Source: Pirellulales bacterium (lineage in GTDB: Bacteria > Planctomycetota > Planctomycetia > Pirellulales > Thermoguttaceae). Taken from it: a stretch of 64,000 bases of DNA. A program made the translations under genes and the position numbers. Under the pieces are notes generated by a model that made no database searches, was not told where the DNA came from, and saw only the letters and a program-made list of their open reading frames with translations. How positions within the stretch are numbered: position 1 is the stretch's first letter; each line of letters begins with the position of its first letter. The stretch is from the NCBI GenBank assembly GCA_016935315.1, contig JAFGRD010000039.1, forward strand, positions 1 through 64,000, read 5' to 3'. This document shows, piece after piece, positions 1 to 64,000 of this stretch.

Positions 1-218
1 AGGCGGGATTGTTCAGCGTGGCGCTACCGACAACATCGCGGCCGGCCCGCAAGCGATCTTCCCTTGCTTGCGCACGTGGCCCGGCCCGCCGATCCACCTT
101 TCAATTGTACTGGAGCCGCCCAGGGTGTCAAATGCAGCACGGCTCGGCAAGCCCTAGAGGCTGACCGAGCGTGCAACGTGCGTGGCAGATGGTGTGGGGT
201 CTCTTCTGGAATCGCAAC
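1..218. other. Intergenic left edge, no gene seen
   Basis: No credible coding frame is visible here. It is the 3' flank of the minus-strand gene ending at 219. A short inverted repeat (CGCAAGC at 48-54 and GCTTGCG at 66-72) could form a weak hairpin but has no T-tract, so I do not call it a terminator. Confidence 0.4.
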
Positions 219-3200
219 TCATTGCCCCGACGAATGTTGCGGCACTTCTGATGGGCCGTGTGCAGCCGCATCTGCCCGCTGGCGGTCGGCAGCGGCAACC
301 CCGGCAATCAGCTTGACGCCTTTCCAGATACCGCCACACCAGTTCACATTCCACACGCGAACTGCGATCGTGCATTTCCGGCGAGACTCCACCAGACCGG
401 TCACATCGACAAGAAATCGCTTGTGCCGAGTGTTATCGCCATAGCGAGATGCGTACCGCAGCTTGCCGTTGACATAGACCGACGCCTCGTCCGAGACGGC
501 CCCGAATGCCAGGTAGACCTTCTTGCCGTCGGGCAATTCGGGAGCCGTGTAGTCCAGCCGATACCATGCGGCGCCGTCGTAAGGTGAATAGCCCTGGTTC
601 TCCCAGAACTCGCGGATCCGGATCGTCGGCCAATCGCGGTCGTCGAAACCGACTGCCTGCCATCCGCTTGCCACGCCGATTTCGTCCGGATCGGTGTGGA
701 ATCGCCATGGGACGGGCAAGTTTTCCACAAACTCGCAGCGAGTCCACAGATCGTCGAACGTCGCGCTATCGTCGAAGCCCTCTTGCGTGGCGGCCGGCAG
801 ATTGCGGTAGGTGTTGGGTTTCCGCCCCGGAGCCGGCTTGGACACGGACGGCTGGTGGGCGATTCTCAAGGCATCGATGTAACCTTGCGGCAGGGGGCGC
901 TGCACTTCGTCGCCGTTGTTGCCGAGCGTCTTGGCCGTGCGATCCCACCATCGCATCGCGCCCGGCCACATCCAGACATACCGATCGCTGTAGGCCAACG
1001 CGTGGTGCAGGCTGTAGGCGAACTCTTCAGGCGTGTAGTAGTTGTTGTCCAACCGTTTCGTATCGAAAGGGCGCCCCTGGCTCGCGTTTTCCCAACAGTC
1101 GGCCCAAAAGGAAAAGCCCGCGCGATGGTGGCTGCGATAACGATCGGGATCGAAGCTCCGGGCCGGCATCAGGTCGGTCATCATCGCCCGCTGACGCGCA
1201 TACGAACCGGGGACCCGATTGCTGAACGCCTGCTCGTGCATGTCGTGGACCTCGGCTTCCGGACCACACTGCGAAAGCAAGCCATCGACAAACGCCGAGA
1301 CAAGCGAGTAGATCTTCTTACGAGAAAGAGGATGTTGCGGCACGCCACAGTAGCTACCCGAGTAGCCTAACAGCAGCAGGATCTTGATGTCCGGAAACTC
1401 CTTGTTGACCGCGCGCATGATCTCCTCGCCGCGCTGGAACACCTGTCGACGATAGGCTTCGTAGCTTCTGGTATCGTGGTGCCGCATCTTCTCGTAGCAG
1501 AAAGGCGGCAACCCTTCATAATACTCGGTATCGAAGCAGATTCCCTTGAACCCGGCAGTCTTTGCGGAAGCGGCCATGATTCGCCAGTTCTCGACGATCC
1601 AGTCCATGTCGTCGAACCAGTCGAAGTCCACGGTCGTCTTGCCCGGATAGCAGTAGCAGAGGTAGAAGTTGTCCGTATGTCGCCCGAAATCCAGGGCCGC
1701 CGTTTCTTCTGCCCAGGCCTTTTGTTTCTCGGGGTCCAGCTTCTTCCAGAAGATCATCGGCCCGCCGGTGATGACGCCGTCGAAGTGGATCGCATCGTCT
1801 CCGACCACCGGGCCGCGAAAGCAAAGGAGCTTTTTATCCGCAGTCGACGGCCGAAACCCGTCGTCGGGCGGTGCGCTAGCGGCGACCTGATCAGCGACCA
1901 GCTCGATGCCGATTGGCCCATCATGCAACGCGGGCAGTCTCACCTTCAGCTTGCCGTCGCCCAGGTCGCCGGTCGGACCGGTTCGTCCGAGACAGAATCG
2001 CCAGCGCCACGCGCCGTCAATCTCGGGCAACCTGGCCGGGTCGATCGTGACGTCGCACAGACCGGCTTCTTCGGTCTTGTTTGCCAGGAAGACGACGACC
2101 CGATGCGGCGTGGTGTAGTTGCTCGCATAGAACCCCCGGCCGCTAACGAGCTGCTGGGCATACCACGGCCGGGCGTCGATGAGGCGGTTCCAATCGATGG
2201 AGTCGAGAGCATCCCAGAGGGGCCGGACCCGTTTCCACGTGTCGGTGGTATCCGCCACATCGCCCCACGCGCCGTTGCCGCTGCAGACCTGGATGTCGCT
2301 GAGATTCACGGCTGCCATGGCGATGTTGTACGGATTCTGCGACGACTCTCGCATGCCGTACATCTTGACCGTGCAGCCGGTGAGCAGGGCATTGTGGCCG
2401 TCGCGATAGTAGGCGGGATCGGCCTCCTGGAAGGACTCGCCGATCATCATGCAGTCGTAGAATCCGTTGAGCAGGTAGTTGAGGCCGCTCCAGGGTTCGA
2501 GGCCGTAACCGGCATCGTTGAGTTCAAGCACTTTCTTGACGCGCCAGTAGGCACGATGCTGCAACTCGTCGAGCGAGAGCCCTTCATCCTCTGGCCAGAG
2601 CGGCCGGGGATTTCCACCCCGCGACGCCTGGCCGAACGCCCCGCCGTCGAGATAGAACCCGTCGAGCCCGTACTCCTTGCACCAGTAGTCGGCCATCCAC
2701 GCGATGAACTCCGGGTATCGGCCGGCCACGTGATAGAACGTGTGGTCCTGCAGGTCCCAGTTCTTCGCGTACCCGCCGTATGCGTTCCCGCCACCGAGAG
2801 GGCAGGTATCCTCGTATCGCAACAGGGAGCTGCGTCCGGGCACGATGCCGAGATAGCCGATCGCCTTCATGCCGAGGCCGTGCGTCTGCCGCATCGCCCG
2901 TTGTATCTCGTCGTGATTGACGAAGAACCCTTCACGGTCGCGATAGTCGTTGCCCAGCCAGGTATGATGCCAGACCATGGCACCGGCCCCGTGACCGGCG
3001 AAACGAGCAAGATCGACGTTGTCGGGGTACTGCTGATTGCTGGGCGCCCGCCGCCAATGCTGGACCGGCCCCTCGGGATAGCGGATGTAGTGCACCATGC
3101 GATGCTTGAAGCCTGTCAGGTTCAGCGGCTGCGAGGGGAGAATCGACGTTGCGAAACGCAGCTTGTGATCGCTCGTGCGGATACCGAGCTCGCCGTTGCT

Positions 3201-4592
3201 TTCCTCGCGCACATACAGCTCCGTGTTCGCCGGCTCGATTGCCTTGAGGTAGAGCCCCGCCCTGGCGTTGTGGCGCAGAATCGACTTGTCAGGCAAGGGC
3301 GCCGCGCCGGACTTCGCACCGGACGATGCTTTCGCGTCCTTCGCGTCGATCCTGAAAGAGTCGGCCAGGCCGACGTGCGCTCGGAGCGACCTGGCCTCGA
3401 CGCCCTCGACGGTGACGGTCCAGAACCACACGGTTTGCACGGTCAATTTGGCAAGCACATGGGCGGTGGCGGTCTTGCCGTCGGCGGCCTGCAGCGGCAG
3501 CTTCATCCGAATGGCCCGTCGGTCGCCTTCGATCGAGGCCTGACGTTGGGCATCCGGGCGATACACGTTCCCGTCGGTTTCCAAGACTTCGACGTCGGGG
3601 AATCCGCCGGCCACCAGGGTGTCGTTGCCGTACAACCCGGCCCGAACGGTCGCTACAATGCACGGCCCGGCGAGCCGAAACTCGACCGTGGCCTCCGTGG
3701 CCGGCCAACTCCACGACAGGCCGGTGTCGGTCACCTCAACTACGTTCCGCTTGTCAACGTCAGCCTCGTAGTGGGTATCGAGCTGCTCGCAGAACCGGTG
3801 CATCTCCCGGACGCACGCCTCCCGTCGCTGCTTCTCATACTCTGAGATCAGCTCCCACTGGCTGACATTGCGGAACCTCATGCGACCGGCCGAGCCGAAG
3901 CCGAACTTGCCGGCCGCCGGGTCCGGATCGAGGAAGGACACGATCTCGTTGCCGTTTGCCCATACCGTGACGTGTCGGCCGAGCGTTTTGACCTTGAGCC
4001 TTGCTACGCCTGACGGGATTGGCTGGAACGTCGATTCCGTGACGACTCGACTGGAGGACTGTTCGGGCATCGGCGAGGAGTGGGAGTGCCCTCCGATCAT
4101 GGATCGGCTCACCGTGACCGACCGAACACGCACAGACCCTCTGGCCAGATCCATTTCGAGCAGCAACTCGCCGAACGCATCGGTACAGCGCAGCGTCATG
4201 AGAACCGGCTTGTCGAATTGCTCGACTTCGGCAGTGATGATCTGATTCCTCAGCGGCACGCCGCCATCGGTGACTGTCTGTTCGACCAGCACCCAGCCGT
4301 CATCCTGGTGTGTGGGCCGCATCTTCGGCGGGCCCGCGTAGTCCTCGCGCGCGTACGGCAAATCGAGCACGTGCCAGGTCCGCTTGGCGACCCACTCCAT
4401 CACCCTTATCTGCCGATCCGTATCTGGCAGCCCGGCACAAGCGCCGAAAACCGGCAGCTCAATTTGCGACTCCCGGTCCTCGCTGGGGGCCGGACGGCGA
4501 TACCGCTCCGGTTCCGCTGAGGCGATGGACGCCTTGAGTACAGCAACCAGCAAGACCAATCGCCAGACGCGGACCGTATGCTTGTTGACCAT
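219..4592 (-). CDS. Giant secreted glycoside-hydrolase-like multidomain protein
   Basis: Predicted exported carbohydrate-active protein of about 1,457 residues; the substrate is unknown. A signal peptide (hydrophobic residues about 9-26) opens it. A DUF1080/concanavalin-like beta-sandwich is suggested around residues 90-260. Two TIM-barrel-like segments follow, with acidic strand-end motifs GLDGFYLDGG near residue 644 and GICFDTEYY near residue 1019, as in alpha-galactosidase/amylase-type folds. The last roughly 150 residues resemble the jelly-roll sugar-binding domain of GH2/GH35 enzymes (YLAFGAVSDEASVYVNGK). The frame stays open to 4784, but ATG 4592 has GGGAG just upstream, starts the signal peptide and lies about 40 nt from a promoter-like sequence. 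The gene stands alone behind the RND operon, 215 nt away. The function is inferred from motifs, not from a recognised family over the full length. Confidence 0.8.
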   Translation of the reverse strand: MVNKHTVRVWRLVLLVAVLKASIASAEPERYRRPAPSEDRESQIELPVFGACAGLPDTDRQIRVMEWVAKRTWHVLDLPYAREDYAGPPKMRPTHQDDGWVLVEQTVTDGGVPLRNQIITAEVEQFDKPVLMTLRCTDAFGELLLEMDLARGSVRVRSVTVSRSMIGGHSHSSPMPEQSSSRVVTESTFQPIPSGVARLKVKTLGRHVTVWANGNEIVSFLDPDPAAGKFGFGSAGRMRFRNVSQWELISEYEKQRREACVREMHRFCEQLDTHYEADVDKRNVVEVTDTGLSWSWPATEATVEFRLAGPCIVATVRAGLYGNDTLVAGGFPDVEVLETDGNVYRPDAQRQASIEGDRRAIRMKLPLQAADGKTATAHVLAKLTVQTVWFWTVTVEGVEARSLRAHVGLADSFRIDAKDAKASSGAKSGAAPLPDKSILRHNARAGLYLKAIEPANTELYVREESNGELGIRTSDHKLRFATSILPSQPLNLTGFKHRMVHYIRYPEGPVQHWRRAPSNQQYPDNVDLARFAGHGAGAMVWHHTWLGNDYRDREGFFVNHDEIQRAMRQTHGLGMKAIGYLGIVPGRSSLLRYEDTCPLGGGNAYGGYAKNWDLQDHTFYHVAGRYPEFIAWMADYWCKEYGLDGFYLDGGAFGQASRGGNPRPLWPEDEGLSLDELQHRAYWRVKKVLELNDAGYGLEPWSGLNYLLNGFYDCMMIGESFQEADPAYYRDGHNALLTGCTVKMYGMRESSQNPYNIAMAAVNLSDIQVCSGNGAWGDVADTTDTWKRVRPLWDALDSIDWNRLIDARPWYAQQLVSGRGFYASNYTTPHRVVVFLANKTEEAGLCDVTIDPARLPEIDGAWRWRFCLGRTGPTGDLGDGKLKVRLPALHDGPIGIELVADQVAASAPPDDGFRPSTADKKLLCFRGPVVGDDAIHFDGVITGGPMIFWKKLDPEKQKAWAEETAALDFGRHTDNFYLCYCYPGKTTVDFDWFDDMDWIVENWRIMAASAKTAGFKGICFDTEYYEGLPPFCYEKMRHHDTRSYEAYRRQVFQRGEEIMRAVNKEFPDIKILLLLGYSGSYCGVPQHPLSRKKIYSLVSAFVDGLLSQCGPEAEVHDMHEQAFSNRVPGSYARQRAMMTDLMPARSFDPDRYRSHHRAGFSFWADCWENASQGRPFDTKRLDNNYYTPEEFAYSLHHALAYSDRYVWMWPGAMRWWDRTAKTLGNNGDEVQRPLPQGYIDALRIAHQPSVSKPAPGRKPNTYRNLPAATQEGFDDSATFDDLWTRCEFVENLPVPWRFHTDPDEIGVASGWQAVGFDDRDWPTIRIREFWENQGYSPYDGAAWYRLDYTAPELPDGKKVYLAFGAVSDEASVYVNGKLRYASRYGDNTRHKRFLVDVTGLVESRRKCTIAVRVWNVNWCGGIWKGVKLIAGVAAADRQRADAAAHGPSEVPQHSSGQ

Positions 4593-4631
4593 TCTCGCTC
4601 TCCCATTGCCGGTGTCCCGAGTCTCACACTG

Positions 4632-4661
4632 AGTATAGCATGCCGCGCAGATTTGTCGCAA
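4632..4661 (-). promoter_or_regulatory. Candidate extended -10 promoter
   Basis: Read on the minus strand: TTGCGA at 4661-4656, an 18-nt spacer, then TATACT at 4637-4632 preceded by TGC (extended -10). A start site near 4625 would give a leader of about 33 nt before ATG 4592. This is a sigma-70-like match by eye only. Confidence 0.5.
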
Positions 4662-4807
4662 CGTGCTTTCGCCCCGACAGAATGCGGCAGAACTGGGGTA
4701 TATGCACTGTCCACTAACGGTGGTGGGCGCGCGCTTCCCCGGAAAGCGGGTACGGTGATGCAGCGTGCATCCGAGTGGCGACAATCTCGGAGTACGAGTG
4801 CGATCGA

Positions 4808-7800
4808 CTAGGAGAAAGATTGCTCCTTCTTCATCCGGGAAAACACCTCATAGAAGACAGGCAAGGCGATCTGCTCGAAGAAAATGGCCACGACGAAGCC
4901 ACCGATATAGACCACAGCCAAAGGTCGGTGAAGCTCGGAGCCCGACGTCCTCGCCATCGCCAAGGGCAACACACCCAAGATGAGGATCAGTTCGGTCATC
5001 AGAATCGGCCGGAAGCGGCCCAGCGCGCCCTGGATCACGGCCTCGTGTAGTCCCTGGCCGCTTTTCCGGAGGTCGTTGATCTTGCCGACCAGGACCACGC
5101 CGTTTTGCAGGGCGATCCCGAACAAGGCGATGAAGCCGATCACGGAGGAGACGTTCACGGTCTGCCCTGCCAGATAGAGGGCGATAATGCCTCCAGCCAG
5201 CGTCATGGGGATGTTCAGCAGCAACAGCAGAGACTGGCGCAGCGAACCCAGCGAGGCGAATAGCACGACCAGCACACTCAGGGCCACCACGAGCATCATC
5301 CACGTGAGCTGTTTCATGGTCTCTTGCTGGCTTTCGAACTGGCCACCGAACTCGTAGGAACAGCCCTCGGGAATCAGCGGAGCGATGGCTGCCTTGGCTT
5401 CCTCGACAAAACCGCCGATGTCGCGACCCACCACATTGCAGAGGATGATCTTCCGCCGCTTCAAACCCTCTCGGAAAATGGTTTGCGGCCCCTCACTCTT
5501 GTCGATATCGGCGATCTGGGACAGGAGTATGCGGTTACCGGAAGGCGTGTCGACCAGCAGGTTCTTGATTGCTTCCTCATTCTGGCGGTATTCTTCGGGC
5601 AACCGCACCAACACGGCGGTGACTCGATTGGTCTCCCGCACATCGGTTGCCTCCACCCCGTTGAGGGCAGTCTCGATCAGGTCTGCGACCTCTTCGACCT
5701 TGATCCCATAACGTGCCAGGCATTCCCGCTTGAGTACAATCTGGACCAAGGGGATCCCGGTGGTCTGTTCAATCTGCAGATCGGCGATTCCCGGAATCCG
5801 ACCCATGACGTCCCGGATTTCCCTGGTTTTCGCATTCAGTACGTCCAAATCGGGCCCAAAGAGCTTGAGCGAGATCTGGCCTTCCGCGCCGGTGAGCATC
5901 TCGGCCATCTTGTTGGCGATAGGTTGCTCGAAAATGTATACGATCCCGGGGATCTTCCCCAGCTTTTCCCTCATGGCCTGGGTCAATTCCGTATAGTCAC
6001 GAGTTCTCTCGCTCCGGGGTTTCAAATCGATCAGATAATGGCTGTGATTCACCGGATGGACGTGCTCGGCCTCCTCGGCCATTCCGGTGGTCCGGCAAAC
6101 GGAGGCCACCTCAGGGAATGAGAGAAAGATCTTCTCAACCTTTTTCCCGATTCGCACGGATTCCTGGAGAGATGTCTCCGGCAGCATGACCGTCGAGGCG
6201 ACGATCGAGCCCTCATCCAGAAACGGGACAAACTCCGTGCCCAGATGCCGATAGCAGACCCCGGCAGTCACGATGATGACCAGACTCAGCAGCAACACTG
6301 TCCCTTTGTGTCGGAAGGACTTCTCCAGGACGACACCATAGACGCGGGTGGCCAACGTGACAAAGGGGTTTTCTCTTCTCCGTCGTCCCCTCCCGCCCAA
6401 GCAGATGGACATGAGCACCGGCTGCAACGTGATGTTGATAATCAGGGCTCCAAACAGAGCGGCGACCACGGCAAATGCGGTCGGACGAAACATTCGGCCG
6501 GCGATTCCCTGCAAAGCCAGAAGGGGCAAGAAAACCAAGATGATGATCAAGTTCGCCGAAAACAAATAGGGCCCGACTTCTTTGGCGCCCCGGGAGGTCA
6601 ACTCCAGCGCGGATGCGTCGTTGCTGTCACCGTGCAGTGATTTGTAGATGTTCTCCACCATGATGACCGAGCCGGCAGCCATCTTTCCGATTCCAATCGC
6701 TAGACCGCCCAACGCCATCACCGTCAACGAGACGTTGCCCACGTACATCATGATCAGCGCCAGCAGAATGGAGATGGGAATGGTCAGCAGAGCAATCAGG
6801 GAAGCACGCAAGTTGCCGAGGAAGAGCAGGATGACCAACACCACGAGAAAGCCCCCTTCCAGCATGGCGACTTCCACGTGGCTTAAGGCATTAAGAATCA
6901 ACTTGGACTGGTCGTAGTAGGGGATGATTTTGATCTTGTCCGAGATATCTCGCTTGATATCCGAGAGAAAGCGTTGGATGTTGGAGATGGTTTTCAGAGT
7001 GTCGCCGCCGTACTGCTTCTCCACAACCACGGATACCGCTTCCTGGCCGTTGAAGCCGGCGTCCCCGCGTCGGAATCTGCCCCCGACCTTGACGTCGGCC
7101 ACATCCTTGACGAAGACGGGAACGTTCTTTCGCGAGGTGATGACCGTGTTCTGAATATGGGACAGCGACTCGATTCTTCCCAAGCCTTTGATCAGGAATT
7201 CCTGGTTCTGTTTCGTGATGATTCCACCGGAGAAGTTGCGATTGCTCTTTTCAATGGCCTCCTTGACGTCGGCGATGCCGATTCCGTAATGATGCAGCAT
7301 TTCCGGTTTCAGAAAGACCTGGTACTCCCGCGCAAAGCCGCCCAGATTGATCACAAACGAGACCCCTTCGACTCCCAACAGACGATAGCGGATGACCCAG
7401 TCGGCGACGCTTCGCAGCTCCATCGGTTCCACGCCGTCTCCCACCACGGCGCATTCGAAGATTTCCCCCATCCGCGAAGAGACCGGTCCCATGATCGGCC
7501 TGGAGGCACCCAACGGGAGCTGTTCCGCCACGATTTCCAGTTTTCCGGCGACGATCTGGCGGGCAAGGTAGACGTCGGTACCCCAGTCGAACTCAACGGT
7601 TACCACGGATTCACCGGTCGTCGATTCCGACCGGACCCTGATCACCCGGGGTGTACCGCTCATTAGGCTTTCCAGAGGGATGGAAATCAGCCGTTCCACG
7701 TCCTCGGCGGGCATTCCGGGATACGAAGTGATGATATTGACCAGGGGCGCGTTCAAGTCGGGGTAGATGTCCTTCGGCATTCGCTCATAGACGATGACGC

Positions 7801-7879
7801 CCAGGACCGAGCTCAATACCGTCAGCAGCAGGACGAGAAGCCGATTACGCAACGCCCAATCGATGATTGCACGAATCAC
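4808..7879 (-). CDS. HME-type RND efflux pump, inner-membrane subunit
   Basis: Inner-membrane subunit of a tripartite RND exporter of the CzcA/CusA (heavy-metal efflux) type, 1,023 residues, a normal family length. The N-terminus (TM1, then ERMPKDIYPDLNAP) and the repeated 12-TM layout with two large periplasmic loops are visible; TM10-TM11 read GIALQNGVVL and RPILMTE, as in CzcA. Unusually, TM4 reads AIGIGKMAAGSVIMVEN: the two Asp residues expected at the CzcA D402 and D408 positions are Gly396 and Ala402, while the Glu of VEN (Glu409) is kept. The start is GTG 7879 with AGGAGA upstream. It lies 23 nt behind the adaptor gene, so they form one operon. Substrate unknown; a metal is inferred from the family and the neighbouring CPIC protein. 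Confidence 0.93.
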   Translation of the reverse strand: MIRAIIDWALRNRLLVLLLTVLSSVLGVIVYERMPKDIYPDLNAPLVNIITSYPGMPAEDVERLISIPLESLMSGTPRVIRVRSESTTGESVVTVEFDWGTDVYLARQIVAGKLEIVAEQLPLGASRPIMGPVSSRMGEIFECAVVGDGVEPMELRSVADWVIRYRLLGVEGVSFVINLGGFAREYQVFLKPEMLHHYGIGIADVKEAIEKSNRNFSGGIITKQNQEFLIKGLGRIESLSHIQNTVITSRKNVPVFVKDVADVKVGGRFRRGDAGFNGQEAVSVVVEKQYGGDTLKTISNIQRFLSDIKRDISDKIKIIPYYDQSKLILNALSHVEVAMLEGGFLVVLVILLFLGNLRASLIALLTIPISILLALIMMYVGNVSLTVMALGGLAIGIGKMAAGSVIMVENIYKSLHGDSNDASALELTSRGAKEVGPYLFSANLIIILVFLPLLALQGIAGRMFRPTAFAVVAALFGALIINITLQPVLMSICLGGRGRRRRENPFVTLATRVYGVVLEKSFRHKGTVLLLSLVIIVTAGVCYRHLGTEFVPFLDEGSIVASTVMLPETSLQESVRIGKKVEKIFLSFPEVASVCRTTGMAEEAEHVHPVNHSHYLIDLKPRSERTRDYTELTQAMREKLGKIPGIVYIFEQPIANKMAEMLTGAEGQISLKLFGPDLDVLNAKTREIRDVMGRIPGIADLQIEQTTGIPLVQIVLKRECLARYGIKVEEVADLIETALNGVEATDVRETNRVTAVLVRLPEEYRQNEEAIKNLLVDTPSGNRILLSQIADIDKSEGPQTIFREGLKRRKIILCNVVGRDIGGFVEEAKAAIAPLIPEGCSYEFGGQFESQQETMKQLTWMMLVVALSVLVVLFASLGSLRQSLLLLLNIPMTLAGGIIALYLAGQTVNVSSVIGFIALFGIALQNGVVLVGKINDLRKSGQGLHEAVIQGALGRFRPILMTELILILGVLPLAMARTSGSELHRPLAVVYIGGFVVAIFFEQIALPVFYEVFSRMKKEQSFS

Positions 7880-7902
7880 TTGTTCAGTCTCCTATTCCAG
7901 CC

Positions 7903-9084
7903 TCAGTGGACTTCGGCCGCCTGCAATACCTCTTCCTGCAGCTCGGATTTCAACTCATGATTTCCTTCGATCACTACCCTCTCGCCAGCCACCAACCCTT
8001 CTACGACCTCCTGGCGCTCTCCGTCAACGACACCCGTCTGGACTTCCCGACGGACGAAATGGTCCTTCTCCTGGACGAAGACGATTTTCTGCCTGCCCTC
8101 CTCCAAGACCGCGGCGGACGGGACAACCAGCATCTGGCAGTCTCCGTTCAGGAGGATAGCGACGTCGGCGAACATGCCGGGCTTCAGCCGGAACTGGTCA
8201 TTGCTGACCTCGGCTCGCACGGTGATTTTGCGGGTCTCTTCGTCCACGATGTCGCCGATGTAGCTGACCTTGCCACGAAAGACGTCGCCCGGATAGGCCG
8301 GGACGACAATCTCCACCGGCTGCCCGATCTTGAGTCTGGCGATGTCGGTTTCATAGGCCTCGGCGTCGACCCATAACAGGGTTGGATCGATGATGGTCAG
8401 AATTTCCGTCGCTTGATCGACCAAGGCACCGAGAACCGCCCGAATGCAAGTCACTTTGCCGGCGATTGGAGAGTAGAGAGTAATGGTGGGGTTAATCTGG
8501 TGGGCCCCGGTGATCTCCTTCACTTGCCCCTCGGTAAAACCCAGCACGTGCAGTGTCTTCTCGGCGGCCTCGAGATTTGCCTGGGCCACCTTGTACTCGG
8601 CCTCCGCCGCCACGTAGTTCTTCTTAAGCCCGATTCCATCGCTCAATAGCCGCTCTTCGCGGTCCAAGTTGAGCTTGGCCAGTTCGGCCGCGGCAATCGC
8701 CTTGTAGAATTCCGACTTCGCGCTGCCGACCTCCTGGCTGTCCAGGGTGATCAAGGCTTGCCCCTGCTCCACCCAGTCGCCGAGCTTGATGTGAATGTCG
8801 GCCACCCTCGCCGGAAAGGCATGACTGACAATCGCCGTTTGCGTCTGCGGCGCGAGGACCTTTCCCATCCGTTTCAGAACCGACTTGCATTGCCCGTTTC
8901 CTACTTCTTCCGTTCGGATTCCCACAATCTCGGAAGCTTCTTCCGGCAGGTACACGACATCTTCGGCGGGCGCGGATGGAGTCGGCAAGGCACTTTCGTT
9001 GCTGGGAAGCGGGGCCTCGGTTCTCCGGCACCGCAGACTGAGTGCAACCAGCAACAGGACTAGGAAAGCGACTTTCTTGTTCAT
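7903..9084 (-). CDS. RND periplasmic adaptor (membrane fusion protein)
   Basis: Periplasmic adaptor linking the RND pump to an outer-membrane channel, CzcB/CusB-like, about 393 residues. After a hydrophobic N-terminus ending in a Cys (LVALSLRC; not a clean lipobox because of Arg before Cys) come the barrel-sandwich half-motifs (VADIHIKLGDWVEQGQALI and the later SPIAGKVTC), the alpha-hairpin between them (KAIAAAELAKLNLDREERLL onward), a beta-barrel domain and a C-terminal membrane-proximal domain. ATG 9084 is chosen over the longer frame to 9183 because AGGGAG precedes it and it begins the export signal. It is translated just before the pump. No outer-membrane factor gene is present in the window, so the channel must be encoded elsewhere. 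Confidence 0.92.
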   Translation of the reverse strand: MNKKVAFLVLLLVALSLRCRRTEAPLPSNESALPTPSAPAEDVVYLPEEASEIVGIRTEEVGNGQCKSVLKRMGKVLAPQTQTAIVSHAFPARVADIHIKLGDWVEQGQALITLDSQEVGSAKSEFYKAIAAAELAKLNLDREERLLSDGIGLKKNYVAAEAEYKVAQANLEAAEKTLHVLGFTEGQVKEITGAHQINPTITLYSPIAGKVTCIRAVLGALVDQATEILTIIDPTLLWVDAEAYETDIARLKIGQPVEIVVPAYPGDVFRGKVSYIGDIVDEETRKITVRAEVSNDQFRLKPGMFADVAILLNGDCQMLVVPSAAVLEEGRQKIVFVQEKDHFVRREVQTGVVDGERQEVVEGLVAGERVVIEGNHELKSELQEEVLQAAEVH

Positions 9085-9228
9085 TAGACTTCTCCCTAAC
9101 AGGCACACAAAAAGGGGAACTCGACGCGTCGTCAATACCTTCGGCCGGCGCAGAGCCGATACCAATCGCGCAAAATGACCCAACGGCCCCCATGTCTCAT
9201 GCCGCTGGCCACTCTGGATTGCGTTGGT

Positions 9229-9540
9229 TTAGAGGGCACGCGGCGGAGAACGAGCCGAGACCAGGAGTTGTGAGGAGAGAAAATGCGGAGTCGACAGTGG
9301 AGCGGAGACGATCCAGGTGGCTAGCGAAACCAGAACCACCCACCCGACGCAGAGTCCGATCGTGCCCAGGCTCATGCCCCAAAGGCAGATCGGACAATCG
9401 TCCGGCGATTGGTTGGCGTCGTGCAAGGCTTCGAATTCGAAGTGCACGCAGAAAAGCACGCAGCAGCCAAACATCACCAGCCACGACAGAATCGCCAGGA
9501 TGTCACGCGCCGGAATCTGGAGGCGTCGCTTGGAAGCCAT
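9229..9540 (-). CDS. Small membrane protein with a DDCPIC motif
   Basis: Short protein of 103 residues with two predicted membrane segments (about residues 13-32 and 54-80). Between them is an extracytoplasmic loop rich in possible metal ligands: His33, His40 and DDCPIC (Cys49, Cys52). Small proteins with this HxxC/CPxC character often sit in front of heavy-metal RND operons (DUF2946-like), and here it is the first gene of the adaptor-pump set, 144 nt upstream of the adaptor. A role as a periplasmic metal-binding or sensing accessory is inference. The start codon has only a weak ribosome-binding site. Confidence 0.7.
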   Translation of the reverse strand: MASKRRLQIPARDILAILSWLVMFGCCVLFCVHFEFEALHDANQSPDDCPICLWGMSLGTIGLCVGWVVLVSLATWIVSAPLSTPHFLSSQLLVSARSPPRAL

Positions 9541-9959
9541 AACAATGCCCTGGAGTTATTCCGGCCGCCCGAACTTGCCGCATCAAAAGAGAGCGGCTGC
9601 GGGTAAGTACCACCCCAATAGTCGCCAGTGTACTCGCTCGCCCGCACGGTGTCTATTCGTTGGCCGCGTCGCCCGCCGGCCAAAACGGACTCCAGCCCCC
9701 CTCTGCGGCGGTGCCAGCCATCGGGGTCCGGCGTGGGACCGGCAACTTGGAAGCGACACGTCGGCGTCCACAGCGATGCCCTCGTGCGGTCGGACGAAAG
9801 AGCGAGTTCTGAAACTGCCCGGGCCGGCACAGTACTTCGTGATCAGCCCTGTTTCTGCGAAGAATCCCGCCGCCCTTTGCTGCCAAGCACTTGCACCAAT
9901 CACCCCACCCCCGGCGCCGGGCGCCGCGCGCGCAGTGTCGAATGCCGATCTGCCGCCGA
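9541..9959. other. Intergenic, no gene seen
   Basis: This 419-nt gap must contain the promoter of the metal operon on the minus strand and the end of the beta-propeller gene's transcript. I found no clear -10/-35 pair, palindromic operator or terminator. Confidence 0.35.
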
Positions 9960-12041
9960 CTATTGGCCTTGCCAGATGAGGATTCCGCCGGCAGCCCAAA
10001 AGTAGACCGAGAACGCGGCGGCGGCCCAAAGAAACTCGACCCACACGGGTCGCTGGCGGCGGAGGCGGCGCGCCGCCGGGACTGCCAGCGGCCAGCAGGC
10101 CAGAAACGTCACCAGGAATACCCATTCGGTTACCAGACTCAGCCGGCGGCAGATCAGATAGTAGGCCAGGCACGTGCCGAGCAAGAAGAACGTTACCATC
10201 AGCGAACGCCAGCGAGACGGCTTGCCGCCGGGTTGTGTGGTCGGCGCCGCGATCGTGTTGATGGCGACCTGTTGAGCCACGAACAGACAGACCGGCCAGG
10301 TGAAGACGAACTCGCCCCATAGCCGGTTGTATAGCGGCGTGGCTGCCATGGCGAAGAGAAACGCTCCACCCCAGAAGACGGCGCGACCGACCTGCGGCGC
10401 CGGTGGCTCTCCGCGCACGCCCGGCAGCAGCATCGCCAGACCGCCGGCGATCGCGCCCACCGCCAACACGCCGCCCAGCGAGAACGTGTACCAGAGCATC
10501 AGCTCGCTCGCCGTGGCCGGGTCGAAGGCATACTCACGCTCTCCACCAACCAGCCAGGAGAAATCGGGAACGCCGGAGCCGGCGACCTCGGAGGCCGGGC
10601 GGGCCCCTTGCCGTTGCTCCCGGTCGAGGCGGTCCGATTTGCCCAGGTAGACGCATGCCGCCCTGGTCGGGCTGCGCAGGTAGACGCGGCCGCGGCGCAA
10701 GGCCGGGGCTGTCCAGCAGATCTCGCCGGCGAAGACCTGTGTGCGGGCCAACTCCCGGTAACTCTCGTGGTCGGCGCGAGCCAACAACAGCTCGCCCCGG
10801 TCGTTAAAGAGAATCAGCTTGCCGTCGGCCACGATGACCGACGCGTGGCCCGGCCCGTCCGACGACCATTGGATCTCGCCCGTGGTCAGCTTCAGACAGC
10901 GAAACTCGCCTCGCGACGGACGGTGGGCCTTGGCCTGGACGTCACGGAGATCGAAGCCGTAGACGTACCCGTCGACCAACACGCAGGAGGCCACGTCGTT
11001 GGACATCCGGCGATGGTGCCAGACCGAGCGGAGCGAGACCTCGACTTGCGCATCCCCTTCGTTGTCCGGCGATGTTTCCAGCCGGTAGCATTCGGCACCG
11101 CTCTTGAAGGGGCAGGCGATCATCAGGTACGGCTCGTCATAGAGCGGATCGGCGGCGTGTTCGTCATATCCGGTCGAGTACTGCTCGTGGCAGAGCAGCC
11201 GGCCCGAATTCAGGTCGAACAGGGCCAGCGCGTTTTGCAGTAACGTGACCACGCACCGCCGGCCGCCCAAGGTGATCGGCATGGCCGAACAGTAGCTGGC
11301 CGGCTCGTCGCCCGAGGCCCACACGGTCGAGCCGTCGCGGGCGTCCAAGGCGACGACGCTGGCGCCCTCTCCGCCCACCGGCAGGATGACCAGGCCGTTT
11401 TCGACCAGCGGTGAACAGGAGTAGCCAAAATCGGTTCCGCGGCCGTGGAACGCTTCGTCGACGTTGACTTGCCAGATCGGCCGGCCGTCATTGTCGTGCA
11501 GACACCCCACCAGCCCCCGGGGCCCGGCGAAATAGACTCGACCCTGGTGCCAAGTGGGCGTTGCCCGGGGGCCAGGATACATGCCGCCCGGCTCGTAGGG
11601 CCACCCGTAGCGGTGCTCCCAGACCAGGGCGCCCGAATCGGCGTCGAGGCAAACGACCAATTGGCTCGTCAACGACTGGGTTTGCGTGAAGAGGCGACCG
11701 CCGACGACCGTCAAGCCGGAGTATCCCCGCCCCAGCTCGAGCGACCAGAGCACGGGTGGACCCTCCGGCGGCCAGGAATCGGCCAGGTCGGTTTCATCGG
11801 AGCGCCCGCTGTAGTGAGGCCCACGGCGGTGCGGCCAGCCGGGATCGGACGCTGCCGGCTGCGGTCTGTCGGCCGTATGGCGGGCAAGTGGGCGCCAGTG
11901 GAAGATCGCCCGGAGGTCTGCCAGCAATAGAAATGCCAACATCGCGGTGGCGCCGAGGGCAGCCACGCGCCAGCCGACGGCTCGGATCACCACGGCAGAT
12001 CGTCGTCGGCCTCTTGCGGCCGGTTCGGAACCAGTTGGCAT
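9960..12041 (-). CDS. Membrane-anchored PQQ-type beta-propeller protein
   Basis: About 693 residues. After a cytoplasmic stub and a membrane segment (around residues 24-45, LGATAMLAFLLLADL) comes an extracytoplasmic domain of about 400 residues with repeated PQQ/BamB-type blades, for example VVCLDADSGALVWEHRYGW, VVALDARDGSTVWASGDEP and CLKLTTGEIQWSSDGPG. The C-terminal 180 residues hold about six predicted membrane helices. It resembles planctomycete PQQ-like beta-propeller proteins rather than a dehydrogenase; no catalytic residues are recognised. ATG 12041 is the most likely start, but no strong ribosome-binding site is visible and the frame remains open to 12344, so the N-terminus is uncertain. 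The gene appears monocistronic. Confidence 0.82.
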   Translation of the reverse strand: MPTGSEPAARGRRRSAVVIRAVGWRVAALGATAMLAFLLLADLRAIFHWRPLARHTADRPQPAASDPGWPHRRGPHYSGRSDETDLADSWPPEGPPVLWSLELGRGYSGLTVVGGRLFTQTQSLTSQLVVCLDADSGALVWEHRYGWPYEPGGMYPGPRATPTWHQGRVYFAGPRGLVGCLHDNDGRPIWQVNVDEAFHGRGTDFGYSCSPLVENGLVILPVGGEGASVVALDARDGSTVWASGDEPASYCSAMPITLGGRRCVVTLLQNALALFDLNSGRLLCHEQYSTGYDEHAADPLYDEPYLMIACPFKSGAECYRLETSPDNEGDAQVEVSLRSVWHHRRMSNDVASCVLVDGYVYGFDLRDVQAKAHRPSRGEFRCLKLTTGEIQWSSDGPGHASVIVADGKLILFNDRGELLLARADHESYRELARTQVFAGEICWTAPALRRGRVYLRSPTRAACVYLGKSDRLDREQRQGARPASEVAGSGVPDFSWLVGGEREYAFDPATASELMLWYTFSLGGVLAVGAIAGGLAMLLPGVRGEPPAPQVGRAVFWGGAFLFAMAATPLYNRLWGEFVFTWPVCLFVAQQVAINTIAAPTTQPGGKPSRWRSLMVTFFLLGTCLAYYLICRRLSLVTEWVFLVTFLACWPLAVPAARRLRRQRPVWVEFLWAAAAFSVYFWAAGGILIWQGQ

Positions 12042-12455
12042 GGCTGCGTCGGCGGGTGGTGTCTTACGTGATTCCGTTTTCGGAAAGGAGAAGCTGCCAC
12101 GGCCAGAGCGTATCGCAAGAGGAATGCCGGCTGCAAGCCTTGCCGCTTCGGACAATTCACCTGCTTGCCACGTCTTCGTTCGGCTCGGCCGAGCAGCCCG
12201 CCATGGCCCGATCCGCCAGTGTCCCACTGTGGCCATGGGTTCCCGACCCAGTTTCGCCGGATTGCGGGCCGCGTGCAAGCCCCCAACCGATGCGATTTGC
12301 CGCCTCCGACAGCCAGCAGGGGTGTGCGACAGGGATGCTCGCACTCCAAGGCGGCTTGCGCCGCGATAGCCCTGGCGGCTCGCTGACGGGTGCCCGAGGC
12401 AAACCGAAGCGATGCCATGGGGTGGTCACCCCGGGCATTCACCGCCAGGGGCAGT
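12042..12455. other. Intergenic or alternative 5' extension
   Basis: No independent gene is seen. The reading frame of the beta-propeller gene is open through 12344, but that extension is Arg/Pro-rich and lacks domain features, so I treat it as upstream sequence. Confidence 0.4.
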
Positions 12456-13334
12456 TCACGGTTCGCGTTTCGTGGCCGCCGGCTTTCCCAGGTGCTTCTG
12501 AAACCAGGCGACCATGGCCTCGCCGGCGCGCCGCCCGTCGTCGCCCGAAAAGCCATGCGCGGCGCCTTCGACGACCAGCAACTCGCAGGGCACCTTGACT
12601 TTCTGCAACGCGGCGAGGATCTTTTCGCTGTGGTCCAGCGGCACCAGCTCGTCCTTGTCGCCGTGGACCAGCAGCGTGGGCGCGTCGTCGTCGGTCACCT
12701 GCAGCAATGGAGAGCAAGCGTCGGCCCGGGCGGGGTCGAATCGCAAGGCGGGAAACTTCTCATAGTACCATGAGTCCTCCTGGACAAACTCGCGGAGATC
12801 GGTGGGCGGATAGTAGGCCACCACGGCTGCCACCCGGCTGCTTTGTCGCAGGACCTCGTCCCCGGCCTGGGGATCGCCGGCGTCGGCGGTGGTTCCCAGG
12901 ATCAGCGACAAATGTCCCCCGGCGCTGCCGCCGGTTACTCCCAGCCGGTCCGGATCAACGCCGAACTGACGTGCCCGCTGGCGGATGACACGCACGCTGC
13001 GGCGGACGTCCTCGACGGCCTCGGGCACGACGTATTTTGGGCTGCTGCCGTGCCGGACGACGAAGACGGTGAATCCGGCGTCGAGCAAAGGCTTGAACGT
13101 CCCCACCGCGTGCTGGGGCGGGAACCAGTGGGAATACCAGCCGCCGCTAACCATGAACAGCACACCTGCCCCATTGGCGTTCTCTTTGGGCTTCAGCACG
13201 TCGAAAGTCAGGGCCATGCCGTCCTTGTGCCCGTAGACGACGTCGGGCGTGATGGCGACGGATTCGTCGGCGCCCAGGGCGGCCGGCGGGAGGAGCATAG
13301 CGATCAGCAGTACAGCGGGCAGTATGGATTTCAT
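12456..13334 (-). CDS. Secreted alpha/beta-hydrolase (esterase/lipase-like)
   Basis: Exported hydrolase of 292 residues in the BD-FAE/acetylesterase-like branch of alpha/beta hydrolases, probably cleaving an ester. A signal peptide (MKSILPAVLLIAMLLPPAALG) is followed by the oxyanion region (MVSGGWYSHWF), the nucleophile elbow GGSAGG, the acid loop HGDKDELVP and the catalytic His in GAAHGF. ATG 13334 is chosen because AGGAG lies 9 nt upstream and it begins the signal peptide; the longer frame to 13421 would run into a mobile element. A 224-bp MITE ends 23 nt before the start codon, so the natural promoter may lie beyond it or inside it. The substrate is not predictable. Confidence 0.9.
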   Translation of the reverse strand: MKSILPAVLLIAMLLPPAALGADESVAITPDVVYGHKDGMALTFDVLKPKENANGAGVLFMVSGGWYSHWFPPQHAVGTFKPLLDAGFTVFVVRHGSSPKYVVPEAVEDVRRSVRVIRQRARQFGVDPDRLGVTGGSAGGHLSLILGTTADAGDPQAGDEVLRQSSRVAAVVAYYPPTDLREFVQEDSWYYEKFPALRFDPARADACSPLLQVTDDDAPTLLVHGDKDELVPLDHSEKILAALQKVKVPCELLVVEGAAHGFSGDDGRRAGEAMVAWFQKHLGKPAATKREP

Positions 13335-13357
13335 TGAGGGGCTCCTGTTGAGGCTAA

Positions 13358-13581
13358 GGACTCGCAAAAGAACAAGTTGGGAATTCTGATGGTTGGAAAG
13401 GCGGCGCAGACGCCTTTCCAACCATAACGCTCGCTCTGTATGGGGCGTCGATTTGGGTGCCTTCTGATCGGGAAAGAACCAGGAGATTCAAAGGCATCTT
13501 CAGTCAACGCGTGATGAAAGAGCAAGGCCACTGCGCGTCCTTGCACCTTCATGTATGTCCAACTTGTTCTTTTGCGAGTCC
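13358..13581. mobile_element. MITE-like element, 224 bp, TAA target duplication
   Basis: The ends are perfect 23-bp inverted repeats (13358-13380 and 13559-13581; outer bases GGACTCGCAAAAG). A 3-bp direct repeat TAA flanks the element (13355-13357 and 13582-13584), the size expected for some IS5-type transposases. Inside is a second perfect inverted repeat with 15-bp arms (13389-13403 and 13411-13425) and a 7-nt loop. It has no transposase gene, so it would need one supplied in trans. It occupies the 5' leader region of the hydrolase gene. Confidence 0.85.
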
Positions 13582-13770
13582 TAAGGGAGTGGGGCTGCAC
13601 GGGAGAGAACGGCCGTTTGGCTTCGCGAATCCTTGGCGCCATTGGACTATCTGCGCGCGGGCGAGTCAAGGGCCTCGTGTCGGAAGCGGCTTCCGGGTAG
13701 CACGAGTCACGAATGCTGGCAGCCGTCGGCACCGACTGTCTGAATCGATGGGGCCCTTTTGTATCCCCGC

Positions 13771-14166
13771 TCAACTGTCGGCTGTGTCTGGCAGGCTTTG
13801 CGGCTTGTCTCGGAGGGCCTGAAGGGCTTCCTGCCGCGAGCGACAGATCGGCCAGAGCGAGTCGAAACCGGAAACGCGAAGGATCTCGCGTCCCACCACG
13901 GAAACGTTACACAGCACCATGCCGCCGCCGCCGTCGCGGACGTGCTTGAAAAGTTGGTGCATCGTGCCGAGCATCATCGTGCCGAAGTACGAGACTTCGG
14001 CCAGGTCCACCAGCACGTATTTCAGGTCGTGCTTCTTGATCTGGCTCAGCAGGCCGTCCACCTCGGGTTTGAAGTACTGCCCGGCAAGACTGCCCACGCT
14101 GCCGCGGGGCATCACGATCAGCGTGTCGCCCTCGATCTCGGAGTTGAAGCTTTTCTGGACGGACAT
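13771..14166 (-). CDS. STAS-domain anti-sigma-factor antagonist-like protein
   Basis: 131-residue single STAS domain, as in RsbV/SpoIIAA. Such proteins are phosphorylated by RsbW-type kinases and in the dephosphorylated state bind them, freeing a target. The region VDLAEVSYFGTMMLG aligns with the phospho-acceptor loop; Thr replaces the usual Ser and the preceding Asp is Gly, so phospho-acceptance is plausible but not certain. ATG 14166 shares its A with the stop of the upstream REC-HATPase gene (TGATG), indicating translational coupling, and GAGGA precedes it. It is the last gene of the four-gene signalling operon. No sigma factor is encoded nearby, so the output partner is unknown. Confidence 0.88.
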   Translation of the reverse strand: MSVQKSFNSEIEGDTLIVMPRGSVGSLAGQYFKPEVDGLLSQIKKHDLKYVLVDLAEVSYFGTMMLGTMHQLFKHVRDGGGGMVLCNVSVVGREILRVSGFDSLWPICRSRQEALQALRDKPQSLPDTADS

Positions 14167-15083
14167 CAGGCATCCTCGCATCGGACCGGAGCGGCATTTG
14201 AGTTGCGACGTTTGGTGAGCGTGACCGAGTTGCCCACGTCGTTGTACACGACTTCGTCCATGAAGGTACGCATTAGCAGCACGCCCCGGCCGCTGACTCG
14301 CTCCAGATTGTTCGGATCGGTGGGGTCGGGCAAGGTCGAGGGGTCGAAGCCGGACCCTTCGTCGCGGACGACCACGCGGGCCTGGTCGCGGGATAGCGCC
14401 GCTTCGACGTAGATCCGACGGTCGCGATAAGGCGTCTCGCAGCGGCGCTGCCGGACCAGCGCCCCGTACGCTTCGTCGTCCCGCTCGCGAAGCTCCGAAG
14501 CGACTTCCAGGTTGCCGTGGTACAGGGCGTTGACCAGCGACTCCTCCAGCGCCACGCCGATCCGCGTACACTCCGTCTCGTCGCAAAGTCCCAACTGGGT
14601 GACCTCTTCCTGCAAGTAGGTCACTAAGGGGCCAAAAAGGCTGCTGTCGTTGTCCAGTGTGAAGGCGCTGTTGCTGTACGTCATGCACTCCATCAGCCGC
14701 GACTGGCTCCGCCGATGCGACGAGACGGCCAACACGCGTCGCACGGTGTCCAGCAGATTGGCCCCCAGCGCCCGCTTCGAAACGTAGCTGGCCGCACCTC
14801 GCTGGAGCGCCTCGACGGCGATTTCCTCGCTGCCGCGCGAGGTGATCAGGATGATGGGGACCAGCGGATGTTTGCCCCGCACGGCGGTAACCAGTTCCAG
14901 ACCATCGAGCTGCGGCATGACCAGATCGGTGACCACCAAGTCCGGTTCACGAAGCTCGATTTTGCCGAGTGCCTCGGCGCCGTCGGCGGCATATTCGATC
15001 GTCCAGTCGAGGTCCTCCTGCAACAGCCCGCCCACCAGGTGGCGATCGACCGTCGAATCGTCAACGACCAGGATGTTCGCCAT
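14166..15083 (-). CDS. Response regulator with RsbW-like HATPase output (second copy)
   Basis: 305 residues: a receiver domain (ILVVDDS; phospho-acceptor Asp in VVTDLVMPQLDG; Lys in YVSKRAL) joined to a C-terminal HATPase_c domain of the anti-sigma kinase type, with N-box EESLVNALYHGN, G1 DEGSGFD and G2 GRGVLLM. It is probably a phosphorylation-controlled kinase or binding partner for the adjacent STAS protein. It is a clear paralogue of the gene just upstream (same architecture, PYRDRRI and GRG motifs). ATG 15083 lies 23 nt inside the upstream gene, and its stop overlaps the STAS start. Both overlaps indicate one transcript. Whether it acts as a Ser/Thr kinase has not been shown; the ATP-binding motifs look intact. 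Confidence 0.9.
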   Translation of the reverse strand: MANILVVDDSTVDRHLVGGLLQEDLDWTIEYAADGAEALGKIELREPDLVVTDLVMPQLDGLELVTAVRGKHPLVPIILITSRGSEEIAVEALQRGAASYVSKRALGANLLDTVRRVLAVSSHRRSQSRLMECMTYSNSAFTLDNDSSLFGPLVTYLQEEVTQLGLCDETECTRIGVALEESLVNALYHGNLEVASELRERDDEAYGALVRQRRCETPYRDRRIYVEAALSRDQARVVVRDEGSGFDPSTLPDPTDPNNLERVSGRGVLLMRTFMDEVVYNDVGNSVTLTKRRNSNAAPVRCEDA

Positions 15084-15987
15084 CGTTGCTCTCGCGTCGC
15101 TTGACCATGGTGACTTCGTTGCCGGCGTCATTGAACGTTAGCTCGTCCATGAACATGCGCATCAGCGACAGCCCGCGCCCCTGTTCCGGTTGCAGTGCGC
15201 CCGCATCGCCCGGATCCGGCACCGTGCTCAGATCGAACCCCGGGCCTTCGTCGCGGATGACGAAGCGGGCCTCGTCCGGGGAGATCTTCACGTCCACGTG
15301 GATGCGCCGATCCCGATAGGGCGGCTGGGAGCGACGCTGCTCGACGAGGCTCTGGTCACTCTCCTCCAGCAACTCGTCTTCCGCTTCGCCGGGCGACCCC
15401 ATGCCGATTTCGAGGTTCCCGTGGAACAGCGCGTTGAGCAACGCCTCTTTCAGGGCCACCCCGATCTGTAGCCGACCGTTGAAGTCGCAAAGCTGCGTGC
15501 CGGCCACCATCTGCTGGATCTGGTCGACCAGCGGATCGACCAGCGCCGGCTCGTTTTCCAGCGTGAAGGTGAATTGGGCCTTGATGAGGCAGTTCATCAG
15601 TTGCTGATGACTGCGATCGGCCCGGGCCAGCCAGAAGACCTCTTCCACCGTGTTCGGCAGCCGCTCGGCCAGCCGCGATTTGGGGACGTAGCTGGCGGCG
15701 CCCCGCTCGAGGGCCTCGATGGCCAACGTTTCGCTGCCGTGGGCAGTCATCAGAATCACCGGCACGTCGGGATGGTGAATCCTGGCGGCCTTGACCAGTT
15801 CCAGCCCGTCCATCGCGGGCATGGTCAGGTCGGTGACAATCAGATCCGGCTCCAGGTCGGTCATCCGGGCCAAGGCCTCGACCCCGTTGGCGGCGTACTC
15901 GACGGTGCAGACAATCTTCTTTTCCAACAGTCCGCCCACGAGGCGACGATCGACGGCCGAGTCGTCTACGACGAGTATGGTCGGCAT
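15061..15987 (-). CDS. Response regulator with RsbW-like HATPase output (first copy)
   Basis: 308 residues, with receiver domain (ILVVDDS; Asp in IVTDLTMPAMDG; Lys in YVPKSRL) plus HATPase_c domain (N-box KEALLNALFHGN, G1 DEGPGFD, G2 GRGLSLM). Tandem paralogue of the next gene. The likely role is to receive phosphate from the upstream hybrid kinase's Hpt domain and switch binding or phosphorylation of the STAS protein, but this is inferred from architecture and gene order. ATG 15987 has AAGGAG upstream; the longer frame to 16026 lacks one. It lies 88 nt downstream of the hybrid kinase. Two divergent copies suggest that they integrate two inputs or form heterodimers. Confidence 0.9.
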   Translation of the reverse strand: MPTILVVDDSAVDRRLVGGLLEKKIVCTVEYAANGVEALARMTDLEPDLIVTDLTMPAMDGLELVKAARIHHPDVPVILMTAHGSETLAIEALERGAASYVPKSRLAERLPNTVEEVFWLARADRSHQQLMNCLIKAQFTFTLENEPALVDPLVDQIQQMVAGTQLCDFNGRLQIGVALKEALLNALFHGNLEIGMGSPGEAEDELLEESDQSLVEQRRSQPPYRDRRIHVDVKISPDEARFVIRDEGPGFDLSTVPDPGDAGALQPEQGRGLSLMRMFMDELTFNDAGNEVTMVKRRESNDGEHPGR

Positions 15988-16075
15988 GGAGGGCTCCTTC
16001 GCAAAACGGCCGGCAGCCACGGCCAAAGTCCTTCAACTGGTTGACTTTGCAGCGCCGGCGGGCGTTTTTCCCAGG

Positions 16076-20173
<4,098 letters not shown>

Positions 20174-20203
20174 GCTGCCAGTCCATCGGTAGAGACAGGC
20201 TGC

Positions 20204-20223
20204 ATACCATCATTTGATGGTAT
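20204..20223. promoter_or_regulatory. Perfect 20-bp palindrome, candidate operator
   Basis: ATACCATCA, TT, TGATGGTAT: 9-bp arms with a 2-nt centre, 31-50 nt upstream of ATG 20173 of the hybrid kinase. It lacks a following T-tract on either strand, so it looks like a dimeric repressor site rather than a terminator. The binding protein is unknown. Confidence 0.45.
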
Positions 20224-20440
20224 CACAAAAAACCAAGAATCGGAAGAACCGCAGCGGCGGCGGCTACTCCACAGAGCCATCGCGGCGTGGCCCTGAAGGG
20301 GCACCGCCCGGGTCGTTTCGGCAGGCGGTTGATTCAAGGCGGCCATTGCCGGGCGCTGCCGCGTGCCTGCAACCGAAGCACTTCGGAGGCCTCGTAACGG
20401 CTGGCTGCCCGACTGAAGCGAGATGGCCTTCGGCGGTACG

Positions 20441-23400
20441 CTACTTCTGCACCACGGCCCTGAGATCGCGGCGAGGCCGAGCTCGGGCCTTCTCGGCAGC
20501 CGCGGTGATCCATGCCAGCACGGCCTGATAGTCCGGATCCTCTTGGCTGCGATAGACGTCTTGGCCGCAACGACCCGTTCCGGAAGCCTCTTCTGCCAAC
20601 GGGGCCGCCAGAAACAGGCTCCGCGACGGCTGCCGGATGTCGATCCAATCGGCCCGTGTCACCTCGGCTGGCTGGTGGCATAAGCCGCACCGCCGGGCGT
20701 GGACCGCCGTAAGCTTTTCGACCAATTGGCCGTCGGCCGGCAGATCGTAGGGCGCCTGGTCCGGCCGCTTGTTGAGGAAGGCGTCGTGATACGGCGCGTT
20801 GGCGTCGATCCAGGTGACCAGCCGCCGCCACTCGTCGTCGTTTAGCGGGGCCCGTTTGCTACAGGCCCCTTCGCGAAGCACTTCTACCAGTTTGCTCCTG
20901 TGCGACCCGAAGGCCAAGGGCGGCGTAACTCTGGCGTCGTCGCCGACGTTGGAACGCGAGACCAGACTCCCGGCCAGGATTGTGTCATAGGCCCGATTGT
21001 GTCGCTCGGTCAACCCTCCCGAGAAGTCGAACCCCCCGGCCGGCTTCAAGCCGCTGTGGCATTGTACGCAATGTCGGTCGAACACCGGCTGGACGTCGCG
21101 GAGGAAGCTGATGGCTCGGTTGCCCCATGGCGGGGGCCGCGGGATCTTCGGCTCGGCGACCATCGCCGGCGGGAACCGCTTGGCGGCGGCAGCCTCGGCA
21201 CGCGTTTCGTGGCACCCCACACACCCCCGCGACTCGCCCGGCTGGAAGCTGATGAACGAACGCATCCGCCGCAGTTCCATGTGGTTCTCGTCGAGCAGCT
21301 GGAAGTAGACCGGCGTGTCGACCGGCACCTGGAAGCAGACGCTGCCGTCGGCCTCGACCGGCACGGTGCCGAGGACCCGGGCGGGCGTCCAATTGACCAT
21401 CACCGACTTCACGTCCGGCTCATAACGCTGCCCGCCGCGGTGGTTGTCGTATGGCCACGGGTCCCGCTTCGAAATCCGCACGTAGCGAATCCTCTCCGGG
21501 GCCACCCCTTCCACCCCGTAGCCGGCCTCTTGGATCGAGCAGACGGCATAGTCCTTGGTCGGATCGGTCGTGTCGGGCAGGACGGGAGGCCGCGGGCGCT
21601 TGCGCAGCGGGATGGGAATGAAGCACGAGATCTCCGGATCGCGGTAGACCAACTCCTTCGTGCCGTAGGCGTCGATCAGGTAGATGGCGTACCCGGTCGG
21701 GTCGGTCTGAGGACCGAACGTATACGAGGCTAGAAAATGGTTCTCTGAAAGGGCCCAGGGTGTCATGTAGAAGCCGCCGCTGCCGACGACCCCACCCTCG
21801 GCCACCGGTGTTCCCGACATGCCCCCTTCCGGCGGAAGAACGCCTGGTGTGACGATGCTAATGCCAGCCGGGTTGTTCAGCCCGGCGCGCGGATCGATCA
21901 CCACGACCGGTCCGGCCGGCAACGTGTGGTGTCCCGTGGCGATTGCTAGGAGCTTTTTGCTGCCGGGAATCGAGCGGACATCTTCCAGGGCCCAGGGGTT
22001 GTTGAAGTGCTGCTTAAACAGCGCGTCGGCTCCGGTTCCGTCGGGCCGAACCGTCCAGATGCTTTGGATGTGGGCCCAGCCCCGTTCCTGGTATTCCCAC
22101 CGCGTGTAGCCAATCGTCCCGTCGTCCAGCGCGTGGGGCAAGTAGTCGCCGTCCTTGCTCACGCTCAACCGCCGGATGTGGCTGCCGTCGCCCCGCATCA
22201 CGTACAGATTGCAGGACGTTTCATCCTTGTCGTACTCGTTGCACTGCAACGAGCAGCCGCACCGCTCCGACACGAAGGCCACGTCGCCGTTGGCCAGATA
22301 CGTCGGGTCTAGGTCGCTCCACTGGCCGTCGGTTAGCTGCCTCAGGCCCGTGCCGTCGATGCCGATCTCGAACAAATGGATCGGCTCTTCGTTTCGCCGT
22401 AACTCGAAGCTGGTCGTCCGGTCGAGCCACCCGTCCGGCGGCTGATCGCTCTTGGCCTGGGCGTAGCCGAACACGGCGCGGCCGGCGTCCCACCAGAGGT
22501 CCATGCCATGAACGTGCCCCGGGCCCAACTTCCCATCGATCAAGTTGCGCACCGTCGGCTGCCCGTCGTGCCGCCCGAGCGAGACGACGCAAATGTCGCC
22601 GCCGGGCCGCGAGACCCAAGGCATGTGGTTCAGGCAAACGTCGGGATACGTCTCCTGCGTCAAACGCTTCACCAGCAGCAGCTCGTCGAATCGCAGCGCC
22701 GGGTTGCGAAAAGCGACCTCGCGAGCGAGCCAGCGGGCTTCGCGGTAGAGTTGACGGCGCGTCTTCGGATCAGGGCCCTCGGTCGTTTCGCGGGCCACGA
22801 ACGCTCGGATGCGGCCGTCCAGCGCGGCTAGCGCTGCATTTGGCTCCAACCGAAACTCCGCCGTCAGCCGTTCGGTCCGCCGCAAGGTCTCTTGCACGGG
22901 CTCGATATCATAGGCGCGCCCGTCCCGGTAGTGTGTCGTTCCCTGCCGCGCGGAAATCAGGATTGCCGCGGCGCCCTCGTGGGCCGTCTGGAACTCGATC
23001 GGCACGTCTGCCGCCTGCGACAGCTCCTGCCGATAGACGATGCACCGCTCGGGCCGCCGAGGCGTGAAGACGACCGACTCGACGGTCAACTCGACGGGAG
23101 ACGCCAGCGGGCCGGACGTGCGCAACCGGAGCGTCAGCCGGTTCTTGCCGAAGCCGAGTTGCGGCGATGCCGGCCAGACGATCTGCCAGTTGCTCCCGGC
23201 GGCCAAGGGGACGGCGGGCTCCTTGCCTCGCTGCAGCGCGGCCGGAAATCCCTGCGACAGCTCCTCCAGCGGCAGCGCTATCTCGATCCGCGTACGTCCG
23301 TCTTCGCGACCGATGGCTGCCCGATCGGCCGGCAAGCCGACACCGTTGAGTGTGATGCCGCGCAACTGGCCCGACGCGCCGCTCGCATTGCCACTCGACT

Positions 23401-24367
23401 GGCCGTCATGGAGGCCGAATTTCAGATCCCCCAGGCCGAACAAAGCGCCGGCGTGCAGTCCGCCGCGCGACCACTGGCTGAGGCTGCTCTGCCGGGCGGG
23501 GCGCCCCAAGGCGATGTTCTTCTGCGCATCCGACGCGCCGAAAACTTCGACCTCGTCGAGGTGAAACCAGACGGGCGATTCGCTGGACACCTGCAGCCGA
23601 ACGTATCGCGCGATGACGGTCGCTTCGCCTTCCTGCCCCGGCTTCGGGGCGAAGTCAACCGTCAGCGGCTTGCCGTCGTCCAGGCCACCGAAGTGTTTTC
23701 CCCGGTTGTCGTGGCGAAGTGTCCAGTGGTGGCGATCGTCGGAAGTCAGTACAAGCAAGTTGTCGGCGTTGTGCAGACCGGGCGCGTAGTCGAGGCGGTT
23801 GTAGACGACGATTCTTGCCAGCGGGCGGCTGGCACCGAGATCGACCTCCCACCAGGGATTCGGCTCCCGGTCGGTGTGGAAGGCGTACTTGCCATCTTTG
23901 ATTCCGTCGACCGCCCCGCCCGCGTCGAAGGAAGTCGGGTCGCCGAGAAACTTCCTTTCGGAAGCGGTCGGCAGCGAAACGCCTACGTAGAATCGCCGAC
24001 CATCGTGGCAGAGCGAGAAAGACGGTCCCTGCGCCGACTCGGCCGGGATTTCGGCCGAGTCGCTCCAGCATGAGTCGTCCAGCCGGCCGTCGAGGTTCGG
24101 CCCCTCGGTGCGGGGCACCCGCAGGCGGTCGTCCGGCATCACGCCGGGCCAGGAGAACTCCGTCTCGACGCAACGTACCGTCCCGGGGCGGCGAATCTGG
24201 TCCATGCGGCACTCGTCCTGCCGCCGCCAATCCGCTTCGATCTTCGCGCGCACGGTGTCTGCCGCCTCGGCGGCCGAGAGACCCAGCAGAAGCGACACAG
24301 TCGAAGCCAGGATCGCGCTCGCGATCGTTCGGCGAGCGGGGCGTTCTCGGTGGCCGTTGGGGGGCAT
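20441..24367 (-). CDS. HzsA-like secreted triheme cytochrome c/beta-propeller protein
   Basis: Exported protein of about 1,308 residues. A signal peptide (about residues 10-35) is followed by a carbohydrate-binding/discoidin-like N-terminal region (PWWEVDLGASRPLARI, then HLDEVEVFG), then a TolB/WD-like propeller with Asp/Asn-rich blades (GTGLRQLTDGQWSDLDPTYL, GDGSHIRRLSVS). A C-terminal cytochrome region has three haem motifs: CVGCH (about residue 1049), CVQCH (about 1100) and CGLCH (about 1227). The propeller plus first haem resembles the HZS alpha middle domain, a family widespread in non-anammox planctomycetes. An electron-transfer or redox role is inferred; no hzsB/C is present, so hydrazine synthesis is not supported. 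ATG 24367 has TGGAG upstream. It is the last minus-strand gene before a divergent region. Confidence 0.88.
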   Translation of the reverse strand: MPPNGHRERPARRTIASAILASTVSLLLGLSAAEAADTVRAKIEADWRRQDECRMDQIRRPGTVRCVETEFSWPGVMPDDRLRVPRTEGPNLDGRLDDSCWSDSAEIPAESAQGPSFSLCHDGRRFYVGVSLPTASERKFLGDPTSFDAGGAVDGIKDGKYAFHTDREPNPWWEVDLGASRPLARIVVYNRLDYAPGLHNADNLLVLTSDDRHHWTLRHDNRGKHFGGLDDGKPLTVDFAPKPGQEGEATVIARYVRLQVSSESPVWFHLDEVEVFGASDAQKNIALGRPARQSSLSQWSRGGLHAGALFGLGDLKFGLHDGQSSGNASGASGQLRGITLNGVGLPADRAAIGREDGRTRIEIALPLEELSQGFPAALQRGKEPAVPLAAGSNWQIVWPASPQLGFGKNRLTLRLRTSGPLASPVELTVESVVFTPRRPERCIVYRQELSQAADVPIEFQTAHEGAAAILISARQGTTHYRDGRAYDIEPVQETLRRTERLTAEFRLEPNAALAALDGRIRAFVARETTEGPDPKTRRQLYREARWLAREVAFRNPALRFDELLLVKRLTQETYPDVCLNHMPWVSRPGGDICVVSLGRHDGQPTVRNLIDGKLGPGHVHGMDLWWDAGRAVFGYAQAKSDQPPDGWLDRTTSFELRRNEEPIHLFEIGIDGTGLRQLTDGQWSDLDPTYLANGDVAFVSERCGCSLQCNEYDKDETSCNLYVMRGDGSHIRRLSVSKDGDYLPHALDDGTIGYTRWEYQERGWAHIQSIWTVRPDGTGADALFKQHFNNPWALEDVRSIPGSKKLLAIATGHHTLPAGPVVVIDPRAGLNNPAGISIVTPGVLPPEGGMSGTPVAEGGVVGSGGFYMTPWALSENHFLASYTFGPQTDPTGYAIYLIDAYGTKELVYRDPEISCFIPIPLRKRPRPPVLPDTTDPTKDYAVCSIQEAGYGVEGVAPERIRYVRISKRDPWPYDNHRGGQRYEPDVKSVMVNWTPARVLGTVPVEADGSVCFQVPVDTPVYFQLLDENHMELRRMRSFISFQPGESRGCVGCHETRAEAAAAKRFPPAMVAEPKIPRPPPWGNRAISFLRDVQPVFDRHCVQCHSGLKPAGGFDFSGGLTERHNRAYDTILAGSLVSRSNVGDDARVTPPLAFGSHRSKLVEVLREGACSKRAPLNDDEWRRLVTWIDANAPYHDAFLNKRPDQAPYDLPADGQLVEKLTAVHARRCGLCHQPAEVTRADWIDIRQPSRSLFLAAPLAEEASGTGRCGQDVYRSQEDPDYQAVLAWITAAAEKARARPRRDLRAVVQK

Positions 24368-24900
24368 TCCGACGCTCCAGTGGAGTACGTGTCGAGCCAA
24401 GCGAATTGTTCCTGGTCACAGGTGACTTCACACGCGACCGTCGGTATGAGTTTACCCCGATAGGGGAAGTGTCGCAATCACTGCTTCCTCGTCGATCGGT
24501 CGGGGCGTGGCTGTGAGGAGTCGCGCCGAGCAGCTTCGTGTTCTTCTCCCCATTTCTGGCTATGGAGTATTTACTCCCAACTCCGTTCGGGTAGGATACC
24601 AATTGGTGGCAGTGGATTCCTCGCAGCGGCGTACAGGCCCGTTTCGAAGGGTCGATTTTTGCCCACCTATCAGGGCAGTTGCCAACTGGAAACTCGCAGG
24701 GTAAGATGGGTGAAACAGCGGAGTGAATGACCCGCAAGGAGGGTTTCTGGCTGCTTCAAATGTCGCAATCGCTCTATTTTGACAGAAAAGCGACAGTAGT
24801 ACTATCCCCCGATTGTTTCGTGGGGGTGCCCCCCCTGAGAATCTTTGCTATGATTTAGGGCAGCAAATAATTGGCAACCTGGGGGGGCGGCCGTCGGGGA
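24368..24900. other. Divergent intergenic region rich in small palindromes
   Basis: No gene is seen in this 533-nt gap between the HzsA-like gene (leftward) and the two-component pair (rightward). Short palindromes are visible: GGAGTATTTACTCC at 24564-24577, ACCAATTGGT at 24598-24607 and CAGTTGCCAACTG at 24676-24688. They are candidate protein-binding sites shared by two divergent promoters. Nothing else is recognised. Confidence 0.45.
24779..24805 (+). promoter_or_regulatory. Candidate promoter for the two-component pair
   Basis: A perfect -35 box TTGACA (24779-24784) is followed 15 nt later by TACTAT (24800-24805). The spacer is shorter than ideal. It lies about 100-170 nt before the possible kinase starts and points toward them. 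Confidence 0.35.
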
Positions 24901-26124
24901 ATGATGGAAGCCCCCTGTGGGATTCATGCCCTGTATGTGGCGGTCCTTGGGAAAGTCGGCAGGCGGACGGCAGTGGACGACTCAGCCAAAACCCGAGATG
25001 AGCTGATTGACGAGGTGCAGCGACTGCGCCGTCAGGTAGCTGAACGGCAAACGGGTGGCAAACAGCCAATCTGCGGCACGCACTCCAACGATGCCGCACT
25101 GCTCCATACCATTCTGGCCAACGTGCCAATTATTATCTTCGCGTTGGATCGAAATGGCATCATCACGCTCAGCGAAGGTCGCGGACTGGAGACGCTCGGA
25201 CTGCAGCCGAAGGCAGACGTAGGGCGTTCGCTGTTCGAGGTGCATCCAGAAGTGCCCGGAGTCGGCGAGATGTTCCAGCGTTTCCTGACCAGCGAGTCGG
25301 GCTGCGACCACATTGAGCTTGGCGGTGTCACGCTGGAGATCTGGCACACGCCGCTCCGCAACTCCCAGGCTGAGACGGTCGGCATGGCCGGAATTGCCAT
25401 CGACGTTACCCAGCGCGAATTGGCCGAACAGCAACTCCGCCGGGAACAACATCTGATGCAACGGATGCTGGAGTCGCATGAGCAGGACCGCAGGCTGATC
25501 GCCTGCGAGATCCATGACGGCCTGGTCCAGGACGCCACGGCCGCCCAAATGCAGTTGGAGGCGCTGCTGCAAACCGGCAAGTTGCCTCCCGGACCGGACC
25601 GGGAAACCGTGCACATGGCCGCCGAACTGGTCCGCAAATCGGTCGTCGAGGCCCGTCAACTGATCGGCGGGTTGCGACCGCCTATTCTCGATGAGTTAGG
25701 CATCGTGCCGGCCATCGAGTACCTGGTCGAGGGCCGGCGGGATCAGGGGCTGTCGATCGAGCTTTCAGTCGAAGTGCAGTTCGACCGGTTGGAGCCGCTG
25801 CTGGAGGCGACGATCTATCGGATTGTGCAGGAAGCCGTCGGCAACGTCGTGCGCCACAGCGGCTCACGTCGGGCGGCCATCCGACTCAAACAGGCCGGTG
25901 ATCAGATTCATGTGGAAGTTGAGGACTGGGGGGTCGGATTCGACCCTGCCGAAGTCAGTGAAAAGCGTTTTGGTTTACAGGGCATTCGCGAGCGGGCTCG
26001 GCTGTTGCGCGGCCGGGCGTCGATCGATAGCGTACCGGGCAAAGGAACCCGAGTCTTCGTCGACTTGCCTATTGCTTACGCCCTTGGAGATGAAGAAAGC
26101 GCAATGAATTGGAGTGATGCATGA
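24901..26124 (+). CDS. PAS-containing NarX-type sensor histidine kinase
   Basis: Cytoplasmic sensor kinase of about 407 residues. A short coiled N-terminus (ELIDEVQRLRRQVAE) is followed by one PAS domain (ILANVPIIIFALDRNG ... IDVTQRELAEQQL), a HisKA_3 dimerisation domain with the phospho-His in CEIHDGLVQD, and a HATPase_c domain (VEDWGVGFDP, RFGLQGIRERA) typical of the NarX/DegS class. No membrane segment is present, so the signal is probably intracellular. The start is uncertain: ATG 24901 is given, but GTG 24973 (then DDSAKTRDEL) would start right at the conserved part, and a TTG at 24871 extends the frame. Its stop overlaps the start of the response regulator (ATGA, 26121-26124), so the two are translationally coupled partners. 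Confidence 0.9.
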   Translation: MMEAPCGIHALYVAVLGKVGRRTAVDDSAKTRDELIDEVQRLRRQVAERQTGGKQPICGTHSNDAALLHTILANVPIIIFALDRNGIITLSEGRGLETLGLQPKADVGRSLFEVHPEVPGVGEMFQRFLTSESGCDHIELGGVTLEIWHTPLRNSQAETVGMAGIAIDVTQRELAEQQLRREQHLMQRMLESHEQDRRLIACEIHDGLVQDATAAQMQLEALLQTGKLPPGPDRETVHMAAELVRKSVVEARQLIGGLRPPILDELGIVPAIEYLVEGRRDQGLSIELSVEVQFDRLEPLLEATIYRIVQEAVGNVVRHSGSRRAAIRLKQAGDQIHVEVEDWGVGFDPAEVSEKRFGLQGIRERARLLRGRASIDSVPGKGTRVFVDLPIAYALGDEESAMNWSDA

Positions 26125-26759
26125 CTAGCAAGATCAAGCTGTTGATTGCCGACGACCACGAAGTCGTCCGCACGGGCCTGAAGAGTCTCTTGGCCGACAC
26201 CGAGGTGAAAGTGATTGCCGAGGTGGCCACCGGAGCCGAGGCCGTGAAGTACGCGTTGGAGAACGACCCGGACGTCGTCCTGCTCGACATCCGCATGCCC
26301 GATGGCGACGGGCTGACTGCCTTGGGACGCATCAAGCTCGACAAGCCGGACATGCCCATCCTGATCCTCTCCACCTTCGACAATCCCACCTACATCGCCC
26401 GTGCGGTGGCCCTGGGTGCCAGCGGCTACCTGCTCAAGGGTTGCACGCGCGAGCAGTTGCTCAACGCGATCCGCACCGCTGCGGCCGGCGAGAGCGCCTG
26501 GACTCGCGACGAACTGCGCCGCGTGACCGGCGCGCTGGCCACGCCGCGGCTGACTGCCGACGTCGAGGTGCCCTTGACGCAACGCGAGAGCGAGGTGCTG
26601 CGGCAGTTGGCCTATGGGCTGACCAACAAGGAAATCGCCCAGGCGCTGCACATCAGCTACGAAACAGTCAAGGAACATGTGCAGCACATTCTCCGCAAGA
26701 TCGGGGTCTCGGACCGCACCCAGGCCGCCGTTTGGGCGGTGCGCAAGGAACTGGTCTGA
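26121..26759 (+). CDS. NarL/FixJ-family response regulator
   Basis: 212-residue DNA-binding response regulator. The receiver domain shows the acidic pocket (IADDHEVVRTG), phospho-acceptor Asp in VLLDIRMPDGDG and Lys in YLLKGCT; the C-terminal LuxR-type helix-turn-helix begins at LTQRESEVLRQLAYG and contains NKEIAQALHISYETVKEHV. It is the cognate partner of the overlapping kinase. The palindromes at 24.5-24.7 kb are possible targets, but this is a guess from proximity. A stable hairpin without a T-tract lies 24 nt after the stop. Confidence 0.95.
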   Translation: MTSKIKLLIADDHEVVRTGLKSLLADTEVKVIAEVATGAEAVKYALENDPDVVLLDIRMPDGDGLTALGRIKLDKPDMPILILSTFDNPTYIARAVALGASGYLLKGCTREQLLNAIRTAAAGESAWTRDELRRVTGALATPRLTADVEVPLTQRESEVLRQLAYGLTNKEIAQALHISYETVKEHVQHILRKIGVSDRTQAAVWAVRKELV

Positions 26760-26782
26760 ACCGGCGAGTCGGCCCCGACCGA

Positions 26783-26812
26783 GCTGCCATGGGACGGTGA
26801 TCCCATGGCAGC
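26783..26812. promoter_or_regulatory. Perfect 12-bp stem hairpin between two genes
   Basis: GCTGCCATGGGA (26783-26794), a 6-nt loop, then TCCCATGGCAGC (26801-26812). It lies between the response regulator stop (26759) and the next start (26940). There is no T-tract, so it may stabilise the upstream mRNA end or weakly attenuate rather than terminate. Confidence 0.6.
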
Positions 26813-26939
26813 GTGGCCGATTGCGCCGCGATCGGCCGGACGCGGGCCGCGCCCCGCTCTACCGGCGATCTTGCCGCTTGTCGGCAGGACGACGTGACTT
26901 CGGATCCCCTGCCGGTTCCCACCAGAAAAGGAGTAGGCC

Positions 26940-28292
26940 GTGTCCAAGAAGACGGATCTCCGTCTCGTCGAGCTTACGGCCGAGACCGAGAGTTTTGCCT
27001 ACCGCACACCGATGAAGTTCGGTGGCCGCGTGGTGAACAACGTGGTGCTGCTGCACGTCCGCGCCGACGTGGAAACCCGCGACGGACGCCGTGGCCGAGG
27101 CTTCGGATCGATGCCGATGGGCAACGTTTGGGCCTGGCCCAGCCAACAGGTCTCCGGCGAGGCGACGCTCGAGGCCATGATCGCCTTGGGGCGTCGGGCC
27201 GTCGATCAGGCCAACGGCTATCGCGACATGGGACATCCGCTGGAAATCACGCACGATCTGGCCGAAGCCTACCAGTCGGCCGCCGACGAGATCACCGCCG
27301 CCGCCGGCCTGGCCGAGCCGATGCCGCGACTGGCCCGACTTGTCGCGGCCAGTCCGGTCGAAGCGGCCATCCACGACGCCTACGGCAAGACCCTGGGGGC
27401 AAACTCCTACAACCTGCTGGGGGCCGAGTTCGTCAACCGCGATCTGTCGACGTACCTGACCGGCGAGTTTGCCGGTGAGTATCTCGACCGGTACACGTCG
27501 CGGAAACCGAAGGCGACCATGCCGCTGTATCATCTGGTCGGCGCGTTGGACCCCTTGACCGACGAAGACCTCGAAACGCGGCTTGGCGACGGCTTGCCCG
27601 AAACGCTGCCCGAGTGGATCGCTGCCGACGGACTGTCGCACCTGAAGATCAAGCTCAACGGCGACGACTTGCCGTGGGACGTGGAGCGCGTGGTGTCGAT
27701 CGAGCGGGTGGCTGCCGAGGCTCAGGCGGCCCGCGGATGCTCCGCGTGGTGCTACTCGGCCGACTTCAACGAAAAGTGTGCCAACGTCGGCTATGTACTC
27801 GATTTCCTGGCGCAAGTCGGCCAGCGCTCGCCCGACGCCTTGCGGCGACTGCAATACATTGAGCAGCCCACGCATCGCGATCTGCGGGCGAACCCCGAGA
27901 ACCGCATGCACGAAGCGGCCAAGATCAAGCCGGTGGTCATCGACGAATCGCTGATCGACTTCGATAGCCTGTTGCTCAGCCGCGAGTTGGGCTACTCGGG
28001 TGTGGCGTTGAAGGCCTGCAAAGGACACAGCGAGGCACTGTTGATGGGGGCCGCGGCACAGAAATACGCGATGTTTCTGTGTGTGCAGGATCTGACCTGC
28101 CCGGGGGCATCGTTTCTGCACTCGGCCAGTCTCTCGGCACGAATTCCGACCGTCGCTGCCATCGAGGGCAACGGCCGCCAGTATTGTCCGGCGGCCAACC
28201 GCGGGTGGGACCAGCGGTTCCCCGCGATGTTCGAGATCTCCGACGGCACACTCGGCACGGCCGTGCTCGACGGGCCGGGCCTGGGGTTCTAA
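26940..28292 (+). CDS. Enolase-superfamily enzyme (MLE/mandelate racemase-like)
   Basis: 450-residue member of the enolase superfamily, which abstracts a proton alpha to a carboxylate with a Mg-stabilised enolate intermediate. The barrel residues are visible: KxK acid/base pair Lys236-Lys238 (SHLKIKLNGDD), metal ligands Asp275 (YSADFNE), Glu308 (YIEQPT) and Asp335 or Glu336 (VIDESLID), and a second Lys358 (VALKACKG). That is the pattern of the MLE subgroup rather than mandelate racemase proper. The sequence is longer than the usual roughly 370 residues, with an N-terminal capping domain. The substrate (sugar acid, dipeptide or other) cannot be predicted. GTG 26940 has AGGAG 8 nt upstream. The 3' end overlaps the convergent GH43 gene by 4 nt. 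Confidence 0.9.
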   Translation: MSKKTDLRLVELTAETESFAYRTPMKFGGRVVNNVVLLHVRADVETRDGRRGRGFGSMPMGNVWAWPSQQVSGEATLEAMIALGRRAVDQANGYRDMGHPLEITHDLAEAYQSAADEITAAAGLAEPMPRLARLVAASPVEAAIHDAYGKTLGANSYNLLGAEFVNRDLSTYLTGEFAGEYLDRYTSRKPKATMPLYHLVGALDPLTDEDLETRLGDGLPETLPEWIAADGLSHLKIKLNGDDLPWDVERVVSIERVAAEAQAARGCSAWCYSADFNEKCANVGYVLDFLAQVGQRSPDALRRLQYIEQPTHRDLRANPENRMHEAAKIKPVVIDESLIDFDSLLLSRELGYSGVALKACKGHSEALLMGAAAQKYAMFLCVQDLTCPGASFLHSASLSARIPTVAAIEGNGRQYCPAANRGWDQRFPAMFEISDGTLGTAVLDGPGLGF

Positions 28293-29371
28293 CGACAGGC
28301 TCCCGAGGAGAGGCCCGCACCGGTCTTTTCCACCGGCGTTGCCGTGGGCGCGCGCAATTGCGGCCAGCCCTCGGCGTCCCAGTCCAGCCGGCGAACGGCC
28401 AGCGTCGGCATGCCGCGCCGCGTGCCGTCGTAGTAATGATAGCTTAGCCAGTCGCGGTCGCCTTCTGAGAAGACGCCGGCATGGCCGGGGCCGATGAAGT
28501 TGTTTTGCGTGCCCAGAAACAGGCTTCCGCCGTCGCGGAGCATGTCCCGCCCGTCCTTGTCGAGATAGGGGCCCGTGATCTGGGTGCTGCGGCCGATCCG
28601 GATGTTGTACGTGCTATAGACCCCGCGGGCACACAGGCCCCAGTTGACGAAAAGGTAGTAGTACCCTTGCCGATGGTGGATCATCGGCGCTTCAATGGAC
28701 TCGTGGTGGGCCAAACCGTGAATGGGCGAGTCCGGCGCCAAACGCTTCCCGCTGCCCGGGTCAAGCCGAATCAGCTTGATTCCCGACCAGAATGAACCGA
28801 ACGCGAGCCACAGATCCCCCTGACGGCCCCGGGCCACGGCGGGATCGATGGCGTTGAAGTCGTCATGCCGGCCGGACTGAATCACGATGCCTTGATCGGT
28901 CCAACCGAAATCCGGATCCGCCGGATCCAGAGTCACGTTGGTGGCCAGCCCGATGGCCGATGTGTTTACACCCCACATCGAGACGGAGTAGTAGAGCAGG
29001 TAGCGATCGTTATGCCGGATGACGTCCGGCGCCCAGAAATGCCCTCTGTTGGCGGGCACCGCCTGGGCAGCCCAGTCCGGCGGACTCAAGAAGACCCGTG
29101 GACCGACACTCCAGTGGGCCAGGTCCTCCGACCGCCGCGAAATGAGCCCTCGGCCGGTGGCGAAGAGCCAGTACTCGTCCTTGCACCGCACGATGGTCGA
29201 TGGGTCGTGGACCAATCTGCCCATTTCCTCAGGGGACATGCGTCGGCGCGATGGCTCCGCGCGGGCGCCGACTGCAGGACTCGCTTCGGCGCCGTGGCCG
29301 GGCGCGGCAGCGGTGATGCTCATCGCCAGCATCACCCCGGCCAGTCCGGTCGAACTTCTTCTTTTCGCCAT
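28289..29371 (-). CDS. Secreted GH43 enzyme (endo-arabinanase-like)
   Basis: Exported five-bladed propeller glycosidase of about 360 residues, closest by motif to arabinan endo-1,5-alpha-L-arabinanases. A signal peptide (about residues 9-28) precedes the GH43 triad: base Asp56 (VHDPSTIV), pKa-modulating Asp176 (FNAIDPAVA) and acid Glu227 (ESIEAPMI). Supporting motifs are HFWAPDVI and LAFGSFWSGIKL. All three catalytic residues are present, so activity is expected on arabinan or a related polymer. ATG 29371 begins the signal peptide; the longer frame to 29416 is partly made of repeat sequence. Copy 1 of the 104-bp repeat ends 17 nt upstream, so it forms the leader. Convergent with the enolase-superfamily gene. 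Confidence 0.9.
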   Translation of the reverse strand: MAKRRSSTGLAGVMLAMSITAAAPGHGAEASPAVGARAEPSRRRMSPEEMGRLVHDPSTIVRCKDEYWLFATGRGLISRRSEDLAHWSVGPRVFLSPPDWAAQAVPANRGHFWAPDVIRHNDRYLLYYSVSMWGVNTSAIGLATNVTLDPADPDFGWTDQGIVIQSGRHDDFNAIDPAVARGRQGDLWLAFGSFWSGIKLIRLDPGSGKRLAPDSPIHGLAHHESIEAPMIHHRQGYYYLFVNWGLCARGVYSTYNIRIGRSTQITGPYLDKDGRDMLRDGGSLFLGTQNNFIGPGHAGVFSEGDRDWLSYHYYDGTRRGMPTLAVRRLDWDAEGWPQLRAPTATPVEKTGAGLSSGACR

Positions 29372-29388
29372 GTTCAGAAAACCGCCTG

Positions 29389-29492
29389 TATGGACGCTGG
29401 CACACTCAATGCGCAAGGGCGACCACCGGGAGCCCGACTTGTCCGGCCTCCCGTTGGCAGGCCTGGATCATTCACAATGCAGACATCAATAG
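29389..29492 (-). repeat. 104-bp palindromic repeat, copy 1
   Basis: Ends are inverted (TATGGACGCTGGC at left; minus-strand start CTATTGATGTCTGC at right), and the two halves are imperfectly complementary along their whole length, with the apex pairing CCACCGGGAG against CTCCCGTTGG. It lies 17 nt upstream of the GH43 start and reads toward it on the minus strand. Same family as the copies near 45.7, 55.8, 58.0 and 59.8 kb. Confidence 0.88.
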
Positions 29493-29568
29493 TTCTGCTT
29501 GCCAGTGACTTCATCGTCGTTGGGGCCCCGGATAAAAGGCCGCGGAAGACTGATTCTCGCGGTCCAGA

Positions 29569-29587
29569 CCCCCTGATGTCAAGGGGG
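29569..29587. promoter_or_regulatory. Small GC-rich hairpin in divergent intergenic region
   Basis: CCCCCT (29569-29574), a 7-nt loop, then AGGGGG (29582-29587). It lies between GH43 (leftward) and the first transglutaminase-like gene (rightward). No T-tract follows on either strand. A -10-like TACAAT at 29649-29654 points rightward, with no clear -35. Confidence 0.35.
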
Positions 29588-29711
29588 GCGCGAGACACCG
29601 GACCGCGTCTTGGCTGCCCCGTGCGTGGTAGCCGACCCGAGCCGCGGTTACAATGGGTGCTGAACTTGCCGTTTCGCAAGCGTGTATGCGCCGAACCGCG
29701 GAGGTGATCGA

Positions 29712-32700
29712 ATGCGACCTGTCACGCGGAGTATCCCTTGGTTTGTGCTTCCTCTCTTCACGCTGCTGGTCGGCGGCAGCGTCCGTGCCGACGTCTACAA
29801 TCTCAAGGTCGTGACCGACGCCTCGCCCGACTACAGCGACATGGACAGCATGATCCATAGCATCACCAACAGGTGGTCGACGCCGCGGGAGAAGGTCTGG
29901 GCGATGTTCTATTTCAATCACGTCGCCCGACGACAAACGGCGCCGATGTACCTGCACGGCATGGCGCTGACCGACCCGATCCGGCAGTTCAACGACTACG
30001 GATACACGATGTGCAGCACGATCGCGGGAATCAACTGCAGCATCTGGGACGCGATGGGTTTGAAGACGAAGTACTGGGACATCTCGGCGCACACCGTCTC
30101 CGAGGTGTTTTACGACGGCCGTTGGCACATGGTGGACAATTCCATGTCGGCCCTGTACACGCTCTGCGACGGCCAAACCATCGCCGGCGTGGAGGACATC
30201 GGCAAGGCGGGGAGCTGCGAGGCTTCCGGCGGTAAAGTCGAGCCGGGCCACATCGCCAAGTACCATTGCCTCAACGCCACCAGCCCCAGGGGGTTTCTTA
30301 CCAGCGCCGATTGCGCCCGAGACCTGGAGCAGGAGTACCGCTGTTTCAACCCCAACGGCCTGAAGTATCGCTATTACTTCTACGACTGGGACCGCGGCCA
30401 TCGCTACATCCTGAACCTCAGGGGCGGCGAATCCTACACACGTCACTTTCGGAGCCTCGGCGACACGGCGGAGTTCTACGTGCCCAACAACGGGAAAGAC
30501 CCGGAGGCTGCCAACCCGCGCTACCACATCCGGGGCAACGGCCTCTGGACGTTCCGGCCCGAGCTGACGCCGGGTGGGTTCGACAAGGCAGTCTACGACC
30601 ATCGCAACGTCAGCCCCGGGGCCTCCGGCCTCGAACCCGCCGGGCCGGGCGTGGTGGGGGCGGCCGTGTTCAAGGTCCAATCGGCCAACGTCACCACCAG
30701 CCAGGTGATCCGAGCGGTCGTTTCCCGGAGAACCGACAAGGATCGGGCCAGCATCTCCGTAAGCACCAACAACGGCCTGGCCTGGACCGAGGTATGGCAG
30801 GCCAGGGCCACCGGCGAACTGCCGGCCGAGGTCCGGCTCATCGACGAAGTCAACGGCGCCTACGAGGTGCTGATTCGCGTCGAGCTTTGGGCCGAACAGG
30901 CACCGCAGGACTGTCTGCTTCGGAGCCTTGCGGTGGAAACCACCACCATGCTCAACTCGAAGACCCAGCCGCGGCTGAACCTGGGCGAGAACACGATCTA
31001 CGTCGGTGCGGGCGATCCGACCGGCTCGATCGTCCTTTGGCCTGAGTTGCAGGGGGGCAAGTACAAAGCGGACATTGTTGACGAGGAGAATATCGTCTCG
31101 ACCCCTGAACATCCGGGCTACCAGGGGACTGTGCATCCGAAGTTGCCCGGCGAAGACGCCTACCTGGTGTATCGTCTGGATGCCCCCAGGGACCTAACCC
31201 GCGTGACGTTCGGCGGTCGTTTCTACAACCGTGCGCCGAAGAGCCGCTGCGAATTGCTCTACTCGCTCGACGCCGGCCGCACGTGGACTCGGTGCTGGTC
31301 GCTTGCCGACATCAAGCCGCCCTGGGACGTGATTCACTACGAGACCGTGGACTTGCCCCAGGGGCATCGGGCCGTGTGGCTTAAGTACCTGATGAACACT
31401 TCCGAGGCGAGCCCCGGCGGATGCAGCATCTACGCGGTCCGGATGGAGGCGAACCACTTGCCGGCCGACGCCACCTTCCAGCCCTGGGAAGTTACCTTCG
31501 ACTGGTCGGAGCCGCAGGCCGATCGCACCTTGGTGCGGCGCAGCCATACGCAGCTTGTCGAGAAGCTCCCGTTAAAGTACACGGTCCATGTCGGCGGCGA
31601 CGACCACCCGGTGATGAACTGGATGCGCATCAACGCCCGCGGCGCCGTGCCGGAAGTCAAATACGGCTACAGCGACGGCAAAGACGTCGGCGGCGAGAAG
31701 TTCGTGGGCCGATGGGTGACCTGCGGCAAGAACCTGGCCGTCGGCAAGGCCTACACGTGCTCGGCGCCTTCGGAAACGAATTGGGAAGCGGGCGATCCCG
31801 ACGGCACGAAGCTCACCGACGGCGTGGCCGGCCCGCCATACGCCGGGGGCACTTCCTATCGATCCGGCGCGCTGTGGACCGCCGGCACCAACCCGGTAAT
31901 CACGGTCGACCTTGGTGCGCCGACGACTTGTGCCGCCTTCGGCATGAACTTCCACGGCTACCCATGGTGGGACGCACTGGCGGGCGAAGTGCAGGACCGC
32001 GTGGAAGTGCTCACGTCGACGGACGGGAAGATCTACACCTCGCAAGGATTCCTACAGACGGACCTGCGTTGGAAGGACCTGCCGCTAAACCACATGTGGC
32101 CCGACGAGGAGCGAATCACCGGCCATACGTTTCAGTTGGTTCCCTCGGCGCCGCTCCAGGCTCGCTACGTCCGCTACATGGTCAGCAACAAGCGGCTGTT
32201 CGACTGCACCGAACTAGAGGTGCTCGACCGGATCCGCTTCGAGCCATTCGATATGCGCGTCGCCCTGCCCGACCAGCGGGAGCCGGGCAGCGGCGAGAAG
32301 CCCAAGGTGCTCAGTCCAGGCGGGCGGCCCGTCGCTGCCGATTTGGCCGCGAAGAACATCGCCCGGTTGCTCGGTGAGCCGGTGCTCGACGCGCCGACGC
32401 TGCACTGCCTGGGAGGATACTGGATTGTCGGCGGCGACGACAACCGGAACGCCCGGGTCGACGTGACGTACCGCCGGGCCGGCACGACGCCGTGGCAGTC
32501 GGCGTCGCCGATGTTGCGCGTCGAGCGTGGTGCGCACAAAACCGCCCAAGGCGGTGGCACGCTCAACGTGCCCGACGACGCGTGGCTGTTCGCCGGCAGC
32601 CTCCTGCTGCTGGAGCCTGACACGCAGTACGAGCTGCGACTGTCCTTGTCCGATCCTGACGGCGGGCACGCGGAGAGGATTCTGACCGCGCGGACGATTG

Positions 32701-34034
32701 CCGAACCCGTTGCGCCGGCAAACATGCGTACGCGCCACGTGATTCCGGGCAGCGGCGGCGGCAGCGGAACGCCCGACGATCCGTACCGCGGATTGGCCGC
32801 CGCCCAGGCAGTCGCCAGACCGGGCGACCTCTTTCTTCTGCACTCGGGCGTCTACTCGGGCACGTTCACGGCGGAAAAGAGCGGCCAGGCCGGCCGGCCA
32901 ATCATCTGGCGGGGAGCCGGGGACGGCGCAGCCGTCCTCGACGGTCAGGGCGCGGCGGCCGCGCGCCCGGGACGCGTCATCAGCGCTGGCGACATCCACG
33001 ACGTCTGGTTCGAGAAGCTCACGCTGCGCAACGCCGACTACGCCCTGGTGGGCCACCGTTCGGCGCGGCTGGTCGTACGGCGGTGCCACATCCACCACGT
33101 CGACTACGGCATCACGTGCACCAACAACGACAACGACAAAGTCGCCGGGTTTGTCATCTCCGACAACGTGATCGAAGGCCCCTGCAAGTGGCCGCGTTCG
33201 CGGGGAATCGAAGACCCGCGGGGCATCCAGGTAACCGGCGCCGGACACGTGGTCTGTTACAACCGGATCCGCGGTTTCGCCGACGCGATCGATACGTTTC
33301 CGTCGGTGCGTTGCGAAGCGATCGACTTCCACAACAACGACATTGACGTGATGACCGACGACGGCATCGAGATGGACTACTCACAACACAACACGCGATG
33401 CTTCTTCAATCGGCTGACGAATGTGTTCCAGGGCATCTCCTTGCAGCCGGTTCACGGCGGTCCGGTGTACGTTTTCCGGAACGTCATCTGCCACGTGGTC
33501 GCCGAACCCTTGAAGATGCACAATAGCCCGTCCGGCGCGATGGTGTTCCACAACACGAGCGTCAAGCAGGGGATGCCGTTGCTGCTGATGACGAGCGATC
33601 CGGTGCGCAACAGCACCTGCCGGAACAATCTCTTCGTGGGCTCCGCAGCCGGCTATGCTTACGAGTCGACGGCCCCAATGGTCAATTGCGATTTCGATTA
33701 CAACGGCTTCGGCGGCGGGCCGTGGAAACTCTTCCTGAAGTGGAACGGCACGCGTTACGCGACTCTCGAAGAGGTAAGGGCGAAGGCCCCGGGTTTTGCT
33801 CACACCGTGTGCGTCGATCCGGCAGCGGCCTTCGTCGGCGCGGTCCTCACCAACGTCGACGAAGGAAAGCCAATGGACGATCCGCCCGATCTCCGCCTAA
33901 AGCCGGGCACGGCGGCGGTCGACGCCGGCGCAGTGCTGCCCGGACTCAACGCCGGCTACGCCGGCAGCGCCCCGGACCTGGGCGCTTACGAGTTGGGTGC
34001 CGCAACGCCCCACTATGGGCCGAGACCGGAGTAA
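29712..34034 (+). CDS. Secreted transglutaminase-like/right-handed beta-helix protein
   Basis: Exported protein of about 1,440 residues. A signal peptide (about 1-26) precedes a transglutaminase-like domain with a Cys101 (YTMCSTIAG), His127 (SAHTVSEV) and Asp142 (MVDNS) triad in the order and spacing of that fold. The middle contains beta-sandwich and discoidin-like segments (residues about 300-900). The C-terminus (about 1020-1400) is a right-handed beta-helix of the pectate-lyase superfamily: it starts GSGTPDDPYRGLAAAQAV and shows repeated short coils ending in Asn/Asp. It may bind or modify a cell-surface polymer; no enzymatic activity is established. ATG 29712 has GGAGG 7 nt upstream. The following gene is a shorter paralogue sharing the N-terminal 900 residues. 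Confidence 0.82.
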   Translation: MRPVTRSIPWFVLPLFTLLVGGSVRADVYNLKVVTDASPDYSDMDSMIHSITNRWSTPREKVWAMFYFNHVARRQTAPMYLHGMALTDPIRQFNDYGYTMCSTIAGINCSIWDAMGLKTKYWDISAHTVSEVFYDGRWHMVDNSMSALYTLCDGQTIAGVEDIGKAGSCEASGGKVEPGHIAKYHCLNATSPRGFLTSADCARDLEQEYRCFNPNGLKYRYYFYDWDRGHRYILNLRGGESYTRHFRSLGDTAEFYVPNNGKDPEAANPRYHIRGNGLWTFRPELTPGGFDKAVYDHRNVSPGASGLEPAGPGVVGAAVFKVQSANVTTSQVIRAVVSRRTDKDRASISVSTNNGLAWTEVWQARATGELPAEVRLIDEVNGAYEVLIRVELWAEQAPQDCLLRSLAVETTTMLNSKTQPRLNLGENTIYVGAGDPTGSIVLWPELQGGKYKADIVDEENIVSTPEHPGYQGTVHPKLPGEDAYLVYRLDAPRDLTRVTFGGRFYNRAPKSRCELLYSLDAGRTWTRCWSLADIKPPWDVIHYETVDLPQGHRAVWLKYLMNTSEASPGGCSIYAVRMEANHLPADATFQPWEVTFDWSEPQADRTLVRRSHTQLVEKLPLKYTVHVGGDDHPVMNWMRINARGAVPEVKYGYSDGKDVGGEKFVGRWVTCGKNLAVGKAYTCSAPSETNWEAGDPDGTKLTDGVAGPPYAGGTSYRSGALWTAGTNPVITVDLGAPTTCAAFGMNFHGYPWWDALAGEVQDRVEVLTSTDGKIYTSQGFLQTDLRWKDLPLNHMWPDEERITGHTFQLVPSAPLQARYVRYMVSNKRLFDCTELEVLDRIRFEPFDMRVALPDQREPGSGEKPKVLSPGGRPVAADLAAKNIARLLGEPVLDAPTLHCLGGYWIVGGDDNRNARVDVTYRRAGTTPWQSASPMLRVERGAHKTAQGGGTLNVPDDAWLFAGSLLLLEPDTQYELRLSLSDPDGGHAERILTARTIAEPVAPANMRTRHVIPGSGGGSGTPDDPYRGLAAAQAVARPGDLFLLHSGVYSGTFTAEKSGQAGRPIIWRGAGDGAAVLDGQGAAAARPGRVISAGDIHDVWFEKLTLRNADYALVGHRSARLVVRRCHIHHVDYGITCTNNDNDKVAGFVISDNVIEGPCKWPRSRGIEDPRGIQVTGAGHVVCYNRIRGFADAIDTFPSVRCEAIDFHNNDIDVMTDDGIEMDYSQHNTRCFFNRLTNVFQGISLQPVHGGPVYVFRNVICHVVAEPLKMHNSPSGAMVFHNTSVKQGMPLLLMTSDPVRNSTCRNNLFVGSAAGYAYESTAPMVNCDFDYNGFGGGPWKLFLKWNGTRYATLEEVRAKAPGFAHTVCVDPAAAFVGAVLTNVDEGKPMDDPPDLRLKPGTAAVDAGAVLPGLNAGYAGSAPDLGAYELGAATPHYGPRPE

Positions 34035-34142
34035 TCGCGGGAAAGGCACGATTCCGGGAAGACGGCCTTCGCGAAGGTATACAGTCAAAACAGCCTGCTG
34101 ACCAAAATGCATAGGTGATTTCTGGCGAATGCAGCCACAGTG

Positions 34143-34166
34143 GGTTCAGGCGGGCTGAACCGCCTG
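34143..34166 (+). promoter_or_regulatory. Two overlapping, mutually exclusive hairpins
   Basis: GGTTCAG (34143-34149) can pair with CTGAACC (34155-34161), or CAGGCGG (34147-34153) with CCGCCTG (34160-34166). The two stems share bases and cannot form together. The site is about 50 nt upstream of the second transglutaminase-like gene. It could be a switch-like leader element or coincidence. Confidence 0.35.
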
Positions 34167-34215
34167 CAAATGCGGCAACAAGGGGAGTCTTTGAGCGAGC
34201 GAAGGAGGCCTATCG

Positions 34216-36903
34216 ATGTGTCGCACCAGATCCGGTTGGCTGCCGGCGATATTTGTCGTCAGCGGCGCGGCCGTCATGTTTCCCGCCCCAGCGCCGGCGG
34301 CCGTATACAACTTGCATCTGTCCACCGACAACGGGCCGGACTATACCGACCTGGAATCGTTCGTCCGCAGCGTGACCGAAGGCTGCCGGACGCCGCAGGA
34401 GAAGTGCATTGCCGTTTGGCGTTGGGGCCGTCGCAGCCGCCGGCAGACGAGCTGTGCGCAGGAGGACGGGCGGCTGATCTGGGACCCGATCCTGCACTAC
34501 AACTCCTACGGGGCGATGAACTGCGGCGTCATCTCGGCGCTGAACATGGTCAGCTACCTGCAGCTTGGCTACCGGGCACGCTACGTGCAACTCGGTGACC
34601 ACACCGTCAGCGAGGTTTCCTGGGACGACGGCCGGTCGTGGCACCTGTTCGATTCCTCGATGAGCTTCTTCTGCTACAATCACCGCGGCGAGGTCGCCGG
34701 TTGCCAGGAAATCCAGGAGGCCCATGGCTGCGAGCTTTCGGGCGGCAAGAGCGAGCCCGGCCACTACTACTTCTACCACGGCGCCCCGCAGTGCATCTCC
34801 CACCGCGGCCACGACGGCTGGCGGTTCTGCTGCGATCAGCCCGTGCTCTACGAGCGCACGCTCTGGAACGGGGCGTCGTCTTATACCGACGGCTTCTCGC
34901 CCGACCAGTACACGCTACACGCGCGGTACGGCCGACGGTACATCCTCAACCTCCGGCCGGGCGAGTGCTACACCCGCCACTGGAAACCGCTCGACGGCGA
35001 GGGTTCCGGTGTGGCCGACGACCAGCGGCCCGACTACTATCGGCCCGTGAACGGGCGCGATCCCGACCGGCAGCACGGCCTGCACAATCTGCGGGGCAAC
35101 GGCTTGTGGGTCTTCGAGCCCGAACTGGGCACGCCGGACGGCCGCCGGCTGTTCTACGACTCCCGCGGCATCGAGACCCGCGCCGAAAGTGGCGACGGCC
35201 CCAACCTGCACCCCGCCCGGCCGGGCGAGCCCGCCATGGTCGTCCTGAAGACCTCCGCCGCCAACGTGATCACCTCGATGCGGATCGAGGCCGAGGGCGT
35301 CCGCTCGGGCAGCGAGGACCTGTTGCAGGTCTCGGTATCGCGAACGGCCGGCGTCCGCTGGACGCCTGTCTGGCAGTCGCGGCAAGCCGGAAAGCAGCAG
35401 ATCCGGCTGACGCTCCGCGACGAGGTGGCCGGCGTGACCGAGGCCTTGGTCAAGATCGAGATCTTCGCGGCAGCCAAAACGGCCGACGTGGGGCTCGACA
35501 CCCTGAGGATCACCACCCGAACACAACTAAATCGCCGCACGTTGCCCAAGCTCACCCTGGGCACCAATCGCGTGCGGCTGTCGGCCGGCGAGCAAGTGGC
35601 CAGCACCGTGCTCTGGCCGCCGCTGCACGCCGGGCTCTACCGGCAGACGGTCGATACCGAACAGGACGTCCACAGCACCGAGCAGCCCGACGGCATGTAC
35701 AAGGCCACTCTGGGCGCGGCCTCCGACGGCAAGGAGTGCTTTGCCGCCTGGCGGGTCGAGGTGCCCACGGATATCACGGCGGTGACCTACGGCGTGGTGG
35801 TGACGAACCGCTCGGACCGCTCGTACGTCTCGCTGCGGCAGAGCTTCGACGGCCGTTCGTTTGCCGAGTTCTTTCGCAAGTCCGACGGCGACGCCCCCTT
35901 CGACGCGCAGGTGCTCCACACCGTGGCCGCTGCCGGCGGGACGGCCGCCGCCCGGCAGGCCTGGCTGAAGTGCGTCTTCTTTTGTCCCGGCGCCGCAGCC
36001 ACCTACAACATGCCGGGCATCCAGGATCTGCTGATCCGCATCGACCACAAGCCCCGCGACGCCCGCTTCCAGCCCATCGAAGTCACCTACCACTGGACCG
36101 AGCACCGATCGACCGGCGACCTCGCCCGCTGGCACACCGAGTTGGTCGAGTCGCTCCCGCACCAGTACCGGCTCAACGTGGCCGGCGTCCGCGATCCGAC
36201 CATGAACTGGGTGCGGCTGAAGCTGCAGGACTCTGTCCGCCCAGGCGAAACGCCGGCCTACGGATACTCTGACGGCCAGGACGTGGGCCCGGGGTTCGAG
36301 CCGGCGGCGGTGACGTACGTTTGGGGCAACAATGTGGCCCTGCAAAGGCCCTATACGGCCAGCCGGCCATCGGACGAGGCCTCGGGCAATCCGGACACCG
36401 AGAGCCGCGAGCTGACCAACGGCCAGATCATCGCACCGACCGACCTTGTCACCAGCCGGCCGGTCCATGCCGCCACCGCGTTTTGGGCCCCCGGCGAGCC
36501 GATTGCGGTGGTCGTCGACCTCGGCGGCGCGCGGCCGGTCGGCGGCGTGCGCGTCAGCACCCATCAGCCCAACGCCGACTACGGCCATCCCCAACGGGTC
36601 GAAGTCGCCGTCTCGGCCGATGGCAAGACCTGGCAGCCGGGTGGGACGATCCGCCACGACGATCTCTGGACCCCGCCGGCCGACTACGAGCCCTGGGAAC
36701 ACGACGACAACCCGAAATACGCCGACCTTCCCGGCGGCGGTCGCCTGGCCTACCGCTATCCTCTGTCCTTGCCCCGCCCGATCAGGGGCAGATACGTCCG
36801 CTTCACGTGTTTCCCGCTGCCCGGTCGGGGGATGGGGCTTTCGGAACTGGAAGTCTTCGACCGCGTCGAGGTGCAGCGTCAGGACTCGCGGGAGGGCAAC
36901 TAG
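34216..36903 (+). CDS. Secreted transglutaminase-like protein, shorter paralogue
   Basis: 895 residues. A signal peptide (about 1-29) is followed by the same transglutaminase-like domain as the preceding gene, with Cys103 (AMNCGVISA), His129 (GDHTVSEV) and Asp146 (LFDSS), shared flanking motifs YNLHLSTD / YNLKVVTD and GRRYILNLRPGECYTRHW, then similar beta-sandwich and discoidin-like domains. It lacks the beta-helix. The pair must come from a tandem duplication followed by loss or gain of the C-terminal domain. The substrate is unknown; a protease/peptidoglycan or polymer-crosslinking role is possible for the fold. ATG 34216 has GGAGG 8 nt upstream. It probably shares a transcript with the first copy, 181 nt away. 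Confidence 0.85.
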   Translation: MCRTRSGWLPAIFVVSGAAVMFPAPAPAAVYNLHLSTDNGPDYTDLESFVRSVTEGCRTPQEKCIAVWRWGRRSRRQTSCAQEDGRLIWDPILHYNSYGAMNCGVISALNMVSYLQLGYRARYVQLGDHTVSEVSWDDGRSWHLFDSSMSFFCYNHRGEVAGCQEIQEAHGCELSGGKSEPGHYYFYHGAPQCISHRGHDGWRFCCDQPVLYERTLWNGASSYTDGFSPDQYTLHARYGRRYILNLRPGECYTRHWKPLDGEGSGVADDQRPDYYRPVNGRDPDRQHGLHNLRGNGLWVFEPELGTPDGRRLFYDSRGIETRAESGDGPNLHPARPGEPAMVVLKTSAANVITSMRIEAEGVRSGSEDLLQVSVSRTAGVRWTPVWQSRQAGKQQIRLTLRDEVAGVTEALVKIEIFAAAKTADVGLDTLRITTRTQLNRRTLPKLTLGTNRVRLSAGEQVASTVLWPPLHAGLYRQTVDTEQDVHSTEQPDGMYKATLGAASDGKECFAAWRVEVPTDITAVTYGVVVTNRSDRSYVSLRQSFDGRSFAEFFRKSDGDAPFDAQVLHTVAAAGGTAAARQAWLKCVFFCPGAAATYNMPGIQDLLIRIDHKPRDARFQPIEVTYHWTEHRSTGDLARWHTELVESLPHQYRLNVAGVRDPTMNWVRLKLQDSVRPGETPAYGYSDGQDVGPGFEPAAVTYVWGNNVALQRPYTASRPSDEASGNPDTESRELTNGQIIAPTDLVTSRPVHAATAFWAPGEPIAVVVDLGGARPVGGVRVSTHQPNADYGHPQRVEVAVSADGKTWQPGGTIRHDDLWTPPADYEPWEHDDNPKYADLPGGGRLAYRYPLSLPRPIRGRYVRFTCFPLPGRGMGLSELEVFDRVEVQRQDSREGN

Positions 36904-37641
36904 CGCACCGTTCCTCTTTCGAATATGTCCGGCCTCTTCTCTTGCGACTTGCGGGCGTCTGCTGCGGTGGCTGCCGGGGCAACTCCTTCCTGCCCGAGAA
37001 TCTTGTCGATGTCCAGGAGGATCGATAGCGTGCCGTTTCTTCAGAAAGTGCAGTTCAGGTGGCAGCACCACGCTTCGGAGCCAATATTCCTCACGAAAGC
37101 CACCCACGCACCGAGGACCCAAAGATATACCCCTCGTATTGTATGCTCGTTCACATGCCACAAAGGTATGGTCAGTCGTGGGCAACCCACCATAAATGTC
37201 GCTCGGCCCATGTGAGGACTGCTCGCCGCCGCACGCCCACACCAGATGAACCTATATCCCACGAACGGCCCTCGAGCCGCGGCGTCCGGCAAAGTGTTGG
37301 CACATCGCGATCATCGCGTGAAAAGGACATTCCAGTCCGTGGAGGGCCGCTATCCAGGCGAAACCTGCCCTTGAATTCAAGGTGCCGCCGCAATATCGGA
37401 CGCCGAAGAAGGCACTGCGGGGGGGCGCAGGATAGCCTAACGAGGGCCCGTCCCGTTTGAGAGTCGCTTTGAGTAGAATCGATGTTATAATGAAAGTCTC
37501 GGGGTTGTTGCTGCTCGATGAACTCCTCCATATCACCGTTCCCATCTGTCCGAGAATCTCGGCGAGAGTTCACCTCGGAACGAGTCTTTCCCAACGCCCT
37601 CCCCACCGGGGTTCCGGTGTTCACCGAAGCGAGGTATATCG
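36904..37641. other. Long intergenic region, promoter only
   Basis: No credible gene is seen in 738 nt: the open frames are short, biased and without motifs. The right part carries the promoter-like site at 37483. The left part may hold decayed sequence, but nothing recognisable remains. Confidence 0.4.
37483..37491 (+). promoter_or_regulatory. Candidate extended -10 promoter
   Basis: TGTTATAAT: a perfect -10 box (TATAAT at 37486-37491) with the TGN extension. No -35 at normal spacing is visible, which fits extended -10 promoters. It points to the TPR gene, about 150 nt downstream. Confidence 0.5.
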
Positions 37642-40600
37642 ATGAAGTCCTTGAATGTGCGGCTGGTTGCGATCTTGCTGGCGTGCGGGCTGGTGTTTGG
37701 GATCGCGGTCTATTTCCTACACGCATACCAGGTTCGGCGCAATGCCTACGTTTTCCTGCGGTTGGCCGAAGAGGCGAGACAGCGGGCGCGCGCAGCCGCA
37801 GCCAAGCAGGACAGCGATGCCGAGGAAAAGGAGTACCAGGACGCGATTCAGAATCTCTTCTGGTACGTCCAACTGGTGCCTGGCAATACGGATGCCCTGG
37901 AAGACTACGGCTGGCTGTTGGCCGATGTAGCGGAAAAGACGCAGACGGGCGCCCTGTTTGTCGAGGCGTTCCCGATCCTGGAGAGAGTTCTTCGCCAAGA
38001 CGCCTCCCGAGCGGATGCCAGGCAGAAGCTCGTCGAGATCTACATGCTGCTCGGCCGTTACTCCGACGCGAGGGAGCATCTTCAGAGACTTCCTGCGGGG
38101 TTGCAGGAGGACGGCGAGACACTGACTCTGCTGGGACGGTGTCAATTGGCGGCGGGCGAGGAAGCCAAGGCTGCCGAGTCGCTACGCAAGGCCATTGAGG
38201 TTTCACCGCATCGGGCCGACGCGTATGCAGTCTTGGCGGCCGTGCTATCGCGCCGGGAGGGGCTGAACCGTCCGACGGAAGCCGACGAGTTGATGCGCAA
38301 GCTGGTAGGAGTGAATCCCGATTCCCGCCAGGCCCAGTTGTTGTACGGTCGATACCTGACCGGCCTGGCGGCGATCACCTCGATGGCCGACGCTCGAAAG
38401 CACCCAATTCTGATGGAGGCCATGGTGCCGACCGTCTTGTCGGAATCGGTCAAGCACGTGATCAGACTTCAGAGGCTGCCTGACGACGATCCTGATCTTC
38501 TGCTGGTGAGCGGGAAACAGGATCTTCTAGTGAAGTTGTTGGCGGAGGCCCTGAAGGCCTACGACGGTACGCTGCGGCTTGACGATCCCGATGCCGTGTT
38601 GCTGGCGGCGCAGGGGCCGGTCGACATCGACGAGTTGGACGTCGCCGCGCTGACTGCCGCGAGAGATCGTGGCCTATCGGCCCTGCGGTCCGAGTTGCAG
38701 TCCAGCGACGATCCGGCACTGTTGGTTGCCGGCAAGCACCAGCTCGTTGTGGATGCCATGAAGTATGCGCTGAAGGCCTTCGGCAGCCGTCCCGCCATGC
38801 TGCGAGGTGCGACGTACGGCGTTCTCGACGACGCGCGGCGACGCGCCCTGAAAACTCGGACCTTCGCGGCCGAGGATCGCAAGGCCCTCGCGCTGGACGC
38901 AGAACAAGAGGTTGTGCTGGCAGCGACGCGACAGGTGCTGGCGGCCAGGGGCGACCTGGTCGGTCTGCGGCTGAGTTCGAATCGGACCACGCTGGGGGAA
39001 GCTTTGGACCAGGCAATCCAGGCCACCGGCGCGTCCGGCGCCGATCACGACGTACTGGTTCGGGCGGCGAAGCAGGGCATCCTCGTGGACGTGATGGCCC
39101 GCACCTTGGCAGACCACGGATTGGCATCGGCCGACCTCGACGAGGTGCTGCAAACCGGGGAAAGCAAGATCCTGTCGGAAGCCGTGGAAGACGCGCGAAA
39201 AGAGATCGATTCGCTGGTGAAGAACGACGACAGCGGCGCGTTGCTGTTGGCGGCCCAATGCACGGTCTGGAAAGCGGAATACGACCAGGCGCGCGAATAC
39301 GTGCGAAGCGGAATGGAAGCCTATCCCGACAACGTGGAAATGTATGCCCTGGCGGCGGAGATCGAACAGCGCGGCGGCAAGCCGGACCAGGGGATCGCCT
39401 GGCTGCGGCAAGGTCTGGAGGCGACGAAAGGAAACGTCGGGCTGCGCTGGGATTTGACGAATCTGCTCCTGGACACGGGCAGCGTCGAGGAAGCCGAGCA
39501 ATCCATTGAGAAGCTAACATCGGCCAAGTACACATTTGCCGATCGCCGCCGAGTTCCGCAGGCGGCCGCAGCCACAGGCTATCTGCGGGCAAGGGTCAAT
39601 CTGATACGAGGCGATTTGGCGGCGGCCAGCCGGGGTTTCGAGTCGGTGCGGGGCGGTTTGACCGCCTTTCCTCAGCTGCTGAAGGAGGCCGATCTGCTGC
39701 TGGCACAGTGCTACGGGCGACTCGGAAACGCGGATGAGCAGGAAGCTTCGTTAAGGAGAATCCTCGAGGTCGATCCGCTGAACAGCGCCGCTCGGATGGA
39801 AATGGTCAACCTCTTGCTGCGCCAGGGCCAGCCCTCCGAAGCGTTGAAGATGTATCAGGCTGTCTTCAATCCGGAGCAGGCGTCGGCGAGAAGCTATCTC
39901 GCCATCGCCAAGATCTGGGTAGCCATCAACCGGCAGCGATCCGATCCTGCCGAGCAGGATTGGACGAATGTGGAAAACGCGCTTGATCTGGCGATGGAAA
40001 AAGCGCAAACGGTTGTCGACGCCGCCGGCGAAGAGACGGAAACGCCGTCGGACGTCACTCCCGACACGGAGCCTCGCGTGCCCAAAAGGTTGGCCGACGC
40101 GAGACGCGTGCTGATCGAAGCGCCCATTCTCCGCTCGGAGGCCCTCGTGTCGCAAGGCCGAACGGACGATGCGGAGAAGCTGCTGTTGGAGGCCCGAGAC
40201 AAGGACCCGCAATGTGTCGAGTTCTGGATGGCGCTGATTTCGTTGGTGCAGAAGCAGGAAGACTGGAACCGGGCGGCCCGGCTGTTAGACCAGGCCGAGC
40301 AAGTGGTGGGCGACACCATCGCCGTGCGACTTGCCCGGGCGCGGTACCTGGTGGGACACTTCGGAAAGGAGGCCGCCGAACGGTTGAAGCCGCTGGCCGA
40401 GAAAACCGAGGCGTTCCCCGAGATCCAGCGACTGCTGCTCTGGGAGGGGCTGCTGTACGCAGCACTGCGCGTCGGTGATGTGGATCAGGCGATGCAGCTT
40501 GCCCAGCAGGTGGCCGTGGCACAGCCCTCAAACGTGCAGATCCGGTTCATGCTTTTCGAGATCGCCTTGGGGGCCAAAGACACGCCGGCAATGGAGAAGT

Positions 40601-42879
40601 GGCTCGCCGAGATCGAGAAGATCGAGGGCAAGAACTACCACTGGCTGTACGGTCAGGCTGTTCTGGCCAGCGCCGCATCGAAGACTCCCGACGACAAGCG
40701 CCTCGATCAGGCGCTCGAGCTTCTGGCCCAAGCCCGCCAGAAACGCCCGTCGTGGTCGCGACTGCCGCTCTTGGCCGGGGGAATCTACGACCAGCAGGGC
40801 AAGCGGGACTTGGCGTTGGAGAACTACCAGCGGGCCATTCAGATGGGAGAGCGCAACCCGCGGGCGATCCGACGCTGTGCCCAACTCCTGGCTGCCGAGG
40901 GGCTCTATGCCGAGGCTGACACGATGCTGGCCCGATTGAGCGGTCAGCGCATGATTTCTTCCGCCGATGCGGGTTGGGAGAGCCGCTACCTGGCAACGAA
41001 AGACGACTTGACGAAGGAGGACCTCGACCGGGCCCTGGAACTTGCCAGGGAAGCGGCCACGGATTCGACGAAATACGCGGACCATGTCTGGCTCGCCCGG
41101 GTGCTGCGTGCCAAGTCGGTGCAGGTGAAGACCGCCGGCCAGACGACTCAGGCCAGGGAACTGCTGCTGGAAGCCGAGCAGACGTTGCGGCATGCGATCA
41201 CTCTGGCTGAGGCGAATGCCGCGCCGCGCATCGAGTTGATCCAGTTTTTCGTCGAGACCGGCCAGCCCGCCGAAGCGGAGAAGGTGCTCGCTGAAGTCCG
41301 TGCCAAGATTCCGGCCTCGAAGGACCCGCTGGCCTTGGCCCGCTGCCTCGAAGTCATGAAGCAGGCGACGCAAGCGCAGAGAGAGTACGAGCGGGCATTG
41401 GCCACGGCCGGGGCGGATCCCAACGTGGTCCGGGCCGTGGCCGACTTCTATCTGCGCACGCAGCAGCCTGAACAGGCCGAGAAGCAATTGGAGAAGATCG
41501 TCGAAGGCAAGGTGGAAACCAGTGCGGCGGTGGTCAAGTGGGCGCGGCGCCAGTTGGCCTCGCTGCTTGCCCTCCGCCCCGGCTACCAGAATCGCCGCCG
41601 TGCGTTGGATCTGATCGAAAAGAACCTGCTGGCTGGATCTTCGCTGTTGGACGAGAGCATCAAGGCCGACCTGCTCAGCGGCGATCCCAGTCGGCTGGAG
41701 CGGGAGCGGGCTATCGGAACACTGGAAGCGATGCCGTCGAAGTCGCCGGAAGAACAGTTCCGCCTGGCGCAGCTCTACAAGCGCCAGGGGAAGTGGGCCG
41801 AAGCGAAACGGTCGATGCAGCAACTGCTGGCCGAGCACGGAGACGATCCGCAGTACGTCGCGACGTATGCGCAATGGCTGATGCAACGCAACGATCTGCT
41901 GGGAGCCGAGCCGTGGCTGCGGAAAATGGAGGAGATTGCCCCGGACAATTTCGGGACCGTCAGCCTTCGCGCCGAGATGCTGTTCCAGCAGAAGAGGCCC
42001 GCCCAGGTGCTGGCTCTGTTGAAAGGTTTTGTCGGCAAGCCCGGTGCTCAGCCTTCGGCCGAGGTCGAACGGTTGCGTCTGGTGGCCACAACGCTGGAAC
42101 GGTATTCGCTACAAATGACGGACCCTGCCGAGAAAGCCACGGCGGATTCCTTTGCGGTAGAAGCCGAGACGCTGTATCGGGCGCTCGTCCGCAAGCATCC
42201 TGGCTATGAGCTGCTCTGGGCGGCCTACCTCGGTCGACAGGGACGGATCGACGAGGCACTTCAGCTCCTGGAGCGCACCCCGGCCGATAGTAGCGCCTAT
42301 TGGCTCTCGCAAGTGTGTAGCATCGTGCTGAAGAGCCCCAAGGCCAGCGAAGAGCAGGTGAAACGCGGGGAGAAGGTCCTGCAGGCGGCCTTGGAGAAGC
42401 ATGACCGGGATGCTGCGCTGCTGATGGTCCTGGCCGAAGTGCGTGCGACCCAAGAGGACTACGACGAGGCCGAAGCCGCCTACCGCGAAATCCTTGCCAA
42501 GGACGGCTCCAATGCGATTGCGCTGAATAACCTCGCGGTGCTGCTGGCATTGCAGAAAACCAAGCTGCAGGAATCCGTGCGCAGTATCGAACGTGCCATC
42601 GAACTCGCCGGACCGGTGGCTCCCATGCTCGACTCGCGCGCGACCGTTCACATGGCCATGGGAAATCCCGACAAGGCCCTGGCTGACCTGGAGGCTGCGA
42701 TTCTCGAAAACGGGACGCCCGGGCGGTATTTTCACCAAGCTCAGGCCTATGAACAGGCCAATCAGAGACCAAACGCCATCGAGGCCATGAAGAAGGCCAA
42801 TGATCTGGGGCTCACTGTCGAGATGCTGCATCCGCTCGAACTCCCCAGTTACCGCAAGCTACAGGACTTGCTGAAGTAA
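37642..42879 (+). CDS. Giant membrane-anchored TPR protein
   Basis: 1,745 residues made mostly of tetratricopeptide repeats. A single N-terminal membrane segment (about residues 7-27, LVAILLACGLVFGIAVYFL) anchors it with the repeats probably outside the cytoplasm. TPR signatures such as GRYSDAREHLQRLP, GKRDLALENYQRAIQMG and DYDEAEAAYREILAKDGSNAIALNNLAVLLA recur from residue 60 to the end. Residues of about 245-530 do not fit the repeat and are helical and Ala/Leu/Asp-rich. Such proteins commonly accompany exosortase/PEP-CTERM and exopolysaccharide loci, where they are thought to scaffold secretion or assembly; here that is inference. GAGGT precedes ATG 37642. The next gene, a glycosyltransferase, follows 30 nt after the stop. 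Confidence 0.88.
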   Translation: MKSLNVRLVAILLACGLVFGIAVYFLHAYQVRRNAYVFLRLAEEARQRARAAAAKQDSDAEEKEYQDAIQNLFWYVQLVPGNTDALEDYGWLLADVAEKTQTGALFVEAFPILERVLRQDASRADARQKLVEIYMLLGRYSDAREHLQRLPAGLQEDGETLTLLGRCQLAAGEEAKAAESLRKAIEVSPHRADAYAVLAAVLSRREGLNRPTEADELMRKLVGVNPDSRQAQLLYGRYLTGLAAITSMADARKHPILMEAMVPTVLSESVKHVIRLQRLPDDDPDLLLVSGKQDLLVKLLAEALKAYDGTLRLDDPDAVLLAAQGPVDIDELDVAALTAARDRGLSALRSELQSSDDPALLVAGKHQLVVDAMKYALKAFGSRPAMLRGATYGVLDDARRRALKTRTFAAEDRKALALDAEQEVVLAATRQVLAARGDLVGLRLSSNRTTLGEALDQAIQATGASGADHDVLVRAAKQGILVDVMARTLADHGLASADLDEVLQTGESKILSEAVEDARKEIDSLVKNDDSGALLLAAQCTVWKAEYDQAREYVRSGMEAYPDNVEMYALAAEIEQRGGKPDQGIAWLRQGLEATKGNVGLRWDLTNLLLDTGSVEEAEQSIEKLTSAKYTFADRRRVPQAAAATGYLRARVNLIRGDLAAASRGFESVRGGLTAFPQLLKEADLLLAQCYGRLGNADEQEASLRRILEVDPLNSAARMEMVNLLLRQGQPSEALKMYQAVFNPEQASARSYLAIAKIWVAINRQRSDPAEQDWTNVENALDLAMEKAQTVVDAAGEETETPSDVTPDTEPRVPKRLADARRVLIEAPILRSEALVSQGRTDDAEKLLLEARDKDPQCVEFWMALISLVQKQEDWNRAARLLDQAEQVVGDTIAVRLARARYLVGHFGKEAAERLKPLAEKTEAFPEIQRLLLWEGLLYAALRVGDVDQAMQLAQQVAVAQPSNVQIRFMLFEIALGAKDTPAMEKWLAEIEKIEGKNYHWLYGQAVLASAASKTPDDKRLDQALELLAQARQKRPSWSRLPLLAGGIYDQQGKRDLALENYQRAIQMGERNPRAIRRCAQLLAAEGLYAEADTMLARLSGQRMISSADAGWESRYLATKDDLTKEDLDRALELAREAATDSTKYADHVWLARVLRAKSVQVKTAGQTTQARELLLEAEQTLRHAITLAEANAAPRIELIQFFVETGQPAEAEKVLAEVRAKIPASKDPLALARCLEVMKQATQAQREYERALATAGADPNVVRAVADFYLRTQQPEQAEKQLEKIVEGKVETSAAVVKWARRQLASLLALRPGYQNRRRALDLIEKNLLAGSSLLDESIKADLLSGDPSRLERERAIGTLEAMPSKSPEEQFRLAQLYKRQGKWAEAKRSMQQLLAEHGDDPQYVATYAQWLMQRNDLLGAEPWLRKMEEIAPDNFGTVSLRAEMLFQQKRPAQVLALLKGFVGKPGAQPSAEVERLRLVATTLERYSLQMTDPAEKATADSFAVEAETLYRALVRKHPGYELLWAAYLGRQGRIDEALQLLERTPADSSAYWLSQVCSIVLKSPKASEEQVKRGEKVLQAALEKHDRDAALLMVLAEVRATQEDYDEAEAAYREILAKDGSNAIALNNLAVLLALQKTKLQESVRSIERAIELAGPVAPMLDSRATVHMAMGNPDKALADLEAAILENGTPGRYFHQAQAYEQANQRPNAIEAMKKANDLGLTVEMLHPLELPSYRKLQDLLK

Positions 42880-42909
42880 CATTTCACCCGCGCAGGTCGG
42901 TGCCTTTCT

Positions 42910-43647
42910 GTGAAGCCGAGCTCAGACAGCCTGGTCGACCTGGTCTTGCCGGTCTACAATGAGGCTCACGTGCTGGAGCACTCTGTCCATCGGCTCGCCG
43001 CGGCAGTGGCCGGCCCGCTTGGTCTCGACTGGCGGATCCTAGTGGTCGACAACGGCTCCACGGACGGTACCTCGGCAATTGGAGGTCGGCTCGCCGGGCA
43101 ATTCGATCACGTCCAGTTTCTGCACTTGGACGAGAAGGGGCGCGGCCGTGCACTGCGCACGGCCTGGAACGAGACCGACGCCGAATTCTCGATCTACATG
43201 GACGTGGACCTCTCGACGGACTTGGCCGCCGTGGCGGAAGTCGTGGCCCTGCTTCGCGACGGCGCCGACCTGGTGACCGGTTCCCGGCTGCATCGGGAGT
43301 CAGAGATTATTCGTTGCCTGAAACGAGAGATCCTCTCCCGAGGTTACAACCGGTTGATTCGCTGGGTGCTCCATACGCGTACGTTTGACGACGCACAATG
43401 CGGGTTCAAAGGTGTCCGTATTGCCGCCGTCCGGCCGCTGCTGCCCCTGGTCGAGAATCAGGAGTGGTTCTTCGATACGGAACTGCTCGTGCTGGCCGAA
43501 TACGCGGGTTTGGACGTGCGCACATTCCCCATCACGTGGATCGAGGATCTCGATACGCGAGTGAACATCCCCCAGACCATTTGGGAGGACCTTCGAGGGC
43601 TGATGCGTCTGCGGCGGACGGCCAAAGCGCTCGTAAAGGACTACTGA
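42910..43647 (+). CDS. GT2 glycosyltransferase (polyprenyl-phosphate sugar synthase-like)
   Basis: 245-residue GT-A glycosyltransferase of the DPM/dolichyl-phosphate glucosyltransferase branch, which transfers a sugar from a nucleotide to a lipid phosphate. Motifs: VLPVYNEAHVLEHSV at the N-terminus, VVDNGSTDGTS, and the metal-binding DVDLSTD. The later GSRLHRESEIIR and CGFKGVR segments are typical of the family. There is no C-terminal membrane anchor, unlike GtrB. GTG 42910 is the likely start; no strong ribosome-binding site is visible. It could supply lipid-linked sugar to the PMT-like proteins nearby. The 3' end overlaps the convergent membrane protein by 7 nt. Confidence 0.9.
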   Translation: MKPSSDSLVDLVLPVYNEAHVLEHSVHRLAAAVAGPLGLDWRILVVDNGSTDGTSAIGGRLAGQFDHVQFLHLDEKGRGRALRTAWNETDAEFSIYMDVDLSTDLAAVAEVVALLRDGADLVTGSRLHRESEIIRCLKREILSRGYNRLIRWVLHTRTFDDAQCGFKGVRIAAVRPLLPLVENQEWFFDTELLVLAEYAGLDVRTFPITWIEDLDTRVNIPQTIWEDLRGLMRLRRTAKALVKDY

Positions 43648-45623
43648 GCAAGACGTGATGCCTCCCGCGACTCCACGATGGCCGCCGGCCGTTCGCAGAT
43701 CGGCGACGGCACGATGGCGATGGGCCGAAACACCCATGGGCATCGGTCAGGACCGGCCGGAGGTCGTTGCCTTGCCGCCCAACGAGAGATCTGTTCGTCC
43801 CGGCCGTAGAGTTTCACGCCGTCGGCGGCTTGAACGATGAGCTGATACTCTGTGGATGGCGCCTCACCGTTGCTGACGACGAACGGCCGGGGGGCGTCCG
43901 GGCGGGCGCACCGTTGCGAATAGTCGACCCACGTGTGCCTGCCGATCTGCCAGCCCAAATCGCCGCGTCGATGCAACTCCTCGCTCACGCTGCCCCAACC
44001 GCAGGCCTCTTGGTAGGAATCGGTCCGAAATGTGGTAACCGCACCCAACTCCCGGTTCAGAGTGAAGACGGGCCTCGAGGCAGGCCAGCTAAGCACGACG
44101 CTCACCGCAAGGCCCGCAGTGGCCAGCAACGCAGGACCCCAGCGGCGCGTGGCAGGCGACCGTGTATCCCAAACGCGCCTCAGCCAAAGGATTAGGGGAA
44201 TCGGCAACAGCGGGCCGAGGTAATGCAGATTCTGGTAGCCTGATCCCAAGACGATCAGCAGATAACCCAGCGTAAGGGTCGCCACCGTACGGTCCCAGGC
44301 CAATTCGCCGCTGGCGTCCCTTCTCCAGAAAACGCAAAACAGGGCAACAGCCGGTATCCCCCCGCAGCCCAGCAGGAAATAGCCTGCGTACAGTGCCGCA
44401 GACCGCAAACGCCCGGCTGATGTGAAGAACTCGTTGATGTATTCATCGCGGATCGTATCCCGCCAACCCGGAAGGGAACCGTCCAGCCAGCCCCATACCA
44501 GGTAGCCGAGCATCAGGCACAGCAAGGTGATGCTTCCCGTCAAGGCCGTGCGCCACACGGCGACACGAGAAACGGGTTGCCATCCCAATGCCGCTCCGAC
44601 CGCAAGAACGGACATCACCGGACCGGCATAGAGCACCAGCGAAGCCATTGCCATCGCGGCAACACTACCGGCAAGGTCCTTCTGCCGAAGGCAATAGAGG
44701 GCCGATAGCAGCAGCAATGTATAGAGCGCGTCGGGGACCCCCGGATTGGCCGGATCCGCCATGTAAGGATAGTAGCCAACGTAAAACGTGTACCAGATGC
44801 CGGCGAGAAACACGAACAGCGCCAGGGGAATCGCGGAGAGCCACTTCGCCCGCCCCTGGCTCGGACAGGCCGAGACCATCGCCACGGCGAAAACGCCAAG
44901 CCACCAGATCCAGAACGGCAGACGAGTGGCCGATTCCGTCTCGCCCAGCAGGAGCTGCAGTGCACAGGTCCAATAGGAATTGACCAGCGAGGGGTTGACG
45001 ATCACGGCGCCGAACCGGCCGGTAGTCTCAATCTCCCAGTAGGGCAGAAAATGGTGCTGCAGGCTTCGCGCCAGTTGATAGGTTTCGGTCCCGTCTCCGT
45101 TGAAGCACTGGATGAAATGCTCTCGATGGAAAACGCCCATGGCGATCACCACCGCAAACAGGCCAATCGCCAGGCTGGCCCCCCAACGCCGCGCCAAAGT
45201 GGAGATTTCGGCCATAGCCTCCGATGGCTTCCCTGCCCGTGTTGCCAATAACACGGTCCACACCAGCCACACGGCCAACAGCGAGTCTCGACGCAACCCC
45301 ACGCTGTTGCGCAGCACAAGGCAAACCACGATCAGCGCCACGGAATTGAGGATCAGGCTCCAAACACCGGCAGTCGAACGTCGATTCTCTCCGCGGCGCA
45401 GCGCCAGCGTTCCGAAAAGCCAGGGAGCGGCGAACAGAAACAGCACGGCGCCCAGGGCAGCCAGGACGGCAGCGATGGGCGGAAGCCACACGAAGCGATC
45501 GGTGACCGACGCCGCCAGCAGGCCGATGCCATAGACCATTGGCCCAAGGGTCGTCAATGCGACCATGGCCCACCAGTGGCCAGGCTCGGCAGTCCGTCTC
45601 GTGGCCTTCGTCACATTCAACAT
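43641..45623 (-). CDS. Polytopic membrane protein, PMT/ArnT-like
   Basis: About 660 residues with 12 or more predicted membrane segments and a C-terminal extracytoplasmic domain of about 130 residues. The arrangement, with a short loop carrying HREHFIQCFNGDGTETYQ after early helices, resembles GT-C glycosyltransferases (PMT/ArnT), which use lipid-linked sugars. The signature Asp-Glu pair is not clear, so the family is assigned by topology only. ATG 45623 is given; GTG 45635 is an alternative and neither has a strong ribosome-binding site. Copy 2 of the 104-bp repeat ends 23 nt before the ATG, forming its leader. Convergent and overlapping with the GT2 gene. Confidence 0.75.
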   Translation of the reverse strand: MLNVTKATRRTAEPGHWWAMVALTTLGPMVYGIGLLAASVTDRFVWLPPIAAVLAALGAVLFLFAAPWLFGTLALRRGENRRSTAGVWSLILNSVALIVVCLVLRNSVGLRRDSLLAVWLVWTVLLATRAGKPSEAMAEISTLARRWGASLAIGLFAVVIAMGVFHREHFIQCFNGDGTETYQLARSLQHHFLPYWEIETTGRFGAVIVNPSLVNSYWTCALQLLLGETESATRLPFWIWWLGVFAVAMVSACPSQGRAKWLSAIPLALFVFLAGIWYTFYVGYYPYMADPANPGVPDALYTLLLLSALYCLRQKDLAGSVAAMAMASLVLYAGPVMSVLAVGAALGWQPVSRVAVWRTALTGSITLLCLMLGYLVWGWLDGSLPGWRDTIRDEYINEFFTSAGRLRSAALYAGYFLLGCGGIPAVALFCVFWRRDASGELAWDRTVATLTLGYLLIVLGSGYQNLHYLGPLLPIPLILWLRRVWDTRSPATRRWGPALLATAGLAVSVVLSWPASRPVFTLNRELGAVTTFRTDSYQEACGWGSVSEELHRRGDLGWQIGRHTWVDYSQRCARPDAPRPFVVSNGEAPSTEYQLIVQAADGVKLYGRDEQISRWAARQRPPAGPDRCPWVFRPIAIVPSPICERPAAIVESREASRLAQ

Positions 45624-45646
45624 TCCCGGAATCACGCAACGCCGTC

Positions 45647-45750
45647 TATTGACGCTTGCACACTCAATGCGCGAGGGCGACCAACGGGAGCCCGGTTTTT
45701 CCGGCCTCCCGTTGGACGGCTTGGATCATTCATGATGCAAACATCAGCAG
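45647..45750 (-). repeat. 104-bp palindromic repeat, copy 2
   Basis: Ends TATTGACGCTTGC and (minus strand) CTGCTGATGTTTGC. The apex hairpin is clear: CCAACGGGAG (45681-45690) pairs with CTCCCGTTGG (45706-45715), with an inner CCGG/CCGG stem and a TTTTT loop. It reads toward the PMT-like gene, whose start is 11-23 nt away. Confidence 0.9.
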
Positions 45751-45835
45751 TTGAGACTCTTCCACCGCGACCCCTGCTATTCTCTTCCACTTTCGCGATC
45801 GCGGCAAGGCAGCCAACCCGAGCGCCGCAGGGTAG

Positions 45836-45856
45836 ACTCCCCTGCGAAAGGGGAGT
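45836..45856. promoter_or_regulatory. Small hairpin
   Basis: ACTCCCC (45836-45842), a 7-nt loop, then GGGGAGT (45850-45856), in the divergent gap between the PMT-like and YIDP genes. There is no T-tract. Its role is unknown. Confidence 0.3.
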
Positions 45857-45972
45857 TGTCCTATCCATGAGTCTCAAGTATCATGGAGAAGTCGGATGCT
45901 GGCAAGGACCCGGCCGTTGTCAAAAGTCTCCGGCGGGGCGCCGCGGGATGCGTGCGGTCGAGGAGTGTGACC

Positions 45973-46158
45973 ATGTCTCAGTCGGCTTTCTGGGCATATA
46001 TCGATCCGGTGTCGGGAAGCATCTTGTTGCAGGTGATGATCGCAGCGGTCATCGGCTCCGTGGCGTTCTGCTACCGGTCGATTTGGGGATTCGTCCGGTT
46101 CATATTCCGCCGCAAGATTCCGAGTGACGATTCTTCCAGCAGAGAACACCTCGGATGA
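45973..46158 (+). CDS. Small membrane protein with YIDPxxGS motif
   Basis: 61 residues. An extracytoplasmic or interfacial start, WAYIDPVSGSILLQ, leads into one membrane helix (about 18-36) and a basic, polar tail (FIFRRKIPSDDSSS). Tiny proteins with YIDPGTGS-LLQ are frequent partners of sugar-modification and exopolysaccharide genes, often next to a methyltransferase and a phosphohydrolase, exactly as here. ATG 45973 has AGGAG 7 nt upstream. Its stop overlaps the next start (ATGA at 46155-46158). The function is unknown; it could anchor or assemble the two downstream enzymes. Confidence 0.85.
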   Translation: MSQSAFWAYIDPVSGSILLQVMIAAVIGSVAFCYRSIWGFVRFIFRRKIPSDDSSSREHLG

Positions 46159-47603
46159 CCTTTCCCTGCGAACACTCCTTGTCCGGTCACCGTCCTCCCG
46201 GTTCGTTTCGCGATCCTTCCGGCTATGTGTTTTGGCGGGAGGACCGCGTCTTTCGCGCCGTTTCTGAAGATTGCCTGCAGATCATCGGCCGGCTGCGGGA
46301 GGCCGGCCTGCTCTCGCAATTGGCCCGCGGACAGATGATTGTCGCTACCGAGGTGGTCGAGGACAACGCACTTTGCCAGACGCTGGCAGCCGAGCACGCC
46401 GGCTATGACCACTTTCTCGAACATGAACCGCTTCCCGCAATCACCTATCCGTACGAATGGTCGGTGTCCATGCTGGCCGATGCGGGTGTACACACGATCG
46501 ATCTGCAACTTCAACTCTTGGAGTCTGGTTACTCACTGAAAGACGCTACTGCCTACAACGTCCAATTCGTGCACGGGCGACCCGTGTTCATCGACCTGGG
46601 TTCGATCGAGCAGCCGCAACGATTGGACATCTGGTTTGCGCTGGGCCAGTTCACGCAGATGTTCACGCTGCCGCTGTTGCTGTGCCGCCATTACGGATGG
46701 GACCCGCGGTCGTATTTCCTGGCAAACCTCGGCGGCCGTACCGTACAACAGGCGCTACGGGGTCTGGGGTGGTTTGGCCGCTGGCGGCCACGGGTGTTGT
46801 GGGACGTCACGCTGCCGGCGCTTCTGACCGGCTGGTCGGATCGGCGAGCGCGTCCTCGGCAAGATAGGGTCGAACGAAGGAAGACCGACACCACGTCGCA
46901 AGTGTTCAACCTTCGTCGTCTGCGCCGAAAGATCCGTAAGCTCTCTGCCGGCTACTCGCCTCGCGGCGTATGGTCGCAGTACACCCGCCTTTGCGGCTAC
47001 GACGAGCATGCTGAGAATGCCAAGAAGGCGCTGGTGGCCGAGTTTCTGGAGAGCACCAGGCCCCGGCGCGTTCTGGATCTCGGCTGCAACACGGGCGATT
47101 ACAGCCGGCTGGCGGCCGGTTGCGGCGCCGAGGTCCTCGCTCTCGATTCCGACCACGATACGATCGAAGTCCTTTATCGGCAGCTCCGAAAGGCTCCCGC
47201 CTCGATCACTCCGATGGTCGCCGACTTGTGTAATCCCAGTCCGGGCATCGGGTATTTGAATCGAGAGCGTGCTCCCTTTCTCGGTCGAGTGGAGGCGGAT
47301 TGCGTTCTGGCGCTGGCGCTGGCGCACCATCTGTTGATCTCGGGCAACTTGCCGGCAACGGCCGTCCGCGACCTGATGCTGGAAATGACCCGTCGAGATC
47401 TGGTGCTGGAGTTCGTTCCGCGCGGCGATCAGATGTTTCAGCGACTGATGAGATTCCGCGTCGATTTGTTCGGTGACTGGACGCTTCCGAACTGCCGCCA
47501 TCTCTTCACCCAACGGTTTGAGCTTCTCAGAGAGTCACCCGTCCCCGGCACGAATCGGACGTTGCTGTTCTTGCGCAGACGGGACTGTCCGCTTGCGGAG
47601 TGA
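46155..47603 (+). CDS. SAM methyltransferase with kinase-like N-terminal half
   Basis: 482 residues with two parts. The N-terminal half (about 1-270) contains DATAYNVQFVHGRPVFIDLGS, resembling the catalytic-loop/DFG region of lipopolysaccharide and aminoglycoside kinases but with Ala-Tyr-Asn in place of the usual HGD, so activity is doubtful. The C-terminal half is a Rossmann class I methyltransferase with SAM-binding VLDLGCNTGDYS and acidic LALDSDHD. The overall pattern recalls NoeA-type nodulation/O-antigen methyltransferases. It overlaps the upstream YIDP gene by 4 nt and the downstream gene by up to 4 nt, so all three are translated together. The likely substrate is a sugar in the local polysaccharide, by context only. 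Confidence 0.85.
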   Translation: MTFPCEHSLSGHRPPGSFRDPSGYVFWREDRVFRAVSEDCLQIIGRLREAGLLSQLARGQMIVATEVVEDNALCQTLAAEHAGYDHFLEHEPLPAITYPYEWSVSMLADAGVHTIDLQLQLLESGYSLKDATAYNVQFVHGRPVFIDLGSIEQPQRLDIWFALGQFTQMFTLPLLLCRHYGWDPRSYFLANLGGRTVQQALRGLGWFGRWRPRVLWDVTLPALLTGWSDRRARPRQDRVERRKTDTTSQVFNLRRLRRKIRKLSAGYSPRGVWSQYTRLCGYDEHAENAKKALVAEFLESTRPRRVLDLGCNTGDYSRLAAGCGAEVLALDSDHDTIEVLYRQLRKAPASITPMVADLCNPSPGIGYLNRERAPFLGRVEADCVLALALAHHLLISGNLPATAVRDLMLEMTRRDLVLEFVPRGDQMFQRLMRFRVDLFGDWTLPNCRHLFTQRFELLRESPVPGTNRTLLFLRRRDCPLAE

Positions 47604-47605
47604 CC

Positions 47606-49762
47606 ATGGACGACGACCGATCCGACACCCGGGCGATACACGGCGGCACCGCTATCCGGGCGCTGCATGTCTTGACGCTGTGGAATCTCGCTTTTGCCGC
47701 GCGGCTGTACGAGTTGCTGGGCCGACAGCCGATGTTCTTCATCGCCCGAAAGGCCTCGGCGGCCGACGTCGTCGCGTTCGTCTTGATTCTGAGCGTCTTG
47801 TTGCCGGCGTTGGTCTTCCTGGCACCGTGGTCGGCCGGGTTGGTGTCTCGGCGCGCCGGGTGGAGTTGCCACCTGGCCGTGGTTTTTGGGGCGACTGTGG
47901 CCATGGTCCTGGCCGCTTTGAATCCGATTGAGCTGCTGCGGGCATCACCCGGTCTTCTGCTGGCGATATCGCTGGGCGCTTTGGCGACGGTAGCCTATTG
48001 CCGTTTCCGTGCCGCCAGAGCACTCGTCACGATTCTCTCGCCATCGGTCGTGCTGTTTCCCGGCCTGTTCCTCTTCGGTTCGCCGGTCTGTACGTTGTTG
48101 GCCGGGGCGACCGCCTCGCCGGCGTCGAACGTGCGACCGCAGAGGCCGATCCCGGTGGTGATGATCGTGCTCGACGAGTTCTGCGGCACCTCGCTGATGG
48201 ATGAGCGTTTGGAGATCGACTCGGCTCGCTATCCGAATTTCGCCGCCTTGGCAGAGGACGCCACCTGGTATCGCAACGCAACGACCGTGTCGCCCAGCAC
48301 GCACCATGCAATTCCCGCGCTTCTGACCGGCCGTTACGCGAAGGGCTCGACCCGGCTACCGGTCGCTGCCGACTTTCCCGACAGTCTCTTCACGCTGTTG
48401 GCTGGCAGCCACGAGGTGATGGCCTGGGAGACCGCGATGCAATTGTGTCCGGACCACGTCAATCGCCTGTCGGAAAGCACGACGCTTCCGGAGCGGCTGC
48501 CTTCGCTGCTGCTTGACGCCGCCATTCTGGAGATGCACTTGCTCTTTTCCGACCGCGAGTGGTTCGACTTGCCCGACGTGACCGGACGCTGGTGCCACTT
48601 CGCCGGGCAACAACAGTCTCCGGAAGTCGCTCCCGGGGCAGCTTCCGACCGTGGCAGGTTGTTCCAGACGTTTGTCCAGAGCATGGGGCCGTCGCAGAGG
48701 CCGCGCTTGTATTTCGCCCACGTGATGCTGCCGCACGTGCCGTGGAGCTACACGGCTAACGGGAAAGAGTATTCGGCGCCCTTTGCACCGAGACAACAGT
48801 CCAGTCGCCACTTCACACATGGTGTAGTCGGCATGGAGCGGGGGACCGAACGGTGGGCGGATGACGAGTGGGCCGTCACGCAGGCCCAGCAGCGCTACTT
48901 GTTGCAGTTGGGCTACGTCGACCGGCTGCTTGGAACGCTCGTCGCCCACCTCGAACGCGAGGGGCTTTACGACCAGAGTCTGATTGTGATCACAGCCGAC
49001 CATGGAGTCTCGTTTCGGCCCGGCGATGAACGCCGGGGAGCAAACGGTCGCAACTACCCCGATATCATGTCGATCCCCTTGTTTGTCAAGGCACCCAACC
49101 AGGCGAAAGGTGTGATCAGCGATCGCAATGCACAATCGGCAGACGTGCTGCCTACGATTGCCGATGTCTTGGGAATCGAGCTGCCGTGGAAAGTCGACGG
49201 AAACTCCCTGTGCGATTTCTCGGCACCGGAATCCCCCAATAAGCAGATCGCCTTCGATGAGGAATTCGACGATCGCGAGGTTTTCGACAAAGCCTTTGAA
49301 GAGAAGCGCCAACCGTTGCAGCAGATGCTGGGGCGGTTCGGCTCCGGACAATCACGGCAATCGGGGGAGCTGTACAAGGTCGGACCGCATCACGAACTTG
49401 TGGATCGCCTCGTCGAAGACTTCCGGCCCCTGGGAATGTCCTCCTGCCGAATTGAACTGGCCCACGGCGAATGGTACGAGAACGTCGATCTCGGAACGCA
49501 CTGGTTGCCATGCTACATCGGGGGCCGAGTTATTCCGGGGCCAGAGCCCCAGTTCCCTCTCGACCTGGCCATTGCCGTCAACGGAACAATTCGGGCGGTT
49601 ACCCGTACATTTCGGGTCGAAGACTTTGAAGACACTTGGGGAGCCATGGTGCCCGACGAGGCGTTCCGCCCCGGCAGAAATGAGATTCAAGTGTTGGTGA
49701 TCGTCTCGGCCGGTAATCGGGTGCAACTGCTCGAACCGATGTCGGGGACTGTCGCCAGATAG
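47606..49762 (+). CDS. Membrane sulfatase/phosphoglycerol-transferase-like protein
   Basis: About 718 residues. Several N-terminal membrane segments (about 45-180) are followed by an extracytoplasmic alkaline-phosphatase-superfamily domain. Metal and active-site motifs are visible: VLDEFCGTSL (first Asp), STHHAIPALLTGRY (nucleophile region, Thr or Ser instead of a formylglycine Cys) and ITADHGVSF (DHG metal ligands). The absence of CxPxR means it is not a classical type I sulfatase; a phosphoethanolamine/phosphoglycerol transferase or phosphodiesterase is more likely. ATG 47606 has GGAG 5 nt upstream; GTG 47600 overlapping the previous stop is an alternative. It is the third gene of the coupled YIDP set and probably modifies an exported polymer. 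Confidence 0.83.
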   Translation: MDDDRSDTRAIHGGTAIRALHVLTLWNLAFAARLYELLGRQPMFFIARKASAADVVAFVLILSVLLPALVFLAPWSAGLVSRRAGWSCHLAVVFGATVAMVLAALNPIELLRASPGLLLAISLGALATVAYCRFRAARALVTILSPSVVLFPGLFLFGSPVCTLLAGATASPASNVRPQRPIPVVMIVLDEFCGTSLMDERLEIDSARYPNFAALAEDATWYRNATTVSPSTHHAIPALLTGRYAKGSTRLPVAADFPDSLFTLLAGSHEVMAWETAMQLCPDHVNRLSESTTLPERLPSLLLDAAILEMHLLFSDREWFDLPDVTGRWCHFAGQQQSPEVAPGAASDRGRLFQTFVQSMGPSQRPRLYFAHVMLPHVPWSYTANGKEYSAPFAPRQQSSRHFTHGVVGMERGTERWADDEWAVTQAQQRYLLQLGYVDRLLGTLVAHLEREGLYDQSLIVITADHGVSFRPGDERRGANGRNYPDIMSIPLFVKAPNQAKGVISDRNAQSADVLPTIADVLGIELPWKVDGNSLCDFSAPESPNKQIAFDEEFDDREVFDKAFEEKRQPLQQMLGRFGSGQSRQSGELYKVGPHHELVDRLVEDFRPLGMSSCRIELAHGEWYENVDLGTHWLPCYIGGRVIPGPEPQFPLDLAIAVNGTIRAVTRTFRVEDFEDTWGAMVPDEAFRPGRNEIQVLVIVSAGNRVQLLEPMSGTVAR

Positions 49763-49869
49763 GAACGTCATGCCGTACGAGACTGGGCTCCTTCGCGCGG
49801 GGCGACGTTGTTTCTTTGCGCGGGGCGGCGTTGCGATGAGGGCGTCTTGGGCCGAGACCGGTCCCGTGG

Positions 49870-52800
49870 CTACCAGGCCGGCGTTATCGAGAAGGCAAAA
49901 AAGTCGACGGCCAGCCCGTACAACGTCTGGAGGTTCCATACGAACAACGCGGCAAACACGACGCCCATGATCAGGCAGCGATGGCGATCCGATGCGGCCC
50001 AGCGTATCGGGGCCATGTGCAACGGCAGCATCAACGGCATCAAATGCTTCGTTTGCCGCCAGTCGACCAGACTGAAGGCAATGGCGATCAACACCATCCA
50101 AACGGCCCAGAGTCCCGGCATGCCGCGCCACCCGCCAGCCTCCTCGTTGGACCCTTTTCTTCCCGGCCACCGGCCCCAGCACAGCAACACCAGCGACACG
50201 ATTCCCAGCGGCAAGAGCACGTAGCCTGTGTGCTGCCAGAATTCCAGCCACAGACCGGGGACCGTTGGGTAGAGGCCGTATCCCAAGGGATTGTAGTGCA
50301 GAAGTCGATCGGCCAGATGGTAACGGACGTGCTCCAGCCAGAAAACGTCGGGGCTGACCGCCAGGCCGTATGTCCAGAAAGCCGCGGTGCCGGCCATGAA
50401 GCCCAGGAGCACGGGGTGACACAGCGCCGCCGCGAATCGCCTGGGTGTAACGTTCGGCACCGCTCGAATCCACTGCCACGCCACGACAGCCACCGGCAAC
50501 AGCACCAGCTTGTGGTTGGCTACCCCTGCGAACGCGCCGGCCAACAGACAATTCGACCAGGAGAATCGGGAGGGATCGCTCGTCCGATCCGCCACTGCCA
50601 GCAGGATGTGCATGAGGATGAAGTTCGAGACGGCGAAGTACCCGCCATAGCTGGATCGCACGAAGATCTCGGGGTTTGCCGCATAGGCACAAGACACCAG
50701 CAGGGCCAACCACGGGTATCCGGTCGTGCGTGTGACCCACCATCCCAGCAGCCCGACTGTCAACGCCGCCAGAAACACATTGGGAGTACGCGTCGGCAGG
50801 CGATGACGGGTGTTCCGCCGAAAGTGGTCGTAGAGCATTTGGACTTCCATGTCCCGGACGGGAATTCGTCTGCCGGAAAACCAGTTGTCTTTGACCGGCA
50901 AGGGCGGCTCGACCACGTAGCCCTTGCCGTCGACGCCGACGATTCGGTGCGGCGACGCGTCGTCCTCGTCGCGCCCCCGCACGCGAACCAGGCTTCGCTT
51001 CCGAGGCACGGAGAAGAAATGATCGACCACCGGCGTGAAGGGCTCGCCCTTTTCGGCATGTCGGACCCGCTCCCATGCCTCGTCGTAATAGGCCAGCACG
51101 TCGTGCTGCCCGTAGTAGAGAAACGACGCGGCGATGCAGGCATGAACCAAGGGCGGATGCGCGTAGCAATAGACCGTGTTGCGATCGGTCAGCAACCTCA
51201 TCTGCCCGTGCGTCAACAGGCTATGGGCGGTCCCTTGCGTCTCGTAGTCGTGGTCCTCCAACACCGGGACCACTCGCGTTGCCCCATGGTAGAAGGCCAG
51301 GTAGGCAACGGCGAACAGCAACACGGCCATCCACGCCGGGCGGCCACGGAGACGCAAGCCGCCGGCCGGTGGACCGCCGACCGCGTAGTTGGCCGCGACG
51401 GCCAGGTTCGTTATCACCCAAGTGGCGTTCCACATGAGGCTCGCGCCGACCGGGACGCCGGCGACGAGGAGGATCGCCAGCATGGCCACGAAGACGGCCA
51501 GGGAGGTGCTGATCACCCACAGCAGCCCACCTCGCGCCAGCCAATGCCGGCCAATCATCGCGCCGACCAGCGGAAGCCCCGGCGCCAAGAACAGCACGAA
51601 GTTGACGGCCAGTGATCGAACCAGCGCCGCATCGACCAGAGTCCATGCCGGATGACAGGCCAGAAATGGCAGGTTCAACAGCACGGCCATCGTTAGACAG
51701 CCGCCAATGCGGGAGGGCCCCAGAAGACGCCACGCGGCCGCGACTCCCGCGACGACCCGCGATACGCCCCCTGCTTTCCGGCTCCCTCGGCTACCGGCCA
51801 CCAGACTTCCCAGGCATCCCAAGAGCGTCAGGCCGGACACGGCGGCGCCCCAGAGGAGGCCGTCGGGCCGATAGTAGAACGTGACTTCCCGGTCGCCGAC
51901 GTTCACGGGAATCGAGACCAGACCGTCCGAGGTCCGCTGGGCGGGCAGACGTTGATCGACGCCGCCCGCGTCGCGCCGAACGGCTTTCCAGCCTGGAAAG
52001 TAGTTTTGATTCAACACCAACCGGTCGGGCCCCGGTGTTTCGACGGCCACCTGCACACGAGACATCGTCCAGTCCGTGATTTGCGCCGTGCCGCCGGGGC
52101 CTTCCAGATACGCCTCGCCTCGGTAGTCTGGATCGGTAGTCAACCGGATCTTCCCCCGGGGAATCGCGATGTTCTCGTATTCCCTCAACACACCGGAGTT
52201 GTCGCACAGATACGGGTAGTGGTTGCTGTACATCGCCCCATAGCGAACCTCCTCTTCCGCATAGCGCTGGGCAAACTGCCTCGACTGGTGGCCGGAAACA
52301 GGACGCTTCGGACAAACGAAAACGTCCGAAAACAGCGTCCACCCGAGCACCGCCAGCTCGAGGTAGACGGCCACGATGACGCCGCCTGTCACCAGATGTC
52401 GCAGCCAAACGCCGCCGGCCTTCTCCATCCAGCAGCCGAGGCGATCCACGCCGTATCCACTGCAGACCGCCGCCGCGAAAATCACGACCATCAAGAATCG
52501 CGATGGGCCTTGTAGCGAGCCGTACAACGGCAAGAGCTTCCACAGTCCCCAGACGTTGACCGGCAAGGAGGCCCCCAGCACGATGCAGACACTCACGAGG
52601 CCGATAGCCAGCAGCGGCCACTGCCGCCGGAAGGCCACCACGACGCCCACCGCGGCCATTGCCAGTCCGAGCCACGTCACGTAGCAGGCGTACTCGTGCC
52701 AATCGTAGGTCATCCCCATCTCGTCGAGCCGCCAACGCATCGGCTCCGTCACGGCACCCAGCCGCGCGCGAATCGTCCGGTTGGCCAACACGTAGTCGCG

Positions 52801-54486
52801 CGTCTTCTCTCCACCCGGCTGGGTTGTCTCAGTACACGTCGTCTCCAGCAATTCCCCTTCGGGGCTCCTCAGCATCAACGTGCTGGCACCTCGTGGCGAT
52901 TGGGTTATCGCCAGGCGGACGTCATCGTTCTCGGGCATTTGAAGCAGCAGTCTGGCCCGGCGTACGATCTCCTTCCCGTCCGGCCGATGGCGGCTGACGT
53001 CCATGGAACTCGTGGCCCACCGGGCCCCGCAAGCCGTTTCGTCCTGCGGCGACCGGACCTGGAACAAGTAGGGGCAGTTTACCACCTCGACCTTGCACCA
53101 GTCCGCGGTCGTTTTCAGTGTGACTTCGAGTCGGCACCAGGTTGTGTTTTGCTGTGGCGGCGCAGCTCCGCTGCCGAGAAGGGCATTCCGGCGAATGGCG
53201 AAGACATGGGCGTTGGCCGTATCGGCCGGGGTCATGTCGGCGTGAACGGCGTCGAGCAGAACCTCACCATCGCGGGTGACGACCAGTCGCGATGCCCCGG
53301 AGTCTTCTCGCTCGACGACGAGCAAGAGTGCCCCTCGCTCCGGCAGTTGAGCATAGAGCGTCGCTTCTCCGACCGCCTGCTCACCCGGGTGGGGATTCAC
53401 CACGCGAAGCCCCTTGCCACTTGGCGGCAGCGAACTCAGCCGCGCCGGAGTCTTGTCCGGGGCGTCGTGTCCCTCGTAGAACCACAGGTGAGGAACGTTC
53501 GTCAACACGACGTTCGCGTTCGACCACTTCGACGTGGTCGTGAGGCGTACCTCCAGACGGTACCATTTCAGTGTCTCGTAAGGCTTGGCCGACGCCTGGG
53601 TCCAAGCAGGCAGCAGCCGAATCAGCTCGTCCACCGACGGGTTTCGCACGTCTCGCGTCGCCCGATACAATTCGGCTTGTCCCGGATCAAGCGCCATCCG
53701 CCCCAACATCGAGGGCGCAACCCGCTCGTGAAGCTCCGTCTTGCGGGGGTTTGCGCTGAGAAACTCCAGGCGGGGAAGCAGCACCACTGAACCCAGCAGG
53801 ACGCTGAGGCCCATGGCGACACCGTAACCAGCGACGGCCTGCCACGAGCGCGTACGCACACTCTCCAACGCCGCCCAAATGCCCATCGCGGGCGCGAAGA
53901 TGGCCACGACGTAGACAGAGCCGTACAGCCAGGCCGACGCGAACACCAACGCTCCCAGCACGGCGAAACGCCAGTCCTTCTCGGCCAGCACGAGGCACAG
54001 CATGACCCACGGCATCAACCCCAGCACGCACCATTCCAGGTGCCCTTCGGCGATGTGTGCGGTGAAGTGAGCGCTCATCATCATCAGCACGCCACCGAGG
54101 AGGCTTCCGGCCCGCGAAACACCCCAGCGGCGCAGCAAGGCTGCCATGCCGGTCGTGCCCAGGGCGACAAACATCAGAACGCCGACACGTAATCCCAGCG
54201 GAGCGCCCAACGTCAGGGTCAAAAGGTACCAGGGCGAGAAGGCGGGGCAGTGAGGATGGGCCAGCAACACGTTGCCGCCGTTGACGTACGGGTTCCAGAG
54301 CGGAAGCTGCCCGTCGCGAAGCATCGCCGTGCGCGGCGTGGCAAAACGAAACGTGAACTGGTCCCAGTCGCCGCGGCCCCAGTCATCCAGGCCCGTGAGC
54401 AGACCGCCGCCGTAGACCACCGAGGCCAACACCAGCAGCCCGTAGAAGCACCAGGCCGACCGCGCGATGCGACCGAAGCGAATCAT
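49870..54486 (-). CDS. Giant YfhO-like/PMT-like fused membrane protein
   Basis: About 1,538 residues. The first roughly 900 are YfhO-like: many membrane helices, WNPYVNGGN and LQGPSRFLMV motifs, and a late extracytoplasmic domain with NQNYFPGWKAV typical of that family. Between the helices lies an extracytoplasmic insert made of two diverged copies (about 280-430 and 430-590), each beginning RLEV-L-TT-W and containing GASRLVV/GASTLML. The last roughly 600 residues form a second polytopic region resembling GT-C glycosyltransferases, with an inserted soluble part. ATG 54486 overlaps the stop of the upstream glycosyltransferase (TGATG), and GGGAGG precedes it; GTG 54489 is an alternative. Probably one operon with it, making or modifying a surface polymer. 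Confidence 0.82.
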   Translation of the reverse strand: MIRFGRIARSAWCFYGLLVLASVVYGGGLLTGLDDWGRGDWDQFTFRFATPRTAMLRDGQLPLWNPYVNGGNVLLAHPHCPAFSPWYLLTLTLGAPLGLRVGVLMFVALGTTGMAALLRRWGVSRAGSLLGGVLMMMSAHFTAHIAEGHLEWCVLGLMPWVMLCLVLAEKDWRFAVLGALVFASAWLYGSVYVVAIFAPAMGIWAALESVRTRSWQAVAGYGVAMGLSVLLGSVVLLPRLEFLSANPRKTELHERVAPSMLGRMALDPGQAELYRATRDVRNPSVDELIRLLPAWTQASAKPYETLKWYRLEVRLTTTSKWSNANVVLTNVPHLWFYEGHDAPDKTPARLSSLPPSGKGLRVVNPHPGEQAVGEATLYAQLPERGALLLVVEREDSGASRLVVTRDGEVLLDAVHADMTPADTANAHVFAIRRNALLGSGAAPPQQNTTWCRLEVTLKTTADWCKVEVVNCPYLFQVRSPQDETACGARWATSSMDVSRHRPDGKEIVRRARLLLQMPENDDVRLAITQSPRGASTLMLRSPEGELLETTCTETTQPGGEKTRDYVLANRTIRARLGAVTEPMRWRLDEMGMTYDWHEYACYVTWLGLAMAAVGVVVAFRRQWPLLAIGLVSVCIVLGASLPVNVWGLWKLLPLYGSLQGPSRFLMVVIFAAAVCSGYGVDRLGCWMEKAGGVWLRHLVTGGVIVAVYLELAVLGWTLFSDVFVCPKRPVSGHQSRQFAQRYAEEEVRYGAMYSNHYPYLCDNSGVLREYENIAIPRGKIRLTTDPDYRGEAYLEGPGGTAQITDWTMSRVQVAVETPGPDRLVLNQNYFPGWKAVRRDAGGVDQRLPAQRTSDGLVSIPVNVGDREVTFYYRPDGLLWGAAVSGLTLLGCLGSLVAGSRGSRKAGGVSRVVAGVAAAWRLLGPSRIGGCLTMAVLLNLPFLACHPAWTLVDAALVRSLAVNFVLFLAPGLPLVGAMIGRHWLARGGLLWVISTSLAVFVAMLAILLVAGVPVGASLMWNATWVITNLAVAANYAVGGPPAGGLRLRGRPAWMAVLLFAVAYLAFYHGATRVVPVLEDHDYETQGTAHSLLTHGQMRLLTDRNTVYCYAHPPLVHACIAASFLYYGQHDVLAYYDEAWERVRHAEKGEPFTPVVDHFFSVPRKRSLVRVRGRDEDDASPHRIVGVDGKGYVVEPPLPVKDNWFSGRRIPVRDMEVQMLYDHFRRNTRHRLPTRTPNVFLAALTVGLLGWWVTRTTGYPWLALLVSCAYAANPEIFVRSSYGGYFAVSNFILMHILLAVADRTSDPSRFSWSNCLLAGAFAGVANHKLVLLPVAVVAWQWIRAVPNVTPRRFAAALCHPVLLGFMAGTAAFWTYGLAVSPDVFWLEHVRYHLADRLLHYNPLGYGLYPTVPGLWLEFWQHTGYVLLPLGIVSLVLLCWGRWPGRKGSNEEAGGWRGMPGLWAVWMVLIAIAFSLVDWRQTKHLMPLMLPLHMAPIRWAASDRHRCLIMGVVFAALFVWNLQTLYGLAVDFFAFSITPAW

Positions 54487-55649
54487 CACGATCCGCCTCC
54501 CGCAACAACGTCTGCCACCGCGGCCTGCCAGGCGGCCATGCCCAAGGTCAACTGCCGGAAATACTCCCGGTCGGCGGCGTCCAATGCCGCGTCTGTCTCC
54601 GCGGCCTCGTGGAGATGATAGGTCAGATCCAGGTAGGCCCCCAGGTACGTTGTCTCGGCCGTGGCAAACTGCCGAAGATACTCGATCAACCGTTCGGTCA
54701 AGAGGTAGCCGGGCAGCTCAGCCGCAAGATCCGCTACGTGGTTGTGGGGATTGCGCTTCTGCACGACCAGCGGCGGGCCGTAGAGAACCGTCTCGCCGCG
54801 CCCGTCGGCAATCGCACGAAGGAAGTAGCTCATCCAGATGTCGTCCATGCGGCCGATGCTGTGGCCGCGGATCAAATCCTGCATCACCGGCAGATACATC
54901 GCCGGCAATGCCGACGCGTCGAAGGCAGCGTTCTCGCTGCTCATCGGACACCAGGTTCCCGGAGCCAGACCGCACGCACGTCGGCCGTCGATGGGCGCCA
55001 GAGCGGTGACGTGAATCGGCTCCTCGATATGTGCCGTGGCGTCCACGTCAGGCACGCCCAACCACAACCCGGCGTTGGCGATCACCCGTACGTTCGCGGG
55101 CCGCACCGCATGGTCGCCGGTCCGCCAATCTTGCCGCGACTTGGGGTACCCGCGGTGATAGAACCGCCGCGGCGGATCGCTCACCAGCCGCTGGCAAACG
55201 TTCCACCAGCCCGAAGGATGACTGACCACCGGCACTTCGACCTGTCGGCCCACGGCGAGATGATGTCCGATGAAATCGTCATCCGTCATAAAGTTGTCGT
55301 CGTCGACCGATATGATCACCTCGGCCCCGTCCAGCACCGCCTGAAGGTAGCCGACGTTGCGTCGCTGGATGCAGTGGTAGCGGACGAACAGGTCCAGCGC
55401 CGGCCAGCGGCGCAACAGCCTCTGTTGGGTCGGCACGTCGAGATGAACGGCCACGGTCGCATGGCGACGATCCAGGTCGGCCACGTATTCAGTCACTTCT
55501 GGGGGCGTTCTCCGATCGCCGACCACGATCAGCATGAGTCGCTCGCCGTGGCCGTACCTTTCGGCGTTCTCGATCACGTCGGCCAAGAACCGGGGAACGC
55601 GAATGGTGGTGGTAACGACCGCCACGTGCCGCCCGTCGTCTTGCCGCAT
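54486..55649 (-). CDS. RGP/STELLO-like glycosyltransferase
   Basis: About 387 residues. A GT-A-like N-terminus (VVTTTIRVPRFLADVIENA) is followed by NVGYLQAVLDGAEVIISVDDDNF, a DDD metal-binding signature like those of reversibly glycosylated polypeptide (GT75) and STELLO/DUF288 proteins. A later GRMDDIWMSYFLRAI segment fits the acceptor side of such enzymes. Activity as a glycosyltransferase or sugar mutase is inferred. ATG 55649 is chosen; GTG 55685 would add 12 residues and neither has a clear ribosome-binding site. Copy 3 of the 104-bp repeat lies 81-117 nt upstream in the same direction. Translationally coupled to the YfhO/PMT fusion downstream. Confidence 0.8.
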   Translation of the reverse strand: MRQDDGRHVAVVTTTIRVPRFLADVIENAERYGHGERLMLIVVGDRRTPPEVTEYVADLDRRHATVAVHLDVPTQQRLLRRWPALDLFVRYHCIQRRNVGYLQAVLDGAEVIISVDDDNFMTDDDFIGHHLAVGRQVEVPVVSHPSGWWNVCQRLVSDPPRRFYHRGYPKSRQDWRTGDHAVRPANVRVIANAGLWLGVPDVDATAHIEEPIHVTALAPIDGRRACGLAPGTWCPMSSENAAFDASALPAMYLPVMQDLIRGHSIGRMDDIWMSYFLRAIADGRGETVLYGPPLVVQKRNPHNHVADLAAELPGYLLTERLIEYLRQFATAETTYLGAYLDLTYHLHEAAETDAALDAADREYFRQLTLGMAAWQAAVADVVAGGGS

Positions 55650-55709
55650 GGGACCGTTTTCGCCAGCACCTTGCACCGTGTTCACCCAAGGGATCTGGAT
55701 AGTCTCAGA

Positions 55710-57902
55710 CTACCGTATGTGATAGCTCAAGATGGCTTTCGAATCAACCCGTCCGGGCGTGCGCGCTATCGACGCCTGCACACTCCATGCGCGAGGGCGA
55801 CCAACGGGAACCCGACTTGTCCGGCCTTCCGTTGGTTGGCCTGGATCATTCACAATGCAAACATCACTAGAACGTCCACGCCGTGCACGCCGGAGTCCGG
55901 ACAGCAGCAACCCGCAAAATGCCAGGGATAGCATGCTCATCGTCGTCGGCTCGGGAAGGACGAGGCACCCGTGGTAGACGCCGGATTTATTATCGACCGT
56001 ATAGGCAAACCGCAAGTCCTCAAGCAAGTCCGTTCCAACGAGGCCGTCGCCGATCACGTCGCCCAGCCAATGGTTGCCCACAAGCGTGAAGAGAAGATTG
56101 CCGCTGATTCGATCGTCCTGATCCTCCTGGAATAGTCCCAGGTTTTCCGCGGCTTCGCCGGTGAAGACACCATCTCGCGACTCCAGCACATACCCGTTGA
56201 TCAAGACATCGCGTGTCTCAATCGTGAGACCGCCCGGCCTGACGACCAGCCGCACCGTACCGCCCGTCTCTTCGTTTCGGATCACTTGGGCATAGGATCC
56301 GGTCCCGAATAGGTTGGCTGCCAGGACGGCCTGGATGTCGATGCCGTTGACCACTGCATCGCCGGTAAAATCACCCTCGGTCCAGTCGGCCGGGATGCCG
56401 GTGCCGAACTTGCCGGCCGCCAGTATCGCCTGGATGTCGAGGCCGTTGACTTGCCGATCCCCATTCGCATCTCCGTCGGCGGCCTGGAACAAAGACACGC
56501 TCACGGCGTCCTCGGTGTACGCGACACCCCGGTGAAAGACGCCCGAGCCAAGGTGCTCGCCCAGGTCCGGTTGTTGGTCGAAGACTCCGCGAACGGCCCC
56601 GCTGCTGAGCACGATACGCTCCGCGTCACCAACGCACGGTAGTCTGCCAATGGCCCCCAGCCTCAGCTTTGAGCCCGGCAAGATCTCGATCTCGCCGCCG
56701 GCCGCAAGCAAGCCGTTTCGAGGACCACCGACTTCGCAAGTATACTGCGCGTCATCCAGCCTCAGCGTGTCGTCAATACTTAGTCTTCCATGGGGCGCGA
56801 CCCTCAGCACTGCGGCATGCAAGTCTGCCGTTTCTGCGATCAGAGTGCCGCCGATTTGCAGTGTGCCGTCAGTTGCCTCGACATCGGCAAAGACCTCCAG
56901 CGTCGCCGCGTCGACGACCACGACTTGCCCGCCGCTGCGAACCTCCAGCGAGTAGGCCCCTGAGTTGCCCGACACGGTAACTGTCTTGCTCGGCACGACT
57001 GCGCCAGTGGCAATGTTGGGCACGCCATTGGCGGGGGCGCCGTGCCAGCGCCCGGCCGCGTTCCAGTCGCCGTCGCTCAGGCCGTCCCAAGTCAAGACCG
57101 GCTCGGGCAGTACGATCAGCGGCTCGTCGGCCATGGCCGCGGCGATCTGCTCGACATAATGCGGCACGAACGTATCCGCGGATCCGACGGCACCGGGGCT
57201 GTCGGCGTCCTCCCAGATATACCAGTGGATTCCGACCAGCGCCGGCATGCCGTCGTAGATCGCAAGGCTCGGCCCGCCTGAATCGCCCGATTGGAGATAA
57301 GACTCGTCGGCACCGACGCCCCCAAGTTCGTCGAAGTCGAAATGATAGCTGACGCCCCGACTGCCAAAACTGTCGGTGACCGTCTCGTAGGTATTGGGAT
57401 CGATCGTATTGCGTCCCAGGCGAACGCTGGACCAAGAGGGGAGGGTGTCGGATCGCCCAAAGGTGTAGATCTCCAGGTGGTCATAGTCGGAATCGGCAGG
57501 CAGCGAGAGAATGGGATACGTGGCAACCTCACGACTGACCGGAGTCGTCAACTTCCCCAGCCACAAATCCGTCCCCGCGATCTGCGTCCCCGATTCGATG
57601 GCGTGAATCTCAACCGGCCCCTCCGGATCGTTCGTGCTGCAGAAATAGAGCGAGCCGCCGCTATCGTGATGGTGTGCGGCGCTGAGGAAGTAACGAGGCG
57701 AGATCATCGTAGCCCAACAGTAGCGACGCCCAACACCCGAGAGATCGTACGGATCGCCGAGGAAGTCCTTGTCTGGATCTGAAGGATCGAAGAACCGGTC
57801 GTGCCTCAGCGGCTCGTACGACTGAAGCTGCATCGCCGCCGAGACCGGGAGGCCCTGCACGAGAAGACAGGCCGAGACTGTGACCGGCAACCACTGGTGC
57901 AT
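55710..57902 (-). CDS. Trypsin-like protease with dockerin-like repeats and displaced PEP-CTERM
   Basis: About 730 residues. A signal peptide (about 1-23) precedes a trypsin-fold domain with a complete triad: His77 (LSAAHH), Asp112 (AGTDLWLG) and Ser208 (GDSGGPS). A beta-rich linker of about 230 residues follows, then a dockerin/EF-hand-like pair (DGDANGDRQVNGLDIQAIL and GDAVVNGIDIQAVL). Near the end is a PEP-CTERM sorting signal: PEPTTMSML, a hydrophobic stretch and RRARR. Unusually the frame does not stop there: it runs through copy 3 of the 104-bp repeat and adds about 50 unrelated residues, which should impair exosortase recognition. ATG 57902 begins the signal peptide; the frame is open to 58001. 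Copy 4 of the repeat and a good promoter lie just upstream. Confidence 0.88.
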   Translation of the reverse strand: MHQWLPVTVSACLLVQGLPVSAAMQLQSYEPLRHDRFFDPSDPDKDFLGDPYDLSGVGRRYCWATMISPRYFLSAAHHHDSGGSLYFCSTNDPEGPVEIHAIESGTQIAGTDLWLGKLTTPVSREVATYPILSLPADSDYDHLEIYTFGRSDTLPSWSSVRLGRNTIDPNTYETVTDSFGSRGVSYHFDFDELGGVGADESYLQSGDSGGPSLAIYDGMPALVGIHWYIWEDADSPGAVGSADTFVPHYVEQIAAAMADEPLIVLPEPVLTWDGLSDGDWNAAGRWHGAPANGVPNIATGAVVPSKTVTVSGNSGAYSLEVRSGGQVVVVDAATLEVFADVEATDGTLQIGGTLIAETADLHAAVLRVAPHGRLSIDDTLRLDDAQYTCEVGGPRNGLLAAGGEIEILPGSKLRLGAIGRLPCVGDAERIVLSSGAVRGVFDQQPDLGEHLGSGVFHRGVAYTEDAVSVSLFQAADGDANGDRQVNGLDIQAILAAGKFGTGIPADWTEGDFTGDAVVNGIDIQAVLAANLFGTGSYAQVIRNEETGGTVRLVVRPGGLTIETRDVLINGYVLESRDGVFTGEAAENLGLFQEDQDDRISGNLLFTLVGNHWLGDVIGDGLVGTDLLEDLRFAYTVDNKSGVYHGCLVLPEPTTMSMLSLAFCGLLLSGLRRARRGRSSDVCIVNDPGQPTEGRTSRVPVGRPRAWSVQASIARTPGRVDSKAILSYHIR
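55767..55870 (-). repeat. 104-bp palindromic repeat, copy 3 (inside the protease frame)
   Basis: Ends TATCGACGCCTGC and (minus strand) CTAGTGATGTTTGC; apex pairs CCAACGGGAA with TTCCGTTGG. It is translated as the C-terminal extension of the protease (starting SDVCIVNDPG) and lies 81-117 nt upstream of the next minus-strand gene, the RGP-like glycosyltransferase, in the same orientation. Confidence 0.9.
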
Positions 57903-58002
57903 CGTGTTGAGACTCTCGCAAACTCTGTCGCCACCCCGCGGACAACGGCTCCACGGCGCTGGGGCGTTCCCAGCATCGCGCCACCCCATTGGGAATTCCA
58001 CC

Positions 58003-58106
58003 TATTGACGTTTGCACAGTCGATGCGCGAGGGCGACCAACGGGAGCCCGGTTCTTCCGGCCTCCCGTTGGTCGGTCTTGATCACTCGCAACGCAGACAT
58101 CAATAA
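58003..58106 (-). repeat. 104-bp palindromic repeat, copy 4
   Basis: Ends TATTGACGTTTGC and (minus strand) TTATTGATGTCTGC; apex pairs CCAACGGGAG with CTCCCGTTGG. It lies 100 nt before the protease start in the same orientation. Its upstream edge falls about 6-7 nt after a TATATT -10 box, where transcription would be expected to begin. Confidence 0.9.
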
Positions 58107-58111
58107 GTTCC

Positions 58112-58139
58112 AATATAACAAGAATCTGCGAGAACGCAA
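58112..58139 (-). promoter_or_regulatory. Promoter candidate abutting repeat copy 4
   Basis: On the minus strand: TTGCGT (58139-58134), a 16-nt spacer and TATATT (58117-58112) with TGT before it (extended -10). The predicted start near 58105 coincides with the first base of the repeat. Confidence 0.55.
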
Positions 58140-58308
58140 GGACCCGGATGGAGGGTTCTCGATGGACCGTTCGGGCTGATTTCAATCACCGGATTGCCCC
58201 TCTTTGCACTTAAATACCCATCCACCTCCAGAGCCGCCCTCTTCAGCGGCACTCGCTCCATCCTTTCCGGAGCCAGCAGGACGTGTTATGATGAATGGTC
58301 CGTGAGGC

Positions 58309-58348
58309 CGCTGGCCGGGCTCCGAGTGCGCTGGCCGGGCTCCGAGTG
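58309..58348. repeat. 20-bp tandem duplication
   Basis: CGCTGGCCGGGCTCCGAGTG occurs twice in a row, 45-84 nt upstream of the cupin start. It looks like a recent slippage duplication; its effect is unknown. Confidence 0.8.
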
Positions 58349-58392
58349 CGATTGCCGGCCGCGGTAGTATCTGCAGATCAGGGGATTGGCCC

Positions 58393-58776
58393 ATGGCCAT
58401 GCGAATGCGGAAGCTGGAGCCACAGTGCAACTTGTCGACGGTACGGGACGAGCGCGGGGGAATTTTTACGTTTCTCCCCTTGGATCTGCCCATCGTTGAG
58501 TTCAGCTTCATTTTCACCGCCGCCGGCAGAACACGAGGGTTCCATTTTCACGAGGAATTCGACGAATACGTGCTGATCACCGAGGGCCATGGAGTGTACG
58601 TGGAGAAGGGAAGCGACGGCCGGGAATACCCCCTGAAAATGGCGGCCGGGGAGTGTGTTCATTTCCCCCGCACGATGCCGCACACGCTCTATGCCATCAC
58701 GGACGTCCGCATGGTGGCTTTGCTGACGAAGCGGTGGGACGATTGCGACAGGCCCCTGGTGAGGATCGACGACTGA
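58393..58776 (+). CDS. Small cupin protein (sugar-isomerase-like)
   Basis: 127-residue single-domain cupin. The metal-binding motifs are GFHFHEEFDEYVLITEG (His, His, Glu) and HFPRTMPHTLYA (His), the two-motif cupin pattern. It resembles small sugar-nucleotide isomerase/WxcM-like cupins, but dTDP-sugar activity is not certain. The stop overlaps the start of the epimerase gene (TGATG), indicating translational coupling and a shared sugar-nucleotide pathway. ATG 58393 is the given start; a 20-bp tandem duplication lies upstream. Confidence 0.82.
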   Translation: MAMRMRKLEPQCNLSTVRDERGGIFTFLPLDLPIVEFSFIFTAAGRTRGFHFHEEFDEYVLITEGHGVYVEKGSDGREYPLKMAAGECVHFPRTMPHTLYAITDVRMVALLTKRWDDCDRPLVRIDD

Positions 58777-59708
58777 TGCTGCCGAGAGTGCTGATCACCG
58801 GTGGCGCCGGATACAGCGGAACCGTCCTCGCTGCGTTGCTCGCCGACCACGGCTATCCGGTGACGATATTCGACTGTTTTCAATGGGGTGAAAACCCCGT
58901 TTTGCACCTCGTCCGCAAAGGCGTCCAAGTCGTTCGCGGAGACGTTACCGTAAGGGACGACGTCAGCCGCGTCGTCAAGAATCACGACGTGGTGGTCCAT
59001 CTGGCGGCGCTGGTCGGATTTCCCCTCTGCGATCAGCATCCCCGGATGGCTCGGGAAGTCAACGTCGGCGGAACGAAGAACGTGCTCGCGGCCTCCAGCG
59101 CGCAGCAGCAGTTGATCTGTGCCTCGTCAGGTTCGGTCTACGGCAAGGTCGAGGGCGCATGTACCGAGCAAACACCTGCCAGACCGATGAGTCTCTACGG
59201 CAAGACCAAGGCCGAGGCCGAGAAAATGGTCCTTGATGCCGGTGGCGTGGCGATGCGGCTGGCAAGTCTCTTCGGCGTCAGCGCTTGCATGCGGTTCGAC
59301 CTTCTGGTCAATGCCTTCGTCTACCGGGCAATTCACCTCGGCTGGACCGTGCTGTATCGGCCGGGCGATCGGAGAACGTTGTTGCACGTTGCCGACGCCG
59401 CCACCGGCTATCTGTTGGCGATCCAGAACTACGAGCGGATTCGCGGCGAAGTGTTCAACGTTGGCGACGAGTCGCTCAATTGCACCAAGCAGTGTGTCGT
59501 CGATCGCGTGGCGAACCGTTTTCCCATGAAAGTGATCGTGGCCGACGCGGGCGAAGACCCCGACATGAGGGACTACACGGTATGCTATGCCAGGATTCGC
59601 GAGCGACTTGGGTTTGCCGCCCAAACAGGGCTCGACGCCGGAATTCGAGAAGTCGGGGAAGCCGCGGGATTCTGCGGGCTGAAGATGGGTTGGCGGTTCG
59701 CGCCGTGA
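58776..59708 (+). CDS. NAD-dependent sugar epimerase/dehydratase (SDR)
   Basis: 310-residue extended short-chain dehydrogenase. Rossmann motif TGGAGYSG (about residues 9-16), GDV cofactor loop (VVRGDVTVRDDV), HLAALVG, catalytic Ser in CASSGSVYG and YxxxK in LYGKTKAEAE. It acts on a nucleotide-activated sugar (epimerisation or 4,6-dehydration); the exact substrate is not predictable. Its ATG overlaps the cupin stop, and the pair probably provides an unusual sugar for the surrounding polysaccharide genes. Repeat copy 5 follows 22 nt after the stop. Confidence 0.92.
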   Translation: MLPRVLITGGAGYSGTVLAALLADHGYPVTIFDCFQWGENPVLHLVRKGVQVVRGDVTVRDDVSRVVKNHDVVVHLAALVGFPLCDQHPRMAREVNVGGTKNVLAASSAQQQLICASSGSVYGKVEGACTEQTPARPMSLYGKTKAEAEKMVLDAGGVAMRLASLFGVSACMRFDLLVNAFVYRAIHLGWTVLYRPGDRRTLLHVADAATGYLLAIQNYERIRGEVFNVGDESLNCTKQCVVDRVANRFPMKVIVADAGEDPDMRDYTVCYARIRERLGFAAQTGLDAGIREVGEAAGFCGLKMGWRFAP

Positions 59709-59730
59709 CCGGAGAAGAGAGGCTATTGGA

Positions 59731-59834
59731 TTGTTGATGTCTGCATCGCGAATGATCAAGGCCGACCCACGCGGGGCCGGAAGAATCGGCCTCCTGTTGG
59801 TGGCCCTCGCGCATGGACCGTGCGAACGTCAATA
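59731..59834 (+). repeat. 104-bp palindromic repeat, copy 5 (opposite strand)
   Basis: Plus-strand start TTGTTGATGTCTGC, end GTCAATA; inverted relative to copies 1-4 but again reading toward the next gene (radical SAM, start 64 nt away). The apex is more diverged (CCCACGCGGGGCCGG, loop, then TCGGCCTCCTGTTGG), with several mismatches, so it is the oldest-looking copy. Confidence 0.85.
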
Positions 59835-59898
59835 GAGGTCCTGCGAGAGGCCGCTCGTCTCCCGGCCGCCTTTGCCCGGCAAAACGAGGAACCGCCGT

Positions 59899-61347
59899 GT
59901 GAGAGTCTTGCTGATCTACCCCTGTGAGATGTCCGTCTACAAGGGCACTCGCTTCGAGTTCAAGCAGACGCAGGAGTGCCTTCCTCCGCTGAACGTGGCG
60001 GTGCTGGCCGGCGCCTTGCGTCGCGCCGGACACGAAGTGCGGGCAGTCGACTTGCAGGTGGAGGCGGCCCCCGAAGCGATCCTGCGCCAAACCGTCGTGA
60101 CCTGGCGCCCGGATATAGTGGGAATCAGCTTCAAGACCCCCGTGGTCGGCCAGGCACGGCACCTGGTGGCGCTGATCCGACGGATTGCGCCCGAGGTGCT
60201 CCTCGTCGGCGGCGGCGTCCACGCCACGCATTTTCCCAGGCAGTCGCTGGCGGAAATCGATCTGGACGTGGTCGTGATTGGCGAAGGCGACGAAACGATC
60301 GTTCGCCTTGCCGATGGGCAACCCCTGGCTGAAATCGACGACGTCGCGTATCGGCGAGAGGGCGAGATCGTCGTCAACTCCGACTTCGACGAGCTCGGGC
60401 ACGTCTGCTTGCGTCACATCATCGAGAACTTGGATGAGCTGGCGTATCCCGACTGGGGAGTATTCGACCTCCGCAAGTATCCGCCGGTGTCGCGACTGTT
60501 CTACGACGCCGTGCCCGTGGGCTTTCTGGAAACCAGCCGTGGCTGCCGGGGACAGTGCGTTTTCTGCTCCAAGGGCGTCTACGGTTCCACTTGGCGAGCG
60601 AAGAGTCCGCGTCGAGTCGTCGATGAAATCGAGCAGATGTTGGACTACGGATTTCGCGAAATCGAAATTGTCGACGACAGTTTCACCACGGTTCCCGACC
60701 GGGCCGTGGCCATTTGTGAGGAGATCCTTCGTAGGAAACTGCAATTCCCCTGGTGCTGCCGCAATGGGCTTCGCGTCAACGACGTTAATCAGGAGTTTTT
60801 CTACCTGGCTCGCAAGGCAGGACTCCACTTGCTCGCCCTGGGGTTCGAAACGGGAAACGAGGAGCTGCTTCGGCGGATGAAGAAGGGCGCCACGCTCCAG
60901 CGCGGTCGGCAGGCCGCCCGTTGGGCCAAACAGGCCGGCATGACTGTCATGGGCTATTTTCTGATGGGATTGCCCGGAGAGACGGAGCAGACGCTGCAGG
61001 AGACGATCGACTACGCCTGTTCGCTCTCAATCGATTTCGTCAAATACAATCTGGCCATTCCGCTGCCCGGCACGCGTTTGCACGATATGTGGAAGGACCG
61101 CATCAAGGTAACGCACTGGGGACAATACAACTTTCACGTTCCCCCCCGCGGCCTCTACGACCATCCCGATCTCGATTGGGATACCTTGGAGGCCTACGTC
61201 CGCCGAGGATATCGCCGCTTCTACCTGCGGGCCGGCTATCTGCTGGGACAACTGGTGCGATTGACACGGCAGCGCCGTCTTCAGGTCAGCGCCGCAACGG
61301 CATGGAACCTGCTTCGGGGCCCTCGGGAACAGCACACGGAAGACTGA
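59899..61347 (+). CDS. B12-binding-type radical SAM enzyme
   Basis: About 482 residues. The N-terminal cobalamin-binding-like domain (VRVLLIYPCEM, DIVGISFKTP, LLVGGGVHATHFP) is followed by a radical SAM barrel with the 4Fe-4S motif CRGQCVFC (CxxxCxxC) in SRGCRGQCVFC and MGYFLMGLPGETEQT. Such class B enzymes methylate, rearrange or link unreactive carbons; here the substrate is unknown but the setting points to a sugar or lipid-linked intermediate. GTG 59899 has GAGGAA 7 nt upstream; TTG 59872 is an alternative. Repeat copy 5 forms the leader. Convergent with the following GT2 gene. Confidence 0.9.
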   Translation: MRVLLIYPCEMSVYKGTRFEFKQTQECLPPLNVAVLAGALRRAGHEVRAVDLQVEAAPEAILRQTVVTWRPDIVGISFKTPVVGQARHLVALIRRIAPEVLLVGGGVHATHFPRQSLAEIDLDVVVIGEGDETIVRLADGQPLAEIDDVAYRREGEIVVNSDFDELGHVCLRHIIENLDELAYPDWGVFDLRKYPPVSRLFYDAVPVGFLETSRGCRGQCVFCSKGVYGSTWRAKSPRRVVDEIEQMLDYGFREIEIVDDSFTTVPDRAVAICEEILRRKLQFPWCCRNGLRVNDVNQEFFYLARKAGLHLLALGFETGNEELLRRMKKGATLQRGRQAARWAKQAGMTVMGYFLMGLPGETEQTLQETIDYACSLSIDFVKYNLAIPLPGTRLHDMWKDRIKVTHWGQYNFHVPPRGLYDHPDLDWDTLEAYVRRGYRRFYLRAGYLLGQLVRLTRQRRLQVSAATAWNLLRGPREQHTED

Positions 61348-61406
61348 CCGGGTGCGCCCGCATTGTCAGCGACCATCGCAACGACCGGCTGGCTCTCACG
61401 CCGTCG

Positions 61407-62135
61407 TTAACTGGGCCGTATCCGATCTCGAGGCTGAAACCTTATGCGAATTGCCAAAGGCACGTATTCCAGCATCTGTCGGTACGAGCCGGCTGACTCG
61501 CCTTCACGGCGTGATCGCCAGCGGCAGGGGACTTCGGCAATGCGGGCGCCCAGGCGAAGCGGTTTGAGCAGGCACTCCAACAAGAACGGGTGCCCCAACT
61601 CCTCCCAGCAAATGCCGTCGAGCACCTCACGGCGATACAGCCGATAGGCGAATGTCAAATCGGTCAGGGGGGCGAAATACAGCAAGCGGAAGCAGCGCTG
61701 AAACGCCCAGTTCAGCAGCATTCTCATGCGTCCATAATCCTCAAACCCCCCGCCGGTCAGCCAACGTGACCCGGAGACGATGTCCCAGCAGCCCTCCTGC
61801 ATCTTTTCGACGAATCCGGGGATCAACTCGGGATCCGTTTCCAAGTCACTGGCCATCAGCATGACGTGCGAGCCGTTGGCCTGTGCGAATGCCTCGCGCA
61901 AGGCCCCGCCTAAATGGGGCAATTGCTGTCGGTAGACGCGAACGTCGTCGGGCGACCCCTGCGCGACCTGGCGGGCCACTTGCAGACTCTCGGGAGTTGA
62001 TCGCTCGGCGGTGACGATCAGCACTTCGTGCAGATAGTCCGTAGCCAAACGACGGATCGTCTGCACCGTGGCCCGTAACGAGTCGGTCTCGTTGAGAACC
62101 GGCAGCACAAAGGTAATAGCCAGTTTCTCCGCCAA
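61407..62135 (-). CDS. GT2 glycosyltransferase
   Basis: 242-residue GT-A family 2 enzyme: FVLPVLNETDSL at the start, metal-binding SDLETDPEL (DxE/D region), GSRWLTGGG, and a later CRWRSRREGES typical of the family. No C-terminal membrane anchor. The start is a TTG (62135) with GAGG about 5 nt upstream. It probably adds a sugar in the local pathway. The two hairpins just upstream separate it from the PEP-CTERM gene's transcript. Confidence 0.88.
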   Translation of the reverse strand: MAEKLAITFVLPVLNETDSLRATVQTIRRLATDYLHEVLIVTAERSTPESLQVARQVAQGSPDDVRVYRQQLPHLGGALREAFAQANGSHVMLMASDLETDPELIPGFVEKMQEGCWDIVSGSRWLTGGGFEDYGRMRMLLNWAFQRCFRLLYFAPLTDLTFAYRLYRREVLDGICWEELGHPFLLECLLKPLRLGARIAEVPCRWRSRREGESAGSYRQMLEYVPLAIRIRFQPRDRIRPS

Positions 62136-62177
62136 CGTGCCCTCGGACTCGCTGCCTGCCGAAAGGAAAGGTCACCC

Positions 62178-62220
62178 AAGAAAAGCAATGGGCCCACCAT
62201 TGTGGTGGGCCTGTTGCTTT
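62178..62220 (-). terminator. Intrinsic terminator of the PEP-CTERM gene
   Basis: GGCCCACCA and TGGTGGGCC pair perfectly over a 3-nt loop, extended by AAAGCAA/TTGCTTT. On the minus strand a T-rich run (TTTTCTT) follows, completing a rho-independent terminator about 70 nt after the PEP-CTERM stop. Confidence 0.8.
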
Positions 62221-62231
62221 GTGTCAAGCAC

Positions 62232-62279
62232 CCTGTTTCAGACTGCCGTTGGAGGCAGCTTTGTGCAGCCTGAAACAGG
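62232..62279. promoter_or_regulatory. Second hairpin, 3' of the PEP-CTERM gene
   Basis: CCTGTTTCAG (62232-62241) and CTGAAACAGG (62270-62279) are perfectly complementary, extended by CTGC/GCAG. It lies between the stop codon and the terminator and could protect the mRNA 3' end. Confidence 0.6.
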
Positions 62280-62291
62280 CCAAATCGCTTT

Positions 62292-63089
62292 CTATCGCTT
62301 CCGCCAACGCCAGGTGCCCACAACCACCAACAGCGCTCCGAGAGCCGACAGCGAGACCAGCGTCGAAGGTTCGGGGACTGCTACCACGCTATCCAACTCG
62401 AAATCGACGTTGGGAGTGGGAGTTCCCGAGTTGTTGAACTCAAACGTCAGGCTTTCCACGCTGCCGAACACGTTGACCGGAAAGGCGGCAAAGGGTATGT
62501 CGTAAACGAAGGGGGTTCCCGATTCGGGGACCAGGAGGTTGACCGTCGTCGGAGTGCCGCCGGCGCCGACGGCTGTAACGGCCAGGCCCAAAGCAAGCGC
62601 GTTGCCTCCGTCGACACTGTTAAACGCCAGTTGGAGTCTGTCGTTGACGCCGCCATCGGTCAGGTCCACCGGTCCCAATCCCTTCGCGTCGACCAAGGCG
62701 CCGCTTGAATCCATATCAACGCCGTCATATTGGGCAGTCACGCGTGTTCCGGCGCGCCCATAGGTTCCCACCTCAAGCACTCCATTCCCATAGACAGGCT
62801 CGTAGCCAATGATACCGGCAGCGGAAATCGGCAAAGGCGTTCCCACGACCTGGACAAGGATATCGCGCTCTCCACCAAGAACGCCGACAACCGTATCCTT
62901 ATTGAGGAACGGGTTGCCGCTGCCCCAAGGTGCGAGCCCCGGAACGAAGAAGTTCGTTCCCGGGTTAGGGTTGTCGAACGAATCAATCACAATCGTGTTC
63001 GCGAGGGTCGCGGCAGGGTTGACCACCAACGCACATACGAAGAAAAGACCAATTGCCAACGAGAACAAAGCCTTAAGACGATGACACAT
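62292..63089 (-). CDS. Secreted PEP-CTERM protein
   Basis: 265 residues: a signal peptide (about 8-30), a beta-rich extracellular domain with an Asp/Gly-rich repeat-like core (DSFDNPNPGTNFFVPG, NSVDGGNALALG) and a canonical PEP-CTERM tail (VPEPSTLVSLSALG, hydrophobic stretch, WRWRKR), recognised by exosortase for surface anchoring. No enzymatic residue is seen; probably a surface or matrix protein. ATG 63089 has AAAGGAGG upstream, one of the best ribosome-binding sites in the window. A TTGACA-N18-TACAAT promoter lies about 120 nt upstream and an intrinsic terminator follows, so it is a single-gene unit. Confidence 0.9.
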   Translation of the reverse strand: MCHRLKALFSLAIGLFFVCALVVNPAATLANTIVIDSFDNPNPGTNFFVPGLAPWGSGNPFLNKDTVVGVLGGERDILVQVVGTPLPISAAGIIGYEPVYGNGVLEVGTYGRAGTRVTAQYDGVDMDSSGALVDAKGLGPVDLTDGGVNDRLQLAFNSVDGGNALALGLAVTAVGAGGTPTTVNLLVPESGTPFVYDIPFAAFPVNVFGSVESLTFEFNNSGTPTPNVDFELDSVVAVPEPSTLVSLSALGALLVVVGTWRWRKR

Positions 63090-63210
63090 AGCTGCCTCCT
63101 TTTGGGCGGTCGCCCAACATGTGGTAATCCCGGTGCGGGAATCAAGGCTCTAGGTTCTGGTAGGAAGGTTCGATCATCGAGAACTCGCTACCATCCCGTA
63201 TACTCTACCT

Positions 63211-63240
63211 ATTGTAATGGACGGCAAGAACCCATGTCAA
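63211..63240 (-). promoter_or_regulatory. Strong sigma-70-like promoter
   Basis: On the minus strand: TTGACA (63240-63235), an 18-nt spacer, then TACAAT (63216-63211). Predicted start near 63204, giving a leader of about 115 nt before the PEP-CTERM gene. Confidence 0.65.
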
Positions 63241-63656
63241 CGATTTTTACTGCGTAGACCCGATATCTTCCATTATATAGTGGGTAGTCTGCCCAGCGGC
63301 TGCGGCCTCTTGCCAACCTCAATTGCCGGACCCCTCCACAGGCACACAGCCTTTCCTTGACTCCATCACAATCGCCAAACACCGCCGATTTTACAGAATC
63401 AGACCAGCTTGTCAAGCAACTCCGGAGCGAGCAGCCCAATTTTTCTGAGAAAAAGTCCGAAGCCGCCAAAACGACCGCTGGCACGCCATAAAGACAATAC
63501 TGCAGGGTTGTATGGCTACCTCGCACGAAGGTGGTCCTCGTCCGGTTTACGCCGACAAGACATCCGCACCGGGGCGTCTCCAGTCGGGGCGTCTCCAATC
63601 GACGGTGGCCGGACGGAATCCACCTCCGATCGCCCGTCGCCCGGGTCGGCTTGCCC
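63241..63656. other. Intergenic, no gene seen
   Basis: This 416-nt region lies between the PEP-CTERM promoter and the UDP-GlcNAc 2-epimerase stop. A TATAAT occurs at 63277-63272 on the minus strand but without a -35, and an AT-rich hairpin at 63440-63454 is too weak to call. Nothing else is recognised. Confidence 0.35.
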
Positions 63657-64000
63657 TTATGCGCCGGCCAAGACTGTCGCGGTCCGCTTGGCGGCCATGC
63701 CATCCCACAAGGGGGGGCAGGACCCCTTCTTGTATGAGTTTTGGATCACCTCGTCGAGGCACTTGCGCAACTTGACTGGGTCGTTGCCTACCAGCGTGCT
63801 TGTGCCCTGGTCCACGGTTACTGGCCGTTCGGTGTTGGGGCGCGCCGTCAGGCAAGGGATCCCCAGCACGGTCGATTCCTCTTGCAGTCCCCCGGAATCG
63901 GTGACGATCACCTTCGCCTGGGATGAGAGTGCCAGAAAATCGAGATACCCCAGCGGCGGCAGTTGCACGATTCCTTCGGCGGAAGCGAGTCTCTGGCTGA
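63657..64000 (-). CDS. wecB: UDP-N-acetylglucosamine 2-epimerase (non-hydrolysing), C-terminal part
   Basis: The gene enters from beyond the right edge; the last roughly 114 residues are present. Motifs of WecB/MnaA are clear: PPLGYLDFLALSSQAKVIVTDSG, GGLQEESTVLGIPCLT, NTERPVTVDQGTSTLVG and the C-terminal LWDG. The enzyme interconverts UDP-GlcNAc and UDP-ManNAc, a precursor of surface polysaccharides, matching the locus. It stops at 63657, 417 nt before the next promoter. N-terminal half and start are outside the window. Confidence 0.94.
   Translation of the reverse strand, partial: SQRLASAEGIVQLPPLGYLDFLALSSQAKVIVTDSGGLQEESTVLGIPCLTARPNTERPVTVDQGTSTLVGNDPVKLRKCLDEVIQNSYKKGSCPPLWDGMAAKRTATVLAGA

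Follow-up and report, generated by a model that had tools for sequence, protein, structure and literature searches.

The window (the entire stretch of 64,000 nucleotides that was analyzed) contains five copies of a nearly palindromic repeat that is, with high probability, a non-autonomous MITE of the IS630/Tc1-mariner type, which would rebuild the stop codons of the genes in whose ends it lands and one copy of which would have lengthened the tail of a PEP-CTERM protein. Under this scheme, the element inserts at YTAR sites, duplicating the TA, such that its TTGA ends would convert an in-frame TAA or TAG stop into TAT-TGA, adding a tyrosine that is immediately followed by a new stop. The element ends, the flanking target bases, the phase of the stop codons and the short tail encoded by the reconstructed empty site can all be read from the DNA itself.

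The copies lie at positions 29389-29491, 45647-45749, 55767-55869 and 58003-58105 on the plus strand (copies 1 to 4, respectively) and at 59732-59834 on the minus strand (copy 5). An nhmmer search of 2,000,576 of the 7,102,429 bases of the genome, the window included, detected 129 copies, 116 of these with a score of 50 or more; because the repeat is a near-palindrome, the best strand was kept for each place. Given the five copies in the window and the 129 in the bases examined, the repeat is not a chance occurrence; by extrapolation, the entire genome would harbor about 450 copies. With the flanking TA dinucleotides, this high-copy element is 103 nt long, encodes no transposase, and is conserved at a median identity of 92% to the consensus among the 108 full copies. 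The ends of the element read TA-TTGA...TCAA-TA, and terminal inverted repeats are evident, with 86% of the cells paired in the outer helix (columns 1-14 with 93-106; 43 of the 86 eligible copies). In one case, two elements directly abut each other (L087, G000:C78:191091-191291). The window also contains a two-copy direct repeat of 147 nt (14313-14459 and 15202-15348; 70% identical).

The base preceding the element is Y in 105 and the following base is R in 104 of the 108 full copies; both are found in 101 copies, the other 7 having different flanks. Because these Y...R flanks surround a TA that is borne by the element ends, the target can be rebuilt as YTAR, and placing a single TA between the flanks yields CTAA in 34 copies, CTAG in 30, TTAG in 22 and TTAA in 15. 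IS630 itself reportedly prefers CTAG, as found by Tenzen and Ohtsubo in 1991. The TA is intact at both ends in 52 of the full copies, at one end in 43 and at neither end in 13 (at the 5' end in 73 and at the 3' end in 74), so that its duplication has to be discerned through sequence drift. Both the flanks and the stop codons of MreB and FliQ in related genomes, which align with the TA codon, point to insertion at TA and duplication of this dinucleotide. We infer that the TA is, most likely, a duplicated target rather than a part of the element. Insertion into TA accompanied by TA duplication is a hallmark of IS630/Tc1-mariner elements and, for the IS630 family, has been shown in vitro, in the case of ISY100 (PMC2170065).

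The relationship between the element and the stop codons is highly regular. Thirty gene frames enter a copy, and 27 of these stop at element base 6 (26 TGA and 1 TAA), compared to the one third that would be in this phase by chance (p = 1.7e-10); among the remaining frames, one stops at base 3, one at base 5, and the frame that enters copy 3 reads through. When the stop codons are rebuilt from the far flank (26 ends at full copies), TAG is recovered in 12 cases, TAA in 11, and TAC, which is not a stop, in 3. Thus, at the 27 gene ends, NNY-TA(G/A) is replaced by NNY-TAT-TGA, that is, one tyrosine is added and a new stop follows. The native proteins are predicted to end exactly one residue earlier, and this is the case for MreB in 11 of 13 relatives and for FliQ in 23 of 29; for Nth, the protein is exactly one residue shorter in 6 of 29 relatives, its end being too variable to tell (the relatives compared were 13 of 35 at E 1e-80 for MreB, 29 of the 30 matching for FliQ, and 29 of the 32 matching for Nth). 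In an NCBIfam scan of 20 stop-codon genes, four, namely those for MreB, FliQ, Nth and a D-xylonate dehydratase, match a profile to within about 10 residues of both ends, the other 16 yielding partial matches or none; the four proteins with such near end-to-end matches are therefore not truncated. Truncation of genes by the element was considered and rejected because the stop returns once the TA is treated as a duplicated target; if the flanks are joined without the TA, no stop is consistently near (median of 32 codons). Since the TTGA ends rebuild the stop as TAT-TGA, stop codons would be tolerated landing sites. This amounts to a checkable rule for the sites of mobile elements in compact genomes, whereby a TA-targeting transposon with TTGA ends would break a stop codon and rebuild it at once, and such elements could add a single tyrosine to many proteins unnoticed. 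In one locus (L140, G000:C112:19246-19348), the element is located between convergent genes, and its two ends supply both stop codons.

The distribution of the copies relative to genes is similarly skewed. Of the 116 copies that score 50 or more, copy 3 alone shares at least 10 nt with a predicted gene, and no overlap of this length is seen for the other 115, with gene ends taken from a home-made gene finder rather than from standard annotation; for comparison, 11% of 2000 random 103-mers from a 1.62 Mb subset are intergenic. Set against free YTAR sites, there is 1 insertion per 797 sites in coding sequences, 82 per 673 in intergenic regions and 25 per 133 in stop codons, so that coding sites are strongly depleted compared to intergenic ones (odds ratio 0.010, p = 9e-26), whereas stop codons and intergenic sites are used about equally often (odds ratio 1.54, p = 0.10). 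It follows that genes are either avoided or purged of the element whereas stop codons are not, a pattern that suggests selection against copies within genes. It is improbable that the copies are instead kept at gene ends by a function of the repeat, as a structured RNA or a terminator: 27 gene ends abut a copy, one copy folds into a strong hairpin as DNA (z = -6.3) and copy 3 into a weaker one as RNA (z = -2.6), but many copies adjoin gene starts, compensatory changes among 43 copies are not in excess of those in shuffles, and Rfam has no match to the window at its gathering cut-offs or to the surroundings of copy 3 at E values up to 5.

The gene that contains copy 3 is located on the minus strand at positions 55710-57902, with an ATG proposed at 57902 in an open frame that reaches 58001. 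This gene is bracketed by two MITE copies, copy 4 preceding the proposed start codon by about 100 nt. The predicted product starts with MHQWLPVTV, a signal-peptide-like sequence by eye, and contains SAAHH and GDSGGP motifs, also by eye, and a trypsin-like domain (about 57201-57725) that falls just under the Pfam cut-off (Trypsin, 19.2 bits against 20.6); on the strength of these motifs and the weak Pfam match, the protein is a putative protease. A dockerin type I-like region (about 56325-56474) also scores below the Pfam cut-off (20.2 bits against 22.9). The PEP-CTERM signal, LPEPTTMSMLSLAFCGLLLSGLRRARR (55878-55958, minus strand), consists of a PEP motif, a hydrophobic helix and a basic cluster. 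When the last 50 residues are searched alone, the signal is sub-threshold for PF07589 (19.1 bits against a cut-off of 20.7) and above the threshold for NCBIfam TIGR02595 (17.9 against 16), which the whole protein fails to reach (12.8); the gene is absent among the 70 PF07589 matches in the genome. Other proteins encoded in the same genome share homology with the C-terminal region: among 19 paralogous loci checked, the homology extends to the PEP-CTERM in 12, the other 7 aligning upstream only, and the assignment of the signal is supported by the fact that these 12 paralogues with a homologous C-terminus end in a like signal. The genome encodes exosortases, with four PF09721 matches at three places, and the product is a probable surface protein. 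Among 59 related genomes, 13 contain any match to this protein, the longest covering about 350 of its 675 residues; neither a full-length orthologue nor an empty-site orthologue at this locus was found in these genomes, and a search for loci related to this one retrieved a single partial match. A second PEP-CTERM-like end in the window, VPEPSTLVSLSALGALLVVVGTWRWRKR* (62298-62381, minus strand; 19.6 bits in Pfam, just below the cut-off), stops directly after the basic cluster and provides a nearby contrast.

The signal of the copy 3 gene is followed by a long tail. As the preliminary description maintained, the frame continues without a stop beyond the signal: there is none between 55878 and 55710, and 55 residues (55713-55877; GRSSDVCIVNDPGQ...SYHIR*) follow RRARR before a TAG stop at 55710-55712. 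The repeat was also placed correctly at about 8 nt further on, its gene-side edge being 8 nt past the RRARR codons. The claim of about 50 extra translated residues is likewise correct; the extension is made up of 3 residues up to the element edge, 34 read from the element and 18 from frame-shifted downstream sequence. The repeat indeed altered the protein end, as had been proposed: removal of the element together with one TA (the two copies of the duplicated target are at 55767-55768 and, on the gene side, at 55868-55869) yields a tail of 10 residues, GRSSAHARTG*, with its own stop, a TGA at 55744-55746 that would have terminated the gene before the insertion and is now out of frame. Copy 3, 103 nt long with both TAs, would have inserted into a CTAG that was out of stop phase and lay among the final ten codons of the PEP-CTERM gene, which now reads it in an open frame, the antisense '-1' frame. 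Because the element length is 3n+1, the old stop went out of frame, and the tail would have grown from 10 to 55 residues.

A tail of this length is exceptional. In the reconstructed empty site, the signal is near the extreme C-terminus, with 10 residues following, compared to 55 in the present gene. In 34 of the 37 other distinct PEP-CTERM loci of the genome, at most 10 residues follow the match, the three exceptions having 17-19, 24 and 47 residues. With the present gene, these make up 38 loci, namely 30 from the 70 PF07589 matches, the 12 paralogues and the gene itself, with 5 duplicates merged; the 7 paralogues that are short of the signal were left out, and two of the loci read, L030 and L039, are under the Pfam cut-off. 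All 12 comparable paralogues terminate soon after the basic cluster. In the PEP-CTERM family in general, Haft and colleagues reported fewer than 10 residues after the domain in 87% of the proteins, with a median of three (PMC1569441). Hence, the 10-residue tail of the empty site, as reconstructed from sequence, is within the norm of this genome and close to that of the family. We also entertained and rejected the idea that the 55-residue tail is typical of PEP-CTERM proteins, given the short tails of the other loci and of the 12 paralogues. Another PEP-CTERM protein of this genome (L071, G000:C105:37850 onward) carries a 47-residue tail; the DNA that encodes this tail contains a stretch of 24-26 nt that is not the present element and recurs at four further sites of the DNA searched.

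The 55-residue tail is polar and basic rather than hydrophobic, with a best 15-residue mean hydropathy of 0.14 and a charge of +5. By topology, such a tail would be expected to stay on the cytoplasmic side of the membrane, and cleavage at the PEP motif could still occur; the effect on exosortase processing may accordingly lie anywhere between none and full failure. We infer that the longer tail would impair or burden exosortase sorting. Copy 3 represents a counter-example to the tolerated landing in stop codons, in that a signal expected at the extreme C-terminus sits behind 55 residues, and the gene could serve as a natural test of the tail length that an exosortase substrate tolerates.

Two other explanations of the tail were weighed against its origin from a MITE insertion, and each has very little probability. 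An error of assembly or sequencing, with the true gene ending at the repeat edge and a one-base error in length producing the tail, would agree with the stop phase of 27 of the 30 frames that enter copies, from which only few frames, including that of copy 3, depart, and with the TAG TGA that stands in stop phase at the gene-side edge of copy 3; on the other side, no homopolymer is seen by eye at the junction, and an ordinary tail of 10 residues follows from an empty CTAG site and duplication of its TA, with no need for an error. Similarly doubtful is the retention of the extension as a useful new tail. The frame is still open even though copy 3 is about 9% off the consensus (rank 56 of the 108 full copies), but no stop interrupts the element frame read by the gene in 61 of 93 copies, so that its openness is no sign of selection, the comparable paralogues are uniformly short-tailed, and the few long-tailed PEP-CTERM proteins of the family are suspected, in the account of Haft and colleagues, to be non-functional (PMC1569441).

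A candidate for an autonomous element with ends like those of the MITE was detected in the same genome. This IS630-type element (L227, G000:C149, 958-2059) encodes a DDE_3 transposase (PF13358 match), apparently split over two overlapping frames, and has 23-nt inverted repeats, with the ends TTGACCTTCGCAGA and TTGACTCTCGCAGA; TTGAC follows the first base, and beyond the ends are TA on one side and GA on the other. By eye, the left end coincides with the majority bases of the MITE at 10 of 14 positions (11 with the C/T position counted), and the inner repeats of the two elements differ. On a profile of the MITE ends, the scores of the two ends are reached by 61 and 82 positions among 3.97 million, counting only positions that start with TTGA. 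No such ends were found at the other three PF13358 matches in the genome. The MITE would be moved by an IS630-type transposase. A reading of very low probability, a REP/REPIN element spread by a RAYT transposase, would fit the palindromic structure, the length of about 100 bp, the high copy number, the intergenic location and the single Y1_Tnp match in the genome but is disfavored by the TA-flanked Y...R target, the IS630-like ends, and the failure to find a linked RAYT: the copy nearest to the Y1_Tnp gene on its contig is about 14 kb away, and the gene itself is next to an edge of that contig. As for the GTAG or CGTC tag that marks the foot of REP hairpins, the MITE consensus by eye lacks GTAG and has GACG, which is CGTC reversed, at just one of its ends.

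When the other 40 genomes in the family sample were searched with a covariance model (E 0.001), weaker relatives of the MITE were detected in nine, and diverged families in three of these nine genomes keep TATTGA...TCAATA-like ends, so the MITE lineage is probably old. A more far-reaching possibility, which we advance tentatively and consider rather unlikely, is that the entire MITE lineage has adapted through its TTGA ends, which would make stop codons safe places to land in a genome densely packed with genes; such an adaptation would explain both the high copy number and the preservation of the TATTGA...TCAATA ends in the diverged relatives from other genera.

Several known repeats share features with this MITE. 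The mycobacterial MIRU repeats overlap stop codons and are tandem units of a different origin. To our knowledge, no TA duplication accompanies the GTAG REPs. Like the MITE, these REPs often provide flanking ORFs with a stop, in their case TAG, but they are linked to tyrosine transposases (PMC3733652). RUP of Streptococcus pneumoniae is a 107-bp MITE with a TA target and ends that resemble those of the resident IS630-Spn1 (PMC2229807, PMC3049150), and the relationship between the MITE and the IS630-like element described here resembles the pairing proposed for RUP and IS630-Spn1 (PMC2229807); unlike the MITE, RUP contains stop codons in each of the six frames, and landing in stop codons is not among the features described in that account (PMC2229807). 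The pneumococcal BOX element encodes the stop codon in 36 genes, without strong evidence of truncation, but is modular, its proposed kin is ISSpn2 rather than IS630, and the report on these genes describes no stop-codon mechanism (PMC3049150). MITEs that lie at the 3' ends of genes, where they remove the stop or add a tail, have been described for ERIC/RU-1 fused to ECA3499 (PMC2759123) and for QMITE2 in the Coxiella gene enhC, with 33 residues presumed in EnhC (PMC5896051); these are different elements, and the respective descriptions of the fusions mention no sorting signal (PMC2759123, PMC5896051). Thus, both MITE-made tails (ECA3499, EnhC) and stops supplied by repeats (BOX, GTAG REPs) are already in print, whereas the conversion of TAA or TAG to TAT-TGA by TTGA ends was not found in the open-licence literature on repeats, MITEs and stop codons. 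Possibly, another repeat-made fusion exists in the same genome: at the locus L148 (G000:C97, 2-2842, minus strand), a frame that by eye is DNA-methyltransferase-like runs through GCGGCTCGGGGACTGAAT-like tandem units into a Y1/HUH transposase domain and from there into a further array of repeats, which lies at the edge of the contig.
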